A stretch of 64,000 nt of DNA from contig CP137320.1 in assembly GCA_033182465.1 (NCBI GenBank), forward strand, positions 2,108,001 to 2,172,000. The letters are read 5' to 3'. The notes under the pieces are model-generated. The model ran no database searches. It was not told where the DNA came from and saw only the letters and a program-made list of their open reading frames with translations. Positions 1-64,000 of the stretch are shown one piece after another. Both the position numbers and the translations under genes were made by a program. This DNA is from Sanghuangporus weigelae (Eukaryota; Basidiomycota; Agaricomycetes; Hymenochaetales; Hymenochaetaceae). Within the stretch, counting starts at the first letter, position 1. Every line of letters begins with the position of its first letter.

Positions 1-1
1 C

Positions 2-153
2 TTACAGTATCTTTCGCTTCATGGTAGAAAATCGATGAGTAAGTCTACTTGCCTGGCTGCCCTTCCTGGGCCTCATCCCGAAAGCTGATTGTACGTTTCT
101 TCGCAGCGTCACAGTTGTTGTTGGTCTCATCGAGGAGACGGCGTGACTCTTAA
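2..153 (+). CDS. 3' end of an unidentified gene (partial)
   Basis: A good fungal intron sits at 39-106 (donor GTAAGT, acceptor TTCGCAG, 68 nt). Joining its flanks gives a short open tail that ends in an Arg-rich stretch (SSRRRRDS) before the stop at 151-153. The rest of the gene lies left of the window, so no function can be given. The case rests on the splice signals only; the strand and frame could be wrong. Confidence 0.3.
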
Positions 154-542
154 TTTCTCCGGTCTTTATTTTAATTTATTCACTTTACCAACTACGCGGA
201 ATCTTCAATTGCTTCAAACTGTTGACGTTACTATTACGCAAGCCATCGACTAGATCACTCGAAATGTGTACTCAACTGATTTCTTTAATGTAGACGATAA
301 CTAATTCCCTTCGTCGGATCTTGAGGAGAAAGTCGCAGGACCGGGAGGTGTGAATGACGCCTCTTGCAAGGTTTCGGCGAACTAGTACTGCCATCTTTTT
401 CGCTTTCCGTTATTCTATCTATGTCAAACTTTTCTGCTAACTGTTTAAACGAGAGTCCAGCGACAGCATGCTCCTAATAATACACATAAAATTACACGGT
501 TTCCTTACTCTTTGCTTTTGTGTCCGTCAGCACAGTCCTATT
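154..542. other. Intergenic, no gene seen
   Basis: This stretch lies between the putative plus-strand gene tail and the 3' end of the minus-strand kinase. I see only short AT-rich frames and no family match, so it is probably the paired 3' flanks of two convergent genes. Confidence 0.5.
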
Positions 543-2782
543 CTACAGATCATTGTCCTCAAAGATGATGCCCATTCGCTGCCGCTCTCTGAAGAAGTGC
601 CCCACCATCTCTTTGACTTGTGTCACCGAGGGACGACTTTTTGGGTCGTCTCGCCAGCATGTTTGAAGGAATGTCCACATTTCTGGCGAGATACCAGGAT
701 ATGCTGCGCGAAGGGGTTTTAGGCCACGTAAAATCTCATGCAAGACTTGCACGTCCTTAGTCCTATAGTAGTATGGAAGTTTGCCACTGATAACCTATAT
801 AGACGATGATCCAAGTCAAATGGGACACAAACACAAAGGGGATTTACAACCCATAGACCGACCTCAAGTATCGTGCTTCCGAACGACCAGATGTCCGAGT
901 ACGTTGAAAGCTGTACCGGGCTGTGAATCTCGTCACCTTTTGCTTCGCAATAGCCTCCGAAGAGCTCGAAGGCCATCCATCTAACAGAACCGGCAAAAGT
1001 TGACGCTGTGAGTTCTGTGCCCGTAGTCTCCTCAATGAGAGTCGATATGCCGAAATCCGTAAGCAAGGCGTGTCCAGAGTCAGATACCAAGATGTTGGAC
1101 TAGACGAAATAATTCAAAGATGAGTATACCTATGAGATTTCACGTCGAAGCGCGTACAGCCTTGATGTCTCCGTGGATTATCGGAGGAGAGAAGCAGTGC
1201 ACTGAAATGCATATCAATAAATAACATTACCCAAAGGCATGTAGGTACACTCACGGTACTCGAGACCAGAGACAACTTCATACAGCTATATATAATGCAA
1301 AGCCAGGCCATCAATACCGTTATGAAATGAGTTATCGAGGGAAAGTAAGCTTACAAGCTTTAGTCTTCGTGCAAGCGTCCTCTTGACATCTTGACCATCG
1401 AAGAATTTGGACGCATTTCCGTTCTGCATCCATGGAGAAATCATTGACGGATATCTCCCCATCTCAAGCACAACTCCATATAAAGGGATGATGTGTACAT
1501 GCCGAAGCTTTTTCCAGATGTTGAGCTCTTGGTTGAGACGCTTTGGATGCGGTATGGGCTTTGAAATTAGAATTAAAATTATTAATTTATTTCTCTTACC
1601 TTGCGTACTTTCGCTTCCGTCTTATCATTACAACAAAACGAACGAATGACTTTGATTGCAACCTGAACTGATGTTCATTCAGGTGTCAAATAAAGAAGCT
1701 TCTTGCTTACCGTTTCACTACGGCCATTATCGTCCCAAATACCTCTCCAGACATCCGAGAAGCCTCCCATGGCAATGGCATGGTCACCAAGCTTGCTTAT
1801 TTGCCCGGTGAGATCTGCAATGCCCAGGTCGAGTTCCCTGGGTATTGGATATGCAGAAACGGAGAGGTGTACACGACCAAGCTCAAAGACAAGTTCAGGG
1901 TCGATAGGAGAGGACGGACGTTCAGGCTGATCCTCGTCCATTTCCTCTATGACACCAAGTTTCTCCTCCTCGTCAATCTTGAACTCGCTCAATTCCGGCC
2001 AGTCTTCCTCATCTAGGTCGTAGGCTGTCGAAGCTGACCAGGACGAAAATCTTCGAGTACGAACACTCGTCGTGTACAACGTCGGTCCGGAAAGAGCGGA
2101 GTCTCGACGAGGACACTTTTCATGTTGCGGCGACGGTGGTGAATGGGGAGCTGGGAAACTCTCATTGACCTGAGCGCCTATGGCTACTACAATGAAAATA
2201 TGTCAATTTCCGGATTGGATTAGACTTACAACTCTCATTCGGCGCGTTTTCTCCGATGATTACAACTGGCTTTAGACAGGCTTCGATTTCGCCGGTCCAC
2301 AGTTTCAACTCCTGTTCACTTTTGAAGCATATATGCACTGTTCTCGAGTTGCAGGTAATTCTCAGGCAATTAGCTTTCAGCGTATCCGGGAAGTAGGATT
2401 TAATATCATGGTACGGAATGGAAGCACTTGGTTTTGAGAGCGCGGAGGTCTAGAAAGCCCAATTAAATTGATACCGAGACTGCGAGATGCACGACTTGGA
2501 GGAACATACAGAGTCTTTGAAGAAAAGGAGCTCATCCTCGGTCAAGCAAACCCAAAGTCGCGTGAATCGGAATAGACTGATTCCGGTGTCCAGTCCCTTC
2601 ACCAGAGCTCTACTTGACCGAAAGATCTCCCTACGGCACTCTGGACCCGATAACCTCATATCGAGCACGCGAGTGAAACAGCAACGTGCTGAGAGAATGA
2701 GGTTGAGTGGGAGGGATAAAGAGAGGCGACTCAGTGAGAATTCAGTACTCTTAGTAGAGAAACGAAGGGGTGAATTGAGCAC
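543..2782 (-). CDS. PH-domain TKL-type protein kinase
   Basis: Predicted Ser/Thr or dual-specificity kinase of the TKL-like group expanded in mushrooms, with a lipid- or protein-binding PH domain in front. The PH domain starts in exon 1 (2782-2510, strand RFTRLWVCLTEDELLFFKDS) and ends in exon 2 (2449-2230), whose last helix EQELKLWTGEIEACL has the usual Trp. After a linker, exon 3 (about 2186-1711) carries the glycine loop GGFSDVWRGIW. The next exon starts VAIKVI with the catalytic Lys. Later exons give a helix-C Glu (LNQELNIWKKLRHVHIIPLYG), the catalytic loop HGDIKASNIL, DFG in LLTDFGISTL, SVRWMAFELF and the C-lobe end CWRDDPKSRPSVTQV. HGDIK instead of HRDLK is common in this group. All key catalytic residues are present, so it should be active. 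The substrate is unknown. Confidence 0.85.
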
Positions 2783-3146
2783 CGGAGCAGAGTGCGGTGC
2801 GATCGCCTGGCATTATTACAGTATACCACGTCTTCTGCACAGGTTCCCATCAGGAGAGTGATGTAGGACTGAATTAAATAAGGAATTGGGGGATGAGAAA
2901 AGGAACCGTGATCGAAGAAGGTCAAGTCCGAGAACAGATAAGCACCGGATTCAAAACTCAATTTCCGGGCAATGTTCCTACTTTGTTGAGTGTCGCTTGT
3001 AATATCCGCATCTTTCCGATCAGATTCTACCTAGACAATTCGAGATACAATACAAATTTTCTCATCCTGAAACTAATGATAAGAGGATTGAAGGAGTTTC
3101 GTGAACTCGTGAACGGCAAAAAACACTAGTACTCACTACTTATATG
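2783..3146 (-). promoter_or_regulatory. Upstream region of the PH-kinase gene
   Basis: This 364-nt gap separates the kinase start from the stop of the DPP III gene, which lies on the same strand. It should hold the DPP III 3' end and the kinase promoter. I found no clear TATA box or factor site. Confidence 0.35.
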
Positions 3147-6100
3147 TTACAGTTTTCTCTCGATGAAACTTTCTATGGCTCCCTCCGGAGTAAGCGGATA
3201 CTCCTTCAGCACAATCTCGTCATCGACGACGAAGGTGTTCGGCTGAGATCCCACCGGTCAGCAAATAGGAAGCCGTGAACAGTCAAAGAACAAGTTGGAC
3301 AAACCTGTACAAATGCTTTACGGGGCTATGTTCAATTGAAAAGTCAGTCACAGCAAATCGAGGATCTTGCAGAGACAGGAACTAACCTGCTTCCTCTTCA
3401 GCACTAGATCGCGGAGTTCACCATCCCAACCCGGTAAAGGCGTCGTGAGCTCAGTGTAAAATGCACGGGCCCCGACTCCGTCTGCTGTGCTCTTGCGAAC
3501 TTGCAAATCGACGAGAAGTTTTCCGGAGGCAGCACGTCCTTCTGCACATACCTTTGCGCGGTCGACACGGATGTACGCATTCTCCAGTCCACCTGCCTCG
3601 TTTCGAATCTCTTCTACCCTTGCGATTCCCGAGCGCACCAGATGTTGAGTTATACCCATACTGCAGTTCAAAATCCTCATCAGATCGTCATATTAGCATT
3701 GAGACTGATTCTCACCGGGCTTGCATATGCGCCTGTCCGTGCTTCTTTGTTCTCGGGTCATAGAACTCAAGCGCTCGGAGACCCATTCTCGCCATCAACA
3801 AGAAAGTGATGTATATGATGCTTTCTTGATCTTCTTTATTCGTGTACTGGATGGGAAAAGAATGAGGCGGTCGGAGAATACGTAAATTGAGAGAATGCTA
3901 ACACTGAAGAGACGCAGAATTTCCTCATTGCTTGCCACTAATCGAAATGGCGGTGAGATCATCAACTTGAAGTTGTAAATTAGTCACGCACAGTAAAGCG
4001 CGGCAGTCTCGGCACGGCATTCCTCCATCGACGACGATACCTCACCGAGCACGGAGTCTGGAGTCTGGCCCGGCTTATACCACGACGTACTGTGCATAGC
4101 TGCGTCAACACCTCAATAACTCAAGAAATCTACATTTACACGGACATTGGCTTTCCCGTCAAAGGGTTGATGATCTGTCCAAGTCGTGAGAAACGCTGAG
4201 GTTCTATCGCAATTTCAAAGTGGCAGAGCTTACTTTGGCGGGATCGAAGTTCTTCTTGCCGTCGGCCGATTCCTGGAATAGCTTGCCCGAGCCGTGCCCC
4301 AGAAGCTCATGATTGGCGACTTGGACTTCGAAAGCGCGAGTATCCCAAGCATTGTACAGTTCAGCATCATCAGGATGGATGAAAGTGAGCTCCTCATCTG
4401 GCAAAGGGAGGTTGTGATGTCAACTGAATATATTCTAAGACGAGCAATTAGGCGTACTTGGTGATTTTGCGGCGAGGATGTTCTATCATTTCTGTATGTT
4501 AACCGTGACAGTATGTATCGTCAAAACTTCTTACCGCTAATGATACATTCTTGAAACCAAGAGATTCCCTTATTTCGTAGTAATTCTAAAAGACGTGTTA
4601 AGACCGTCTTAGGCATCTTAACAATTGGCCACGAACCGGAATCTATGTAAAAGGGAGAATGTAAGTACGCATCTGCAAGAATAATGGACTACAACGTACG
4701 TTGATTCCAGCAGGAATGCCTGTTTAAAATGAGAATGCTTCAGTGCTTCTCCTCTGTAATTCGAGCAATACAATATCATGCCTCCTGTTGCAAAATTGAC
4801 CACCTCAAGAGCTGTAAAATCAGGCTTTCTGAATACGTCAACCTCAAAGTCGGGACCCCATGGCAAAGTCTTGATGAGCTCCGGAGCTCGGTCAACGAGC
4901 TTCTCGTATTTTGCACTCATTTGCTTATTAACGATAGCAGTGAAGCCTTCCCATTCTGCGCGCGCTCCGTAAGGGTCGACATATGTTTCGACGAAGCCGA
5001 TGTACGACTCAACGACGGGACCAACGTCTTTAACCCATGAGCGGGAGGCTGCTTTGTGGGCTTCGATGGATCCGGTCTTGAATCTTGAGAGAAGGGTCAG
5101 TCTTAAACAAGGGTTCAGCATTGTTCCTAGGCCCACGATTCTATGTAGCCATCGAGCATCTCCTCTTGATGCTTGTTTGCAGCATATTTCTTCGCCTTGA
5201 ATGAAGACGGTAAGGATTGTCGCAAGACATTTGCAATGTTAATTCTTACCTCCTTGAGATTATCGACGGATTTCTGTAGAGCCGTTGCGAAGTCTCCATA
5301 ACGCACTTCGAGCGAAAACTCCAAGTTGTTGGCTTTGACCGCATGGGATTGACTATCGACGGATGCTACATGCAATATAAACTTGTTTGGATTCACTTTC
5401 TCGACTCTAACGGCGTATTCAACATGCAACAGATCTGCCTTAGCGATGAAAAAAGGTATTTACCGTGTATTCAAGACGTCGATGCCTTCCTTCTCGGCAG
5501 CAGCTTGAATCGCAAGTACTTCCTCATTTGTGATTGGCTCTCCAAGATAATAATTGGAGACGTGACCATCGGCACGTTTTCCAATCGTTAAACTAGATTC
5601 TGGCTCCGTTGCATAAATGTATTCTTTCAACTGTCAAATAGTAGCTTAGGCAGAGTTTGATGGAGTTTGTGAGTGAACGAACCGTCTCCCATAGAGGACC
5701 AGCTTCATTCGCGTTCGAAGAATTCTTCACAACATTCCCAAATTTATCCTCAGAAATACGCGGGATGATCTTGGTGAATCCGAAGGACCGATAGTTCAGA
5801 AGATTGCTCAAGACCTATAAATGGTAAATAGATGCACAAAATTTACCACCGTGAAGTGACTTACTTGAGATGAGTATTGTAGCACATTCCTCCAGTCTTC
5901 ATCGTTGAGACCCGACTTTGTCTTGAGATTATCAAGATTTGCCAGCTTTCCGTTGTCGCTGAACGTCAGGATGAGTAGATCGTAGAGTGATGCGGATTGA
6001 GGCGTCCATTGACCCTGAATAATGCGAGCACCGGCCCAGCTCGCTTGAGAGATGAAATGGGCATACTTTCTCTCCTTTGAACTGTCAAGTTGTGAGCGTT

Positions 6101-6378
6101 TGGTTGATTACCATCGATCAAGCCTCTACCGACCTGAGTTGCTCGAAAGCCTTGGCCACATCGAGGCTACAGAACGGTGTATGCCGGTCAGCGTAGAAGC
6201 GTTCAACGTGAGCAGCTATAGGCATGGTCTTGCGAGAAGGCTTTGGGATGACTGAGGTGGAGTACAAGTACGATGGGAAACAGAACTGTTTGAATCTATT
6301 GCAATCAAAATCAACTAGTATCTGGCATCTAGTAGCACGCCTTGGAGCGACTTGAACGCGTAGCCTCACCGCGAGCAT
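3147..6378 (-). CDS. DPP3: Dipeptidyl peptidase III (M49)
   Basis: Zinc metallopeptidase that removes dipeptides from the N-terminus of short peptides; the family is mainly cytosolic. The M49 zinc motif HELLGH is seen at about 4290-4310 (VANHELLGHGSGKLFQ), and the second motif EECRAE at about 4005-4025 (EECRAETAALY). Other family blocks are FYADRHTPFCSLDVAKAFEQL, the first-intron join FKGEKYAHFISQASWAGARI, and FATGGMILYCSN. The last exon encodes FVVDDEIVLKEYPLTPEGA and stops at 3147-3149. Many short introns interrupt it. The usual family start matches the Met at 6225 (MPIAAHVERFYAD). An in-frame Met 51 codons upstream at 6378 adds an Arg-rich, acid-poor leader that could send a second isoform to mitochondria. 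The start shares a 173-bp divergent spacer with the YME1-type gene. Confidence 0.92.
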
Positions 6379-6551
6379 GTGACGGGGAGTGATAGACGGT
6401 TGCCTAGTTGAGTAATCCTCCAGAGAATTTCGTGTTTATTTATCGGCTAATCCCGGCTTGACTTCGGCAACCCGACGCAAGCCTCGTAACTTTCTTTTTA
6501 CTGTACTTACCTCATTGCCCGACCAGCGTCCTCAGCAGTCGCTTTGCGCTC

Positions 6552-9500
6552 ATGCTGGGCCTCGGTCTGCGTCTTGCTCGCCCATTGGCATCTCCCCGTC
6601 CTCTCCTTGTCGTTGCCCGTTGTTTCACCCCATCACGTTCTCTCCTCCACGTTGCAGCAGCATCTGCTTGTTCTTCATCACTTAGAGCCTCTAGAATCCT
6701 TCCACTTGTCTGCTATCCAAGGACTTTTCACATTCGATATGCTTCAACTTCATCTTCTGGTCAATTCCCGTCCGTTCATTCAATCGCTACGGTATCAAAG
6801 GCGGAAGCAGATGCTGATGCGGATCCTGACAATGTGGATGCTCAAGTTCGGCTGTTTCGTTTACTGATCGAGTCAGAAAGGTCAGCGGGTTGGAGGGTGC
6901 TTTTGAGTCGCTGGGAGCGCATGTGTGAATTCGTGAGCCGCAGGTTATCCGTTCGCTTGATCTTGATGCTGACGCACGGTATCAGAATCCCGAATCACCC
7001 CTCCTTCACTCTGATGAAGCATTCCAATACTATCTTATGGCTCTTGTCAAATCCGGTCATAACGCAAGCGTAACTCCCGCTGTGCAGAGAAGAGAGCAAC
7101 TGATCCGTGCCCATCCTTTACCTTCGGCAATTGAAATGAATGACTTGGCGACGGCCAACTCGGGACAAGTACAAGCTCGACCTGTTGGTGAAACTGAATC
7201 TGTAGCGTCTTCTTCAGGTTCTACCCAAGAGTTTTCGTCTCGAAGTCAGGAAATTGCAAAAATGGTTCTCTCATCGGAAGCAAAGATACTCTCAACGCCT
7301 CGCTTGAATACAACCACCTCGAATACCGGGACATCACTAACGCTCAAAACAGCCACACTCAGCCCAGGAAGTGGAGGCGGAGGTCCCGAGTCTCCTATCT
7401 ACGTTACCATTGCGGAGCGTATGTTTGGCCGATTCTTATTGCTTGCTATCTTATTGATGTAATTCTTAGCGCGCGGGGAATTCTGGAAGAAAATTATAAG
7501 GACCCTTGCATTCGTTGGAATGGGCGGGTTCCGTAAGTCATATCAACTGTATCCTTTCTTCTATAGATTCACTGAATTCACACAGTCATCCTCGTCGTCT
7601 TATCCTTGTTCTTGGAGAATACGAATCTTCTGAAGACTGGTCCTCGAGCGGCGGAGTTTGAACCCATGAAAGGAAATATCGTCAAATTTAGCGATATCCA
7701 CGGTGTAGATGAGGCGAAAGAAGAACTCAAGGACGTGGTAGACTTCCTCAAGGATCCTGCTGCTTTTTCGACACTTGGTGGAAAACTTCCGAAAGGCGTT
7801 CTGCTGACCGGAGCTCCAGGAACAGGGAAAACAATGCTGGCCAGAGCGGTTGCAGGAGAGGCGGGTGTAGTGCGTTTAACATGAGTATTATCGAAACCTT
7901 AGCCTAGACTAACATATGATCATTGTAGCCATTCTTGTTTGCTAGCGGCTCCGAGTTCGAGGAAATATTCGTAGGTGTTGGTGCGAAGCGTATCCGTGAG
8001 CTTTTTGCAGCAGCGCGGAAGAAGCAACCTGCTATCATCTTCATCGATGAATTGGATGCCATAGGCGGCAAGCGTGGAAATCGTGAACAACAGCATCTCA
8101 GACAGGCAAGTATTCCTACACTCGTAAATTAATTATGCATTACTGAACGCATTAAACAGACGCTTAATCAACTTCTGGTAGAGATGGATGGCTTCGTACA
8201 ATCTGAAGGCGTCATTATCATTGCAGCCACCAATTTCCCAGAGTCATTAGATCCGTATGCGATCCTTCTTTTCGCAGCGCCATGCTGTTCAACTAATAAC
8301 ACCCTTTTCAGAGCCCTTATTCGCCCTGGTCGTTTCGACAGGACTGTTGGTATGCATCCTAAGATTCCTAATCTGCAAATTCTGCGTCCTAACTCATCTC
8401 CAGCTGTGCCCTTGCCTGATGTACGAGGGCGCGTACAGATCCTCCAACATTTCATGAAAGATGTTGTTACTGGCAGAGGTATATCGATTCCTCGTAAAAA
8501 AACTTCTACGCGCGTTGTCTGATATGCACTTTCCAGATGTGGATCCCATGATTCTTGCTCGAGGCACTGCGGGATTCTCCGGAGCGGAATTACAGAATCT
8601 GGTCAAGTAGGAATACTATATTGTCTTTCCGGATATCAAAGTTTAACCGAAGTACATCTGTAGCCAAGCAGCTGTACAGGCTTCCAAGGAAGGTGCAAAA
8701 CAAGTCACCTTGAAGCACTTTGAATGGGCAAAGGTGGATACTACCGGGAATCAATATTTATGATTTCGTCATTCATGAAATTTATCGCAGGACCGTATAC
8801 TTATGGGAGCGGAGAGGAAGACCCACTACATAGATCCAAAGGACAAATTATGTACTGCATACCATGAAGTATGTCGATGTATGTCTGGCGAGAATTCTGC
8901 ATTGACTAGCTCATTTCCCTGTCGTAGGGAGGCCACACTTTAGTCGCGCTCTATACGGAGGGAGCCATGCCCTTGCACAAGGTTACGTGTGTAACGAGAG
9001 GCCATGCCTTGGGTCTGGTGAGCCTCACGATTACATGTTGGATTCCGCTGTAACACTAACATCTCTTGTCAGACTCAATTACTACCTGAAGACGACAAGG
9101 TGTCAATGACGTTGAAGGAATATCGAGCGGATATCGATGTCAAAATGGGCGGCAGGGTTGCAGAGGAGCTGAGTGCGTCGCTTTTGATATCATGTTTCCA
9201 TACGTACACATTCTCAGTCGTGTCTGTCAGTCTATGGCCCAGAAAATGTTTCAAGTGGCGCATCAAGTGATATTCGAAGTGCAACGAGGACTGCGTCCGC
9301 GATGGTTCGGGTGCGTTTGTTCTGTGCCTATCTCTTAGACAGAGTTCTAAGTTCACTTTACATACAGCAATTTGGGTTCTCTGACAAAATTGGACCTGTT
9401 TTTCATCACGAGAATGACAACACCATCAGTCCACAGAAACGAGAAGCGATTGAATCCGAGGTTCAGAGGTTCGTGTCTTTTTCTCTGGGTACCTCTGGTC

Positions 9501-9830
9501 TGTGATTTGACGCATGAAACAGGCTAATCATTGAAGGACAAGAACGCGCGCGTAAACTGCTCAAGGAAAAAGAGGAGGAATTACATAGAGTAAGCGATTT
9601 ACCGCCTATACCTAACCACGCTGATCTGACATGAATGACGAAAGCTTGCGCACGCTCTTGTCGAACACGAGACGCTCGATCTATCGGAGGTGAAAAAGAT
9701 TATCAAGGGCGAGCCCATAGGGCCTGTAGAAGAAAAGCTGATGGATGTAATCAGACAAGAACAAGAACCAGCCTCTACGGCGCCCATGCCAGAACCTGCT
9801 GCACCTCAGGTTGTTGCAACTGTAGTATAG
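6552..9830 (+). CDS. YME1: Mitochondrial i-AAA protease (YME1/FtsH family)
   Basis: ATP-dependent zinc protease of the inner mitochondrial membrane, with its active side facing the intermembrane space, doing protein quality control. The N-terminus is an Arg/Ser/Ala-rich presequence ([18 protein letters not shown]). A membrane segment follows at about 7565-7620 ([12 protein letters not shown]). The AAA module has Walker A GAPGTGKT (about 7810), Walker [17 protein letters not shown] (8030-8080) and second-region block RPGRFDRTV after an intron. The M41 protease part has the zinc motif HEGGH ([20 protein letters not shown], split by an intron near 8870-8930) and the downstream helix [21 protein letters not shown]. 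The C-terminus is a charged coiled coil ending QVVATVV. Gly at the third HExGH position differs from the Ala usual in bacterial FtsH; that position also varies in animal YME1L. About a dozen short introns. Confidence 0.93.
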
Positions 9831-10244
9831 ATATCTCATCACCGTCATTCACAATTATTGTGTCGTCCGTTATCGCGCCTTGTTTTCGATGTCGTCTCTC
9901 ATTGTCAGGGCTAATCTTTGGATTTTAAGTGGCTGCTCACTATCCCCATTGTTAACTTACAACCTCATTACACTTTACATGTAATAATAAAATAAACATG
10001 CTTGAGCAAAATGTGCTACGTAATTTCATCAGGCGGCGTGCCTTCAGCCGTTCGATGATGATCATGGATGGACCGGAACTAGCTCTTTACCGCCATGATT
10101 CAACCAACAAATGCACGTTGTCCGCCACCATCTCCGCCTTTAAAACGCACAACTTGACTACATCGAGGTCCAGAGCGATAATCGTCCTCCCCTCTGTATC
10201 CGCCGCTACAAGATCGTTTACCTTCAACATCAGTTACTTGGAAC
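9831..10244 (+). other. Spacer between the YME1-type and LOG genes
   Basis: This gap holds the 3' flank of the protease gene, with AT-rich sequence near 9970-9995 that could serve polyadenylation, and the promoter of the next gene. No gene was recognised. Confidence 0.4.
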
Positions 10245-11376
10245 ATGTCACCTGCATACAGCATCAATGATGCTCCCCAAACCCAAGGTGTCGCCGTATA
10301 CTGCGGATCATCCATAGGAAAACAGAAGGCATTTGAGAAGGCAGCGGTTTGTACGTAGCTTCTAATGCACTGGTAAAGGCAGGTCACTGAAACGCCTCTA
10401 TATATTAAGCTGTCGGGGCTGCCATCGCGCGCAGCGGGCGGCCCTTGGTTTATGGTGGAGGCTCAAGAGGAATCATGGGTATCGTGTCTGGTGTGCATCA
10501 TTTGCCCTTACTATGAGCCTTTCTTTTTCCAAACTTATAGTGATTAATGGTAGGCACTGCCTTGGAGCACGGCGGAGAGGTTGTTGGCGTCATGCCATAC
10601 GCCATGTATGCCGCAGGAGGAGAAAGGTGAGCATCTAACCTGTCAGCGCTAACTTAGAGGTGCCTTGCTGAAGTCCCGGGAACGACATAGAGAAAAGACG
10701 TCAAATGAGATAGACAATAGCGTGGATATCAAAGTAGACACGCATGCCAAGGAGAAAGTGAGTTGGTTGGATCAGTCTCTTCATTTTTGTTGCTCATTGT
10801 TCGTTCTCATCTCTGACGAACAATCCTACTCAGATCACTACGGTACGATAGAGCTTTTGTGTGACTCGGTGATTCATATTCCTGACAAAGATGCTTAGGT
10901 CGTCGTGAACTCGATGCACGAGCGGAAGGTCGAGATGGCCAGGCGGGCTAGTGCATTCATCGGGCTGCCAGGAGGGTTTGGTACTTACGAGGAGATTTTT
11001 GAGGTGACTACTTGGACGCAGCTCGGAATACATGACAAACGTGCGTACATCATTCCGCTATGTGCGCTTGCTTATTTCTTACACTCGTTTACCTGCAGCC
11101 GTCGTGCTATTGAATGTACTCTCGTTCTTCTCGCCGATCAAGGATCTGATTCGCAATGGAGTTAGAGAAGGGTTCATACAAGCAGCCAACGAGAATTTGA
11201 TCATTTTCATCGATGGTCCACCAGACCTATCTCGTCATGAGACGTTTGACTGGGGAGAGGCGGCTTTGAAAACCTTGGATTCGTGGACCAACAATTCCGT
11301 GGTATACGCATACGATTGGACCAAGACATCAGTGGATGGTAGTGAGGGGCCACGAGACAGGCTGGAATCTTCTTGA
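10245..11376 (+). CDS. LOG-family phosphoribohydrolase (cytokinin-activating type)
   Basis: Family members cut nucleoside 5'-monophosphates; LOG enzymes release active cytokinin bases, and others are annotated as lysine decarboxylase-like. Start chosen at 10245 because [23 protein letters not shown] leads straight into the Rossmann start. Next come [12 protein letters not shown] (about 10446-10487), the segment [14 protein letters not shown], and the hallmark catalytic block [24 protein letters not shown] (about 10922-10995) with the PGGxGTxxE motif. The stop is TGA at 11374-11376. At least six short introns are needed, with donors such as GTACGT near 10351. An insert between the VIGV-like strand and the PGG block is rich in charged residues ([17 protein letters not shown]). 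The family is firm; whether the real substrate in this fungus is a cytokinin nucleotide is not known from sequence. Confidence 0.88.
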
Positions 11377-11511
11377 CTCTGTAGTGTTCCGCATAGACTA
11401 GCGAGGCCCAGATTGACAAACACTTTGTAAATCCATTGCTTTACTAGATCTAAGCGTATAGCACCGTGTGTGAATGTTTCCGTGGCGTAGAGTTTCTGTT
11501 TGCGTTTGTGT

Positions 11512-11517
11512 ACGCGT
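11512..11517 (+). promoter_or_regulatory. ACGCGT (MCB-like) box upstream of RAD1
   Basis: An ACGCGTTA element lies 75 bp before the RAD1 start codon. In ascomycete yeasts ACGCGT is the MBF site that drives G1/S genes, including DNA replication and repair genes. Function here is inferred from that parallel. Confidence 0.35.
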
Positions 11518-11586
11518 TACTTATGTAATGAACGCGGTGATTAGTAGCGCGTGTACCGAGGTGGTTGGTTGTTAACAAAAACTACC

Positions 11587-13078
11587 ATGTCCGATGACGG
11601 GTACTCAGCGCACCAGGCAAGTGGACGCATAATAAAATCATGTATATATCCAACAAGAAAAGTAGGTATTTAAAGCAACGCTTCCGGACATTCGAGTCAT
11701 CGCTACTCTTCTACGCGGATTATGTCTTTCAAGCTCGAACCAGAGGGCTCTCATAACTATCATGAAAAGGGGGCTCGCTGTATCAGTTGAAGAATCTCGG
11801 ACACTCTCAGGTATAGCTACTGTCTGCTACCTCCACCACAGATTTCATGTCATCGTACAACAGGGCGTGTAATACTGTGGCCTACTTTATTTGAAGAATA
11901 CATATATAGTCCAGAAGATCCGGACGCAAACGGTGAAGAGGATGAAGAGGAAGAAGGCCCTTGGACATCATTCAGCATTCAGCTTAACATCTTGCTCGAA
12001 TGCTTGAATATCTTCGGCACTGCATCAGGTTCAGCAGCTGCATTCCAATCTGGGCCCAGACAACCATGGAATAGGACAGAGGATTCGGACAACGAGCAAG
12101 GCGATGCAAATAGTCGTCGAGGTGCCAATGGGAAAATTGACTCGTTTTTCTCTCGAGCGGGTGCGAAAGGGACTGGTATGAGACTGTCGTATGTTGGACC
12201 TGGGTATCCTCTTGTTCTTCTTCTGTGAGTGCAACCAGGAGAGCGCATCAATCATCATATCTCCATCTGACGGGGTTCAAGTGCTGAAAGCTCCGATGGA
12301 CCGACGACAACATGCGAACTTGTCACATATGAACCAGACGATCAACTGAGTCTCGAAATTGACAGTCATGACATGTCAGTTTGTCCTCTCTTATGCACAT
12401 TTCTCAGCTGTTAAGATAATTTCTTGCAGCATGATTAAATGTATAATGAAAGTGAGACGACTGTATTGCTGTGAATATTATGCACTCATACTTCTCCAGT
12501 CATCTTGGCTACGCGATGCACTGTCAGAGGTCGACCCGGGTTGTGACAAGATAACATTCATAGGCAATCCTACCGGCTACGATTCAATGCAGAGAGCCTC
12601 TTCATCACGACCGTTGTTCCGTATCCAAGCAGTAGGACCATTCGGAAGCACCGAAGTAACTCCCTATGCTCTCCATTTCGTATCGATATCTGATACAAAC
12701 ACGTGTCAGATTGATTATCCTAATGACAGAGAAGTTCTCGAGGCCTTTGAATGCGATTCAAATGTTTCATATAGGTATCATCTTGCATGACAAGCTGGTT
12801 GCAGCGTGATTTTAGACACCTGACGCCCCATCAGTTACAGATTTTCTCATGTAATCAAAACGCTTCGCGCTCTCCAATCTTCAGCGAAAACTTCATTGCG
12901 GATCGACAGAGAGGGTGTGCTCAGTCTGCAATATCTGTCAACGTCACCAAACCCGAAAAACGGTACACCAGTTGATTCTATTGTGGATTTCTGGGTAAGT
13001 CCTCGGTTTGCCAACTTAGCCCATCACTGATGTTTTTTCTCTAATCAGTGTTTGTCTATTGACGAAGGCGCTGTATAA
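11587..13078 (+). CDS. RAD1: DNA damage checkpoint clamp subunit RAD1 (9-1-1 complex)
   Basis: PCNA-like subunit of the Rad9-Rad1-Hus1 clamp that signals DNA damage. The first exon (11587-11616) reads MSDDGYSAHQ and joins in frame to VFKATLPDIRVIATLLRGL only through a GC-AG intron (11617-11665, donor AG|GCAAGT). The family block GLAVSVEESRTLSG follows, then after an intron (11811-11863) TLFEEYIYSPEDP. Later blocks are FSIQLNILLECLNIFG, MRLSYVGPGYPLVLLL, CELVTYEPDDQLSLEI, WLRDALSEVDPGCDKI and the C-terminal strand RIDREGVLSLQY. Stop at 13076-13078. An acidic, disordered insert (NRTEDSDNEQGDANSRRG) sits before the MRLSY strand. Overall length is about the family's usual size. The identity rests on the ordered blocks; the Met could also lie further upstream. 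Confidence 0.87.
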
Positions 13079-13185
13079 TAAAATATTCAACATGTGCTGC
13101 TGTATTCATTAGTGCGAGATCAATTAGATTACCTAGATATGCTACATTTAACACAAAGCTAGATAATTTAGAATGTCCATGTTTG

Positions 13186-16100
13186 TCACGACCCAAAATC
13201 AATCATCCCTATCGTATTCCCGAAACCTGCGAGACATATTGAACTTTTGATGATGAGGGGTGAGAGTCGGGTGAAAGATAACCTCGGCACTGGTTTTCGA
13301 GCAGACGCCTCTCCTTCAACTTCTGTATTGACAGCTTTCAACCGTAACATAGACAACGAAGACGCCTGTAAAGGCCCGTCTGGTTTAGACGGGTCGATTA
13401 TCCATACTTCCCATCTTTCGAGTACAGACGGAGACAACGTCGTTTGTTGTGAGAGTTTCACGGGATACTTCACGACGTCGTCGGAGGCGGAATGTCGTTT
13501 CCGAGGTTTTCGTCGAAGACCGAGGATTCTGCCATTCAAAATATCCCAGCCACCTCGTTCGCATGTCGCCTCGCGAACGCGCACCAATCTAAAATTGCGC
13601 CACAGGCAGAGCATCGACAGGTCTGATGCGGACGACTTTCGCGTGTCATCTTGGCGCCCAAGACTTGATGAATCGTCGCCGTCAAGAGCTGCGCCATTAA
13701 GGTCTTCAAGCGCGAGAAAGGCTGGCACGTCGAATTTATCATTCCCTCGACGCGGCGTATCCTTTTCGGACACGCGTCTTGAGTGTATTCCGTGGCCAGA
13801 AACAGGAAAGGAGTTGACAGTCGGTCCGTTCTCGCCGGAGATTGAAGTATGTCTGCTTCGTGTTCGTGGAGTCCAATCAGCTCCGGAGGAAGAGACGAAA
13901 CTTCCACTTCTTGAGCGTCTGCCTATCGAATTATCCTTGTATGAACCGATCTTTGCTGCAAGTGGCTGATGGAGAGGACACGAGCACCGCCGTGCTAGGA
14001 TCCCTCGGTCAATCAGGACGATATGGCCAACGGAGTAAACAAGGCTAAAGCTGCATAATGGGACCTCGCCGCACTGTGAACATGCCTTGGACGGTGTAGG
14101 TAGCAGTCGTAGGTTGTTTACGAAGCCGTAATTAATATCTAGAGTTGAGATGCGTTCGCCTGTAGAACCATCCCAAAGGGAGATTATGCCAGAAAAGGTT
14201 GCAGCGACGATGAGAACGTGAGGCGTGTCCTCTATTCGCAGAGTACAAGCATGAACATCCACTATATAATCTTCTGCGGTACCGGCTAGGATGGCTATTC
14301 GGCCTTCTGGAATAAACGACTGACATACGTCCACGATTTCGAGCTCGCCGTCGTCTGAAAAGAAACACACTGCAGGAAAAGCTGTGCCAGAAGGCCGGAT
14401 TACTTTTGCCCTTTTAACATCTATGCAGCATGCAGGGCGACAATTTACTGGCACACCGTTAGACCATTGCACAACACGCCCATTCGCGTAGACGGCGAGG
14501 GCATCTGGTACGGCTGATTCGTGGTTCTGCGCTGCTGTATCCTCTATGATCGAACTGTTCCGCGTTGACCGCCCGTGGCTCCCATAGAACTCAATTTGGG
14601 TGACCGGCGAAGCACATTCGTCCAAATAAAGCCGTGTGGTGGGATGAATTGTATCTCCATGAATGGTCCAGGTGCCGATGGTCCCAGATCCTGTACCAAC
14701 CGCAAAACACATCGCACTGTCATCAATCGCGACGGCGCACAGCGAGCTCTGCACTGAAGAGGTGGCAGCGCTCTTTAATACAATATCTGACGTGTCAACT
14801 GGAATGAACTTGTGTAAGGCAGCGATCCAAATGAAGACCTCGCCGTCTGAGCTGACAGATACCAGAACAGATCCATCCTTGCTTGATGCAAGAAGGCCCA
14901 CATCAGAAGCAAAGGCTCGCGGAAACGTCTCGAAAGATGGCGGACTGTCCATCGGCGTAGGAAGCTCCTCTGCCTCGGCTCCAACATCATTCCGACGGTT
15001 CTCCAATCGGTCAGTACCTTTCAAGAGGTATAGGAGTAAGGCGTATAACGCGCTCAGTGTGGCGCCGATTGGGACCACCATGACCTTGAAGATCCACCAA
15101 AGTATACGTAAAGTACGCGCGGACCAGCGCAATCGGTGTACTCTGTGTTCTCCGATTATGTTTCCATGGTTGTGATCGAACACCAGGATTGTGGGTGTCT
15201 CAATTTTCAGGTGAACAAGTTTAGTTTCCTCTCCGCTCAGTATGCGCCATATCCTCTGCGCATCAGTGTGGACATCAAACTTGACCTGCGCAGCTTTAGC
15301 TTCTCTTACTGAAGCTCGAGTAGCTGGAGTGAGTTTGCTGTCCACTTGACGCTCAGATACAGGTAACGTAGAGTAGTAAAGCGTAGCCGTGATAACCAAA
15401 AGCTGAACTCCCACATCAGACTGCATGAATGGCATGGCGAGGCAATGATCTTTCTTACCAGCATCAAACTGAAATTCTTCGCCAACCGACCCTTTGTCGC
15501 CCTTTGCAGAGCGGCGGCAAGTCTGGAAAACACATTCACCTTGGCGGAAGGTTTTGCATTAGTAGAGGCGCTACCGCGAGGAGCAAGATTTGGATCTTGA
15601 CGAAGGAGATCATCGAGCTAGTGAAGGATGAGATTGTGCACGTTATGAAACGAAGCTACGTAGGGATTACCTCCAGCCTCTGTATATCAATTGATAGGAC
15701 AGCGACGAAGAAAGTGTGGATGAGGAACCAATGAGCCACGAGCACAACGATGGCGAATGCACAGAATTGGCGAATGGGACCATGAGAAAAAAAACCTATG
15801 ATGCCGAGGATGGAGTTGTACGAAACGACTTTCAGTGTATTCGAAGTTCCCGCCCGACTCAGGCCGATGCCTATGCGTTCTTTGACGGGCAAACTGATAG
15901 GCGTCTTGGTAACGTCGTCAATCTATTCAAGGAATCAAAATGACCTGATATGAGAAAAAAAGTGAAATGGTTCGATTCTGCAGGTACTTACTAAGCGGAA
16001 CATATTTTCAGCTCCGACGAAAACTATGACAATCGGAAAGATTCCCCTTGATGGAGAAGTCAGAATATAATCAGGGAAATGGGAATAATCAAGTTCACCA

Positions 16101-17253
16101 GGGAACAAGGGTCATGCGCAGACCAAAAATAGCGCAAACGCTGAGACTTGTGATCGTACTGACCAGAATCTCCACCAAGCCCGTAAAGCACAGACCAATT
16201 CTCGAGTGCACGGTGTCAAGGCGACGCATGCTTCCAGAGAAGTATGCGAAGAAAATCAAGTATGACACATATAAAGTCACGGTTATCAAGGATACTTTCT
16301 GGGCAGGCCTTTTCTCTGGGTTGAACTGAATGACTTTGGTCAGGAAGACATCAATTGTGGTGGCGAGTGACAGGTGCTTACCTCCAACGCATGTAGTAAA
16401 GGATCTTGTAGAAGTCTCGGAATTTCCCCAAGAGGCGCGATATCGTGGAGAATGTTTAGCCACGCTCTATGACCGTTAGAGCTATTGCAATCCTCGTCTC
16501 GAAAGAAGTAAGTGAGTACCAGATAAGCCGCGAAGTCGATGGTGCAACTACCAGGCTCGCTTGACTCGCGTCTAGCAAAGACCATTGATGGTTTCAGTGG
16601 AAGACCGGCGACGGAAACATTCTGCTGTTCATTGACAGTTCGAAGAACATTTGGGTCTGAACGCAAAGCACGCTCGTCGTGTGACCAGAATTCAAGAGGA
16701 CTGAGAACTACACAGCCTCGGGAGGGCACAGACAAGCAAGTCAAACTGCTCGACGATAAGCGGCCCGCGACATCCGTATCCAACTGTAGGGCAGATTGAA
16801 GGAGATCATAGTTGATGGCACCGGCGTCTGAGTCAAAGCCATTACTCGTGAGGAAGACGCGCTCCACGCGTACAGTTTTTTCAGTGCCGCATTTTGCACG
16901 GGCAACTGTATCCTCCAGAATATGTAGGCTTTCGTAACCGTTCCAAACATTATCGAGATCGTCTTGGAAGTCCCAAAGAGGCTGTGTTGTGAGCCCAAAC
17001 CATTGACCTATGATACGTGGCGACGAGCTGGGCAAAAATCGCCTGACTGAGTCCGAGTAGATTCCAATTGCCGGATAGAACAAGGAAGTGATAACGAGTC
17101 CAGAGATGAGAATGAGGCGGATCTGGTGTGTCGCGCAGTGACTAACACAAATCGGTATGAGAAGTACCCTCATGTAGCCGTGAATATGACCCACATTCCA
17201 AAACGGTGAAAGATCTTTGAGCTCCAGACTCTGAAAGTATCAATTCCTATCAT
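13186..17253 (-). CDS. SCAP: SREBP cleavage-activating protein (SCAP), sterol sensor with WD40 tail
   Basis: Polytopic ER protein that escorts the SREBP transcription factor and responds to sterols; in fungi the pathway also senses low oxygen. I start it at 17253 because MIGIDTFRVWSSKIFHRFGI joins by a 55-nt intron (GTGGGT..GTTAG) to HCATHQIRLILISGLVITSL, the first membrane helix. A large luminal loop follows (to about 16450). The sterol-sensing domain is at about 16330-15660: VSLITVTLYVSYLIFFAYF, GLRMTLVPW joined to GIFPIVIVFVGAENMFRL, and GIIGFFSHGPIRQFCAFAIV. A further exon encodes two more hydrophobic helices (LLVITATLYYSTL and MVVPIGATLSALYALLLYLL). The long last exon (15419-13186) carries WD40-like repeats (VSSDGEVFIWIA, VAATFSGIISLWDGSTGERI) with disordered Ser/Arg-rich inserts. 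Total is about 1,200 residues. It shares a 394-bp divergent spacer with the PDX1 gene. Confidence 0.85.
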
Positions 17254-17647
17254 CTTCCGCCTCTCCGAAAACTCCTACGATGCCCGTGAACACTTATACG
17301 GCGTAAGCTGTGTCGTACTGTACAATGATTCGGTCCCGAGAGCCCTCAGCGCATTTCGAGTCTATTCGACCATCAAATATGTCGCATTCGTTAGAAGAAC
17401 ATCGACTGTTAATGTATTCTGATTTGTGCATACCTGAGCAAAGAGCAGAAGTGCAGCTGTATGGGGGCGCCGGGAAGGAGAGGGTGCAAGTACTTACTGA
17501 GCCGCGGTTCTAGGCTCTACAGGTACTTGAATGAATTTCTTCCGAGGGAATAAGCGGATCAAGCGGATCAACGCATCAACCCGTGCCGAATGAAGCACCG
17601 GTCCGTCCCCAACGTCCCGTCTCTCTTGCTTGACCTTGACATCCAAA
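17254..17647. promoter_or_regulatory. Divergent promoter of SCAP (-) and PDX1 (+)
   Basis: This short spacer must serve both genes. It has a tandem duplication of AAGCGGATC at about 17551-17568 (AAGCGGATCAAGCGGATCAA), 80 bp before the PDX1 start. I saw no clear sterol-response E-box. Confidence 0.4.
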
Positions 17648-18862
17648 ATGTCCATTGGCATGCAATGCATGCGTGCAACATCGAGTCTTTTCGCGTCAAG
17701 AACGGCTTTCGTATCAACGCGACATGCGCTCGGAAGGAGGGGTGAGGCATATCGAACAGTCTGTATTCGTCATGTAATGACATGGTATCGTCTCCAGCTT
17801 TACACGCAACGCGTCTGTGCAGTGCAATCTCAGAGCTCACTATGCCTGCAATGTCGCCAACAATGACAGAAGGCGGAATTGCGCAATGGAAACTCAAGGA
17901 GGGCGATGCATTTCATACCGGTGACGTCCTGTTGGAAGTAGTAAGTGCTCAGCTCAACTGATCACGCTAACGCCGTTTACGTGAGTTACATAGGAAACAG
18001 ACAAAGCAACAATTGAGGTAGAAGCACAGGACGATGGTGTTCTCGGGAAGATCATCGTAAGTTGAGCGTTCGGGTCTCGACACTCTTTTGTGCTTACTCT
18101 TCAAGTCCCCTGACGGTTCGAAAAACATTCCCGTTGGCAAAACTATCGCTTTGATTGCAGAAGAGGGAGATGATATCTCGAACTTAGAGGCGCCGAAGGA
18201 GAAGGAGGAACCTGCGAAGGCATCGCAAAAGTCTGATGAGGGAGCTAAACCTCAGCCCTCGAAGACAATGCAGTCTGCTCTTCACGAACCAACACCCCAG
18301 CCCGTTCATCGCGACATATCAATCCAATCCTCTAAACCACTTTTCCCATCGGTCCAAAGACTTCTCGCTGAGAATGGCGTTGAAAATGCAGACCAAATCA
18401 AAGGCACTGGTGTTCGCGGAATGCTGACGAAGGGGGATGTCCTAGCGTTTTTGGGGAAGGCTTCATCCCCATCGGGAACATACAAGCCCCCAGTGGAGAC
18501 AGAGACGCCAGCACCAAAGCCAGCTAAGGAACAGCCTAAGGTCGCTGTCTACTGTTCAAATCACTACAACCATTCATCTCATGCACCTTGTTTTCAGCCT
18601 TTGGACGGTGAGCAGCTGAGACAGGTTATCGCCGCAGGTCTTGCAAAATCTTCTCGTCGCCCTCAGCTTGCGCCTCGTGAGTGGCCTATTATCTTTTCGT
18701 ACCTACCACACTCTAACTCCCTATCCACCAGCCATGGCTTATGATTTCGACTCCATCGTGAATGACTACCTACCCTCAGATGGGAAATCTAGTAACACTC
18801 CAAAACCCGCGCCTTCAAAGCAGACGGGTTCTGCAGACTCGTATTTTCAGGGATTACTGTAA
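17648..18862 (+). CDS. PDX1: Pyruvate dehydrogenase complex protein X (E3-binding protein)
   Basis: Mitochondrial structural subunit that tethers dihydrolipoamide dehydrogenase (E3) to the E2 core. The presequence is MSIGMQCMRATSSLFASRTA, spliced to LHATRLCSAISEL. The lipoyl domain starts TMPAMSPTMTEGGIAQWK and carries the lipoylated Lys in ETDKATIEVEA. After an Ala/Pro/Lys linker comes the E3-binding domain FPSVQRLLAENGVENADQIK with GTGVRGMLTKGDVLAF. The acyltransferase domain of E2 is absent and the protein ends DSYFQGLL, which is what separates protein X from E2. Introns include 18542-18598 and one near 18677-18731. Met 17669 is another in-frame start. About 300 residues. Confidence 0.9.
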
Positions 18863-19011
18863 AGCATTATAAATTTATTGCATAGATGGTTCGCAGCATA
18901 ATCAGATAGAATTGATTCCTTCTGCATTTTCGGGAACATATGCACAACCGATAGGATCGCTGTAAGTCAAATTACAGGTTGCGATGGAACTGATGATGAA
19001 AGCACTTGGTT

Positions 19012-19977
19012 CTATAAGACGTCGTCTTCTAGATCGCTTTCTGTGAATACTAGTACAGGTTGTTTCGGCTGGGTCCTATCTGTGCTTGTCTTTCCTATAT
19101 CGCCGTTATGTGCGGCAACAGTCTTTCCTTTACCCTTGTCCTTCTCTTTCTTCGTCGGGGACTGCGCACTTTCGTTGTCTCCACCTTCGATCTTGATCGT
19201 CACGCTCATCGTGGATTTTCCTCGCGTGCGGAGAGATACGTCCTCGTCCTCGTCATCTGGGATTATTTCGTCCTGCACTTCTACCGTTCCTGTTCTCACT
19301 TCTGTCTGGATTTCGGACGAGTCGTACGGCAATATAGACGGCAAAGAGACGGCTAGGCGAGCTAAGTGAGGGATAGCCGCACCCATCGCATGTAAATATA
19401 GCGTTTTGTATCTAAGAAAAAATGTTGCAGATGAGTGGCAAGAATCAACGAAATCAGATGGAGCTTACCCGTCCTGTAACACAACGTCTTTACATCTCCG
19501 TAGATACGCACCCAAATCCATTCTGCGAGTGATGCATATTCGATTCTTGCCTTCTTTATGAGCCGACCGAGGCCCGGTAGCAGAAACGGATGTTGGAACA
19601 GTAGGAAATGGACGTGGCGGCGCGAGCTTTCGTATCATTTGAGGTGAGGTCTGAGGGTGGCTCGATGATTTCTCTTTCTTTGCCGTCTTTCCCTTCCTCC
19701 TCCGCTTCTTAGAAGGAGTCGGTGACGCCTCAGACTCCTGATCATGTTTTCGTTTCTGAGGAACTGCTTCGGCTTTCAAGGTTTCGTTCGATTCGTCCTG
19801 TCCTTTCTCCAGTCCGCCAGCCTTTCTTATGTCGTCTTGTTCTGTCGGTGAACCAGCCTTCAGTGCATTCTGTACAGGCTTGACTTCCTTTGTTGCTGGC
19901 AATGCCGCATCATTTTTGGAGGGAGACGTAGATTTGGCATTCGATTGATGGTGATTTGTCTTTTTGGTCTTCATCAT
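19012..19977 (-). CDS. POP7: RNase P/MRP subunit POP7 (Rpp20-like, Alba fold)
   Basis: Predicted Alba-type RNA-binding subunit of ribonuclease P and MRP, which process pre-tRNA and pre-rRNA in the nucleus. The Met pair at 19977 was chosen as start. The first 130 residues are disordered and basic with a likely nuclear signal (PSKKRRRKGKTAKKEKSS). The Alba core is RICITRRMDLGAYLRRCKDV, spliced through a 58-nt intron (GTAAGC..CTTAG) to GYKTLYLHAMGAAIPHLARL, ending with TEVRTGTVEVQDEI and the strand TMSVTIKI. The C-terminus is again acidic and basic disordered sequence. The long tails make it bigger than human Rpp20. The family call depends on the two-part Alba pattern (ITRR...RC and LHxMGxAIxxLxxLA). 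Confidence 0.75.
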
Positions 19978-20892
19978 TGGGGAAAAGGAAAACTGAGACG
20001 CGCTCGTCACGCGACGCGTGCTTCCTGTTGATCACTATTTGTCCACATTCCCTTTCGGGCTCGATCGTGGGTTGAACATGACCAGGTCTCCGAGAGTTGG
20101 TGAAACTGTTCGTCTATCATATAAATTAATTCAAAGACACTTTAGCGAAGCTCAATACACCCTTGTATACCAATTCCTTCGATTGCCTAAGTTTTGTGCG
20201 TGTCCTTACCTGTCGAATTGCTAGCAATTCCCCTGCTTTCCGGCTTTGTCCGTTCTTAGTGTCTCACTTTCACAGCAGACATACGTCAAAATACTACCTC
20301 AGGAGACTGACTTTCAACGAAGCCTGATATTTGCACCTACGCTATGATTACCACTTTTAATCCAATTACTGATGACATTTTTGTGGGTATTCTGACCCGT
20401 AATCTCGGAAGCGATCCGATATGCTGTTCCTCCTGATTGGTGGGTACTTGAACAATAAGCCAAGTTCCTCTTGCTTGGACTTACTCAACATAACTCGCAA
20501 GTTCCAGCTCACCCAATGCCCAGAGAATCATGCCTTGGAGGGAATATAATGCATTATGAAGCGTATTATATTTATACTGAGATTGATGATCACTCAGTTG
20601 AACACGAAGAGGTCACTGGACCAGATGCGGGGCAGCATTCAAGCTTCCGAAGTAATTTGATCGTTGCCTATTTCCCTTAATAAATTGAAGAAAATCAAAG
20701 GCGAGACCTTTCTCTGTATATCTCCGCGAGCTAGAAATTATCCGGTTCAAGATATGAGAGGAAAACTAAACAAAGTAGTATCGTACCTTGGTTTGCTTTG
20801 TCAGCAAGAGCCTGTAGGTTAAGCCTGAAAAAGAACAGAAACTTCCCAAGATATTGACAGTACTTTGGAAAGACTAGATTAGCTTCAGGAGG
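19978..20892. other. Intergenic, upstream of POP7
   Basis: AT-rich sequence with no recognisable gene. An ACGCGT box at 20014-20019 lies 37 bp upstream of the POP7 start and may be a promoter element. Confidence 0.4.
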
Positions 20893-21354
20893 TTATGAAA
20901 GGCCTCCTGAGAGTACTTCCGAGTTTCGGACGGCGGTTGTAGAGGGGAATTCCCGTGGACGATTTGTTGTTGGGAGGTGAAGGGGATGCCGCGTCAGCGG
21001 TCGCCACGTTGCATCCGTCAGACTCCCCGAGCCTGCCACACTTCCTCTTTCTGGATTTGAGCTTGTTAGGAGCAGAGGGTGTCTTGAGAGGATGGGTAGT
21101 ATGACTAGTTTTGCCAGCAAGGCAAATTCGGAATTATAGATCGAGTAAATGAAGGATGAGTCCTGATAAGGAAAACTTGGGCGAAGGGCATGAAGCGACT
21201 GCGACGGACGAACAGTACCCGGAGCTTGTGAAACTGAACCATCTACTGATGCTACATTCGGGATTAAGATGTTAAGGGACTCGTTAGATACTTGGATACG
21301 TGATACAAGACTATTTCGTACTCGAAATATCAGACAAATGGCAGTCAGCAGCAT
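20893..21354 (-). CDS. Doubtful hypothetical protein
   Basis: An open frame of 153 codons begins at an ATG with a hydrophobic stretch (MLLTAICLIFRVRNSLV) and continues with Ser/Pro-rich sequence. A possible upstream exon ends at a GTAAGT donor near 21440, with an acceptor just before GTGAGACAAG near 21367. I recognise no domain. The composition is not strongly protein-like, so it could equally be non-coding. Confidence 0.25.
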   Translation of the reverse strand: MLLTAICLIFRVRNSLVSRIQVSNESLNILIPNVASVDGSVSQAPGTVRPSQSLHALRPSFPYQDSSFIYSIYNSEFALLAKLVILPILSRHPLLLTSSNPERGSVAGSGSLTDATWRPLTRHPLHLPTTNRPREFPSTTAVRNSEVLSGGLS

Positions 21355-21696
21355 CTTGTCTCACCTAGGTCTTCGATGCCCGTATGCACTTCACCAGTCC
21401 TTGCACACGATTCATCTCAATTTGGGCAGCAAAATACTTACTGCTGCTCTTCCGGTGGTATCAGAGGAATAAAATTGTACATTCACCCCCAATAAAATAT
21501 GTATGGTACACAACGGGAGAGACAATAGTCAAGATAGGCATATCGCTGAGAATCTAAAGACAGAGGCATACGAGAGGACAGCAAGTCGCCATAAGATCAG
21601 AAAGACAAAAAAAGTAAAGTGAAGAATGAGCAAAGGCTCATCGATGCATGATCTCTGGCATAATGCATAGACGTGTTCGACGGAATAAAAATGCCT
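21355..21696. other. 3' flank of histone H1, no gene seen
   Basis: Short AT-rich spacer between the doubtful frame and the histone H1 stop. It contains the adenine-rich run AGACAAAAAAAGTAAAG near 21601-21617. Nothing else was recognised. Confidence 0.4.
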
Positions 21697-22807
21697 TCAC
21701 TTGGACTGCAAGGCAGGCTTAGTGCTTTAAGGTTTCTAATACTTCCAGATACTAACCTTCTTAGTAGACGCAGCCTTTGCAGCGGTCTTCTTCGCAGGCG
21801 CCTTCGGTTTAGTAGCGGCTGCCTTTGCCTTCGTCGTACCAGTAGCAGACTATGACGATAAATTAGATCATCCAGACAGAGTTTCTCAGACACCTTCTAC
21901 CTTCTTTACTGGTGTCTTCTTCACGCTTGACGCTTTCTTAGTGGCCGTAGGTGCCTTCTTGACAGGAGCCTTCTTCACCGGAGCCTTTTTGGTAGGGGCT
22001 GATATCTTAGGTGCTGGTTTCGCGGAAGTCTTTGTAGTGGATGGTTTCTTTGCAGGAACGCTAGTAGAGGACTTTGCCTTTGCCGGCTTGGCGGTAGGCT
22101 TTGCAACTGCCTTGGACGTCGGCTTATTCTTTTATACAGAGCTGTATCAATCGGCGCATATATGCAAGAAGACAGCGCTTACCTCCTTCGCTGCGGTAGA
22201 CTCTGCGCTCTTCTTAGGCGGTAATTTAACCTTACCGGATAGACCTGCCAACCTCTAATGAACAATTAACATACGGGTTCGTTGCCTGAACCTACCTTTC
22301 GGAAGGACGAAGATGCCTTTCTTCGCTCCTTGAGCGATAGCTTTGTTCAGTTGAGTTGTCTGGGCAGGTCCAAAGTCAACCTTGTACTTGGTTTCGACGA
22401 ACCTACAGGATAGTCAATTCTGCTACTGCAGCATGAGACATAAGTAAATACCGACTTCTTAATTTGAGGCCTTGATACACCAGTGCGTGATTCCTCAGGA
22501 TGGGAAGATATGCATTCCTAAACAATACAAATGATAAATATCTTGTCAATTCACCGCATTACGGGATGCTTTCAAATAATATATATTCGGCATGGAAATT
22601 AGAAATAATTCTCGCAGCCTGTTGCGACAGTTGCGACAACCAAACGATGATATTCCAGCACGAAGAGAAGCGCAGAAATACTTGTGGACGGAAGTAACTT
22701 TTCCCCACCTTAATCATATCAGCCCAAGAAGGATGCGTAGCCGGAGGCTTTGCTACTGACTTCTTGGACCCAGCGGATTTATTGGTGGTCTTCCTGTTGG
22801 TGGACAT
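21697..22807 (-). CDS. Linker histone H1
   Basis: Chromatin linker histone. Exon 1 (22807-22708) encodes MSTNRKTTNKSAGSKKSVAK then HPSWADMIK. A long first intron (about 190 nt) leads to ECISSHPEESRTGVSRPQIK, which with FVETKYKVDFG and TQLNKAIAQGAKKGIFVLPK makes the winged-helix GH1 domain. The rest is the Lys/Ala/Pro-rich tail with repeated motifs such as KKAPVKKAPVKKAPTATKK, running over several exons. The frame could stop at 21736, but a 56-nt intron (GTTAGT..TTGCAG) lets it end STKKSK with TGA at 21697-21699, a more H1-like end. Introns in H1 mean a polyadenylated transcript. Promoter: an ACGCGT box lies about 185 bp upstream. Confidence 0.93.
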
Positions 22808-23521
22808 GGTGATTATGCAAGAGAAGTAACAAAGGAATAAAACTGCTGCGATTGGAATGGGTGAGCAGGAGCACGAAGCGGGGACGGGATTTTCACGTGA
22901 GTAGGTAGTGGTTCAAGTTCAAGAGAGATGAAGCGCGTCCGTCTGTCGCGTTGCCCCGTTTTGGTTGTGGCGATAACTATATCACATGACCGACGCGTCG
23001 CGTATGTAATCTTTTGAAGCGCCTGATACGTCTAATCAAAGTAGCTGTAATTCGTCATATAAGTATAATTTAAGATCCAGTATTAGTATATACTTCCTTT
23101 CCCTTTCAAAATGTGAATATAGCAAAACATATGCTGCAACCAGTAGGCACCATTTTTCATTCTACCCAGGATTCTTCAAGTTTGCATAGGACGATTACAG
23201 TTAGAGGCTTAGAGCAGTGACCACGGTAAGGTAAACGGCATCTTACGATTACGACATCTAGTACTGCGGTGCGGCCATACTCTGCTGTACCACTGTACTG
23301 TGTAATTCCCAAGCGATGACATCACGCGTGGGATCGTCCTTGCACGCGCCGGTCGGAAAATTCTAGACCTAGCTCGCGTCATGCAATAAGCATCCGTTTT
23401 CAGCCCAATTTCTCAGTGGCATATATAATGCTCAGATCTTTCTGGAGACGAATTATCCCCTCTTCTCTTCGCGCACCTTCTCTTGGCCTACCTTCCGACG
23501 CGCCCCACCTCTCGCGTCGAA
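22808..23521. promoter_or_regulatory. Divergent spacer between histone H1 and TEA-like gene
   Basis: This 714-bp stretch has no gene. It has the two ACGCGT boxes near the H1 side and a TATA-like element TATATAA at 23422-23428, about 95 bp before the TEA-like start codon. Confidence 0.45.
22993..22998. promoter_or_regulatory. ACGCGT (MCB-like) box upstream of histone H1
   Basis: CGACGCGTCGCG lies about 185 bp upstream of the H1 start; a second ACGCGT is at 23324-23329. MBF-type sites of this sequence drive S-phase genes in yeasts, which would suit a histone gene. Functional use here is inferred. Confidence 0.4.
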
Positions 23522-24748
23522 ATGTTCTCCCCTCCTCTTCGACATTCTTCCCCTGGTCCTGGTCTGCACATTTTGCCCGCGGTCCTCCATCCTACCTGTC
23601 ACAACCCAGAAAACTCTTTTGACGACGCGCGTGTCTCGACTCGACCGTGCCTCAAACGCCAGGCGACTGCCCCTCTCCCTTCACACTTTACTATCCTTAC
23701 AAAGAAGACTCGTGAAACATTCTTATACAGCGCGCTTTGGTCAGATAAAGTGCATGCAGCGTTTCTTGAAGGTGAGTGTAAGTTTTTATAAGTAAGTCTA
23801 TCGTGCGTTTACCCGACGCAATACAATACATAAAGCTCTGCAAAACCATCCTCTATCTTCTACCTGGAGACTCGATGAAGCTTGTAAAGATATTCCGGAT
23901 GACGAACATGCGGACTACTGTAGAATAATCCAAGACTATATTTTGAGCAAAACCGGCTGTCCCCATTCGGTTGAACAGATATCAGAACAAATTAATATTG
24001 TCCTTTCTAGCCCTTTAGGTTAGTTTTTTATCTCTGCATGCCTTCAATATCAGTACTTATGTCAATTGTCATTGCGGTTCTAGCGACACCTCTCGTGAAA
24101 ACACCCGCTGAGGATGAGTTGGTATCCCTGGCGGAAAGCGAGCAAGCCCATGCCCATGAGACAGAATCGAATGCGAAGTCGTATTCTTCCAGAGCTTGGC
24201 AACCGAAACGAGCTACAATGCGCTCCAGCGAATCTTCCTCGATGTCCAGACGTCGAAAAGCGTGTAATAGACCTATCCTTAATCTTCATGTTGATTTGCC
24301 TCCTGTTTCCAGCCACTTTGGCTTAGGCATCTCACCTAACGCCGAGGAATCCGACTCGGGACCCGTTTCTTCAGGATTGACGCCATATTCAGTAGCTTGT
24401 CGGCCTTTTGGGCATCTTCAACACGGGTCGAGTCCGTCTACGCCATTAGAACAATGTCACAAAGGTCCTCTAGTCCTTCCAGAGATACCCAGAGTCGTCG
24501 ACGTACGTCGTCATAACGTCGGACGCTGGATTCCAACACCGACAGAAGGCGTCCTTCCCTCTCCATCTTACGCTTCATCGACCTCCTCCCCTTCGTCTAT
24601 CGCATCTACCGAAGATAGCGATTCATCAAGCGGAAGTTCAGTCAAATCTAGTGCTACTGAGCGAATGCCGCCTCGACCGAAGTTGACGAAAATGACACTA
24701 TCATGGCTTTCGATGCCGAAACACGCTTCACAGACTACTCTTCATTAA
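23522..24748 (+). CDS. TEA/ATTS-like DNA-binding protein (candidate transcription factor)
   Basis: Predicted protein of about 365 residues in three exons (introns near 23771-23834 and 24019-24083). Residues 72-140 resemble a TEA/ATTS domain: LWSDKVHAAFLEALQNHP matches the helix 1 pattern, and YILSKTGCPHSVEQISEQIN matches the family's YIxxxTGxxRxxKQVSSHIQ helix 3, though the usual basic residues are weak (PHSVEQIS for TRKQVSS). The C-terminal 220 residues are Ser/Pro-rich and disordered. Other frames in the first exon lack these features. TEA proteins regulate development in fungi (AbaA, Tec1). The weak basic residues leave open that this is a diverged member with altered or no DNA binding. 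Confidence 0.5.
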
Positions 24749-25245
24749 ACGGACTCCATGCGGAAGTCGCGCATTCGCCTTCGGTCAGTCGATTGTAGCA
24801 TGCCAGTGGTTTCCGATTCTTGACTAGCTTTTCCTCGCCAGCTTGCTACCCTTGACTTTTTACTCTTAAAAGTAATGGAAGTAACCATACCCATCATTTC
24901 GTCAGATCATCGTGTCCTTTTCTCGTCCCGGTAGCTTTTTCATAAACTATCTTGTACAGTACCTACATTGCCGTTGTCATGATTATTTTCGTTTTGTTTG
25001 AGATTTGCGCACTAGTAGTACTTGTACATACCGGTAATAGGAGTAAATGTGACTCGTAAAAGTAGGATCGATTGACACACGTATCTGCCGGCCCTAAATA
25101 AAGAACTTCTACCTCTACCATGCTACTCACTCGCGACTTGCCTTCAACTCGAACGTATTCCGTGTGTTTCAACTAGCAACTCTGAGTTTTTCCTGATCCA
25201 TTTCTGTCGCATACGGATAATTATTGTCCTGCAGTTGAACTCTTC
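24749..25245 (+). other. Intergenic, promoter side of the axis-like gene
   Basis: AT-rich spacer between two plus-strand genes, with no open frame of interest. It should hold the 3' end of the TEA-like gene and the promoter of the next. Confidence 0.4.
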
Positions 25246-28200
25246 ATGTCATCAGCCCAGCACATCCAAACAGTTCTTCAGGCGTTAAGGAAAGTAGCTG
25301 TGAAGGGGAAAAAGAAGAAATCAGTGCTGGACAACATCGACAATGTGGCATCCTCTATCGTTCTTCTCGTAAGTAGTCGACACTCATCCCTATCCTACCA
25401 TTCTCACTAGCATGGGCTACTCAGAACTCCTCGTCGCCCTCCGTTCTTGTATTCGACAAGCTAGCTTCCGTCTTTCGCTTGTCTCTCGTGTCCTTGTACT
25501 CTGCATACACAGTTCACACTCTCAATGCTGCCTCTTCTATTCTTACTTATGTGCTGAATAATATCCGGTCCTGCTTCACGGACGGAGAGTATCAAGATAC
25601 TGAACGCCAGTCGGGCTGGGAACGGGTAGCGAACTCCCTGCTATCTGGTGTAATAGTACGTGGGAGTTTTTCGTTGTGCAATGTCCGTGCAATTTTCAAC
25701 TTCATATGAATGCAGGATTTTCTCGAGGGTAGCAATAACGGTGGCGTACAAGTTACTGTTCTGACTCGACTGCCGGACTCACTTTTATTTTGGACGGCAG
25801 ATAAAACCAAGACAAATATTGCCAAGGCGCTCTATGATCCACTCTGCAGTTTCTTCTTCTCAAAAGATGAATCAAGTAAATTCAACGTCGGTACAACTCT
25901 GCGCTGCACTGTGGGTGGTTCCCATTCAGTTGTGTGCTTTTCTGACCTACGTTGGTCTCTTTCTTCGCAAATTACGGCGCATATATCCAACTCATAAGAC
26001 GTATATGCTATTATCTGACTCTGCAACGCTTCACCATGATAACCAGAACAAACTTCGTGACCAAAAATTGCTCGGAGCGTGAGTGTCCCTCATTCGTACG
26101 TTCACAGAAGCTTATGTGTCTCCATGCAAAAACAGTCGCTCGCTCGGATTGACTATCTCCAAAACTAGAGGTGTGGGAATCTCTAAGTGCAAGCGTCCTT
26201 TCTCACACATTTATTATAGACTTTGCTGTTCTTGAGACACTTCTAAACTTATTCGCTATTCTGCTCCCTTCGTCGTCTGCTCCACCCAAACGCAGCTCCT
26301 ACATTCAGGACGTTTTCCTCGACCGCGGAAAAGATGTTCTCGATCTGCTTGACGGACAATCTGCCAGAGAGTGGGATGAAACGGCGACAAAGGTCCTTGA
26401 TATCTTGGCATCTTCGGACATTAGCTTGTACGTGATTGACGGGTACTTTTATATGTGATGCTAATTGGCCGTTAGTCCGCAGCCCTTCGATGTAGATGAA
26501 GTTGTCGTGGGCGAGACCAAGTACCCTCAGCCAGAAGTCTCCGACAGGTTTTATGTCGATAGGATGTCTTTCTTTGTCAATGTCCGGCGGGAGGTACATG
26601 TTACCTCCAACTGTATACGGCACTTGCTGACATTTTGCAGGATGGGTTGTACGAAGACTTGCAGATCAAATACACTAACATTGATGACATCAAATTCACA
26701 TCTGCTGGAGGTCTGTGTATTCAATCCCTCCCAGGTCGTTCTAATCAGCTCGATTCATTGTACATGCTAGATAAGTCAACTCTCATTACTGTAAAGCTGA
26801 AAATACCTCCAAAACTTGGCGACCAAGATATCGCGGCGCGAAATGGGACGTTTGACCTTCTCGTTGAAATCCTAAATAGCGACATGTCAAGGTTCAAGGA
26901 GGCACTTAAACACAGAAATCTCGTATGAATACTCAGGCATCGTGACTTTCCGGACGCTGACTTGCTTTGCACAGAATGGAATACTTGCTGTAACAAACAA
27001 GCCGCGCATATCGGTATCTGCGGACTTAGAGTTGGACGCAGATGGCCCGCAATGGCACATCTATGATAAATCGTCACTAGAAAAGGTTAGTCATTCCACA
27101 GGACAGGGGATACTGCACTTATCTACCACTTCTTTTTGAAAGGTCAAAGACGTAGAGACGTGTAAGTGATCAGGCCAAATAGCTTCCTTTTCTGACACTA
27201 TTGCATGAAGTTTACGGATCAGATCCTCTTCAAACTCCAAGCGGTAAGCAGCATACCATCGAATCCGGCGACATGTTCGATAACCTGCCTTCTAAAGGTA
27301 AGAACAGCCGCACAAAGACGTTGATGGTGTTCTAATATTATTGGATAGCCACCAAGTCCAGCGTCGCTTCAAAAATCGAGACTAAACCTTCTGAAGATTC
27401 GAGGCAACAGGCTTCCACACCTAAGCTTAAAGCATCTGTATTTGGAGAATCCGATGAAGAATTATCTGAGATCAGTGATTCCGCACAAGTATCCAGGAAG
27501 GCAAAGCCAGGACAACCGAGGAAAAATAAGCCTAACACCGCTTTAGAAGTAAGGATATACGTTAAGTTCTAGTTGTGCGATTCCTTACTTATGATAATTC
27601 GCCAAGGTCATCGTCCTTTCAGATAACGAATCTGAAGCGGAAATCAAGCGGACCTCTCGCGGCGGCAAGGGTGACAAGAAACTTCCCCAGACACGCGCTG
27701 GTACGCACGACAATGCGGCTGCAAACACGAACACCATTTACACACAGCCACTTACAGAGGATACACCCTTAGAGGGGTCTCTTTCGAAAGCATTACCTAC
27801 TAAAAACAAACCAGCGCAAGAGACGAAAGAAAGGGATGCAGATGCGAAGGTTACTGCTAATAACCATGCTTCAATTGGGCGTGCTCGACATGTCGCTGCT
27901 AGTGAAGCATCTGAAAAGCTCGCTGACGCATTCCATAGTAATGTAGATATCGGCGTCCCTAAAGAATATGCAGAACCTTGCCCGATCACCAATGTCCACA
28001 AGTCGAGGGACACGAAATCAAGGCTATCGGAACCGGGAAGCCCTGGGGAGCGGTCGGCTTCACCGTTCACCACCGTCGCTCCTCGTTCCTCCTCGCCAAC
28101 CTCAAGGGTCTCCAAGATGAGGGCGAAACATTCTACAGCCAAAAACAAGTCTGTCAAGTCCGGGCAGAAACGAACATCCGACAAAGCTCTGGCTGAAGAC

Positions 28201-30119
28201 GAAGAGGTATCCTCGCGAAAGAAGCCTCGGGTCGATGTAAAGGCTGTTGACGACGAAAAGCAGCTAGAGAATACCCAATCTGTGCGGAAAAGCATGAACC
28301 GAGGACAAAAGGCGATTGCTCATGGTTCTCAGAGGGTTACGAGACGAAGTTCTGCGGAGGACCTAAAAAAGACTGTTTTGCGAGGAAAACAATCGCCTGT
28401 TCACCGGGTTCGAGCGATATCTCCGAGCAAGCCTCGGCCCAAGGAGAACGCCGATACGTCTAAGGGTGATTCTCGAGTGAGTATCCTGTTTTTACCACAC
28501 CGACCTAGAAAGACTTACTCACTTCTTCTGAGAAGGTTACGACTTGTGTTGCCAACGAGGATAAAGGAACCACGCAGATCCAGCCACGCCTGCCCATTCA
28601 GACACTAGCTCAACCTTCCAACAGGACAATAAAGAAGGTGAACTCATTTAACTAATCACCGAATCCTGCGCCTGATACATCCACTTTGAATCCACTGATC
28701 ATACGTTATCTATGAATTTCCCTATCGACAAGAAGCTCAACGCTAAACAGCCTATTGAACATACGTCGAAGCGAAACAACGGAATCTCCGCATTGCCTTC
28801 TCTGGAAGATATACTCTTGAAGGGCGTTCCTGTTAAAGAAAGTATCATCGCTCAGAAAGTTAATGAGGTAGACGATGAAGACAGCAATGACCCAGAGAAT
28901 AACATCGACTTCGATCGTGTCGGACATTTGCCTGCCGTACATATTGCAGATTTGGACGAATTCCTCGACGTTGATCAAGACGAACAAAGTCACGTCAATA
29001 ACCTTGAAGCAAGCTATCTGGCGGAACCGCACACTCCTTTGTCAAGGAAGCCTGTAGATGGAACGCTTGTCCATAGAGCCCGGCCAGAGAAACCGCCCAA
29101 GAATGCGCTGGACCTAGATACCGAACTTATCGATCTTACTGACGAGGACATCAGAGAAGTACTGAAGAGTCTTCGCGCGAGAAGATCGAGGAAACAACGC
29201 GAGCTCGGAAATACTGCACGTCCGCAAGCGCCGACAAAGGAGGCTTCCCTTGTAGTCGGAGAACAAGAACCCTCATCGGATGGCATCGAGGCACCCACGC
29301 TACGAGAAATACCGTCACGCCAGAAAGTCAAATTTGACGAGAAGCTTCGCTACAAATCAGCCTCTCTAGAAAGCTTACCTGTACAGGAGACTGGAAGAAA
29401 TCTTTTTGTGGGCACTAGTACGTTAGTCCACGATTTCAACCCAGGCAAAAAAAAACCGATAGATCTGATTTGTCAGAAGAGCGAAAACATCGTCATCCAG
29501 AGTCTGAATCTGGATCTCGAGGGCTGGTTGGTTCGACTCGTGGAGGCCAGAAAGGACAGGAAGAGAAGCGCAAGAAGGATCCGGGAATGCAGGAGATCAT
29601 CAAAGTAGAGGGTTTTTCTTTCTTCGTTACTCCTCTGCTCACCTTTGTCTGCGTCAGGTTCTCGATGCAATACAAAATGTTCAGTTCCAGTGGGAAACCG
29701 TCCTCTTTTATCAACTATTAATCATCTTTTTGATAGGTTATCATCTCCAACATTGAAAATAAATCACGCGTTGTGCGAAGTGATATCCGCGTAGCAAGAG
29801 ACCGTCTTATCCATGAAGCGGTTGCGGACTTGCACGAGATGAGGGAGGAAAGGTGAGGGCGTCATACCTTCTATAATGCATCTTCTGAAGGCTTTACAGC
29901 GTCAGCCATTACAACAACCTTCTTGCTCTCGAGAATGAGTACGCCAACATGAATCGCAAGCTTAGCACAGGATTTGAAGGTCTGGAAAACGACAACACTG
30001 AAATCTGCAAATTCGTCCGTCAAATTCTCAGCGCCCATGATCGTGGTTCTTTACCGAAGAGAATGTCTCGGTCTCTCTTTACTTCTGCCTTGCCTGGGTC
30101 CTTCCAGAAATTCATCTGA
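25246..30119 (+). CDS. Meiotic chromosome axis core candidate (Red1/SYCP2-like architecture)
   Basis: Long multi-exon gene (over 1,100 residues) that I cannot name by direct motif match. Its layout fits the axis core proteins Red1/Rec10/SYCP2: an N-terminal helical region (MSSAQHIQTVLQALRKVAVK, then ASVFRLSLVSLYSAYTVHTL, FAVLETLLNLFAILLPSS); a beta-rich segment (RFYVDRMSFFVNV, LYEDLQIKYTNIDDIKF, STLITVKLKIPPKL) like the Spt16M-type domain; a long basic disordered middle; and a C-terminal coiled coil (VISNIENKSRVVRSDIRVAR, LLALENEYANMNRKLSTGFE) ending SFQKFI at 30117. Two SUMO-interaction motifs are visible, VIVLSDNESE at 27607 and ELIDLTDED at about 29122. Near the 3' end an intron from about 29420 switches the frame to SDLSEERKHRHPESESGSRG. 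In axis proteins the coiled coil forms filaments and the middle binds HORMA proteins. The function is inferred only; another chromatin protein is possible. Confidence 0.5.
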
Positions 30120-30415
30120 TGCCTAGACTGCTTCTCTTATCTCCGCTTTGCTCACGGTGCAAGTTCTTGTCCTTGTGCATCTAATCGAATGAATGATCAG
30201 TGTGGTGGCTCCTCTGGCTTTTTGTGATCGTGACTACTTACTGTATTTGTAATCTTCAGAGGTGTGCATTGTAACATAGGTCGGGTAAAGATATGTAAAT
30301 TGACTTGAAGTTGAATGTACCGTCCGAGGTCGACTGAGAGTCGAAGCGAAGTAACGTGCCGAGTTGATTGGTTCGTCACAGTGTTCAGGCGTCGGTGAAT
30401 TTGAATTAGAGCCAC
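30120..30415 (+). other. Spacer before the M1 aminopeptidase gene
   Basis: A 296-bp gap between two plus-strand genes with no gene recognised. It should carry the terminator of one and the promoter of the other. Confidence 0.35.
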
Positions 30416-33400
30416 ATGTCATTTTTGTCCAGCGTCGCGAGGTGTCGCGTGCTGTTAGGTCAAGGCTCAAGTGCCCGAGCTCAAAAATCATTTGTCTGGC
30501 TTCGGCCTTGCAGCATCTCAACGTGTATCAGACCATCACCGTCTGACCCGAAAGGATACGCCTCAGATTACGCGTTCAATAGACGCGTCACTAGTTCTCT
30601 ATCCCCTCATAACACGCGCCACAAGCTCTTTCCAAAGTCACATTCACCTCTTCAGCAAACCTTTCGACGAGCCTACTGTGCATTGCAGCCAATGTCTGTC
30701 CCTCCTGCAGGTTCTGCTACAGCCCAACCTAACGTGCCTGAGGATGAGCATCGTTTGCCGTTGGATGTAAAGCCTTTGCATTATGACCTTATCATCCTCA
30801 CGGACCTGGAGAAGCGTACGTTCGAAGGATCAGTGGCGATCGAGTGAGTATTATAGTGTTTCTTGTTAAGAGCAACTGAGCACGTTTCTGATCAACTCAT
30901 TCAGTCTTGAGATCTTGAAAGATACATCGTCCATTGTTTTCCATTCCTCCACGCTGAACATCAAAGATGTATCTATCACAACCGATTCGCTTAAGGAACC
31001 TCAAGCTCCTACTTTTCAATCCTTCGATGCTGCCTCAGAACGTGCCTACCTAAAGTTTCCTACAGTATTCTCGGCTGGTTCGAAAGCGCAACTGAAGGTC
31101 AACTTTGACGCTCAGCTGACAGGGAGTATGATGGGCTACTATTATTCGACTTGGGAGAAGGACGGCAAGAAGCAATACTATACACTCACTCAATTTGAAG
31201 TACGCTTGTCCTTCCTGCTGGACTTACTTCAAAGCTTCATGATCTGACTGAATGAATCCAGCCGACAGCTGCACGGAGGGCATTCCCTTGCTGGGATGAG
31301 CCATTGCTTAAAGCGACCTACAGCGTCACGCTCATCTCGCGTGAAGGGACGGTCAATCTGAGTAACATGCCCGCGATTTCCGAAGAGCCATATACATCAT
31401 GTAGGTTCAATGATCCAGTTTCTCCTGGTGACGGATTGCTCACCAATTCATAGCTTCTCTACCTTCTGGAGAGAAATGGAAGATAACCAAGTTTGACCGT
31501 ACGCCACCGGTAAGTTTGTTAGGCTTTATAGAGTAAGTTTTCTCTTCATGAGGCTCTCTATAGATGTCCAGTTATCTTGTAGCGTTTGCAAATGGAGAAT
31601 TCGAGCATATCGAGAGCCATTATGTCAGCCCTCTAAGCGGAAAGACAAGGCCCTTGCGTGTCTACGGTAATTTAACAGTCCTACCGAAGCATATATCATC
31701 CTGATTTTTATTCTACTCTAGCAACGGCGGACTACATCCATCAAACGGAGTTTGCGCTCGAAGTCAAGAGGAAAGTCCTTCCGCTGTACGAGCAGATGTT
31801 TGACGTCGAGTATCCCTTACCGAAGTTGGATACGCTCATCGTGAGTTTGTTTATGGGAGCTTATAAGCATATTTATCTGAATTTCAATGGTCTAGGCTAG
31901 TGACTTCGATGCTGGAGCCATGGAGAACTGGGTCTGTCACCCCGACGGCTATTTCTCAAGTAAAGCTAATATATTTTTCAGGGACTTATCACAGGGCGGA
32001 CTACTGCATTCTGCCTGGACACGAAGAAATCCGGTGTAAATGCTCAGAAGAACGTCGCAACTACTCAGAGTCATGAGGTGATGTTGTTCGTAAGTGTATC
32101 GAAGCTGCTAACTCTGACATGCCTATCGCCAGGTCGCGCATATGTGGTTTGGAGGTGAGGCGGTCTTGTATGCGCTCTCTGCTCCGCGATAGTTAACTGA
32201 GGGTAACTACTTCCAGACATTACGGTGAGTAATAAACTGCCTATGATAAACTGCCTATGATCGCCGTTATACTGAAGAAGACCAAAGACGATGGCGTGGT
32301 GGGACAATTTGTGAGTTTCCCCAGTGCCCCGTTAGAGTGCGTCGCTGAGTGAATTGGAATGAATAAGGTATCTGAACGAAGGCGAGCCACATGTCATGGC
32401 TATCTGAAACATCCACTGATGTCTGTGTTTGCAGGGTTCGCAACTCTAGTAGGTCTTGACATGAACTATTAAAGATTTCCACGCGTCCTGATGAGAAACG
32501 CTTAAGATGGGCGAAGTCATCATAATGGGTATGCATCTCTCAGTCTTTACATGCTGTCTCGTGCTAATCGAAAACTTCTGCAGACAAGTAAGGGTGTATG
32601 TTATTGTCTTTGCCAAGACGTACTAACTCTCACTAGAGTATTCCCGGAATGGAAAGTCTACAGCGAGTTCATCAATCATCATCTTGCGAGAGCGCTTGAT
32701 TTGGACGCCAAACTCTCCTCGCATCCCATCGAGGTTGACTGTCCTGATGCCAACCAGATCAACCAGGTAGATAACTGCACTGGTGCCTTTGTCATGATTA
32801 CCCAGAATCTCACGCGATATTTCTTAGATCTTTGATGCTTTGTCGTACTCAAAAGCAGGATCCGGTAAGCTTGAATGCTGTTTAAACGGAAAGCTGCACT
32901 CATGGACGCAAAAGTTCTCAGAATGCTCTCCGCCTTCGTTAACGAGGAGACATTCCTGAAAGGTGTTTCAATTTATCTGAAGAAACATCTTTTCGCCAAT
33001 AGCGTGAGCAAAGATCTTTGGGAGGGCATTGGTGAAGCTGCAGGTATTCCCGCGCCCTTGAGTTCGTTAAGAATATTTAAAGCTCATCAGCTCTGTTCAG
33101 GCAAGGATATTGTTGGAATGATGGACAACTGGGTCTCCAAAATGGGTTTCCCTTTGTTGACAGTGACGGAAAAGGACGGATCTATCCATGTTCGCCAGGA
33201 TCGCTTCTTGGAAACTGGCCCTGCAGCAGATAAAGATAATCAGACTATTTGGTTCGCAGTTCTTGTCAAGCTGATAAACTCTTGAACTTAACATCTGCAT
33301 AGGCAAATCCCTCTGAATATTGCTTCGACTGGTGCCGATGGAAAGCTAAAAGTCGATCGTATTCTCTTGACAGAGAAAGAAGTCACTATTCCACTGGATA

Positions 33401-35048
33401 CGACCAAACCATTCAAGCTTAACTATGATACTACCGGTGTATGTAAGTGACCATTTCTTTTCCTCTCTAAGTGATACTTAAGGCGAACTTTAGACCGCGT
33501 TCTCTATACCCCGGAGAGACTAGACAAGATTGGTGCAGAGGCTGCCAAGAAAGACTCCGTCTTCAACATGAACGATCGACTCGGTCTAATCAATGATGTC
33601 TTCGCTCTATCCAATGCTGGCTTCGGAAAAAATAGTGCCGCGCTAAATCTGGTTCAAAACTTGCGCCAAGAGGAAGAGTGTGAGTTACTCCTGCCTTCAT
33701 GGATTTACAAAAAACTCATGCCGACGTCGTGTCTTGCAGTCCTTGTATGGCAAGGGATCCGCGACAATATTGGCGACCTGACAAGCATCTTCTGGGAGAA
33801 TACTGCGGCTTGGGAGCTGCTCAAGAAGTTCCGCTCGGTACGTCACATTTTCTCCTTTAAAAATATGTCAACTTGAATGAATATTAGTCGCTTTACACTC
33901 CTCTGGTTGACCAACTAGGATACGACTTCTCGGATTCAGATTCAGCGGACAAGAAGCAACTGAGAACGCTGGCTATTGCTGGCGCAGCTGCCAGTGACGA
34001 ACCGAAGTAGTTCATCTATTTTGTCCTCCTTGATTTTCTTTGGCTGATCTTTCTTAAAGGGTCATCGAAGAATTGACCAAACGGTTCACTGACTACCTGA
34101 AGACTGGCAATGACTCGGCCATTGCATCAGACATCGAAAGGGCCACTTACACAACCGTTAGTTCTTTCCTATAAAGACAGCCAGGCTGGACCTTAACATC
34201 TAGCTAGGTCGTTAAACACGGCGGGCGAGCCGAATACGATGCAGTGAAGGCTATCTTTGAGAAGCCCAAAACTCCTACAATGCGGGTACGTACAATTTTT
34301 GGTGCCTTGTATTTGCTTCGCTGAGACTCAAATCATCTCCATCAGACTGCTGCAATGTGAGTATCTGAAGCTTGCACGCTAGTGATTTATGAACGTGAAT
34401 TATGTAGCGCCGGATTATGTTCTCCGAAGGATCAAACGTTAATCGACGAGACGCTCAAGTTCATGATGACTGAAGCGAAGGACCAGGATGTCTACATGTT
34501 CATTGCTAACCTCGCTAGTAATGTCGTCTCAAGGCGCAAGATGGCCACGTTCCTGAAAGAGAACTATAATGAGGCGCGTTTCCGTATGTTGGGCCGAAAT
34601 TGAAATCTTATACTAACACATCTTTCAGCTCTATAACCGATTCTCCGGGAATACGCAACTTCCATATCTTATCTCTGTATGTAGCCGTCCGCTTTTCACG
34701 TTGTCGGGTTTTCTAACAAAGCTCGTTTAGTATGCTTTCAAGTACCTCTCCACAGAGGCTGATGCGAAAGATATTGAGGAGTTCTTTAAGGTATTTTTCT
34801 TTCTTCTTTCCAATTCCCAATGTGAACCATCATTATTCAATCGATGTAATATCAATCAGGGCAAGGACGTCTCGAAGTTCAATCTGGCGCTTAACCAGAC
34901 TTTGGATACCATCCGTGCGCATGCCGCTCTGATTGAGGTATGTCTGAGCGCGGTCGTTCGTAGAATGGCATCTGATGAGATCTTGTAGCGCTCGACCGAC
35001 GATGTCGTTCAGTGGTTGCAGACGTGGGGCAAGGCGGCAAAGCTTTGA
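30416..35048 (+). CDS. APE2: M1-family (alanyl/arginyl-type) aminopeptidase
   Basis: Zinc aminopeptidase that trims N-terminal residues from peptides. The first 90 residues are basic and acid-poor (MSFLSSVARCRVLLGQGSSA..), a likely mitochondrial leader; an internal Met at 30692 (MSVPPAGSATAQ) would give a cytosolic form, as proposed for yeast Ape2. The N-domain starts LPLDVKPLHYDLIIL. The substrate motif GAMENWGLITGRT is at about 31915-31995. The zinc motif HEVAHMWFGDIT and the third ligand in WWDNLYLNEGFAT are split over a row of tiny exons between 32078 and 32640. Met replaces the usual Gln in HQWFG. The C-terminal helical domain runs to QTWGKAAKL, with the stop at 35046-35048. All zinc ligands are present. 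The APE2 symbol is by family resemblance to yeast APE2/AAP1. Confidence 0.92.
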
Positions 35049-35940
35049 TGTCAGCGCATGATATACTGCGATCTCACATCAATCATATCTACGGCAATGT
35101 TAGAATTCCAAGAACCATCTGTGCACCTCGTTCTTCGTCCACATTTAATTATACAACCTTCAAAATTCTTTGTGGCTCATTCGCATGAGTGCTTGATAAT
35201 TCAAAGAATTTGGGCGGATAGACAATTTGCGATGAAGCCGTGAACGCCTGATCTACTTGAAGCTATAGGGACCTCGTACTCTTCCCTTTAGAGAGTCTTT
35301 ACGACAGAAGAGCACGGTGCTGCGTCGTTGAGAAAATTCTAGTTAACATCAGACCATTCAATACACATTTCAATCTGAGTTAGAGAGTACAGTGACTCAC
35401 TTTATATAGCCATTCAGAGCACGCAAATTGATCAGGAGTTCTCATAGCCTTACTAAGGCACTGAGAACATTGCAATACTAGTTAGGGAAGCGTTTAGCAA
35501 TAGATATCAAAGAGAAGGAAGATCTGAAAAGGAGGAAACGTCAAGTCCAGTTCCGAAAACAGAAGTCTCCCAGTTTCTGAGGTCTTTCTTATTAAGGCTC
35601 CTTCGCTATCAATTCTTAGATGGACTTCCGAATACGAGCGCATTCAAATGCGGCGACTTCAAGGTGAATGAAAGTATGAATAATACTTACCTGCTTGCAG
35701 TGCATTGGGCGGCATTTCCGGTCTGGCACAGTGATCGGATTTGATCATGGCTTGACATAGTTACATTGCCGTGTTATTATGTAAGTCGGATTGATCCATC
35801 TCATTCAAAAGGGCCGCCCATAATCAGCATTCGCCGTGGCCACTTCGCGAGTCTCTGCGCTTTCCTCTTTCTCTGTCTACAACCTCCACGTCGCAGTCGT
35901 CTACTCAGGTCCACTCATCTCCGCACTATCTTGTGGCTGC
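35049..35940 (+). other. Intergenic, no gene seen upstream of the HECT gene
   Basis: About 890 bp with only short frames. I looked here for a C2-domain exon of the following HECT gene and found none I could recognise. The part from 35830 has Ser/Thr-rich frames (STTSTSQSSTQVHSSPHYL) that might be 5' coding sequence. Confidence 0.4.
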
Positions 35941-38241
<2,301 letters not shown>

Positions 38242-39256
38242 TTCTACTAGACTCGTCCTCGACTTCTACCTACGGAATGATTTCCCTCTCTCTCTCTCTG
38301 TCTCCCTCTCTCCCCCCCTTTCCTCGTTTCTCTCATCGGTTTCTTTCTTGACGCCCGTTCTGTACATGCATGATCTCTGATTATTGTTTCCCTTCTATCA
38401 AGCATCCACAGTAGTTCTCACATGAGGTACTAAAACAGCTTCCTGTGTACATCTGTCTAATTGCATTGTTATTCTTCGTTGTATGTCTTCCCTCTACACT
38501 CCCTTCCTTCCACATCCTTTCTATCTTATGTCATCCCATCCCATCCATTCTCATCACGTATCCTATTTCATCGTCTTTGTCTTTCGTTTGGCTTTGTTGT
38601 CGTGTACGACATCACTTTCCTTCCTTCTTTCATTACCCTCTCGCTCATTGCTATTGTATGCTCGTCGAGATGACTTTTGGGATACTCTTGATTCGTGAAT
38701 GTTTCCGTTTTCTCCTATGATGTTATTTTCTCCTCGGATGTACACTAAAATAAAATCTCCTTTTGCATTTTCATAGAGGAGTTGCTACAGTGATTTCTTC
38801 CGTGTTAGCTTCGTCTACGCCATGACATGACATGAGTAGAAGAGAGACGAAAAGGATAAGGATCACGACGATGACGGACTACTGAAGAAACCAAGGGGGG
38901 AGAAGAGCCCAAACAAGAAAATGATTAAGTCGAGTTTACATATTCGTGAGTATCGTAGAAGAAGATGCTACGCTCATAAGTCATAGGCAAGACGATCGGT
39001 GACCTGGCTTTGGGGCTTGAGTAAGTGCACAAGGATGCACAGCTGGCACAACTTGGAGAAAGTGAAAAAAGGAGCAGGAGAAGGCGTAGGAAGAGAATTC
39101 AAAGAGAAAGGAGATACAGACATATCGACTGACCTGACACAAGAAGGGAGGAAGATGAATTGTGAGAGAGGAAAAAAAAGAAAAGGCCGGCATCGCAGAC
39201 AGACGAACGGAAGACGAAAAGACACAAGATTCGGAAGAAAGTGTCAGAGAAATGCT
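38242..39256. other. Convergent 3' flanks of the HECT and cap methyltransferase genes
   Basis: The left half (to about 38760) is pyrimidine-rich on the plus strand, the right half (38820-39250) purine-rich. Thus each gene has a pyrimidine-rich 3' flank on its own sense strand. Several short open frames here are compositional and not genes. ATAAAATC at 38750 may be a polyadenylation signal. Confidence 0.5.
38282..38325 (+). repeat. CT-rich simple repeat
   Basis: Low-complexity pyrimidine tract with (CT)n runs and a run of eight C residues, just after the HECT stop codon. It belongs to a longer pyrimidine-rich 3' flank reaching about 38760. Confidence 0.8.
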
Positions 39257-41519
39257 TCAAGCTTTCTCAAACGCAAAAGCGACGTAAACATCTGCAAAAA
39301 AAAGGAAGAGGAGAAGGGGACCGAAGATATTGTTCACCACACGGACTGAGAAGAGGAGAAGAACACGACGCACTAGCAGCTTCCCATTGGTCTTCGTCCA
39401 TCTGACTCTCGCCATTCGGATCGACGACTTTCATGCGCTGGAGGAGGGGCCCGAACTCCGGGTGCTCACAGTGCTCTGCATACACATCGTGGAATTCCGC
39501 TTTGTACAGCAGGCGGAGGTGGTATTCCGAGGCGATCCTGAAAAAAAAAAAAACGATCATATTAACGATGAGTCACAATGAAAGCCATAGAGGATTGCGG
39601 GGCTTACTGAACGAAGTTATCCCAATACACGATATACTCTGGGACATCCTCCACCGCGTCGCGCAGGAAGAAGGTATAACGATGACCAAAGACAGGTCTC
39701 CGTTCACGGTCGTCGAACTTGATTCGATACACCGAGTTCCCAAAAGACAGGTCTGAATCAGGCGGGAGCGCGTCCAGTCGCTCACTTCAAAACACATTTA
39801 AGGGGGGAAATATTACATACGATAAAAAGAAAGTAGAACTCACAGTAAAAGTCTATCATTCGGTATAGTCCCAACGAACCTTCCGCCCTTCCTCAACCAA
39901 CGAGTAACGTTCTCAAGCATCACACGCGCCTTCTGTACGCTCTCAAACGCATAATGCATGCAGAACTGCATCGATACAACGTCAAAGGGCGGTGTTTGCG
40001 GCGGTATCGGAATATTCGGAATCTCGGTGAGAGAATGCGAGAAGCAGTCCAACGCGGCGAAGAATGAGGTGAAGCGGGAGGATGATTTGGTTGGATTGGC
40101 CACTGCAGATGACTGATAACGCAGTCGTGCCTGCTCGACAGAGATCTCCGCAATGTCTAGTTCCGGCAGCACGGAATAAGTAAAGCCTTTGAAAAGCGAT
40201 ACGGAAATACCGAATCCACTCACCAACACCAACATACTCTCTTACTCTTGCCTTCTGCCATTTATTCAAATCGCCTCCCTTTCCGCAACCCAAGTCCAGG
40301 ACTCTACCCCCAGGCGAGCCATTGAACTGAACCTTCCCATCTGGTCCCTTCTTATTTTCAATCGGTTCGTCCGGGTGAAGTGCAGGATGCGCAAAGCGCG
40401 CAATGAGGACAGACTTGACCCAGTTGTTGAAGCTCTTGAGACCGATAATCGGGGATTGTTGTCGTTGAGTTACGCCGACATCCGGTCTAAGATTGTCTAT
40501 GAAATATAACGAAATATCAATACATGACATTCTGAAGAATGGAAGAACATACAATGTTTGACGACGAGACCTACGTCTCGTGCGAGCTTCACTGGAGGCT
40601 CTTCTCTTCCCCTACGAAGCAAGGTATCATGCGACACTTCCTCGAACTTCCTCTTGCCCAGCTTGCTCTCCTTCAACGGGTTTTTGCTGAGATTCCTGTA
40701 GAATTCCCTTTCCTCTTCTGATAACGGGACGAGGATGGATCCGGGAGCAGTCAGTCGCTTTCGAGGAGCGTAGGGTATTGCCGGACGAGGCGGGCGTCGC
40801 TGAACGGGAGGAGGGGTGACACGGGGAGGATCTGGGCCAGGTAAAGTAGATACGTTGCTTAGTGGCGTGCGGGGCATTTCAGGCGATCTTGAGTGAGACT
40901 TCGGACCGGACGCGGACGAAGAAGACATTCTACGCAGAATATCTGGCTGGCGAGGAAGAGGAAACCCTTGTCCAAGCGGGGCAACAGTAGAATTGGGAGG
41001 AGCAGTCAGAGTCGGTGCCCGAGAACGACCTAATACTTCCCTATGTCTCAAGAGTGGCGAAGTAGACGGACTGCTATTACTAGCAATAGTAGGCGGCGGC
41101 TGCGCCTGTGCATAGTCGGCATAGCTAGTAGCAGCAGGCGAAACGAAGCGCGGCGAGCCGTCGTCGCTGTTCGGCTGGAGGATGTGCGAGAGGTGTGCAG
41201 AGCGAGGGCGTGGCGTGTCGGACAAGGAAAAGGATGCGGAAGCGCCTGCTGCGAAGCCGCAACTGGGACTGGCTGCTACGGCGCTGCCGCTTGAGCTCGG
41301 GCGACGCTGGAACGGGGATGCCGGTGGCTGGTCATCTGAGTTGAGGAGGACGGAGAGGTCTGTTGCACGCCTGGCTGACGATGGACTCTGGATGGAAGAA
41401 GCGTTGGTGGTTGAGGTGCTGGCTGTGGTGATGAAGACAGAGGAGTGCGGCGATGGGAGTTGTATTGAATGCTGGAGTGGAGAGTTGAGAACGGCGTCTC
41501 TGACTGGGTCGAATGGCAT
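39257..41519 (-). CDS. ABD1: mRNA cap guanine-N7 methyltransferase
   Basis: Methylates the guanine cap of nuclear mRNA using S-adenosylmethionine. The first 250 residues are Ser/Pro-rich and disordered, larger than in yeast, ending [20 protein letters not shown]. The catalytic part begins [20 protein letters not shown], has the AdoMet motif [15 protein letters not shown] (about 40300), then [16 protein letters not shown] (about 39950) and [20 protein letters not shown] last intron (donor GTGCGT after EAA, acceptor TTTTTGCAG) joins to [11 protein letters not shown] and stop TGA at 39257, which restores the family end. Start is placed at the ATG 41519 ([11 protein letters not shown]); frames above it match the relic of the secreted-protein gene instead. 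A run of A residues at 39540-39553 is the polypyrimidine tract of an intron on the coding strand. Confidence 0.9.
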
Positions 41520-41596
41520 GGCTGCCACTGGCCATGCATCAACTCAACTCGCGCGTCTACTTCAGGTAATACTACTGTGGTGTATTTCATTTCAAA

Positions 41597-41800
41597 ATGG
41601 TCCTGCATTCTATCATTCTGCTGGTCGATGTCCACGATCGTCGTCGTGGCAATGTCAGCCAATGTCAATGCTTTGTAAATTGTCGTCGTAGACATAGTAT
41701 AAGAGCGTGAGCATCTTATAGAGACTGTTTATGCACAATTCTTATTTATTTTTGAGAATACGCCAAGTGGTACATTAGCACTCTGGATGTATAAATGGCA
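41597..41800 (-). pseudogene. Decayed partial copy of the adjacent small secreted protein gene
   Basis: Two blocks match the neighbouring gene at 42008-42610 in the same order and strand: HLYIQSANVPLG (about 41798-41763) against HLYIQSTPL, and MSTTTIYKALTLADIATTTI (41695-41636) against MSPTTSYKPLTLDDTATTTT. The sequence between and after them is shortened and out of frame, and the signal peptide and Cys-rich end are missing. This is a host gene relic left by tandem duplication. It abuts the 5' end of the cap methyltransferase gene. Confidence 0.7.
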
Positions 41801-42007
41801 CAGCCGCCGGAGAACATGTAGCTAGCGACAACGAGGTCAACATTCACTACTGCAGCAGGCTCATCGCCGCGAAAAAAAATAGTATACCTTGTGGAGTGCT
41901 TTCCCACTGATCAGTCTATTGCGTCAAGAAGGAAAATCTTCGCACATGCGTTCTGCGGCCAATATATTTTTGTTACCGCCTATTTTATAACGACAGCTCG
42001 ATTAAAC

Positions 42008-42610
42008 TCAGCAAAGACACGGGAGATGAATCGTAATCCAATTCGTGCACGATGACGACGGCATGTCACTTCCTATCAATCACCACAAAATTATCGAAAC
42101 CCTTCCTTAAGAGACTTTGGAGTTCTTACTTACCAGTCTGCAAGAAGAAATTCCAAAGCTCCGACCCGTCAATCGGACAAACGACGAAATTCTGCTGGCC
42201 AGAAGCGACGATAGTATCTCCACTAAGTGACCACGTCGTCGTCGTAGCAGTGTCGTCCAGCGTCAGGGGCTTGTACGACGTCGTCGGTGACATGTCGACG
42301 TTCAGATATAACGACGAGTTGGTGTCTTGGATCGTACTGCCGATGGAGAACCAACCCGAGCTGGATTCTGGTCCGAGGACGGGAGCGCCGTCTTAGTGAT
42401 AAGTGCGTCAGTTACGTGTAGGACAGTGACATTTGCAAAATTGGACTTACCGAGAGGCGTGCTTTGGATGTACAAGTGGTATACCGGGTCCTGGTCTGTA
42501 CGTATTTGGGATCCTGCAGTTGCAGCAGCTGAGGACGTTGAGGTAGGCACCGCCAAGGTCAAAGATACAAGAGATAAAAGAATAGCACACGTCGCTGTAC
42601 CAAGTCTCAT
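42008..42610 (-). CDS. Small secreted protein of unknown function
   Basis: Short protein (about 155 residues) with a signal peptide MRLGTATCAILLSLVSLTLA, probably cut near AVPTS. The mature part reads as beta strands: VYHLYIQSTPL, DGAPVLGPESSSGWFSIGST, SSLYLNVDMS, TTTTWSLSGDTIVASGQQNF and WNFFLQTG. Introns are 42392-42450 and 42073-42133; the last exon adds SDMPSSSCTNWITIHLPCLC with three Cys and a stop at 42008. The strand pattern (LYIQ..GPES..LYLNVD..WSLSGDTI) suggests a beta-trefoil-like or lipocalin-like small fold, but I cannot name the family. A TATAAA on the minus strand at 42678-42683 lies about 70 bp upstream of the start. A decayed copy lies downstream. Confidence 0.75.
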
Positions 42611-43054
42611 TACGACTGAATGTATGGCTCGTTCGAGTAGAAAGGTGTCTTGGGCTTGAGCTAGGACGATTTGACATTTATACAGTCGCAATTGATCCCT
42701 TCGGTCATTCTTCGACTCGGAGTTATGTTCACAGCAGGTAGGGAGAAATCTCGTATATGTCGGACGTCATCAGGTATGTTTCTCCATCCCGAGTCTATTG
42801 TTCGACAAGTACGCGAGTATTTTCCAGAGAAGTAGAATTCTAAGGTAGATTTTGCTTTCTTGATATCAGTCGCGGAGTTGTAGCGATTAAAGTATTCACG
42901 TAACAGCGATGCTGATGGCGTCTTTTAGACTGATACTAGCAAGCGTTAGTATTGGAGGGAAGGTTGAACTTGAACTTGAAAATACTGTATTCGATCACGT
43001 GCAGTGTACCGTAGAAGTGCCAGCTCTTTTCAAGTTCAACTTCCTCTTGTACTC
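42611..43054. promoter_or_regulatory. Divergent spacer of secreted protein (-) and MZM1 (+), with an inverted repeat
   Basis: No gene is seen in this 444-bp gap. An inverted repeat with 13-bp matching arms (TTGAACTTGAAAA at 42970-42982 and its complement at 43027-43039) flanks a 44-nt loop that contains the E-box CACGTG at 42996-43001, close to the MZM1 start at 43055. Confidence 0.5.
42678..42683 (-). promoter_or_regulatory. TATA-like box of the secreted protein gene
   Basis: TATAAA on the minus strand about 70 bp before the start codon at 42610, a usual distance for fungal genes with short leaders. Confidence 0.45.
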
Positions 43055-43741
43055 ATGTCAGTAACGGCCGAGCTCCGAGCTTCAGCACGCTCGACTTATC
43101 GTCTTCTTCTTCGTGCAGCAGCAACCACTTTCCAGGGTTAGTCGTCTTCTATTTATCCGTGCTATCATGAATCTAAACTCCTTGGTTCGCGTTAGGCGAT
43201 GAGCGTGTTCTCAATGGTACGTGCTATTTGCGCTGTATAACTCTGAGTTCAGAGGAAGTGACGAAAATCATATCGACGTTCCATTTGATGTATAATCAGC
43301 ATTCCGAGACAAGCTACGAGCAGACTTTACAGAAAGCCGCTCAGCGATAGACGACCCGGAAGAGTATGCAGCTCGAATCCGACTCGGACGCGAAATTGCG
43401 GATGTGCTGAAGAAGAACGTCGTGCAAGCTGTCAAAGTGGATCCATCAGAGTCTCGCTCATCGCTGTTGGCTTACTCAAAGGACTGGGAGAAGACTGGTC
43501 CTATAGCGCAGAGTGAAGGAGGAGGAGGAACGTGGCGTATGTCATGATCTCACTTCACGATTTTACTTATAAGCTAAACTGCTCTGGAATTAAAATAGGA
43601 TTACGGCTTACAAAAGACATAGAGCTCGGGTCTAATGAATCCGTCAAGTCGAGTCCAGATACAAAAAGACAAACAAAAGAAGGGAAGGGATGCAGTCAAA
43701 CACCTCCATCATCCTCAGAGTCTGCGTTTACACCCGAGTGA
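43055..43741 (+). CDS. MZM1: Complex III assembly factor MZM1 (LYR family)
   Basis: Mitochondrial matrix LYR protein that stabilises the Rieske iron-sulfur protein before its insertion in complex III. The start MSVTAELRASARSTYRLLLR holds the LYR-like motif YRLLLRA; after two introns (donors GTTAGT near 43138 and GTACGT near 43218) the sequence continues GDERVLNAFRDKLRADFTES, then EIADVLKKNVVQAV and, past a fourth exon border, WRLRLTKDIELGSNESV. The NVVQ and RLxxTxxxELGxNExxK patterns are typical of MZM1/LYRM7. The C-terminal 40 residues are Lys/Ser-rich and not part of the family core. The next gene, also mitochondrial, starts 280 bp downstream on the same strand. Confidence 0.82.
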
Positions 43742-44020
43742 GTAGGCTCCGCTGAGCCGTGCGCTCGTATCCCCTCTTTTCGCTCAGTCATTGTACACAT
43801 GTCTTGATTACTCTCAATATAGTCTCTTTTCGCCCTTTCAGTCCACAACCAAGTCCGGGGAAGAAGACTCTTCTCCTGTCCAATCTACGACTGGCGAACC
43901 ACATTGGATGAAAGCTCTCCGTCAGTGCGTTCATGTCACTTTCGCTCGAACTTTGTACGCCTTCTTTGTTAATGCCTACGATATTCTCGGTATAGTCATT
44001 CCGAGCCCGAGTCCGAAGAT

Positions 44021-44858
44021 ATGTCGTCTATGACTCTTGCATCCAGGTTCAGAACAGGACCTTTCAAAGCGAAGAAAGCTGATCCTCCTGAGTGAGTTCA
44101 TAGCCCTTTTCGAGCAAACCATGTACGTAATGGCTACTACAATTCTCTCTTTGTAGTCCTCGGTCCGTTCTCCTTGCTATGCAGGCTGCACTTGGTCTTC
44201 GCTCTGATAATGCGGACGATGACGCCTCCTCGGACGCCGGGATGAACTCTCAAAAGATTGATCAAAAGCCAAGGAACATCAACTTCTCCACTCTCAAACG
44301 TCTCAGCCAAGAACGCGTCAAGCCAGAGCTTAAGGAAGAGGACCTTGAAGAATCATTTGTGCGAGGTCCGTATTACGTTTGATGGACTCCTTCATACTTT
44401 ATTCAATGTATCGTTTTATTAAACGTTTCCTTACTACGATTACTATCGATTTCTAGGTAGCGGTCCAGGCGGACAATCAATCAACAAAACATCCAACAAC
44501 GTCCAATTGCTACACAAACCGACCGGGATTCGCGTCACTTGCCAGGAAACGAGGTCTTTGCAGGCAAACCGGACGATCGCAAGGAAGAAGTTGCTAGACA
44601 GGGTGAGATTTTGTTATACCTTTTCCTCGTATCAACGGATCTTTCATTGAAAACTGAGCATTGATTCTGCAATCGATGAACTAGCTGGACCGAATTGCGA
44701 ATCCGGGCCTTTCAAAGGAGGAAATGAAGCAAGCTAAGCAAGTTGAGAGGGAACGAAGGCGGAAGAAGGCGAAGAGGAAGAAAGAGAGGGAAAAGGCTGC
44801 TATTGAAGAGGCTTTTAATCGTTTTGTTCGACTATCGACAGTAGATCGAAAGGAGTAA
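44021..44858 (+). CDS. Mitochondrial GGQ ribosome-rescue factor (MTRFR/C12orf65-like)
   Basis: Short class I release factor relative without stop-codon recognition domains; family members free peptides from stalled mitochondrial ribosomes. Start [20 protein letters not shown] leads, after an intron, into [20 protein letters not shown] and the block [10 protein letters not shown], spliced to [20 protein letters not shown] with the catalytic GGQ (about 44470). The end is a Lys/Arg-rich helix ([20 protein letters not shown]) typical of this group, which binds the ribosomal tunnel. Stop at 44856-44858. The start codon choice is uncertain; the leader is weakly mitochondrial. Earlier open frames at 43791-44033 show no family match. 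Confidence 0.85.
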
Positions 44859-45228
44859 AACTGGATAAGTGCAGAATACAGGCATCGCGTCTACATACTA
44901 CTTGGGAAAGTACATTGAAACGAAACAAATGCGAATAACAGAACCGTGATTATCGAACATGTCAGGAATAAACGGGAGAGTGAGTTGTGGGTGAGGATGG
45001 TGACGGTGACGAATGACAATAATAATCCATGTTTGCCTCGGTGTATGCAGTCTGAAGTAAAGCGAATAATGAGTATGACGAACGGAAGAAAGATATTGTG
45101 GAAAAAAGAACAAGAGAGCGGTGAGGCGTCAAGGTAGGTAGGTCTCAGGTAGGTATATAGCGTATGCCATGCAGAATCCACTTCCATACAGTACATACTC
45201 GTCCATGTAAGCAAATATGTAATCCATT
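44859..45228. other. Convergent 3' flanks, no gene seen
   Basis: Spacer between the GGQ factor (+) and the next minus-strand gene. It contains a GTAGGTAGGTCTCAGGTAGG patch near 45134-45155 and no coding frame I can support. Confidence 0.4.
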
Positions 45229-46136
45229 CTAATCAAAATGCATCCAATGTCCAGGCACTTTCATCCGACACTTCTCACAGTCCGCACGGGGTCCCATCGA
45301 GACGAAGGGTCTTCTCCGCTGCTGTCCCGTCGGTGTACAGCCGGTCACCCTCCATTGAGAATGACATTGCGTTTGCGATGAGGGAGAATTGGAGTCTCCG
45401 ACAACTGACATTGGCGAAGAAGGCATCTCCCCAGCGTTACCATTCATCGATGGAGGAGGCGTGGATGGTTGCGAAAGTAAAAGCCCGAGTGCGAGACGCG
45501 GTCCGTCTGTGGGTGTTGAAGGCGTTGCTGGGTGTAAAGTGATCTTTGGCGGTCGTGCAGTGTTGTTATTTGTATTTGCATTTGTGTAGGTGTTGTCAGT
45601 GCGATGCGAGCGTGGTGTATCTAAGAGGGCGTGTAATGAGTTCAAAGCCTCATTTGTCGAGGGGAGGTCTATTGATCCTGATTCAAGAGAACGGAAGTGC
45701 AAGTTCGGATGAGAGTGCGAATGTGAGTCCAGTTGTTGTTGCGATCCCGTTGGGCTTGTCATGCTCGAATCCTCTGTGTCTGGTGGGTGAGTTTGAGGAC
45801 GAGGTGTCGAGAGATCTTCATGGAGAGTGTGCCGAGAGGCAATGTCCTCGAGACCGGTCTACGTAGGTCGCAACACGCCAATGAATGAACATCACAACAT
45901 AAGCAAATACGAAACTATAGACGCACCATTTGCACATCTCCTTTGATCTCCTCATCAAGATCTTCATCAGCCTCGCCCGACCGAGTGGATAGGTGGTCAC
46001 CCTCGCTCAAAGCAGGACTATGAATCGACATCCCCTGCGTCTGATGCACCCATTCGTCCTCATAACGCGACCACCGCCTACCCACTCCCCCTTCCTCCTG
46101 ATTCACTCCCTTTCTATACTGGCGCTGCGAGACCAT
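45229..46136 (-). CDS. Conserved hypothetical protein with Cys-containing C-terminus
   Basis: Two exons are predicted. Exon 1 (46136 to about 45928) reads MVSQRQYRKGVNQEEGGVGR with an acidic end DLDEEIKGDVQM, followed by a donor GTGCGT. Exon 2 begins near 45774 (DSSMTSPTGSQQQLD) and is Ser/Thr/Pro/Asn-rich until a compact C-terminus: RRPFVSMGPRADCEKCRMKV then PGHWMHFD. That last block, with a CxxC pair, is the only part that looks conserved and could bind zinc with the nearby His residues. I do not recognise the family. The disordered body suggests a regulatory protein. Confidence 0.55.
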
Positions 46137-46760
46137 AGTCCGTTTCTATCCCATTATCAACAAAAACAAGACATAGACAGTTTCGTGGGGTCAGGTCAGA
46201 TACGACTTCGCACACGCATATGCAGTATAAATTCTATTCACCGACGCTCGTTCGAGAGGACTAGGCGACCCCGGCGACCTCGCACGTTTATTCGAGGCTG
46301 AGACTGAGCGGATACGCATTTGAGGAGAGAGAATGTCGACTTCCATGAGAGTCCGAGTCGGTGGCTCCTTGGTGAGACGCGTCGTATGTAATCTATACTT
46401 AACCTAGACGCGAAGGGAAACGCGCATAGATTATGTAAGGATAGCGTAGATCAAAGTTTATTTCCTCCTGATTCTCATTGTCTGTCTCGATTGATTTTGG
46501 AAACGACAAAACATTCAGCTGGGATTTCATTCAACATCTACTGAACAACAAAATAAATATCATCTCTACGAGTATCGTACAGTTTTTATGTATGTTTGTC
46601 TACGTCGAGATAATGTCAAATTTCTTCTTTTTAGTGTATCAGACAGTGGGTGGGTAAGGAATGGTAATGAGAGTCCAGATGTACAAGCTATTCCACAATG
46701 CTAATCAGATCAGACAAAGATATCGCGCGCGTTGCGAAATGGTTCTTCTAGACTGCGCAT
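46137..46760. other. Upstream region of the hypothetical gene and 3' flank of trehalose phosphorylase
   Basis: No gene is seen in this 624-bp gap. AT-rich sequence near 46500-46640 probably holds polyadenylation signals of the trehalose phosphorylase transcript; the left part should be the promoter of the hypothetical gene. Confidence 0.4.
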
Positions 46761-49526
46761 CTAGGCGTGTACATCGAGGCCTTCACGAGGCAGTTTCGGT
46801 TCGCCAGGTTGGTATGGCTCGCCTGCCTCAGCACGCAGCAAGTCATTGAGCCATGCGCCGTTGGGCTTCAACTTCGTTCCGCGCGTCAAGACACAAGCAA
46901 GGTACAGCCAAGCAGCGGAATTGCCGACCGTGCCGACTTCATCAGAGACGTGAGTGCGCGCATACTCGCTCATGGTCGCGTAGAGCTTCTTGTCCGTGTA
47001 CAAGTCGAACAGATGTTTTGCGACGGCATCGTTGTCGCCCGGCTCGCAAAGGTAGCCGGACTTGCCGTGCTGAATTTGGAGCGGAATGCCACCCGTGCGA
47101 CATGCGACAACCGGCTTGCCTTCGTGCAATGCCTCAGAGACCTTGACTTCGAAGCCCTCACGTGTTGACAGCTGAAGAGCGATCGTCGAGTTCTGCATAA
47201 GAGAATTGAGGACTAGAATAAATTGTCAGTATGAGACAGTATCGTTCGTGTCATGTCGACTCACGTTGGTCACTTGGCGGTAGCCTCATAGCGATGATGT
47301 CGTTCACATATCTGACATAAGGCTGGCTGTTAATTTGCTGTATCGTCGTATCGTAAATAATGCTGGCATCCGGGTCATCGACTGCGCCGTGACCACAAAC
47401 CAGCAGTTGAGGTGCTTTCTGTTCATCAATACCCTGAGCCTCAAGGAGCCGACGGAATTTGTAGTAAGAGTCAATGACGTTGGGAATTCCCTTCGACGGG
47501 TCGAAGCGAGCAACTTGGATGATATAGTCCCGGAGGGGCCACTTCAGTTCGTTCATCCTTTCCTTAGCACACAGGTTACGGAACTCGCCCATGTAGTACT
47601 GCAAGTCCCATGGAGCAAGTTCCTTATTGAGACCATCCAGGCTTAATAAAAAGAATGTCAATGTCCGAGTCCGAAGGGATCCGAAGGAAAAACTGACAAG
47701 TCTGTGGAGGCTCCCAGAAGGGCGACCTTCTCCATCGGTACGTCTTTCGGCACGAACTTGCTCACCGGGTGTGAGATGAACAGATCAGCGAGCTGGATGT
47801 TCTTCCAGAGGTATTCCCACACCTCCCGCTGGGGTGAACCTTCTATGCCGACCAAATCGCTACGGATTTCGATGTGTGAGCGATAAACGATAGGCACGTT
47901 CGGCCTGACTTTTCTGATCATAGGAATAAGGCCAGGCATCTGAGGGTCATCTGAACTGATTGTCAGCTTGCCATTCGAGTATAGAAGTTCATAATCAATA
48001 TTACCTATGAATGCGACATCGACACCACCCTCAGCAAGCGGACCACCCTCTGAGATCCATCGTAAACCGTTTTTGTAGATCCACTGATCAAAGTTGTCCT
48101 TTGCCTCCCGAGTCAAGCGCAAATCGGGTGCTGCGACTCCTTGAAGGATATTGTGGTTGTTCTTGGTCGTACGGAAGACGCTCGGCGAAGGGTTCGGCAC
48201 ATACCTTCACTTGGTTCAGTACTACCCTGTTCAAGAGCGAAAAGACGCGAATTTACCAAGCTACATCCACATCGAGAAGAGTAAGGAAACGAATCAAAGC
48301 ATGCCGCATCTATGAATAGCGCGATGGTCAGCGGGCTTGATTGATGGACTTAATCTCCCCCTGACTTACCAGGGCAACACCGCCGCCCTGTGGAGTCGAA
48401 GAAAAGAAGCCGATCTTGATCTTTTTCTCACGTAGCTCATCCGCAAGTTTGTTTACTGCGTTCCAGGTACCCCTTCCGACAGTCTTTTCGTATTCTTCTA
48501 GGTCGTCTATGAGATGGATTTTCCCGCCAGCGTCAACCTAGATAACATCTCGACTCATTTCTGAATCATAATAGATCTTTATACTTACAGTCACTTGATT
48601 CCTCGGCCCAATTGTGAGACGCGGATTGTTGTTCGGCCCAAAGTACATAATACATTTACGTGCAGCCGAATCTGCCTGTTCATCCAACGTGCGTACAATC
48701 GGCAGTTTGCCCGTTACACCCGCCTGCAGGTTTCCGGGGGCTCCGGCCGGAACCGTCAGCATCTGCGGCGTCTCGGCGCCCGACTGAAGCTGCGAGTTAA
48801 TCATGCTGTTTGTAGCGGAAATCCGATGCTTGATGTGTGGCCTCGTAAGACTTTCGGTATGATACGGCTTGATATTAAAGACCTATGAAGCGAGGACTTA
48901 GCGACCGCGGACAAAGGCGTTTCGCGTGAAAGTGCGGAACGCACAATAGGAACAATGTCCGTCTCGAGCCAGAGGCGGGTGCAAAGGTTTGGCGCCTGGA
49001 AGGATTATTCAGTTATGGACTTTGAGATAATCGCCACATCATACCTCTCTGAGAAGCGACAGAGTGACACCTGCACCCAGGAACTTGCAGAGATGCTCAG
49101 TCGAGAACTTACGTAGAGCCTCAAGGATGTGATTCTCAATTTGCTCTGGGTCCACATTCTTTTTTCCGACAGGAACAGGTATCAGCATCGATGCGAAGTC
49201 AGTATTGTAAACGCTGTCTGTAGAGCAGACGTAGTATAAGAGAATATTGCAGAGCCAGAACAACAACGAGGATGCAGACCGTGAATCGAGATGGAAATTT
49301 CAAAGCCATTCTCGCTCGTGGACATGCTACCGGCGATACCAGCCCACATCGACTGCAGTGCATTGATGTAATGTTAGAAGGAAGAGCGTTGCCAAATGCC
49401 AAACGAGCTGACCGTCAGACTGGTGAATGAAGCAACGACCGGGCGATCTCCAAGGGAGACGCTAGACAGCCTGCGCCGCAAAGAGTCGGACGCAACTGAC
49501 TGAAACTGAGCTTTGGTATGAGGCAT
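46761..49526 (-). CDS. Trehalose phosphorylase (retaining, GT4 family)
   Basis: Reversibly cleaves trehalose with phosphate to glucose and alpha-glucose 1-phosphate in the cytosol; a known mushroom enzyme. The start MPHTKAQFQSVASDSLRRRL is followed by several exons (KCIMYFGPNNNPRLTIGPRN; KIKIGFFSSTPQGGGVALMR with the GGGVALM loop). The GT-B fold continues with VPIVYRSHIEIRSDLVGIEG, RDYIIQVARFDPSKGIPNVI, PQLLVCGHGAVDDPDASIIY and the nucleotide/phosphate-site block TREGFEVKVSEALHEGKPVV with the EGFE..SEALHEGKPV pattern of GT4 enzymes. It ends LPREGLDVHA at 46761. Length fits the about 730-residue fungal enzymes. It has at least seven short introns and is divergent from the TFIIB-like gene, with a 268-bp spacer. 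Confidence 0.92.
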
Positions 49527-49794
49527 GATGGTTTATGATCAACTATAGGAGGCGAGAGAGAGACGAAGGGAAGCAAGTTCGTGGGGCGTCATTGAGTATT
49601 AGTACGTTGTATGCGAATCCATATCAAGCAAGTGGATCTCACGATGGCGATACCCAAAAGGGTAGCGTTCGCAGGCAACACCCGCCCGCACTGCTCAAAG
49701 GCATGTCGCCACCTTGCACCGCGGCCGAAATCTTTTGCTCCTTTCATTGATTCAGAGCTGTATTCGGCCGTCGTCTTCTCACTCTATCTCTCTT
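49527..49794. promoter_or_regulatory. Divergent promoter of trehalose phosphorylase (-) and TFIIB-like gene (+)
   Basis: Both start codons face away from this 268-bp spacer, so it must hold two promoters. No sharp TATA or known factor site was seen. Confidence 0.45.
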
Positions 49795-51730
49795 ATGGGT
49801 CCTGATACGTGTGGTGAATGCGGAGATGACTTCGTATGGGATGCAGACGCCGGGTCAGCTGTCTGTCTCAATTGTGGGACTCTCCAGGATCCATCCCAGG
49901 TCGTGCTCGACTCTCACATAGAGCCAGAGCACTCTGCGAAGGACACCGACTCTTTTTCTTTTTATCACCGCGTTACCCTCAAAAGCTTCCGCAATGCACA
50001 TGGCTGGGACCTCGCAGGCCAGGGCTCTCAGCCTGATATCGAAAGGAACAAGGTGCGTGCGTGGTATGCGCGTGCTCTCGCCCGGCTTCTGAGATTACCT
50101 CACAGATCGCCATGCGCGAATATATCTCTGCTTTAACTCACAGAATCGGCCATCCTTCTATGTCAAGCCGGACACTCTTTCTTTTCGAATTGGCAATGGA
50201 ACAGGGTCGATTCCGTTATGGCAAAAGGGCGCGTCTCGTGGCCGCCGCTTGCCTAGCGATAGCTCTTCGTGAGAACCACAAGGGCGAAACCATCAGGGAT
50301 ATTGCAGTATGTCTTTCTGTTCGTTCTCTTCAGGCTAACATAATGCTTACTCAGTTTTACGTCAGTACGTCATAAATGACAGCCATATCGCTCTAACCCG
50401 CGTCCTCAAGTCTATCGTATCGCTTCTTGATATCAAGCTCGATTCGGTTGATCCTAGTTGGCATCTTCCACTCCTGCAAAATCATCTTGCCAGTCTTCTA
50501 GCCGAAAAGTCATCCATCTTACCCAGCCATCTGCTGAAGGTCCTGAATAGCATCAATCTTTCCTCTGCCTTTCGGACTGCAGCATCACTTTCTGATTTGG
50601 TTTCGCGGGCTGAAGTTGTGGTCGGCTTGCCCTCTCCACCTACCGCATGTGCACTTTGTATCGTTGCTCTGGAGGCCGAGACTTCAAGTTCTTTGCCGCA
50701 GCTTGGGGAGCTTGCAAAGGCCTTAGGAGGGAGATTTGATGTGGGCAAGGAAGTCGTCCTGCGGCGTTACAGAATCATCTGCGAATGCGTGGAACGTTGG
50801 ACCAATGAGATCCCATGGATAGAGGATGTGAATTCCTCAGTGGGATGTAAGTCAGCCGCAAAAGCCGCGAAGAGAGCCAGAATTGCCAGGCGGCTCAAGG
50901 ATGCAATCCAATATCAGGAGAGTCGATGGAAAACTAGTCTTCAAGCCAACAGTCCTTTGGCTGCTCCTTGCACCCCTACTGAATTTGTGAGTTCATCCGA
51001 AATCAGTGTGAACAGTAGAGTTGACACCGGAAGTGGCGATGAAGGCTTTGACTCTAAGGAGCCGCGGCCGCGGAAGCGGCGGAGGATGGGAATTATTGAC
51101 AAAGCATCTCGTTTCCTTCTTTCTCCATTAAACGCAGGGCTGTCACAGAGACCTACTATTGATCGGGTGGCCCCGCTCGACGTCGCCACACATATCCTTA
51201 CATCCGAGGATCCTTCCCATGATCAGCCTCCGACACGTCTTCAACTGCTTGCGGTGGCGAAAAACGTCGACGATATCACGGATGAAGAGCTCTTTGGGGA
51301 AGGCGAGCTCGAAAGCTTCCTGCGTACGGCGGGAGAACGGGAAGCCCTCACTCAAACTTGCGAATGGGCCCGAGCGAAGACTAGTGATGACACGTCTGCT
51401 ATCGGCGTCAATTTTGCAGTGAAAGGCAGCTTCGAACGTGATTTGGCTTCTCGGATGAATATCGAGGCTTTGGATCGCCTATTGAATGGACACGATTTGA
51501 CCTGTTGGGCCCAGAACACGGACAAGGATGACGATGATGACGACAAGTGGGCTTCAAGTGGCTTTTTGCAGCAGATCATGACGCAGGCTGAAGGGTCTGA
51601 GGATGAGAAGAGCGAAACAAGCTTGGAAGGCTGCGATGACTCACACCGTAGCGCGTCCCTTCAAACTGACGACGGTGGTGAGATACTCGGTCCTTGGAGG
51701 CCCTTATCGCCATCGCCAGGCGGGGGCTGA
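49795..51730 (+). CDS. TFIIB-family transcription factor, Brf1-like
   Basis: Predicted general transcription factor of the TFIIB/Brf1 kind. The N-terminus is a zinc ribbon with Cys 6, 9, 24 and 27 (CGECGDDFVW...VCLNCGTLQD). Cyclin-like repeats follow: ALTHRIGHPSMSSRTLFLFE, RARLVAAACLAIALRENHKG ETIRDIA pattern, then YVINDSHIALTRVLKSIVSL. Two introns are clear (near 50052-50107 and 50308-50366). After the second repeat the protein is basic (SAAKAAKRARIARRLKDAIQ), then acidic, with a DDITDEELFGEGELESFLRT block resembling the Brf1 DDxE segment, and ends in an acidic, Ser-rich tail. Brf1 acts with RNA polymerase III. The cyclin repeats are diverged, so another TFIIB-like factor is possible. Confidence 0.65.
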
Positions 51731-54640
51731 ACAGCTGAACAGCTTACTCAGAGAGCCTGGATTGCAAAATTCCAAATTCCAAAATCCGGATTTGGATACA
51801 TACTTCCTCCTGGAATTCGGATTATACTCACCCTGATGCCATGCGGCACTGTGGCCCCTGTTTTGTGTTTTACTATTTCTCCCAAACTCCTTGACGAGAC
51901 CGCGTACGTTCGGACAGAAGGAGCTTGACTTCGGCTATCGCATGCTGTCCGATAGCACGCCATCGCCCTAAAGTGTCTAATCAGTGCATTGAGAAACTAC
52001 TTTTCGTGGGACGTTGTTTATCGCAATATGTCATGTGAGTTCTCAGAAGCCTTATTATCGCTTGTTATTCAAATTCAACAACCCCAGTTGCGCTCTACAG
52101 TTGCTGGTTGGCTTATACGAATTGAATTGAGTATCATACGTGTTTCAAAGGGGTTAGTGCGATGCGCTTCTTGTGCGACATTGGGTGAAACCTTCGATTG
52201 CTACTCTACCTCTTCCCGCAGGAATCTCCTATGACACCCTTCTTTAGGCCGAAGGGGCATCCTCGAGCATACACATGACTCGAGTGAGTCAACAGGGTGT
52301 CGCTACTATCAAGTACTTGAGCCTACTCATTGGGTCAAGCCACTGTTGATTACTACTTGCCTTGATATGCGCCAGGAGAAGAAGCTTAATTAAAAATTAG
52401 CTGAGGTCATGCGATGCGTCAAATGTCTCGGTCCGTTGCTTCTTTAGTGCGGATGAGGTGGCTGCCACGTAATTTCACCAGTCACCGCTAGTAATGTGAT
52501 TCAATGGTGGTTCGCCGCTCATCATATCTAGGTCCGTTGAATAAAGTTATTTTCTCAAGGTCAAGTATGAAATCAGCGCAGGTGACACACTCGTGCTCGT
52601 CCTCGAGGCAAAAAGTTGCCTAAGAGATACAGTCTCAGTCCGTCCAGAGCTGCCTCGTCTCATCGTTACGTTTTTTGGCCTCTTGCTTCCGCTTCTTGTT
52701 TGGCCTTCACACCCGGATCTTGCAAGCTCTATCAGAACCCGGAACTATCGAAGATAAGCTACTTTGGTAGGTGTGCGAGAGGAGTTTCCTCTGCCATCCG
52801 CGAAGCTGCTAAAGTAAAACTTCCTTTGTGCACGGCGGAAACTCGGATTTGTCTAGGTGAAATGCCTGCTTTTGCTACCACAGGTGCACTATTAATCGTT
52901 GCTTTATCCACGAGCAGAAAGAGGGCTCTCATGCGAGGGTCTCGGGACTGATGGCTTCGGGTGAAGCAAGGGACGAGAAGCTCGGTCTGAAGCGCGAAGA
53001 AGCTGAGAACCCGCGCTATTTTCGGAACCAACTGATTCCTCCAACGGATTTGGCGGCCAGAGTTGGCGCGTGCGGGGTATTGATACCGCTGAAACTGAAT
53101 GCAGTTCATAATCATCTGTGGGTACTTGACTGCCTTGAGGAGCTGGGGAAGCTGACGATGACTGCGGGGAAGAAAAACATGAGACAACCCTCATTGACGG
53201 TGAGATCCTATACATGATTACTCGACCTGCGCTCTGCTCGGTTATGCAAAGCAAATGCCTTTGATTGAATACAGGATGGCGTTAATTAGCTTGGAAGCTC
53301 ATGTCCCTCCCCGCAAATTTTCTGGTGCCGAAGATGAATCTAATTCTAATTGACTTGATGCGCGGTTTATCGGTGCCCTGCCCTGGAGGCTGGCACAGGA
53401 GTAGCTAGGTACGATCCTGATTGATTTCGTCACTGGTCCTGGTCCTCGGGAATGCCTGCTTTCTCAATCAAGTTTTCATTACGAACCTCCTATTAGGAGC
53501 TGTGAAGCCGCGTCCTGGGCTTTGCATCTGGCCAGCAAGAGTAGCAAGACGTCAGAAATATAGTTAGCTTCCGCGCGTTTCTCAAACGCCTTCAGGTTAT
53601 GTGAGTCGCAAAGGTACTTAAGCTTTGCCTCGTGCCTTTCCATCTTATTCTTGTATCTGTACCCGTTTGTCTGCTGATTGTCCTCCCTTGTAGAGTTTCT
53701 CACCCTGTTCAAGCGTACAAGTAGCCATTCTGAAATTAGTCAGCGCTGAACAGAACCTTGTGTTATTATCTATGTGGAAGTATTCTATACACAGTCAAGA
53801 TGATGTCCGAGACAGCCGCCTTCCAAAAGAGCTGGCAACACTAGCCATATCCGCGCACGCCAGGATTGATTTAGCTTGACGACCCGAGAAGTTGGATGGG
53901 CTAGGGAAACGGAGTGATTCATCGGAGGATCTTTGTGAGAGTGTATCAGGTCTCTGTACCAGATCCCGCTCAGAAGAGATGGACATCTGACTACTTGATC
54001 GTGTACAAAACAGGCTGTGAAGGAGTACGAAAAGGTCGGAGGGACGAACGCGGCCGAACAAGGAGACGGGAATTGAACTCTGTCCTCCCTGTAGATGAGG
54101 ATGGAACAGAAAATTGGTCAAGATCCGAGGTATTTTTTTGAGTTTCCGCCTGTCGGGTTGCTAGAATGCGCGAATAAATAAATTATCCGCCACATGTTTT
54201 TTGTTGAGATGGCGATCAAAAGGCTATTGATACACGCGTTCACCACCCTCCATGCTGTGGCCATGATGTGAGTAGTAGTGGACGTCGCGCATGGTACGGA
54301 AGGAGATGGCGAAGAGGAGTGACTAATTAACGATGTCTGAAGAGGAAGTATCGGTACCCGATGAGGAAATACGCGGAGAAAGAGGTTGTACGAAAAAGGA
54401 AAGGGACGGAAATAGGGACAACTTCCGTTCCGTTAGGCCAAGCAAATTCAAGGAGAGGTCCGATTAAACATCAATAAATATGTAAATATCATGTGCCGGC
54501 AATTCTTCGCGAGAATTCATATTTCAGAAAGTCGTGCTCAATACAAAAAGGCCCTCCTCATCACTCCAGCACATCCGAGTCCTCCCTCTTCACTTCCACT
54601 AGCACCCTTCAAAAATAAAAGCGGTAGACACAGTATCATC
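51731..54640. other. Gene-poor stretch of about 2.9 kb, no gene recognised
   Basis: Only short, overlapping frames occur on both strands. The least random are a minus-strand frame at 52904-53254 (Ser/Pro-rich) and one at 53479-53712 with a charged helix (KMERHEAKLKYLCDSHNLKA, EKRAEANYISDVLLLLLARC). Neither has a domain I know. No terminal repeats were found by eye. Decayed, formerly coding or transposon-derived sequence is possible but unproven. Confidence 0.4.
53479..53712 (-). CDS. Very doubtful short frame with charged helix
   Basis: A 77-codon frame ends in a charged, helix-like segment (ERHEAKLKYLCDSHNLKAFE, then NYISDVLLLLLARCKAQDAA). An ATG just upstream (about 53730, MATCTLEQ followed by GTGAGA) could be a first exon. 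No family was recognised. It may be a relic inside the gene-poor stretch. Confidence 0.2.
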   Translation of the reverse strand: MNRVRNSTREDNQQTNGYRYKNKMERHEAKLKYLCDSHNLKAFEKRAEANYISDVLLLLLARCKAQDAASQLLIGGS

Positions 54641-55095
54641 ATGTCGCATCTCTCACAACCTGGTCTGCCCGCCTCTTTCGATCCGTTCAAGACGCACCCC
54701 TTCACGTATGTGTCTCACTCTTCGTGGCTATATACGTGCTGACACGGTATTCTAGTAACATAAGCCGCGCACCGCAGCCCATGCCTGCGCCGAATCCATA
54801 CCCACGTCCAGTGCCGGTGTACCAGGCATACGACGCGCAACTAGCGCCTTCCGCGCCAACGGCACCGTCATCGTTGCCGACAGCACAGACACCCGTGCAC
54901 TCGCCCCAGCCACAACGCGCGTCGCCACAGATGAACGGGTCATCCACGCGACACGTCTTCGAGCCATTCAAGCTCGAGCGCGCGTCGCCGGAGTTGCAGG
55001 ACGTGCTTGCGAAGAAGGGCGCGAAAAGCCCGAGTACACGATCCCCGGGCGCAGGAGCGAATGACGCAAAACAGAATGGGCGGAAGACGAAATGA
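54641..55095 (+). CDS. Small disordered hypothetical protein
   Basis: Two exons (intron from GTATGT near 54708 to TTCTAG near 54758) give about 135 residues: MSHLSQPGLPASFDPFKTHP, then a Pro/Ala/Tyr-rich middle (PMPAPNPYPRPVPVYQAYDA), ending FEPFKLERASPELQDVLAKK and a basic tail. The motif F-[DE]-P-F-K occurs near both ends (SFDPFK, VFEPFK). No domain or signal peptide is seen. The join in frame and the biased but consistent composition support a real gene of unknown function. Confidence 0.55.
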
Positions 55096-55515
55096 AATGA
55101 ATGAATGTACGAGTCGCGCGGAGCGCACGACTCGTCATTGTATTACCCGCTGTGGGTCACGACCTCTCACGACTATACCTTTTGGTATGTATACACAGCT
55201 ATAGCTGCTTGCATCTGATTCGTCGATGTCTGATGAGGATATACTTTTTCCACAGAAATTGCATTTCATACCTGTTTTTTTCTTTTTTGATTTCAAATCC
55301 AGACATGCAGACTCGATTTTCATGCCTTGGGCCTTGACGATCGTTTTCCATTCTCTTTGCTTTGGTTCCGGTGTTATCCGTATCTCCTGATCGTTCTCTT
55401 ACCATTGGACCAATATTATTTCTCTCTTCGCACCTTGGTGCCCGAAAATTCAATGTAATTCTATTCAACAAAATCACGTTTCGCTTCTTGCTTTTCTCTC
55501 CTCATCTCAATATTA
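55096..55515 (+). other. Spacer between the small protein gene and NTAQ1
   Basis: AT-rich, pyrimidine-rich stretch with no gene recognised. It should hold the 3' end of one plus-strand gene and the promoter of the next. Confidence 0.4.
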
Positions 55516-56440
55516 ATGTCATCTGAAACAAACCGATCCCCATGCCCACCATTATTACCTGTCGATCGAGTGTATACTGCAAATTACTGTGAAGAGAATA
55601 TTTACCTGCTTGCTAAAACATGGCTCCAAGACGAGCAAGTGCGTGCTCACTGGAGTGTCTATGCCGTCTTCATTTCAAACAACACGCGCACTGTACGGGA
55701 TATCCTTGATGCATTCAATACATGCGCGACATACCTGAAGAACTAACTGGCCTTGTCAGGTGGCCCTGTGGAGCCAGAAAATACACGAAGACGTCGTGGT
55801 TTGGGACTATCATGTCATCCTGGCGCTGAAGCCAAGAGTCAGCAGAATGTCGACGGGCCGTGAAGTTGGGCGTGATGGCGAGCTAGAGGACGGGTCGGTG
55901 TCGGTGCCAGTACTGAAAGGGCCGTCCACCTGGATCTATGATCTTGACACCCGACTCGACGTGCCATGTCGCTGGGAAGAATACGTCAGGCGGACGTTCC
56001 CGTATTCAACGCCTGAGGCGGCCGAGGTTGGGTGGGCAATACCTGAAACGTACTGGAGGTACATACACTACACGTGTTGGCGTTCAGACACACGTCGTGG
56101 TTAAGATGTTTTTCTTTATCTAGTCTTTTTCGCATTGTCGAAGGTGGAGATTTCCTCGAGCATTTCGCCTCTGATAGATCGCATATGGTACGGTATAAAT
56201 AACGAAAGATTGAATGATTATGAGTGTCTGACTGATACGTGCTCCCTCCAGCTTGTTCCCGGATCAGATCCACCTCGCTATCAATCTCCCGAGCCTACAT
56301 ACCCGCCTATCGTAGGAACGAAAGCAACCGCACTCGGCTTAACGAATAACCTGATGAGCCATTTTATATGCATGGACGTCGAAAATAGAGAGATTGGAAG
56401 AGTGCTGACTCTACAACAAGCCAAGGAATTATTTTATTGA
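55516..56440 (+). CDS. NTAQ1: Protein N-terminal glutamine amidohydrolase (NTAQ1)
   Basis: Deamidates N-terminal Gln to Glu in the Arg/N-degron pathway, preparing proteins for arginylation and degradation. The catalytic triad is seen in order: Cys in ANYCEENIYLLAKTWLQDEQ, His in EDVVVWDYHVILAL, and Asp in WIYDLDTRLDVPC. Between the first two lies VYAVFISNNTRT spliced to VALWSQKI. The end has the family block FRIVEGGDFLEHFASDRSHM, spliced to LVPGSDPPRYQSPEP. Four exons; stop at 56438-56440. The C-terminal extension (SHFICMDVENREIGRVLTLQ) also follows family length. A low-complexity acidic loop (GREVGRDGELEDG) is inserted after the His. Confidence 0.92.
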
Positions 56441-56623
56441 AATTATTCTATATTATTTGTATGTACTTGTTTGGCACGGAGACGTGATGAGCCACTTTGG
56501 AAATGGCGGGGGCGGGTTTCCATTCTATCCTTCCAACTTGCTGCCACTCAGTGGTCGGCACGCGCCTCCTCATTCATCTTAGTTTTTCTGTACATTTCAT
56601 TATAATCTCTCTGTCTCTCGCAA

Positions 56624-58191
56624 ATGTCTACTTCTGCGTCGCCTGCACCACTCGTCATGAACGGGCGGTCGCACTCTCAAAACAACTCGTCGCCCTACCC
56701 GCCCAGTGGCACCGACAGCGCAGCGCAGTCGGAGCATGGCGGGTCAAATGGACAACAGGGCGTGACGTCTTCGCAAAATAGCGAATATGCCGGGGCTGGT
56801 CCGTCGGGTGGCGCGGTAAATGGTCATACAACGTACGCGTATGTGTCTCTTTCAAAACATTCCCGTGTTCTTGTTGATGTTGGGCTCTGGTTTTCCGACC
56901 AATCTTGCAATACAAATATTATTTCTGACTGTCTCTCTTGTTTGTTTACTTAGTGCCGCGTATGATCCTTCGCTAAATGATCAGATTATTGACCATCTAT
57001 ATAATGCTGGCTTTCAAATGGGCGTACGTACCACTCGCTTCCGCTTGTTGTTTGACTCCTTAAACTCACGTGCACAAATTATTTTTAGCAATATGCAGAC
57101 ACACTTCTGGTATGTCGATTCCCCGATTATGTGTGGTGATTCATCACTGTTGCTTATTTGGCACTATTCCTGCAGCATGCCCATGGCCACCGATACCAAT
57201 TGCACGCGCTTGTTCTTTCTCGATCGCCGTATCTAGCGCACCTGATAGCAGCAACCCCCAAGGCAGGTGGTATGCACAGTATCTATGTACCTCTTGAAAG
57301 TTATCCAGAGATTACGGACCAGGTACGTCACTTTTGATGGTTAACGAAGGCTGGAAGGAGTCTTAAAATTTTCTACAGGGATTTGCAGTAGGTAATAATT
57401 CCCAGCGACATATTGTATTCAAGAATTTAATTCCACTTCTTCCCTGTGAATCAGCGCTAGGCTATCTTTACTCATCCGTATCCTTGAATAATTTGTCGCC
57501 ATTGAATGCACGCGCGGTCCTTTCAGCCGGGTGCCTACTTGGTGGAATGGAAGAACTCTGCAGTTATGCTTATCAGGCGTGCCGTGAATCGATCAGTGTC
57601 GACACTATCAGTGAATGGGTCGATTTCGTGGACAGTCTGTCCCCAAGCGACGGTAGTGCGACACCATCTGAAGTGCAACATCGTCCGAACATTCTAGGGC
57701 CTTATGCAGACCAACTCCGCTCGGATGTGTTTAATTTCCTGGTCGTTACGCTTCCGAGCGTGTTGGATGTACACTCTACTACAGGCAACGGGCGCGACAC
57801 ACTCTTGGGAATATTCTCGCGACTCGGTAAGATCGGATGAATGTTATGGTCCGCTGACGGATTTTTTTTTTGCTGATATGATAATCTACTAGGATTTGAT
57901 CTCTTCAAGAGTGCAATCGAATCTCCCATGTTCCAGATAGGTGAGTTCCGACGACAGAGGGCTTCTATGCGGTCCGTAACGGTGATACTGACGCACACTT
58001 CCCGTTTTTGCCGCCCAGGAACTGACCAGGAACGGTTCCGCTTTGCGAAGTCCGCGATTGAATTGCGAAAACGGACACGCGGGCAAGGCGTGGACGAGGC
58101 AGTCGTGCTTGCGTTTGGGGGAGGACATTCAGGAAGCGCCGTACACGTGACGCGCAAGACGAAGAAAAAGGCGTTGTACAAGGTTGGCTGA
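56624..58191 (+). CDS. BTB/POZ-domain protein
   Basis: Predicted protein-interaction factor, possibly a Cul3 adaptor. The N-terminus is disordered (MSTSASPAPLVMNGRSHSQN and Ser/Gly/Gln-rich). The BTB fold starts AAYDPSLNDQIIDHLYNAGF, spliced through two introns to QYADTLL and HAHGHRYQLHALVLSRSPYL with the typical HxxVLxxRSxYL pattern, then VPLESYPEITDQGFAVALGY. A helical BACK-like part follows (LNARAVLSAGCLLGGMEELC). The final exon is RFRFAKSAIELRKR and a basic tail ending LYKVG. Introns are small and include one right after GKIG near 57836. The family is clear; partner and pathway are not. Confidence 0.8.
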
Positions 58192-59159
58192 ATGTACTTA
58201 CCATATGCACAATTCCGTCTGAATATATGAGTGGGAGTAGAATTCTGTTTTATTAAATGGTTCCGCTGCATGGCATTTGCACAGCCCACCCTTGCGACAA
58301 TCGGAAACCGTACAAGAGTTCACCTGCAACGTCGTTTTATTTTAGAGTGATGATTTGCGTTCAATCAAGCTTGCTAATGCATAATGCATAATAGACTGAC
58401 CACCGACACGGGAGACGCACAGTCAATGCACGTGAACTCGACTCGGGGGACAGGCAAATAGACGCGTCGAAAACGCGACGCGTCCAGAGTCCGCGAGCGA
58501 GTGCCTGATCGGAGTGAACTGCTTTTGAAGAGGAGCGAAGAGTTGGGACCCCGTTCTCACTGGTTGGCGAACTGGTCGGTGTCTTATTACAACTCCTTAT
58601 TCCTCGGCGCGTTGGCCGTCAGGGGGGGCTTCGAGATCCCAGGATTATCAGCAAGCGATAGTTTATCGTTTCCCTAGGTCGAGGGAATCACGAGAGAGGT
58701 GACTGACTGGGGGTTCGGCTTTCGGCAGGATGGAACAAAGATGGGAACGGTCCATCCGGCCGAGCGGGGAGCCCGCAGGAACTGACCGGAATAAGATTGC
58801 ACGCATATTCATACATTGCTGACGACCTCCGGACCAAACCCCAATTTCGTGGCTTTCTGGTTTTTGCCACCGTCACATCTAGAGCTTAAGAGGGGGGGGA
58901 TGAACTCGCAAAGCCTAAAGCGTGTGCGACTCTCGAATCGCTCGGAGGCGTCCCTCCCTGGCCGGTGAACTGACTGTCGCTACGAGCTGCAGCTGCCCGA
59001 ACGCTGCGATAACCCGAGTGGATGTCGCCGCCGTACGACCTGTATTTTACAGCGAGCCCGACAGCTAATCCTAGACAAGTAAGTATAGAGTTTTGAAATA
59101 GAGCCGTGGCCGTGGCCGTGCCGTTCCCTTGCGATCGGGTGCTGCTCGCGTCCGTTCTC
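58192..59159. other. Intergenic, with a paired ACGCGT element
   Basis: Roughly 970 bp between two plus-strand genes with no gene recognised. Two ACGCGT boxes (58462-58467 and 58478-58483) form a near-palindrome GACGCGTCGAAAACGCGACG followed by CGTC. From 59098 a GTGGCC tandem (GTGGCCGTGGCCGTGCCG) occurs. Confidence 0.4.
58461..58484. promoter_or_regulatory. Near-palindromic pair of ACGCGT boxes
   Basis: GACGCGTC occurs twice, separated by GAAAACGC-type sequence, giving a 24-bp imperfect palindrome. MBF-type sites in yeasts are ACGCGT, often in pairs. It lies about 700 bp upstream of the DUF6593-like gene and 270 bp after the BTB gene. Confidence 0.35.
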
Positions 59160-60080
59160 CCCCTCTCGCCAACAAAGGCTTAATGAATCCTCGCTATGTA
59201 CACAGTGCATCATCCTGGGCGAAGACGTCGAGCCTATTTTCTATCGCTTCGAGGTACCCAAGCCACCTTCTTCTCTCTCAGCCAATGACCACTCATTTTC
59301 GAAACCCGTTTCTCCTCGCAGACCCCGGAGGTGTTCATGACGAACAAGAGAACGACGGTGAGAGTCTAAAGCGGATCGACGCTGTCAAACCACCATCGCA
59401 ATTTATCTCTCGGTCGATCAATTCTAACGCTTAATCGCCTATTATTTTTATTATCCTCCTCCTTGCTGGTCCAGGTTTACCGAAATCAAGATGAGATGGT
59501 CGCCGTCTTCGACTGGAGCACCGACTTGTACCTCGGTCTATGTACGGTCAAGGACAGACAGCCCTTTGCAATGGCCATGCTCGTCCTCCCGGGCTCAACT
59601 CCCAGGCAAGTCCTGAAATCCGCACACACGACAGCTTTCCCCCTTTCCCCCTGCTGCCTTTCGGAATAGACGATGCTAATTGTCCGCCTCCCTCGCAGCT
59701 CTCGGGCCTTTTTTCTCAACGGAGCGAAATTCGAATGGCGTAGATTACGGGAAGACCAGCTGAATTATGATGTGAGTGCGTGCACATCGCTCTTCCGTCG
59801 TCGCTCCCGATATTAACGGATGGCTCTCCTATTACTCCTTGCTTCCCTTGATGTCTCCGTCTCGTAACCCTTGACCGTCCTGGCTCTTCAGTTATACCAT
59901 GCCCCTCAAAATCAAAATGGCCCTGGCGTCCGGATCGCATCCTTCCGCACCGTCGACCAAGCGACCCCACTTGGCCCAGCACATGGTTTCTTACAATATA
60001 ATTTCGTGCAGCCTGCTCTTCTCCTCGAGGCCCTCCTTGCGTTGAGCCTGAATCGTTGGCTCGACATGCACGCCATGTAA
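59160..60080 (+). CDS. DUF6593-like hypothetical protein (5' end unresolved)
   Basis: Five exons can be joined: an exon ending at 59253 (CTQCIILGEDVEPIFYRFE), 59322-59357 (TPEVFMTNKRTT), 59475-59605 (VYRNQDEMVAVFDWSTDLYL and on to LVLPGSTP), 59699-59771 (SRAFFLNGAKFEWRRLRED) and 59892-60080 (LYHAPQNQNGPGVRIASFRT to the stop). The intron 59606-59698 has a GC-AG border with the consensus donor AG|GCAAGT. The pattern of FYRFET, W-containing strand and final LLLEALLALSLNRWLDM helix resembles mushroom DUF6593 proteins, whose function is unknown. No ATG is visible in the first exon's frame, so an upstream exon is missing from this model and the start given is approximate. Confidence 0.5.
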
Positions 60081-60386
60081 AGCGAGTCATAGATGCGTAC
60101 GTACTAGTAGCGTAATCGGTAGGGTTGCCAGTGCGCAGGTCGTTTTGGGATTTTTTTCTTCTTTTTCTTTCTTCCAATTTGGTCACGACAATTGAACGGA
60201 AAAGAAAGCAATGAGAATATATTATTACTAGAAAGATAACGAAAGCTTGGTTCACAGACAATATTCCCTAAGATATAATCACAGCAAGAAATGATAACTA
60301 ACTAGTCCATATGTCAATACAATCATACGAACTACGAACTCAAAATGCATAGAGTACTCTGGAGGTATCACACACAACATGGGCGT
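60081..60386. other. Convergent 3' flanks, no gene seen
   Basis: AT-rich spacer between the DUF6593-like gene (+) and the large Ser/Pro-rich gene (-). Nothing recognisable. Confidence 0.4.
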
Positions 60387-63300
60387 CTATTGTGAAGGGC
60401 TCACAGAGGCGAGCATACGATCCAGACACTCTTCGACCGTCCAGTTGACATCAGATTCGGTTTGCAAAGAGCCGGAGTGTGAATGCCCAGGAACGTGAGA
60501 GGCTTTGGGCTTGATGTTGAAAGTGGCCGCTTCCGTATTACGTGCCAGCTGTTCAATCAGCCGCGCGACCTGTGCCGAAGAACTATGAAACACCTAGAAG
60601 AATTCCCGACAGTTAGGCGACGGCGTAAAATATCAGACGAGTCACGGAAGCGTATCTACCTTCGTTTCAGGCCGGGCCGCTACACGACTCTTCCTCCTGG
60701 CATATGCAGAGATGTTGCTATCCTTTGACCCCGTCCGCGCATGCTCCTTGAAGAACAACTGCTCGCTCTCACTGTCATGTGTGGGCAGATTCGAGTATTC
60801 AGACTCCAGGCTACTGCGCCGGGGATAGTATGACTCGGCGTCCTCCGCTCTCAGGCCATTCACAATAGACCTGTAAGAAATCGGTTAATGTCGCAACGTT
60901 ATCAGTGAAATGACGAAAGATCTCACCAAATCGTCTCCCCATTTGCCAGTTCTATGACTTCGAGCGCTTGCCCCTCTTCCATTTCCGGAAGACCCTCATC
61001 AAGAGGGGTCCGTGGTGGTTCGTAAAGTTCTGGGCTCTGCGCGCTCGCCGTTCTATCACCAGTATACATATCATAGCTGGGAATAATGTTTATAGGCGTG
61101 AGTTTCGGATCGTCAGCAACACAAGAGGTAAAACACGTACAACGAATCATAGGGTGACTTTTCCACCGGTGTTTCTGGTGTTAGCCTGGATGACGAAAAT
61201 CGTCCAGAATTGGACAAAGAAAGGGGAGATGGAAGGCTTGGAACAGGCGGAGATGGTTCGATGGATTGCCTCTTGGCTTTTGAGGGTGGAGGAGTAGGGA
61301 TGCGTTCGTGCACCGACCGATTAGACTGTACAGAAACATTGCTCGCACGCTTGTAGCTTTTCGTAGTAGGCTTTCTTGACAATGCAGCAAGGTCTGTGGT
61401 CGAACCATTCGCAGAAGGGAGGATCAGTGTGCGTCGAAGGACTGTGCTTCGAGCGTTCCCATGAGCATCGGCGATCTCGCGCACGCGGCGAGGTGCAGCA
61501 GGAGGTAAAGGTGAGCCCGCGAGCTGACGTGCTGAAGTGGACCTAGAAAGATCCGCGAAAGGCCGCTCAATGAAGACTTCCGGAATCACTGGACCAGAAG
61601 GGCGGGCCGCACGACCAGAAGGCTCCTCAGCGGGTAAATCTCCGCGATTCCCTGTCGCAGTTGTTTCATTCGAAGGTTGAGTACGGGCCAAAATTTCGTT
61701 TAGGGTCGACTGATCTAGACCTAAACTTTGAGCGGCCTCGAAGAATTGCTTCAACGCCGCTGGTTCCGGCGGCGATGATGCAGGCGATGAGGAGGAAGCT
61801 ATGATGGTGGGCGTTTCTGTGGGCTGACGAGATAAAGACGGTGCTGTTGGTCCACCACGAGCAAAAGCATGAGAGACGCTACCACTCCGCGACAGTAGAG
61901 GCACCGAAGACGGTGCCAATTGGAAGCTACGTCTTCCGTTTGCAGACGCAGATAACGATGGTGTATTAGAGGATATGGCCGATGATGAACTGTTCTTATG
62001 CTCATGTTCCATGGGACTCGTCGGCTGACCCTTCTTCCGAAAGCGTGACATGAAGGACTTCAAATTAGGTCCCGCGGATGCAGGCGGAGAAACATTCGAA
62101 GGTTTCGGATGGGCATTTAAATCAGTCGTACTAGCTTTGGAAGGTGTCAAGCTCCTGTTCCCAATCTGAGGAGAACTGGTGAAGGAAGATGACGTATTGT
62201 CAAGAGCCCAAGGAGTCACCTCCTCCCCGTTCGGATGAACATTCTTGCTCCTCAAGGTATTCCGCAGCCTTCTAGAGAATGACATCTTCACTGAACGCTG
62301 AGATTCGTTGTGAGCGGGGTTTAACGGAGAAGTGGGGATAGTAGGTATCTTGTCTATGCTTGTCGAAGATTGGACCAAGAGAGGGCCAGAAATATCCTGA
62401 AGATTAATCTTCTTCTTCGCTATGTGCGGAGAAGACGTAGGGAAACGTCCTTGCTGAGGCGATCTGCGCAGCTGGGCCATCGCGGCTTCGGTACGCTCTT
62501 GGACTTGACGAATCAGATCGTTATGATCTGCGATGTGAACATTGTCCGAAGTCATGTTGGCCCCACGGTCCGATATAGGCCGGGCATTATCTTCATCCTT
62601 AGACGGAACAGGAGACGGCTGAGGCACGTCAAGTCTGTCTTGTTGCCCGACATTCTGACCAGGTTCCTGTGGAGAAACGGGCTCTGGCTCTGGCCCCGGC
62701 AAAGTAGGTACAGGCTCCGGCTCACTAGAACCAAATAAGATCTCCGCGAGGTCTTTGTTTCGTCGCCCGGGACTAGAAGTCGGAATTGGCGCGAGGAAGG
62801 GAGCAGAAGGAGGTACCACTTGAACCTCTGTATCATCGCTGGCGTCTCGTTCATGCTCTATTGGTTCTGGTGCTGGGATGCTGTCTACTACAGTGTTAAG
62901 CAGCGCGTTGGCCTTCACAGTGGTCTCTGCATTCGCGGTAAAAGGCAACCCGGACGCGGGAGCCGGACTTGTCGTCTATTCGTGCAACAAGTAGTTTAGT
63001 TTTCAGACCGATAATAACAACTGAGAATAAAATACGCACCCTGCTTTGCTGACCACCGATCGAGTGAACAGATGCAGCAGTAGATGGTCGTCGCCGACGA
63101 AGAGTTGACGGTGCGCGTACTTCCGAGTTTCTTGAGCGAGCTTCAGCAGCGTCAAGTAGCTTGCCTTGAATAGTGATCAAGTCCAACTTTGTAAGCCCAG
63201 TGAATTGACGCAAAATGTTTGCTGGATCATCCACAGCCAGAACTTGACTACTGAACCGAGTTCGGGCAGCAGCATTATCAGCAGCAGTCGGGACGTCGTG

Positions 63301-64000
63301 CCAAGCAGGTTCAGCTCTTTCTGGTGAGTAAACAAAATTTGGCCCATCATCCTCTGTGGAATGATAGCTCGAGCCTACAGATGCGAGCGAGGAACGAGAC
63401 GAATTGTCCGACGTGGGAGGGATGAATAACGAGCTGCTGCTGTGCTTCTGCGCAAACGGCGATGTGGGTGGCGTTAATAACGGGGACACGACCCTTTGTT
63501 TGCTCCGAGTCTTTTCATCAATCGTCGAGGAAACCGATGTTGAGCGCGCAAGGTCTCGCGACGGAGATGAATCAGAACCACGGAAGCTGGAATGTTCGGA
63601 CGTTGGGTCAAAGTCCACGAAAGCAAGAGCTGAAGCTGACAGAATAGAACTGCTTGACAGGAATTTTGGACGGACTTCCGGACCTCCTCCATCCAACAAA
63701 GTAGCAGGAGAGTATACAGGACGAGGAGACCGTAAACCATTGTGAGTTGTTTCATCATTTGAGTTCTCCACCTGATTCAGACTTTCAACCACACTGGAAT
63801 TGCTTGGATTCCTAGAATGACCAAGCAAAGTTCCATTTCGTCCAAGAGGTCGGTAGTTTTGAGCTGATTCTCGACCGGGAACATTCCACGTCACGTTTGA
63901 CGGAGTCGACGGTCGTGAGCCTCCGTTCAGAGACTGGAAAGCAGTGCTGTTACTCGACAAGGGCGAAGAAGGCCTGCGCCAATGAGAATTGAGTGATGCA
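60387..64000 (-). CDS. Large Ser/Pro-rich protein, 5' end beyond window
   Basis: At least five exons read right to left: from the window edge to 63040 (HWRRPSSPLSSNSTAFQSLN...HSIGGQQSR), 62980-61150 (TTSPAPASGLPFTANAET...PVEKSPYDS), then YDMYTGDRTASAQSPELYEP, SIVNGLRAEDAESYYPRRSS and VFHSSSAQVARLIEQLARNT to WTVEECLDRMLASVSPSQ, stop at 60387. Over 1,100 residues are visible. Most is disordered with many Ser-Pro sites (for example SPLLTPPTSPF), suiting phosphorylation by proline-directed kinases. More ordered parts are AVDDPANILRQFTGLTKLDL with LITIQGKLLDAAEARSRNSE, EVIELANGETIWSIVNGL and the last exon. I do not recognise the family; a cell polarity or signalling scaffold is a guess. Confidence 0.65.

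Follow-up and report, generated by a model that had tools for sequence, protein, structure and literature searches.

A candidate SYCP2/Red1/Rec10-type core protein of the meiotic chromosome axis in the genome of the mushroom Sanghuangporus weigelae

The forward strand of a 64,000-nucleotide stretch of the genome of the basidiomycete Sanghuangporus weigelae (hereafter the window) carries a gene whose predicted product is probably an SYCP2/Red1/Rec10-type core protein of meiotic chromosome axes, a family assignment that is made from sequence comparison and falls short of proof. Our confidence is held at this level because the match of its strand-rich segment to the SYCP2_SLD profile depends on the removal of a single intron (26711-26770), which the automatic splice model codes through at two of the three penalties applied. 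The family itself is already known, and what is described here is not a new kind of protein: it would add one more member, from a group of organisms in which we have seen none named. A named candidate would open the basidiomycete axis to direct testing, and would help to bridge the distance between animal SYCP2 and yeast Red1.

As described in West 2019, axis cores have an ordered domain at the N-terminus, recruit Hop1/HORMADs through a closure motif, and carry a disordered linker as well as a coiled coil, the last of which assembles into tetramers and filaments. The order of parts in the S. weigelae protein is like that of Red1 and SYCP2 in the same account, and runs as follows:

25246..26427, + strand: hydrophobic N-terminal part, residues 1-305, candidate ARLD (ordered by charge-hydropathy)
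26543..27085, + strand: candidate strand-rich PH/Spt16M-like domain, residues 329-456 (spliced; intron 26711-26770 must be removed)
27228..29416, + strand: long disordered region, residues 465-1105, with disorder continuing to 1142 (charge-hydropathy, low order-promoting content)
29584..30050, + strand: candidate C-terminal coiled coil, residues 1143-1245, without proline (heptads; splicing set by hand)

Residues 1-120, 121-305, 329-456 and 1143-1245 each fall on the ordered side of the charge-hydropathy boundary, and residues 465-1142 on the disordered side. The first-pass annotation had described a helical N-terminus followed by a beta-rich domain; order is borne out for both, while their helical and beta character is weakly indicated. 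The exon stretch 26222-26425, modelled alone and without an alignment, gives three helices at a mean pLDDT of 64, a prediction that fits a helical repeat domain without proving one, and an uninterrupted piece of the strand-rich segment, with its intron retained, gave an unreliable model (pLDDT 43). Likewise, the long basic disordered middle of that annotation is indeed long and disordered, but its basic character is mild, with 111 K+R against 100 D+E across residues 441-1100 and a more basic part at about 700-900. The C-terminal coiled coil that it proposed has a candidate here: the proline-free residues 1143-1245 hold, at 1199-1233, the strongest heptad pattern among proline-free 35-residue segments of the protein, equalled in one of 2000 shuffles. 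Weaker C-terminal segments lie at 1178-1212 (equalled in 111 of 2000 shuffles) and 1144-1178 (365 of 2000), and since patterns also appear outside the C-terminus, in segments starting at residue 4 (37 of 2000) and residue 387 (63 of 2000), the heptad test is not very specific.

The linker contains two further features of possible regulatory interest. A scan with the SUMO-interaction (SIM) pattern returned six matches at four places in the protein, two of which sit in the ordered N-terminus and were set aside; the two in the linker suggest that the protein may be regulated by SUMO:

27546..27636, + strand, across intron 27549-27606: EVIVLSDNESE, residues 554-564, SUMO-interaction-like (pattern scan)
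29123..29152, + strand: ELIDLTDEDI, residues 1009-1018, SUMO-interaction-like (pattern scan)

Similarity to a named family comes from the strand-rich segment. In a scan of 24736 Pfam models, SYCP2_SLD was the top match for three of the six constructs that contain this segment, all three under the family cut-off of 26.5 bits, which is a detection threshold and not a biological feature. A 92-aa core (residues 329-420) aligns with profile positions 37-106 of 112 at E = 0.038, and its 14.8 bits are the best score of any construct, none of which reaches the cut-off. A 139-aa construct (E = 0.094) and a 241-aa construct that extends into the helical part (E = 0.18) also place SYCP2_SLD first, the latter with a PH-like model at the same printed E and 0.5 bits less. 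All the runners-up are other PH-like models, two each for the 92-aa construct (E = 0.078 and 0.12) and the 139-aa construct and one for the 241-aa construct, and with E values so nearly equal, part of the signal may belong to the PH fold in general. No Pfam match was returned for the 466-aa and 1267-aa proteins or for a version that retains intron 26711-26770. Neither SYCP2_ARLD nor Red1 (PF07964) was matched by the protein or its pieces; for three pieces of the N-terminus, as for the C-terminal 129 aa, there was no Pfam match of any kind, so these two profiles are unsupported here. The earlier reading of the gene as a candidate of the Red1/Rec10/SYCP2 kind is partly supported, by the order of its parts and the identity of its top match, but that match lies below the cut-off and the ARLD and Red1 profiles lend it nothing.

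How much weight such a match can bear is best judged against control sequences. None of seven reversed or shuffled copies matched SYCP2_SLD; three of the seven gave chance matches to other families at E values of 0.049-0.23, so the strength of the SLD match is not significant by itself. Seven PH/Spt16M-like pieces from the same genome, taken from six of its 20 places with PH or Rtt106/Spt16M likeness, also failed to match SYCP2_SLD, in a control where some pieces are single exons and where HMMER filters discard most weak matches. The identity of the match is more telling than its strength, given a family that was named beforehand, that came first among 24736 models and that neither the control copies nor the genomic pieces returned. 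For comparison, Tromer 2021 calls SYCP2-type proteins by ARM-PH similarity at E < 0.01, using iterated clade-specific profiles, together with a C-terminal coiled coil, and the similarity in question covers the last part of the ARM repeats together with the PH domain; against that threshold, the Pfam SYCP2_SLD profile alone gives E = 0.038 for 92 aa and 0.18 for 241 aa here. Sequence searches of the PDB returned unrelated chains only (E 0.28-1.2). Searches of the genome with the SYCP2_SLD, SYCP2_ARLD, Red1 and Rec114 profiles gave no matches and are uninformative, since their controls gave none either. Prokaryote genome contigs gave 26 matches to the pattern but not a single relative, which is what one would expect of a gene from a fungus.

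All of this presupposes a gene model. The first-pass annotation had placed start and stop at 25246 and 30119, and an open spliced product does lie between an ATG and a TGA at these positions: in our splice model, 20 exons on the + strand encode a single product of 1267 aa with no internal stops:

exons 1-5, + strand: 25246-25368, 25425-25655, 25716-25886, 25930-26078, 26136-26170 (splice model)
exons 6-10, + strand: 26220-26427, 26476-26593, 26641-26710, 26771-26922, 26975-27085 (splice model)
exons 11-15, + strand: 27143-27161, 27223-27297, 27349-27548, 27607-28476, 28536-28637 (splice model)
exons 16-20, + strand: 28733-29417, 29477-29604, 29658-29678, 29737-29852, 29900-30119 (splice model)

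Eighteen of the 19 introns are 43-61 nt long and the remaining one is 95 nt; so many short introns agree with a fungal, probably basidiomycete, gene. Fifteen were taken from the automatic splice model at the lowest of its three penalties, and four (25887-25929, 29605-29657, 29679-29736 and 29853-29899) were set by hand. The introns inside the strand-rich segment are all automatic at the lowest penalty, none of them hand-chosen, and include the in-frame intron 26711-26770 that is coding at the two higher penalties. Introns 25746-25800 and 27701-27772, plus two GC-donor introns near the C-terminus, were dropped from the lowest-penalty model, and an unconstrained splice search at low intron penalty, which produced 41 introns, was discarded. 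The weakest junctions are those of intron 25887-25929 and of the 21-nt exon 29658-29678. The former intron, 43 nt long with the donor GTCGGT, is needed for a change of frame, and codon use does not separate it from the alternatives; the frame change near 25887 may reflect other splicing or a base error. Within the 33.9-Mb genome, all nine matches of residues 1-490 at E <= 1 fall on the gene's own locus, and there is no second copy.

Could the protein be a product of its own reconstruction, a set of adjoining open frames wrongly joined, with a domain order that is partly the modeller's? The four hand-set introns and the two weak junctions leave room for such an artefact, as does a coiled coil that is seen only with the hand-set C-terminal junctions; as these junctions were partly chosen for coherent domains, the coiled coil gives the gene model no independent support. 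We nevertheless consider an artefact very improbable when 15 of the 19 introns are automatic, when G stands at +5 in 15 of the 19 donors, and when two exons of the linker, 27607-28476 and 28733-29417, each form a long open frame.

Two other identities deserve consideration if the gene model is right. In Rec114, too, a PH fold goes together with a long disordered linker and a helical C-terminus, so that a Rec114-like protein of double-strand break formation would share much of the layout seen here. The PH fold of Rec114, however, stands at the N-terminus without a domain of some 300 residues ahead of it, whereas about 300 residues of another domain precede the PH-like segment of the S. weigelae protein, which furthermore has no Meiotic_rec114 match in Pfam; of all the readings weighed, this one strikes us as the most far-fetched. 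Basic disordered linkers and SUMO-interaction-like motifs are common among nuclear scaffolds, and the presence of both here would also suit some other chromatin protein with helical, PH-like and coiled-coil parts, such as a histone chaperone-like protein or a DNA repair scaffold. The PH-like families that come next in Pfam for the 92-aa construct lean the same way, but SYCP2_SLD ranks first in all three constructs that have any match, the seven genomic PH or Spt16M-like pieces do not match it, and, in Tromer 2021, it is by the order ARM-PH-coiled coil that proteins of the SYCP2 type are told apart from others with ARM or PH domains. On balance we regard a different chromatin protein as unlikely, though it merits being taken seriously.

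Read as an axis core, the protein would dock on cohesin-bound chromatin and on its partners through the ARM-like and PH-like unit at its N-terminus, the Hop1 of the same genome would be recruited by a short motif within the linker, and the coiled coil at the C-terminus, about 100 residues long, would self-assemble into tetramers and filaments, giving the axial element. What we infer here are the two folds, ARM and PH, along with where the protein localises, its binding to Hop1, its assembly into filaments and its expression in meiosis. The partners that an axis core needs are present, inasmuch as the genome contains Hop1-, kleisin- and Spo11-like genes. In Hop1, a HORMA domain is followed by a PHD-like stretch of cysteines and then by a basic tail. 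HORMA matches in three pieces, two of them above cut-off, lie at C3:846341-847522, within the locus C3:842500-849500 of the contig that also carries the window, and the protein continues, by eye, into a PHD-like cysteine stretch and then a basic C-terminal tail; it is a probable Hop1, and its basic tail could be its closure motif. A Rad21/Rec8 kleisin was found at one place in the genome above cut-off, with a weaker second place below it, and a Spo11-type place is present.

In SYCP2/Red1 axis cores the closure motif for the HORMA domain comes behind the ordered N-terminus and resembles the HORMAD tail, and a counterpart to the Hop1 tail was sought within the axis candidate. Residues 505-525, whose likeness to the tail was spotted by eye before any shuffle test, and residues 750-775 both resemble it by eye, and neither likeness exceeds that of shuffles. 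Against the whole protein, the tail aligns at 750-775 with a score equalled in 301-456 of 1000 shuffles; against residues 457-570, just behind the PH-like domain, between 530 and 1934 of 2000 shuffles equal the score, depending on gap costs and on the side shuffled.

Set beside its presumed relatives, the protein resembles now one and now another. It is like animal SYCP2 in its ordered N-terminus, in having SLD as its best Pfam match, in its long disordered linker and in its C-terminal coiled coil, and its ordered N-terminus of 456 aa is near the 390 aa of the mouse SYCP2 ARLD (14 helices) and SLD region described in Feng 2017. Unlike SYCP2, it lacks a match to the ARLD profile, and its coiled coil measures about 100 aa against about 175 in SYCP2 (1325-1500 in West 2019). 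The coiled coil is about the same length as the Red1 constructs 705-798 and 731-827 of the same study, and because it is nearer to these than to SYCP2 in length, a Red1-like homo-oligomer is to be expected. Unlike Red1/Rec10, the protein is without a match to the Pfam Red1 model, and its likenesses to the Hop1 tail do not rise above shuffles. Tromer 2021 assigns ASY3 of plants and KKT17/18 of kinetoplastids to the same divergent family; in seed plants ASY3 no longer has its ARM-PH part, and KKT17/18 serve kinetochores. A tentative possibility, on the doubtful side, is that mushrooms have a mixed type of axis core encoded by one gene, in which an SYCP2-like ARM-PH N-terminus is joined to a short coiled coil of Red1 length, two linker motifs read SUMO, and the protein forms homo-oligomers without SYCP3. 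Were this the case, mushrooms would have kept the opisthokont axis in its ancestral form, made of a single protein. A genome search for Cor1/SYCP3 gave no matches, and was a weak one in that it detected only one of 14 controls, below cut-off.

Tromer 2021 reports the family from a wide variety of fungi and finds no member in Ustilaginomycotina, which it describes as lacking the complex or the pathways of meiotic recombination. The available portion of the Basidiomycota table in PMC4132317 gives similarities to Hop1/ASY, HIM-3 and FKBP6 with no SYCP2 or Red1, and that of PMC3744442, on Cryptococcus, names Red1 only in a reference title. In the accessible parts of the literature searched on basidiomycete axis proteins there was no named Red1/SYCP2, and the supplementary tables of Tromer 2021 may contain one.

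Elsewhere in the window, Rfam and tRNA scans of its whole length returned no matches. A serine-rich open frame of 245 aa lies directly upstream of the gene on the + strand (24011-24748), and a 463-aa open frame on the same strand at 50339-51730 matches no Pfam model at E 0.001. On the - strand, a PH domain match above cut-off lies at 2273-2569 (E = 6e-7), and a nearby frame begins, by eye, a protein kinase. A Pfam SCAP_N match at 16340-17239 on the - strand (E = 8.9e-8) sits beside a 790-aa frame at 13186-15558 on the same strand, which is WD-repeat-like by eye but without Pfam matches at E 0.001; together, 13186-17239 on the - strand is probably SCAP.
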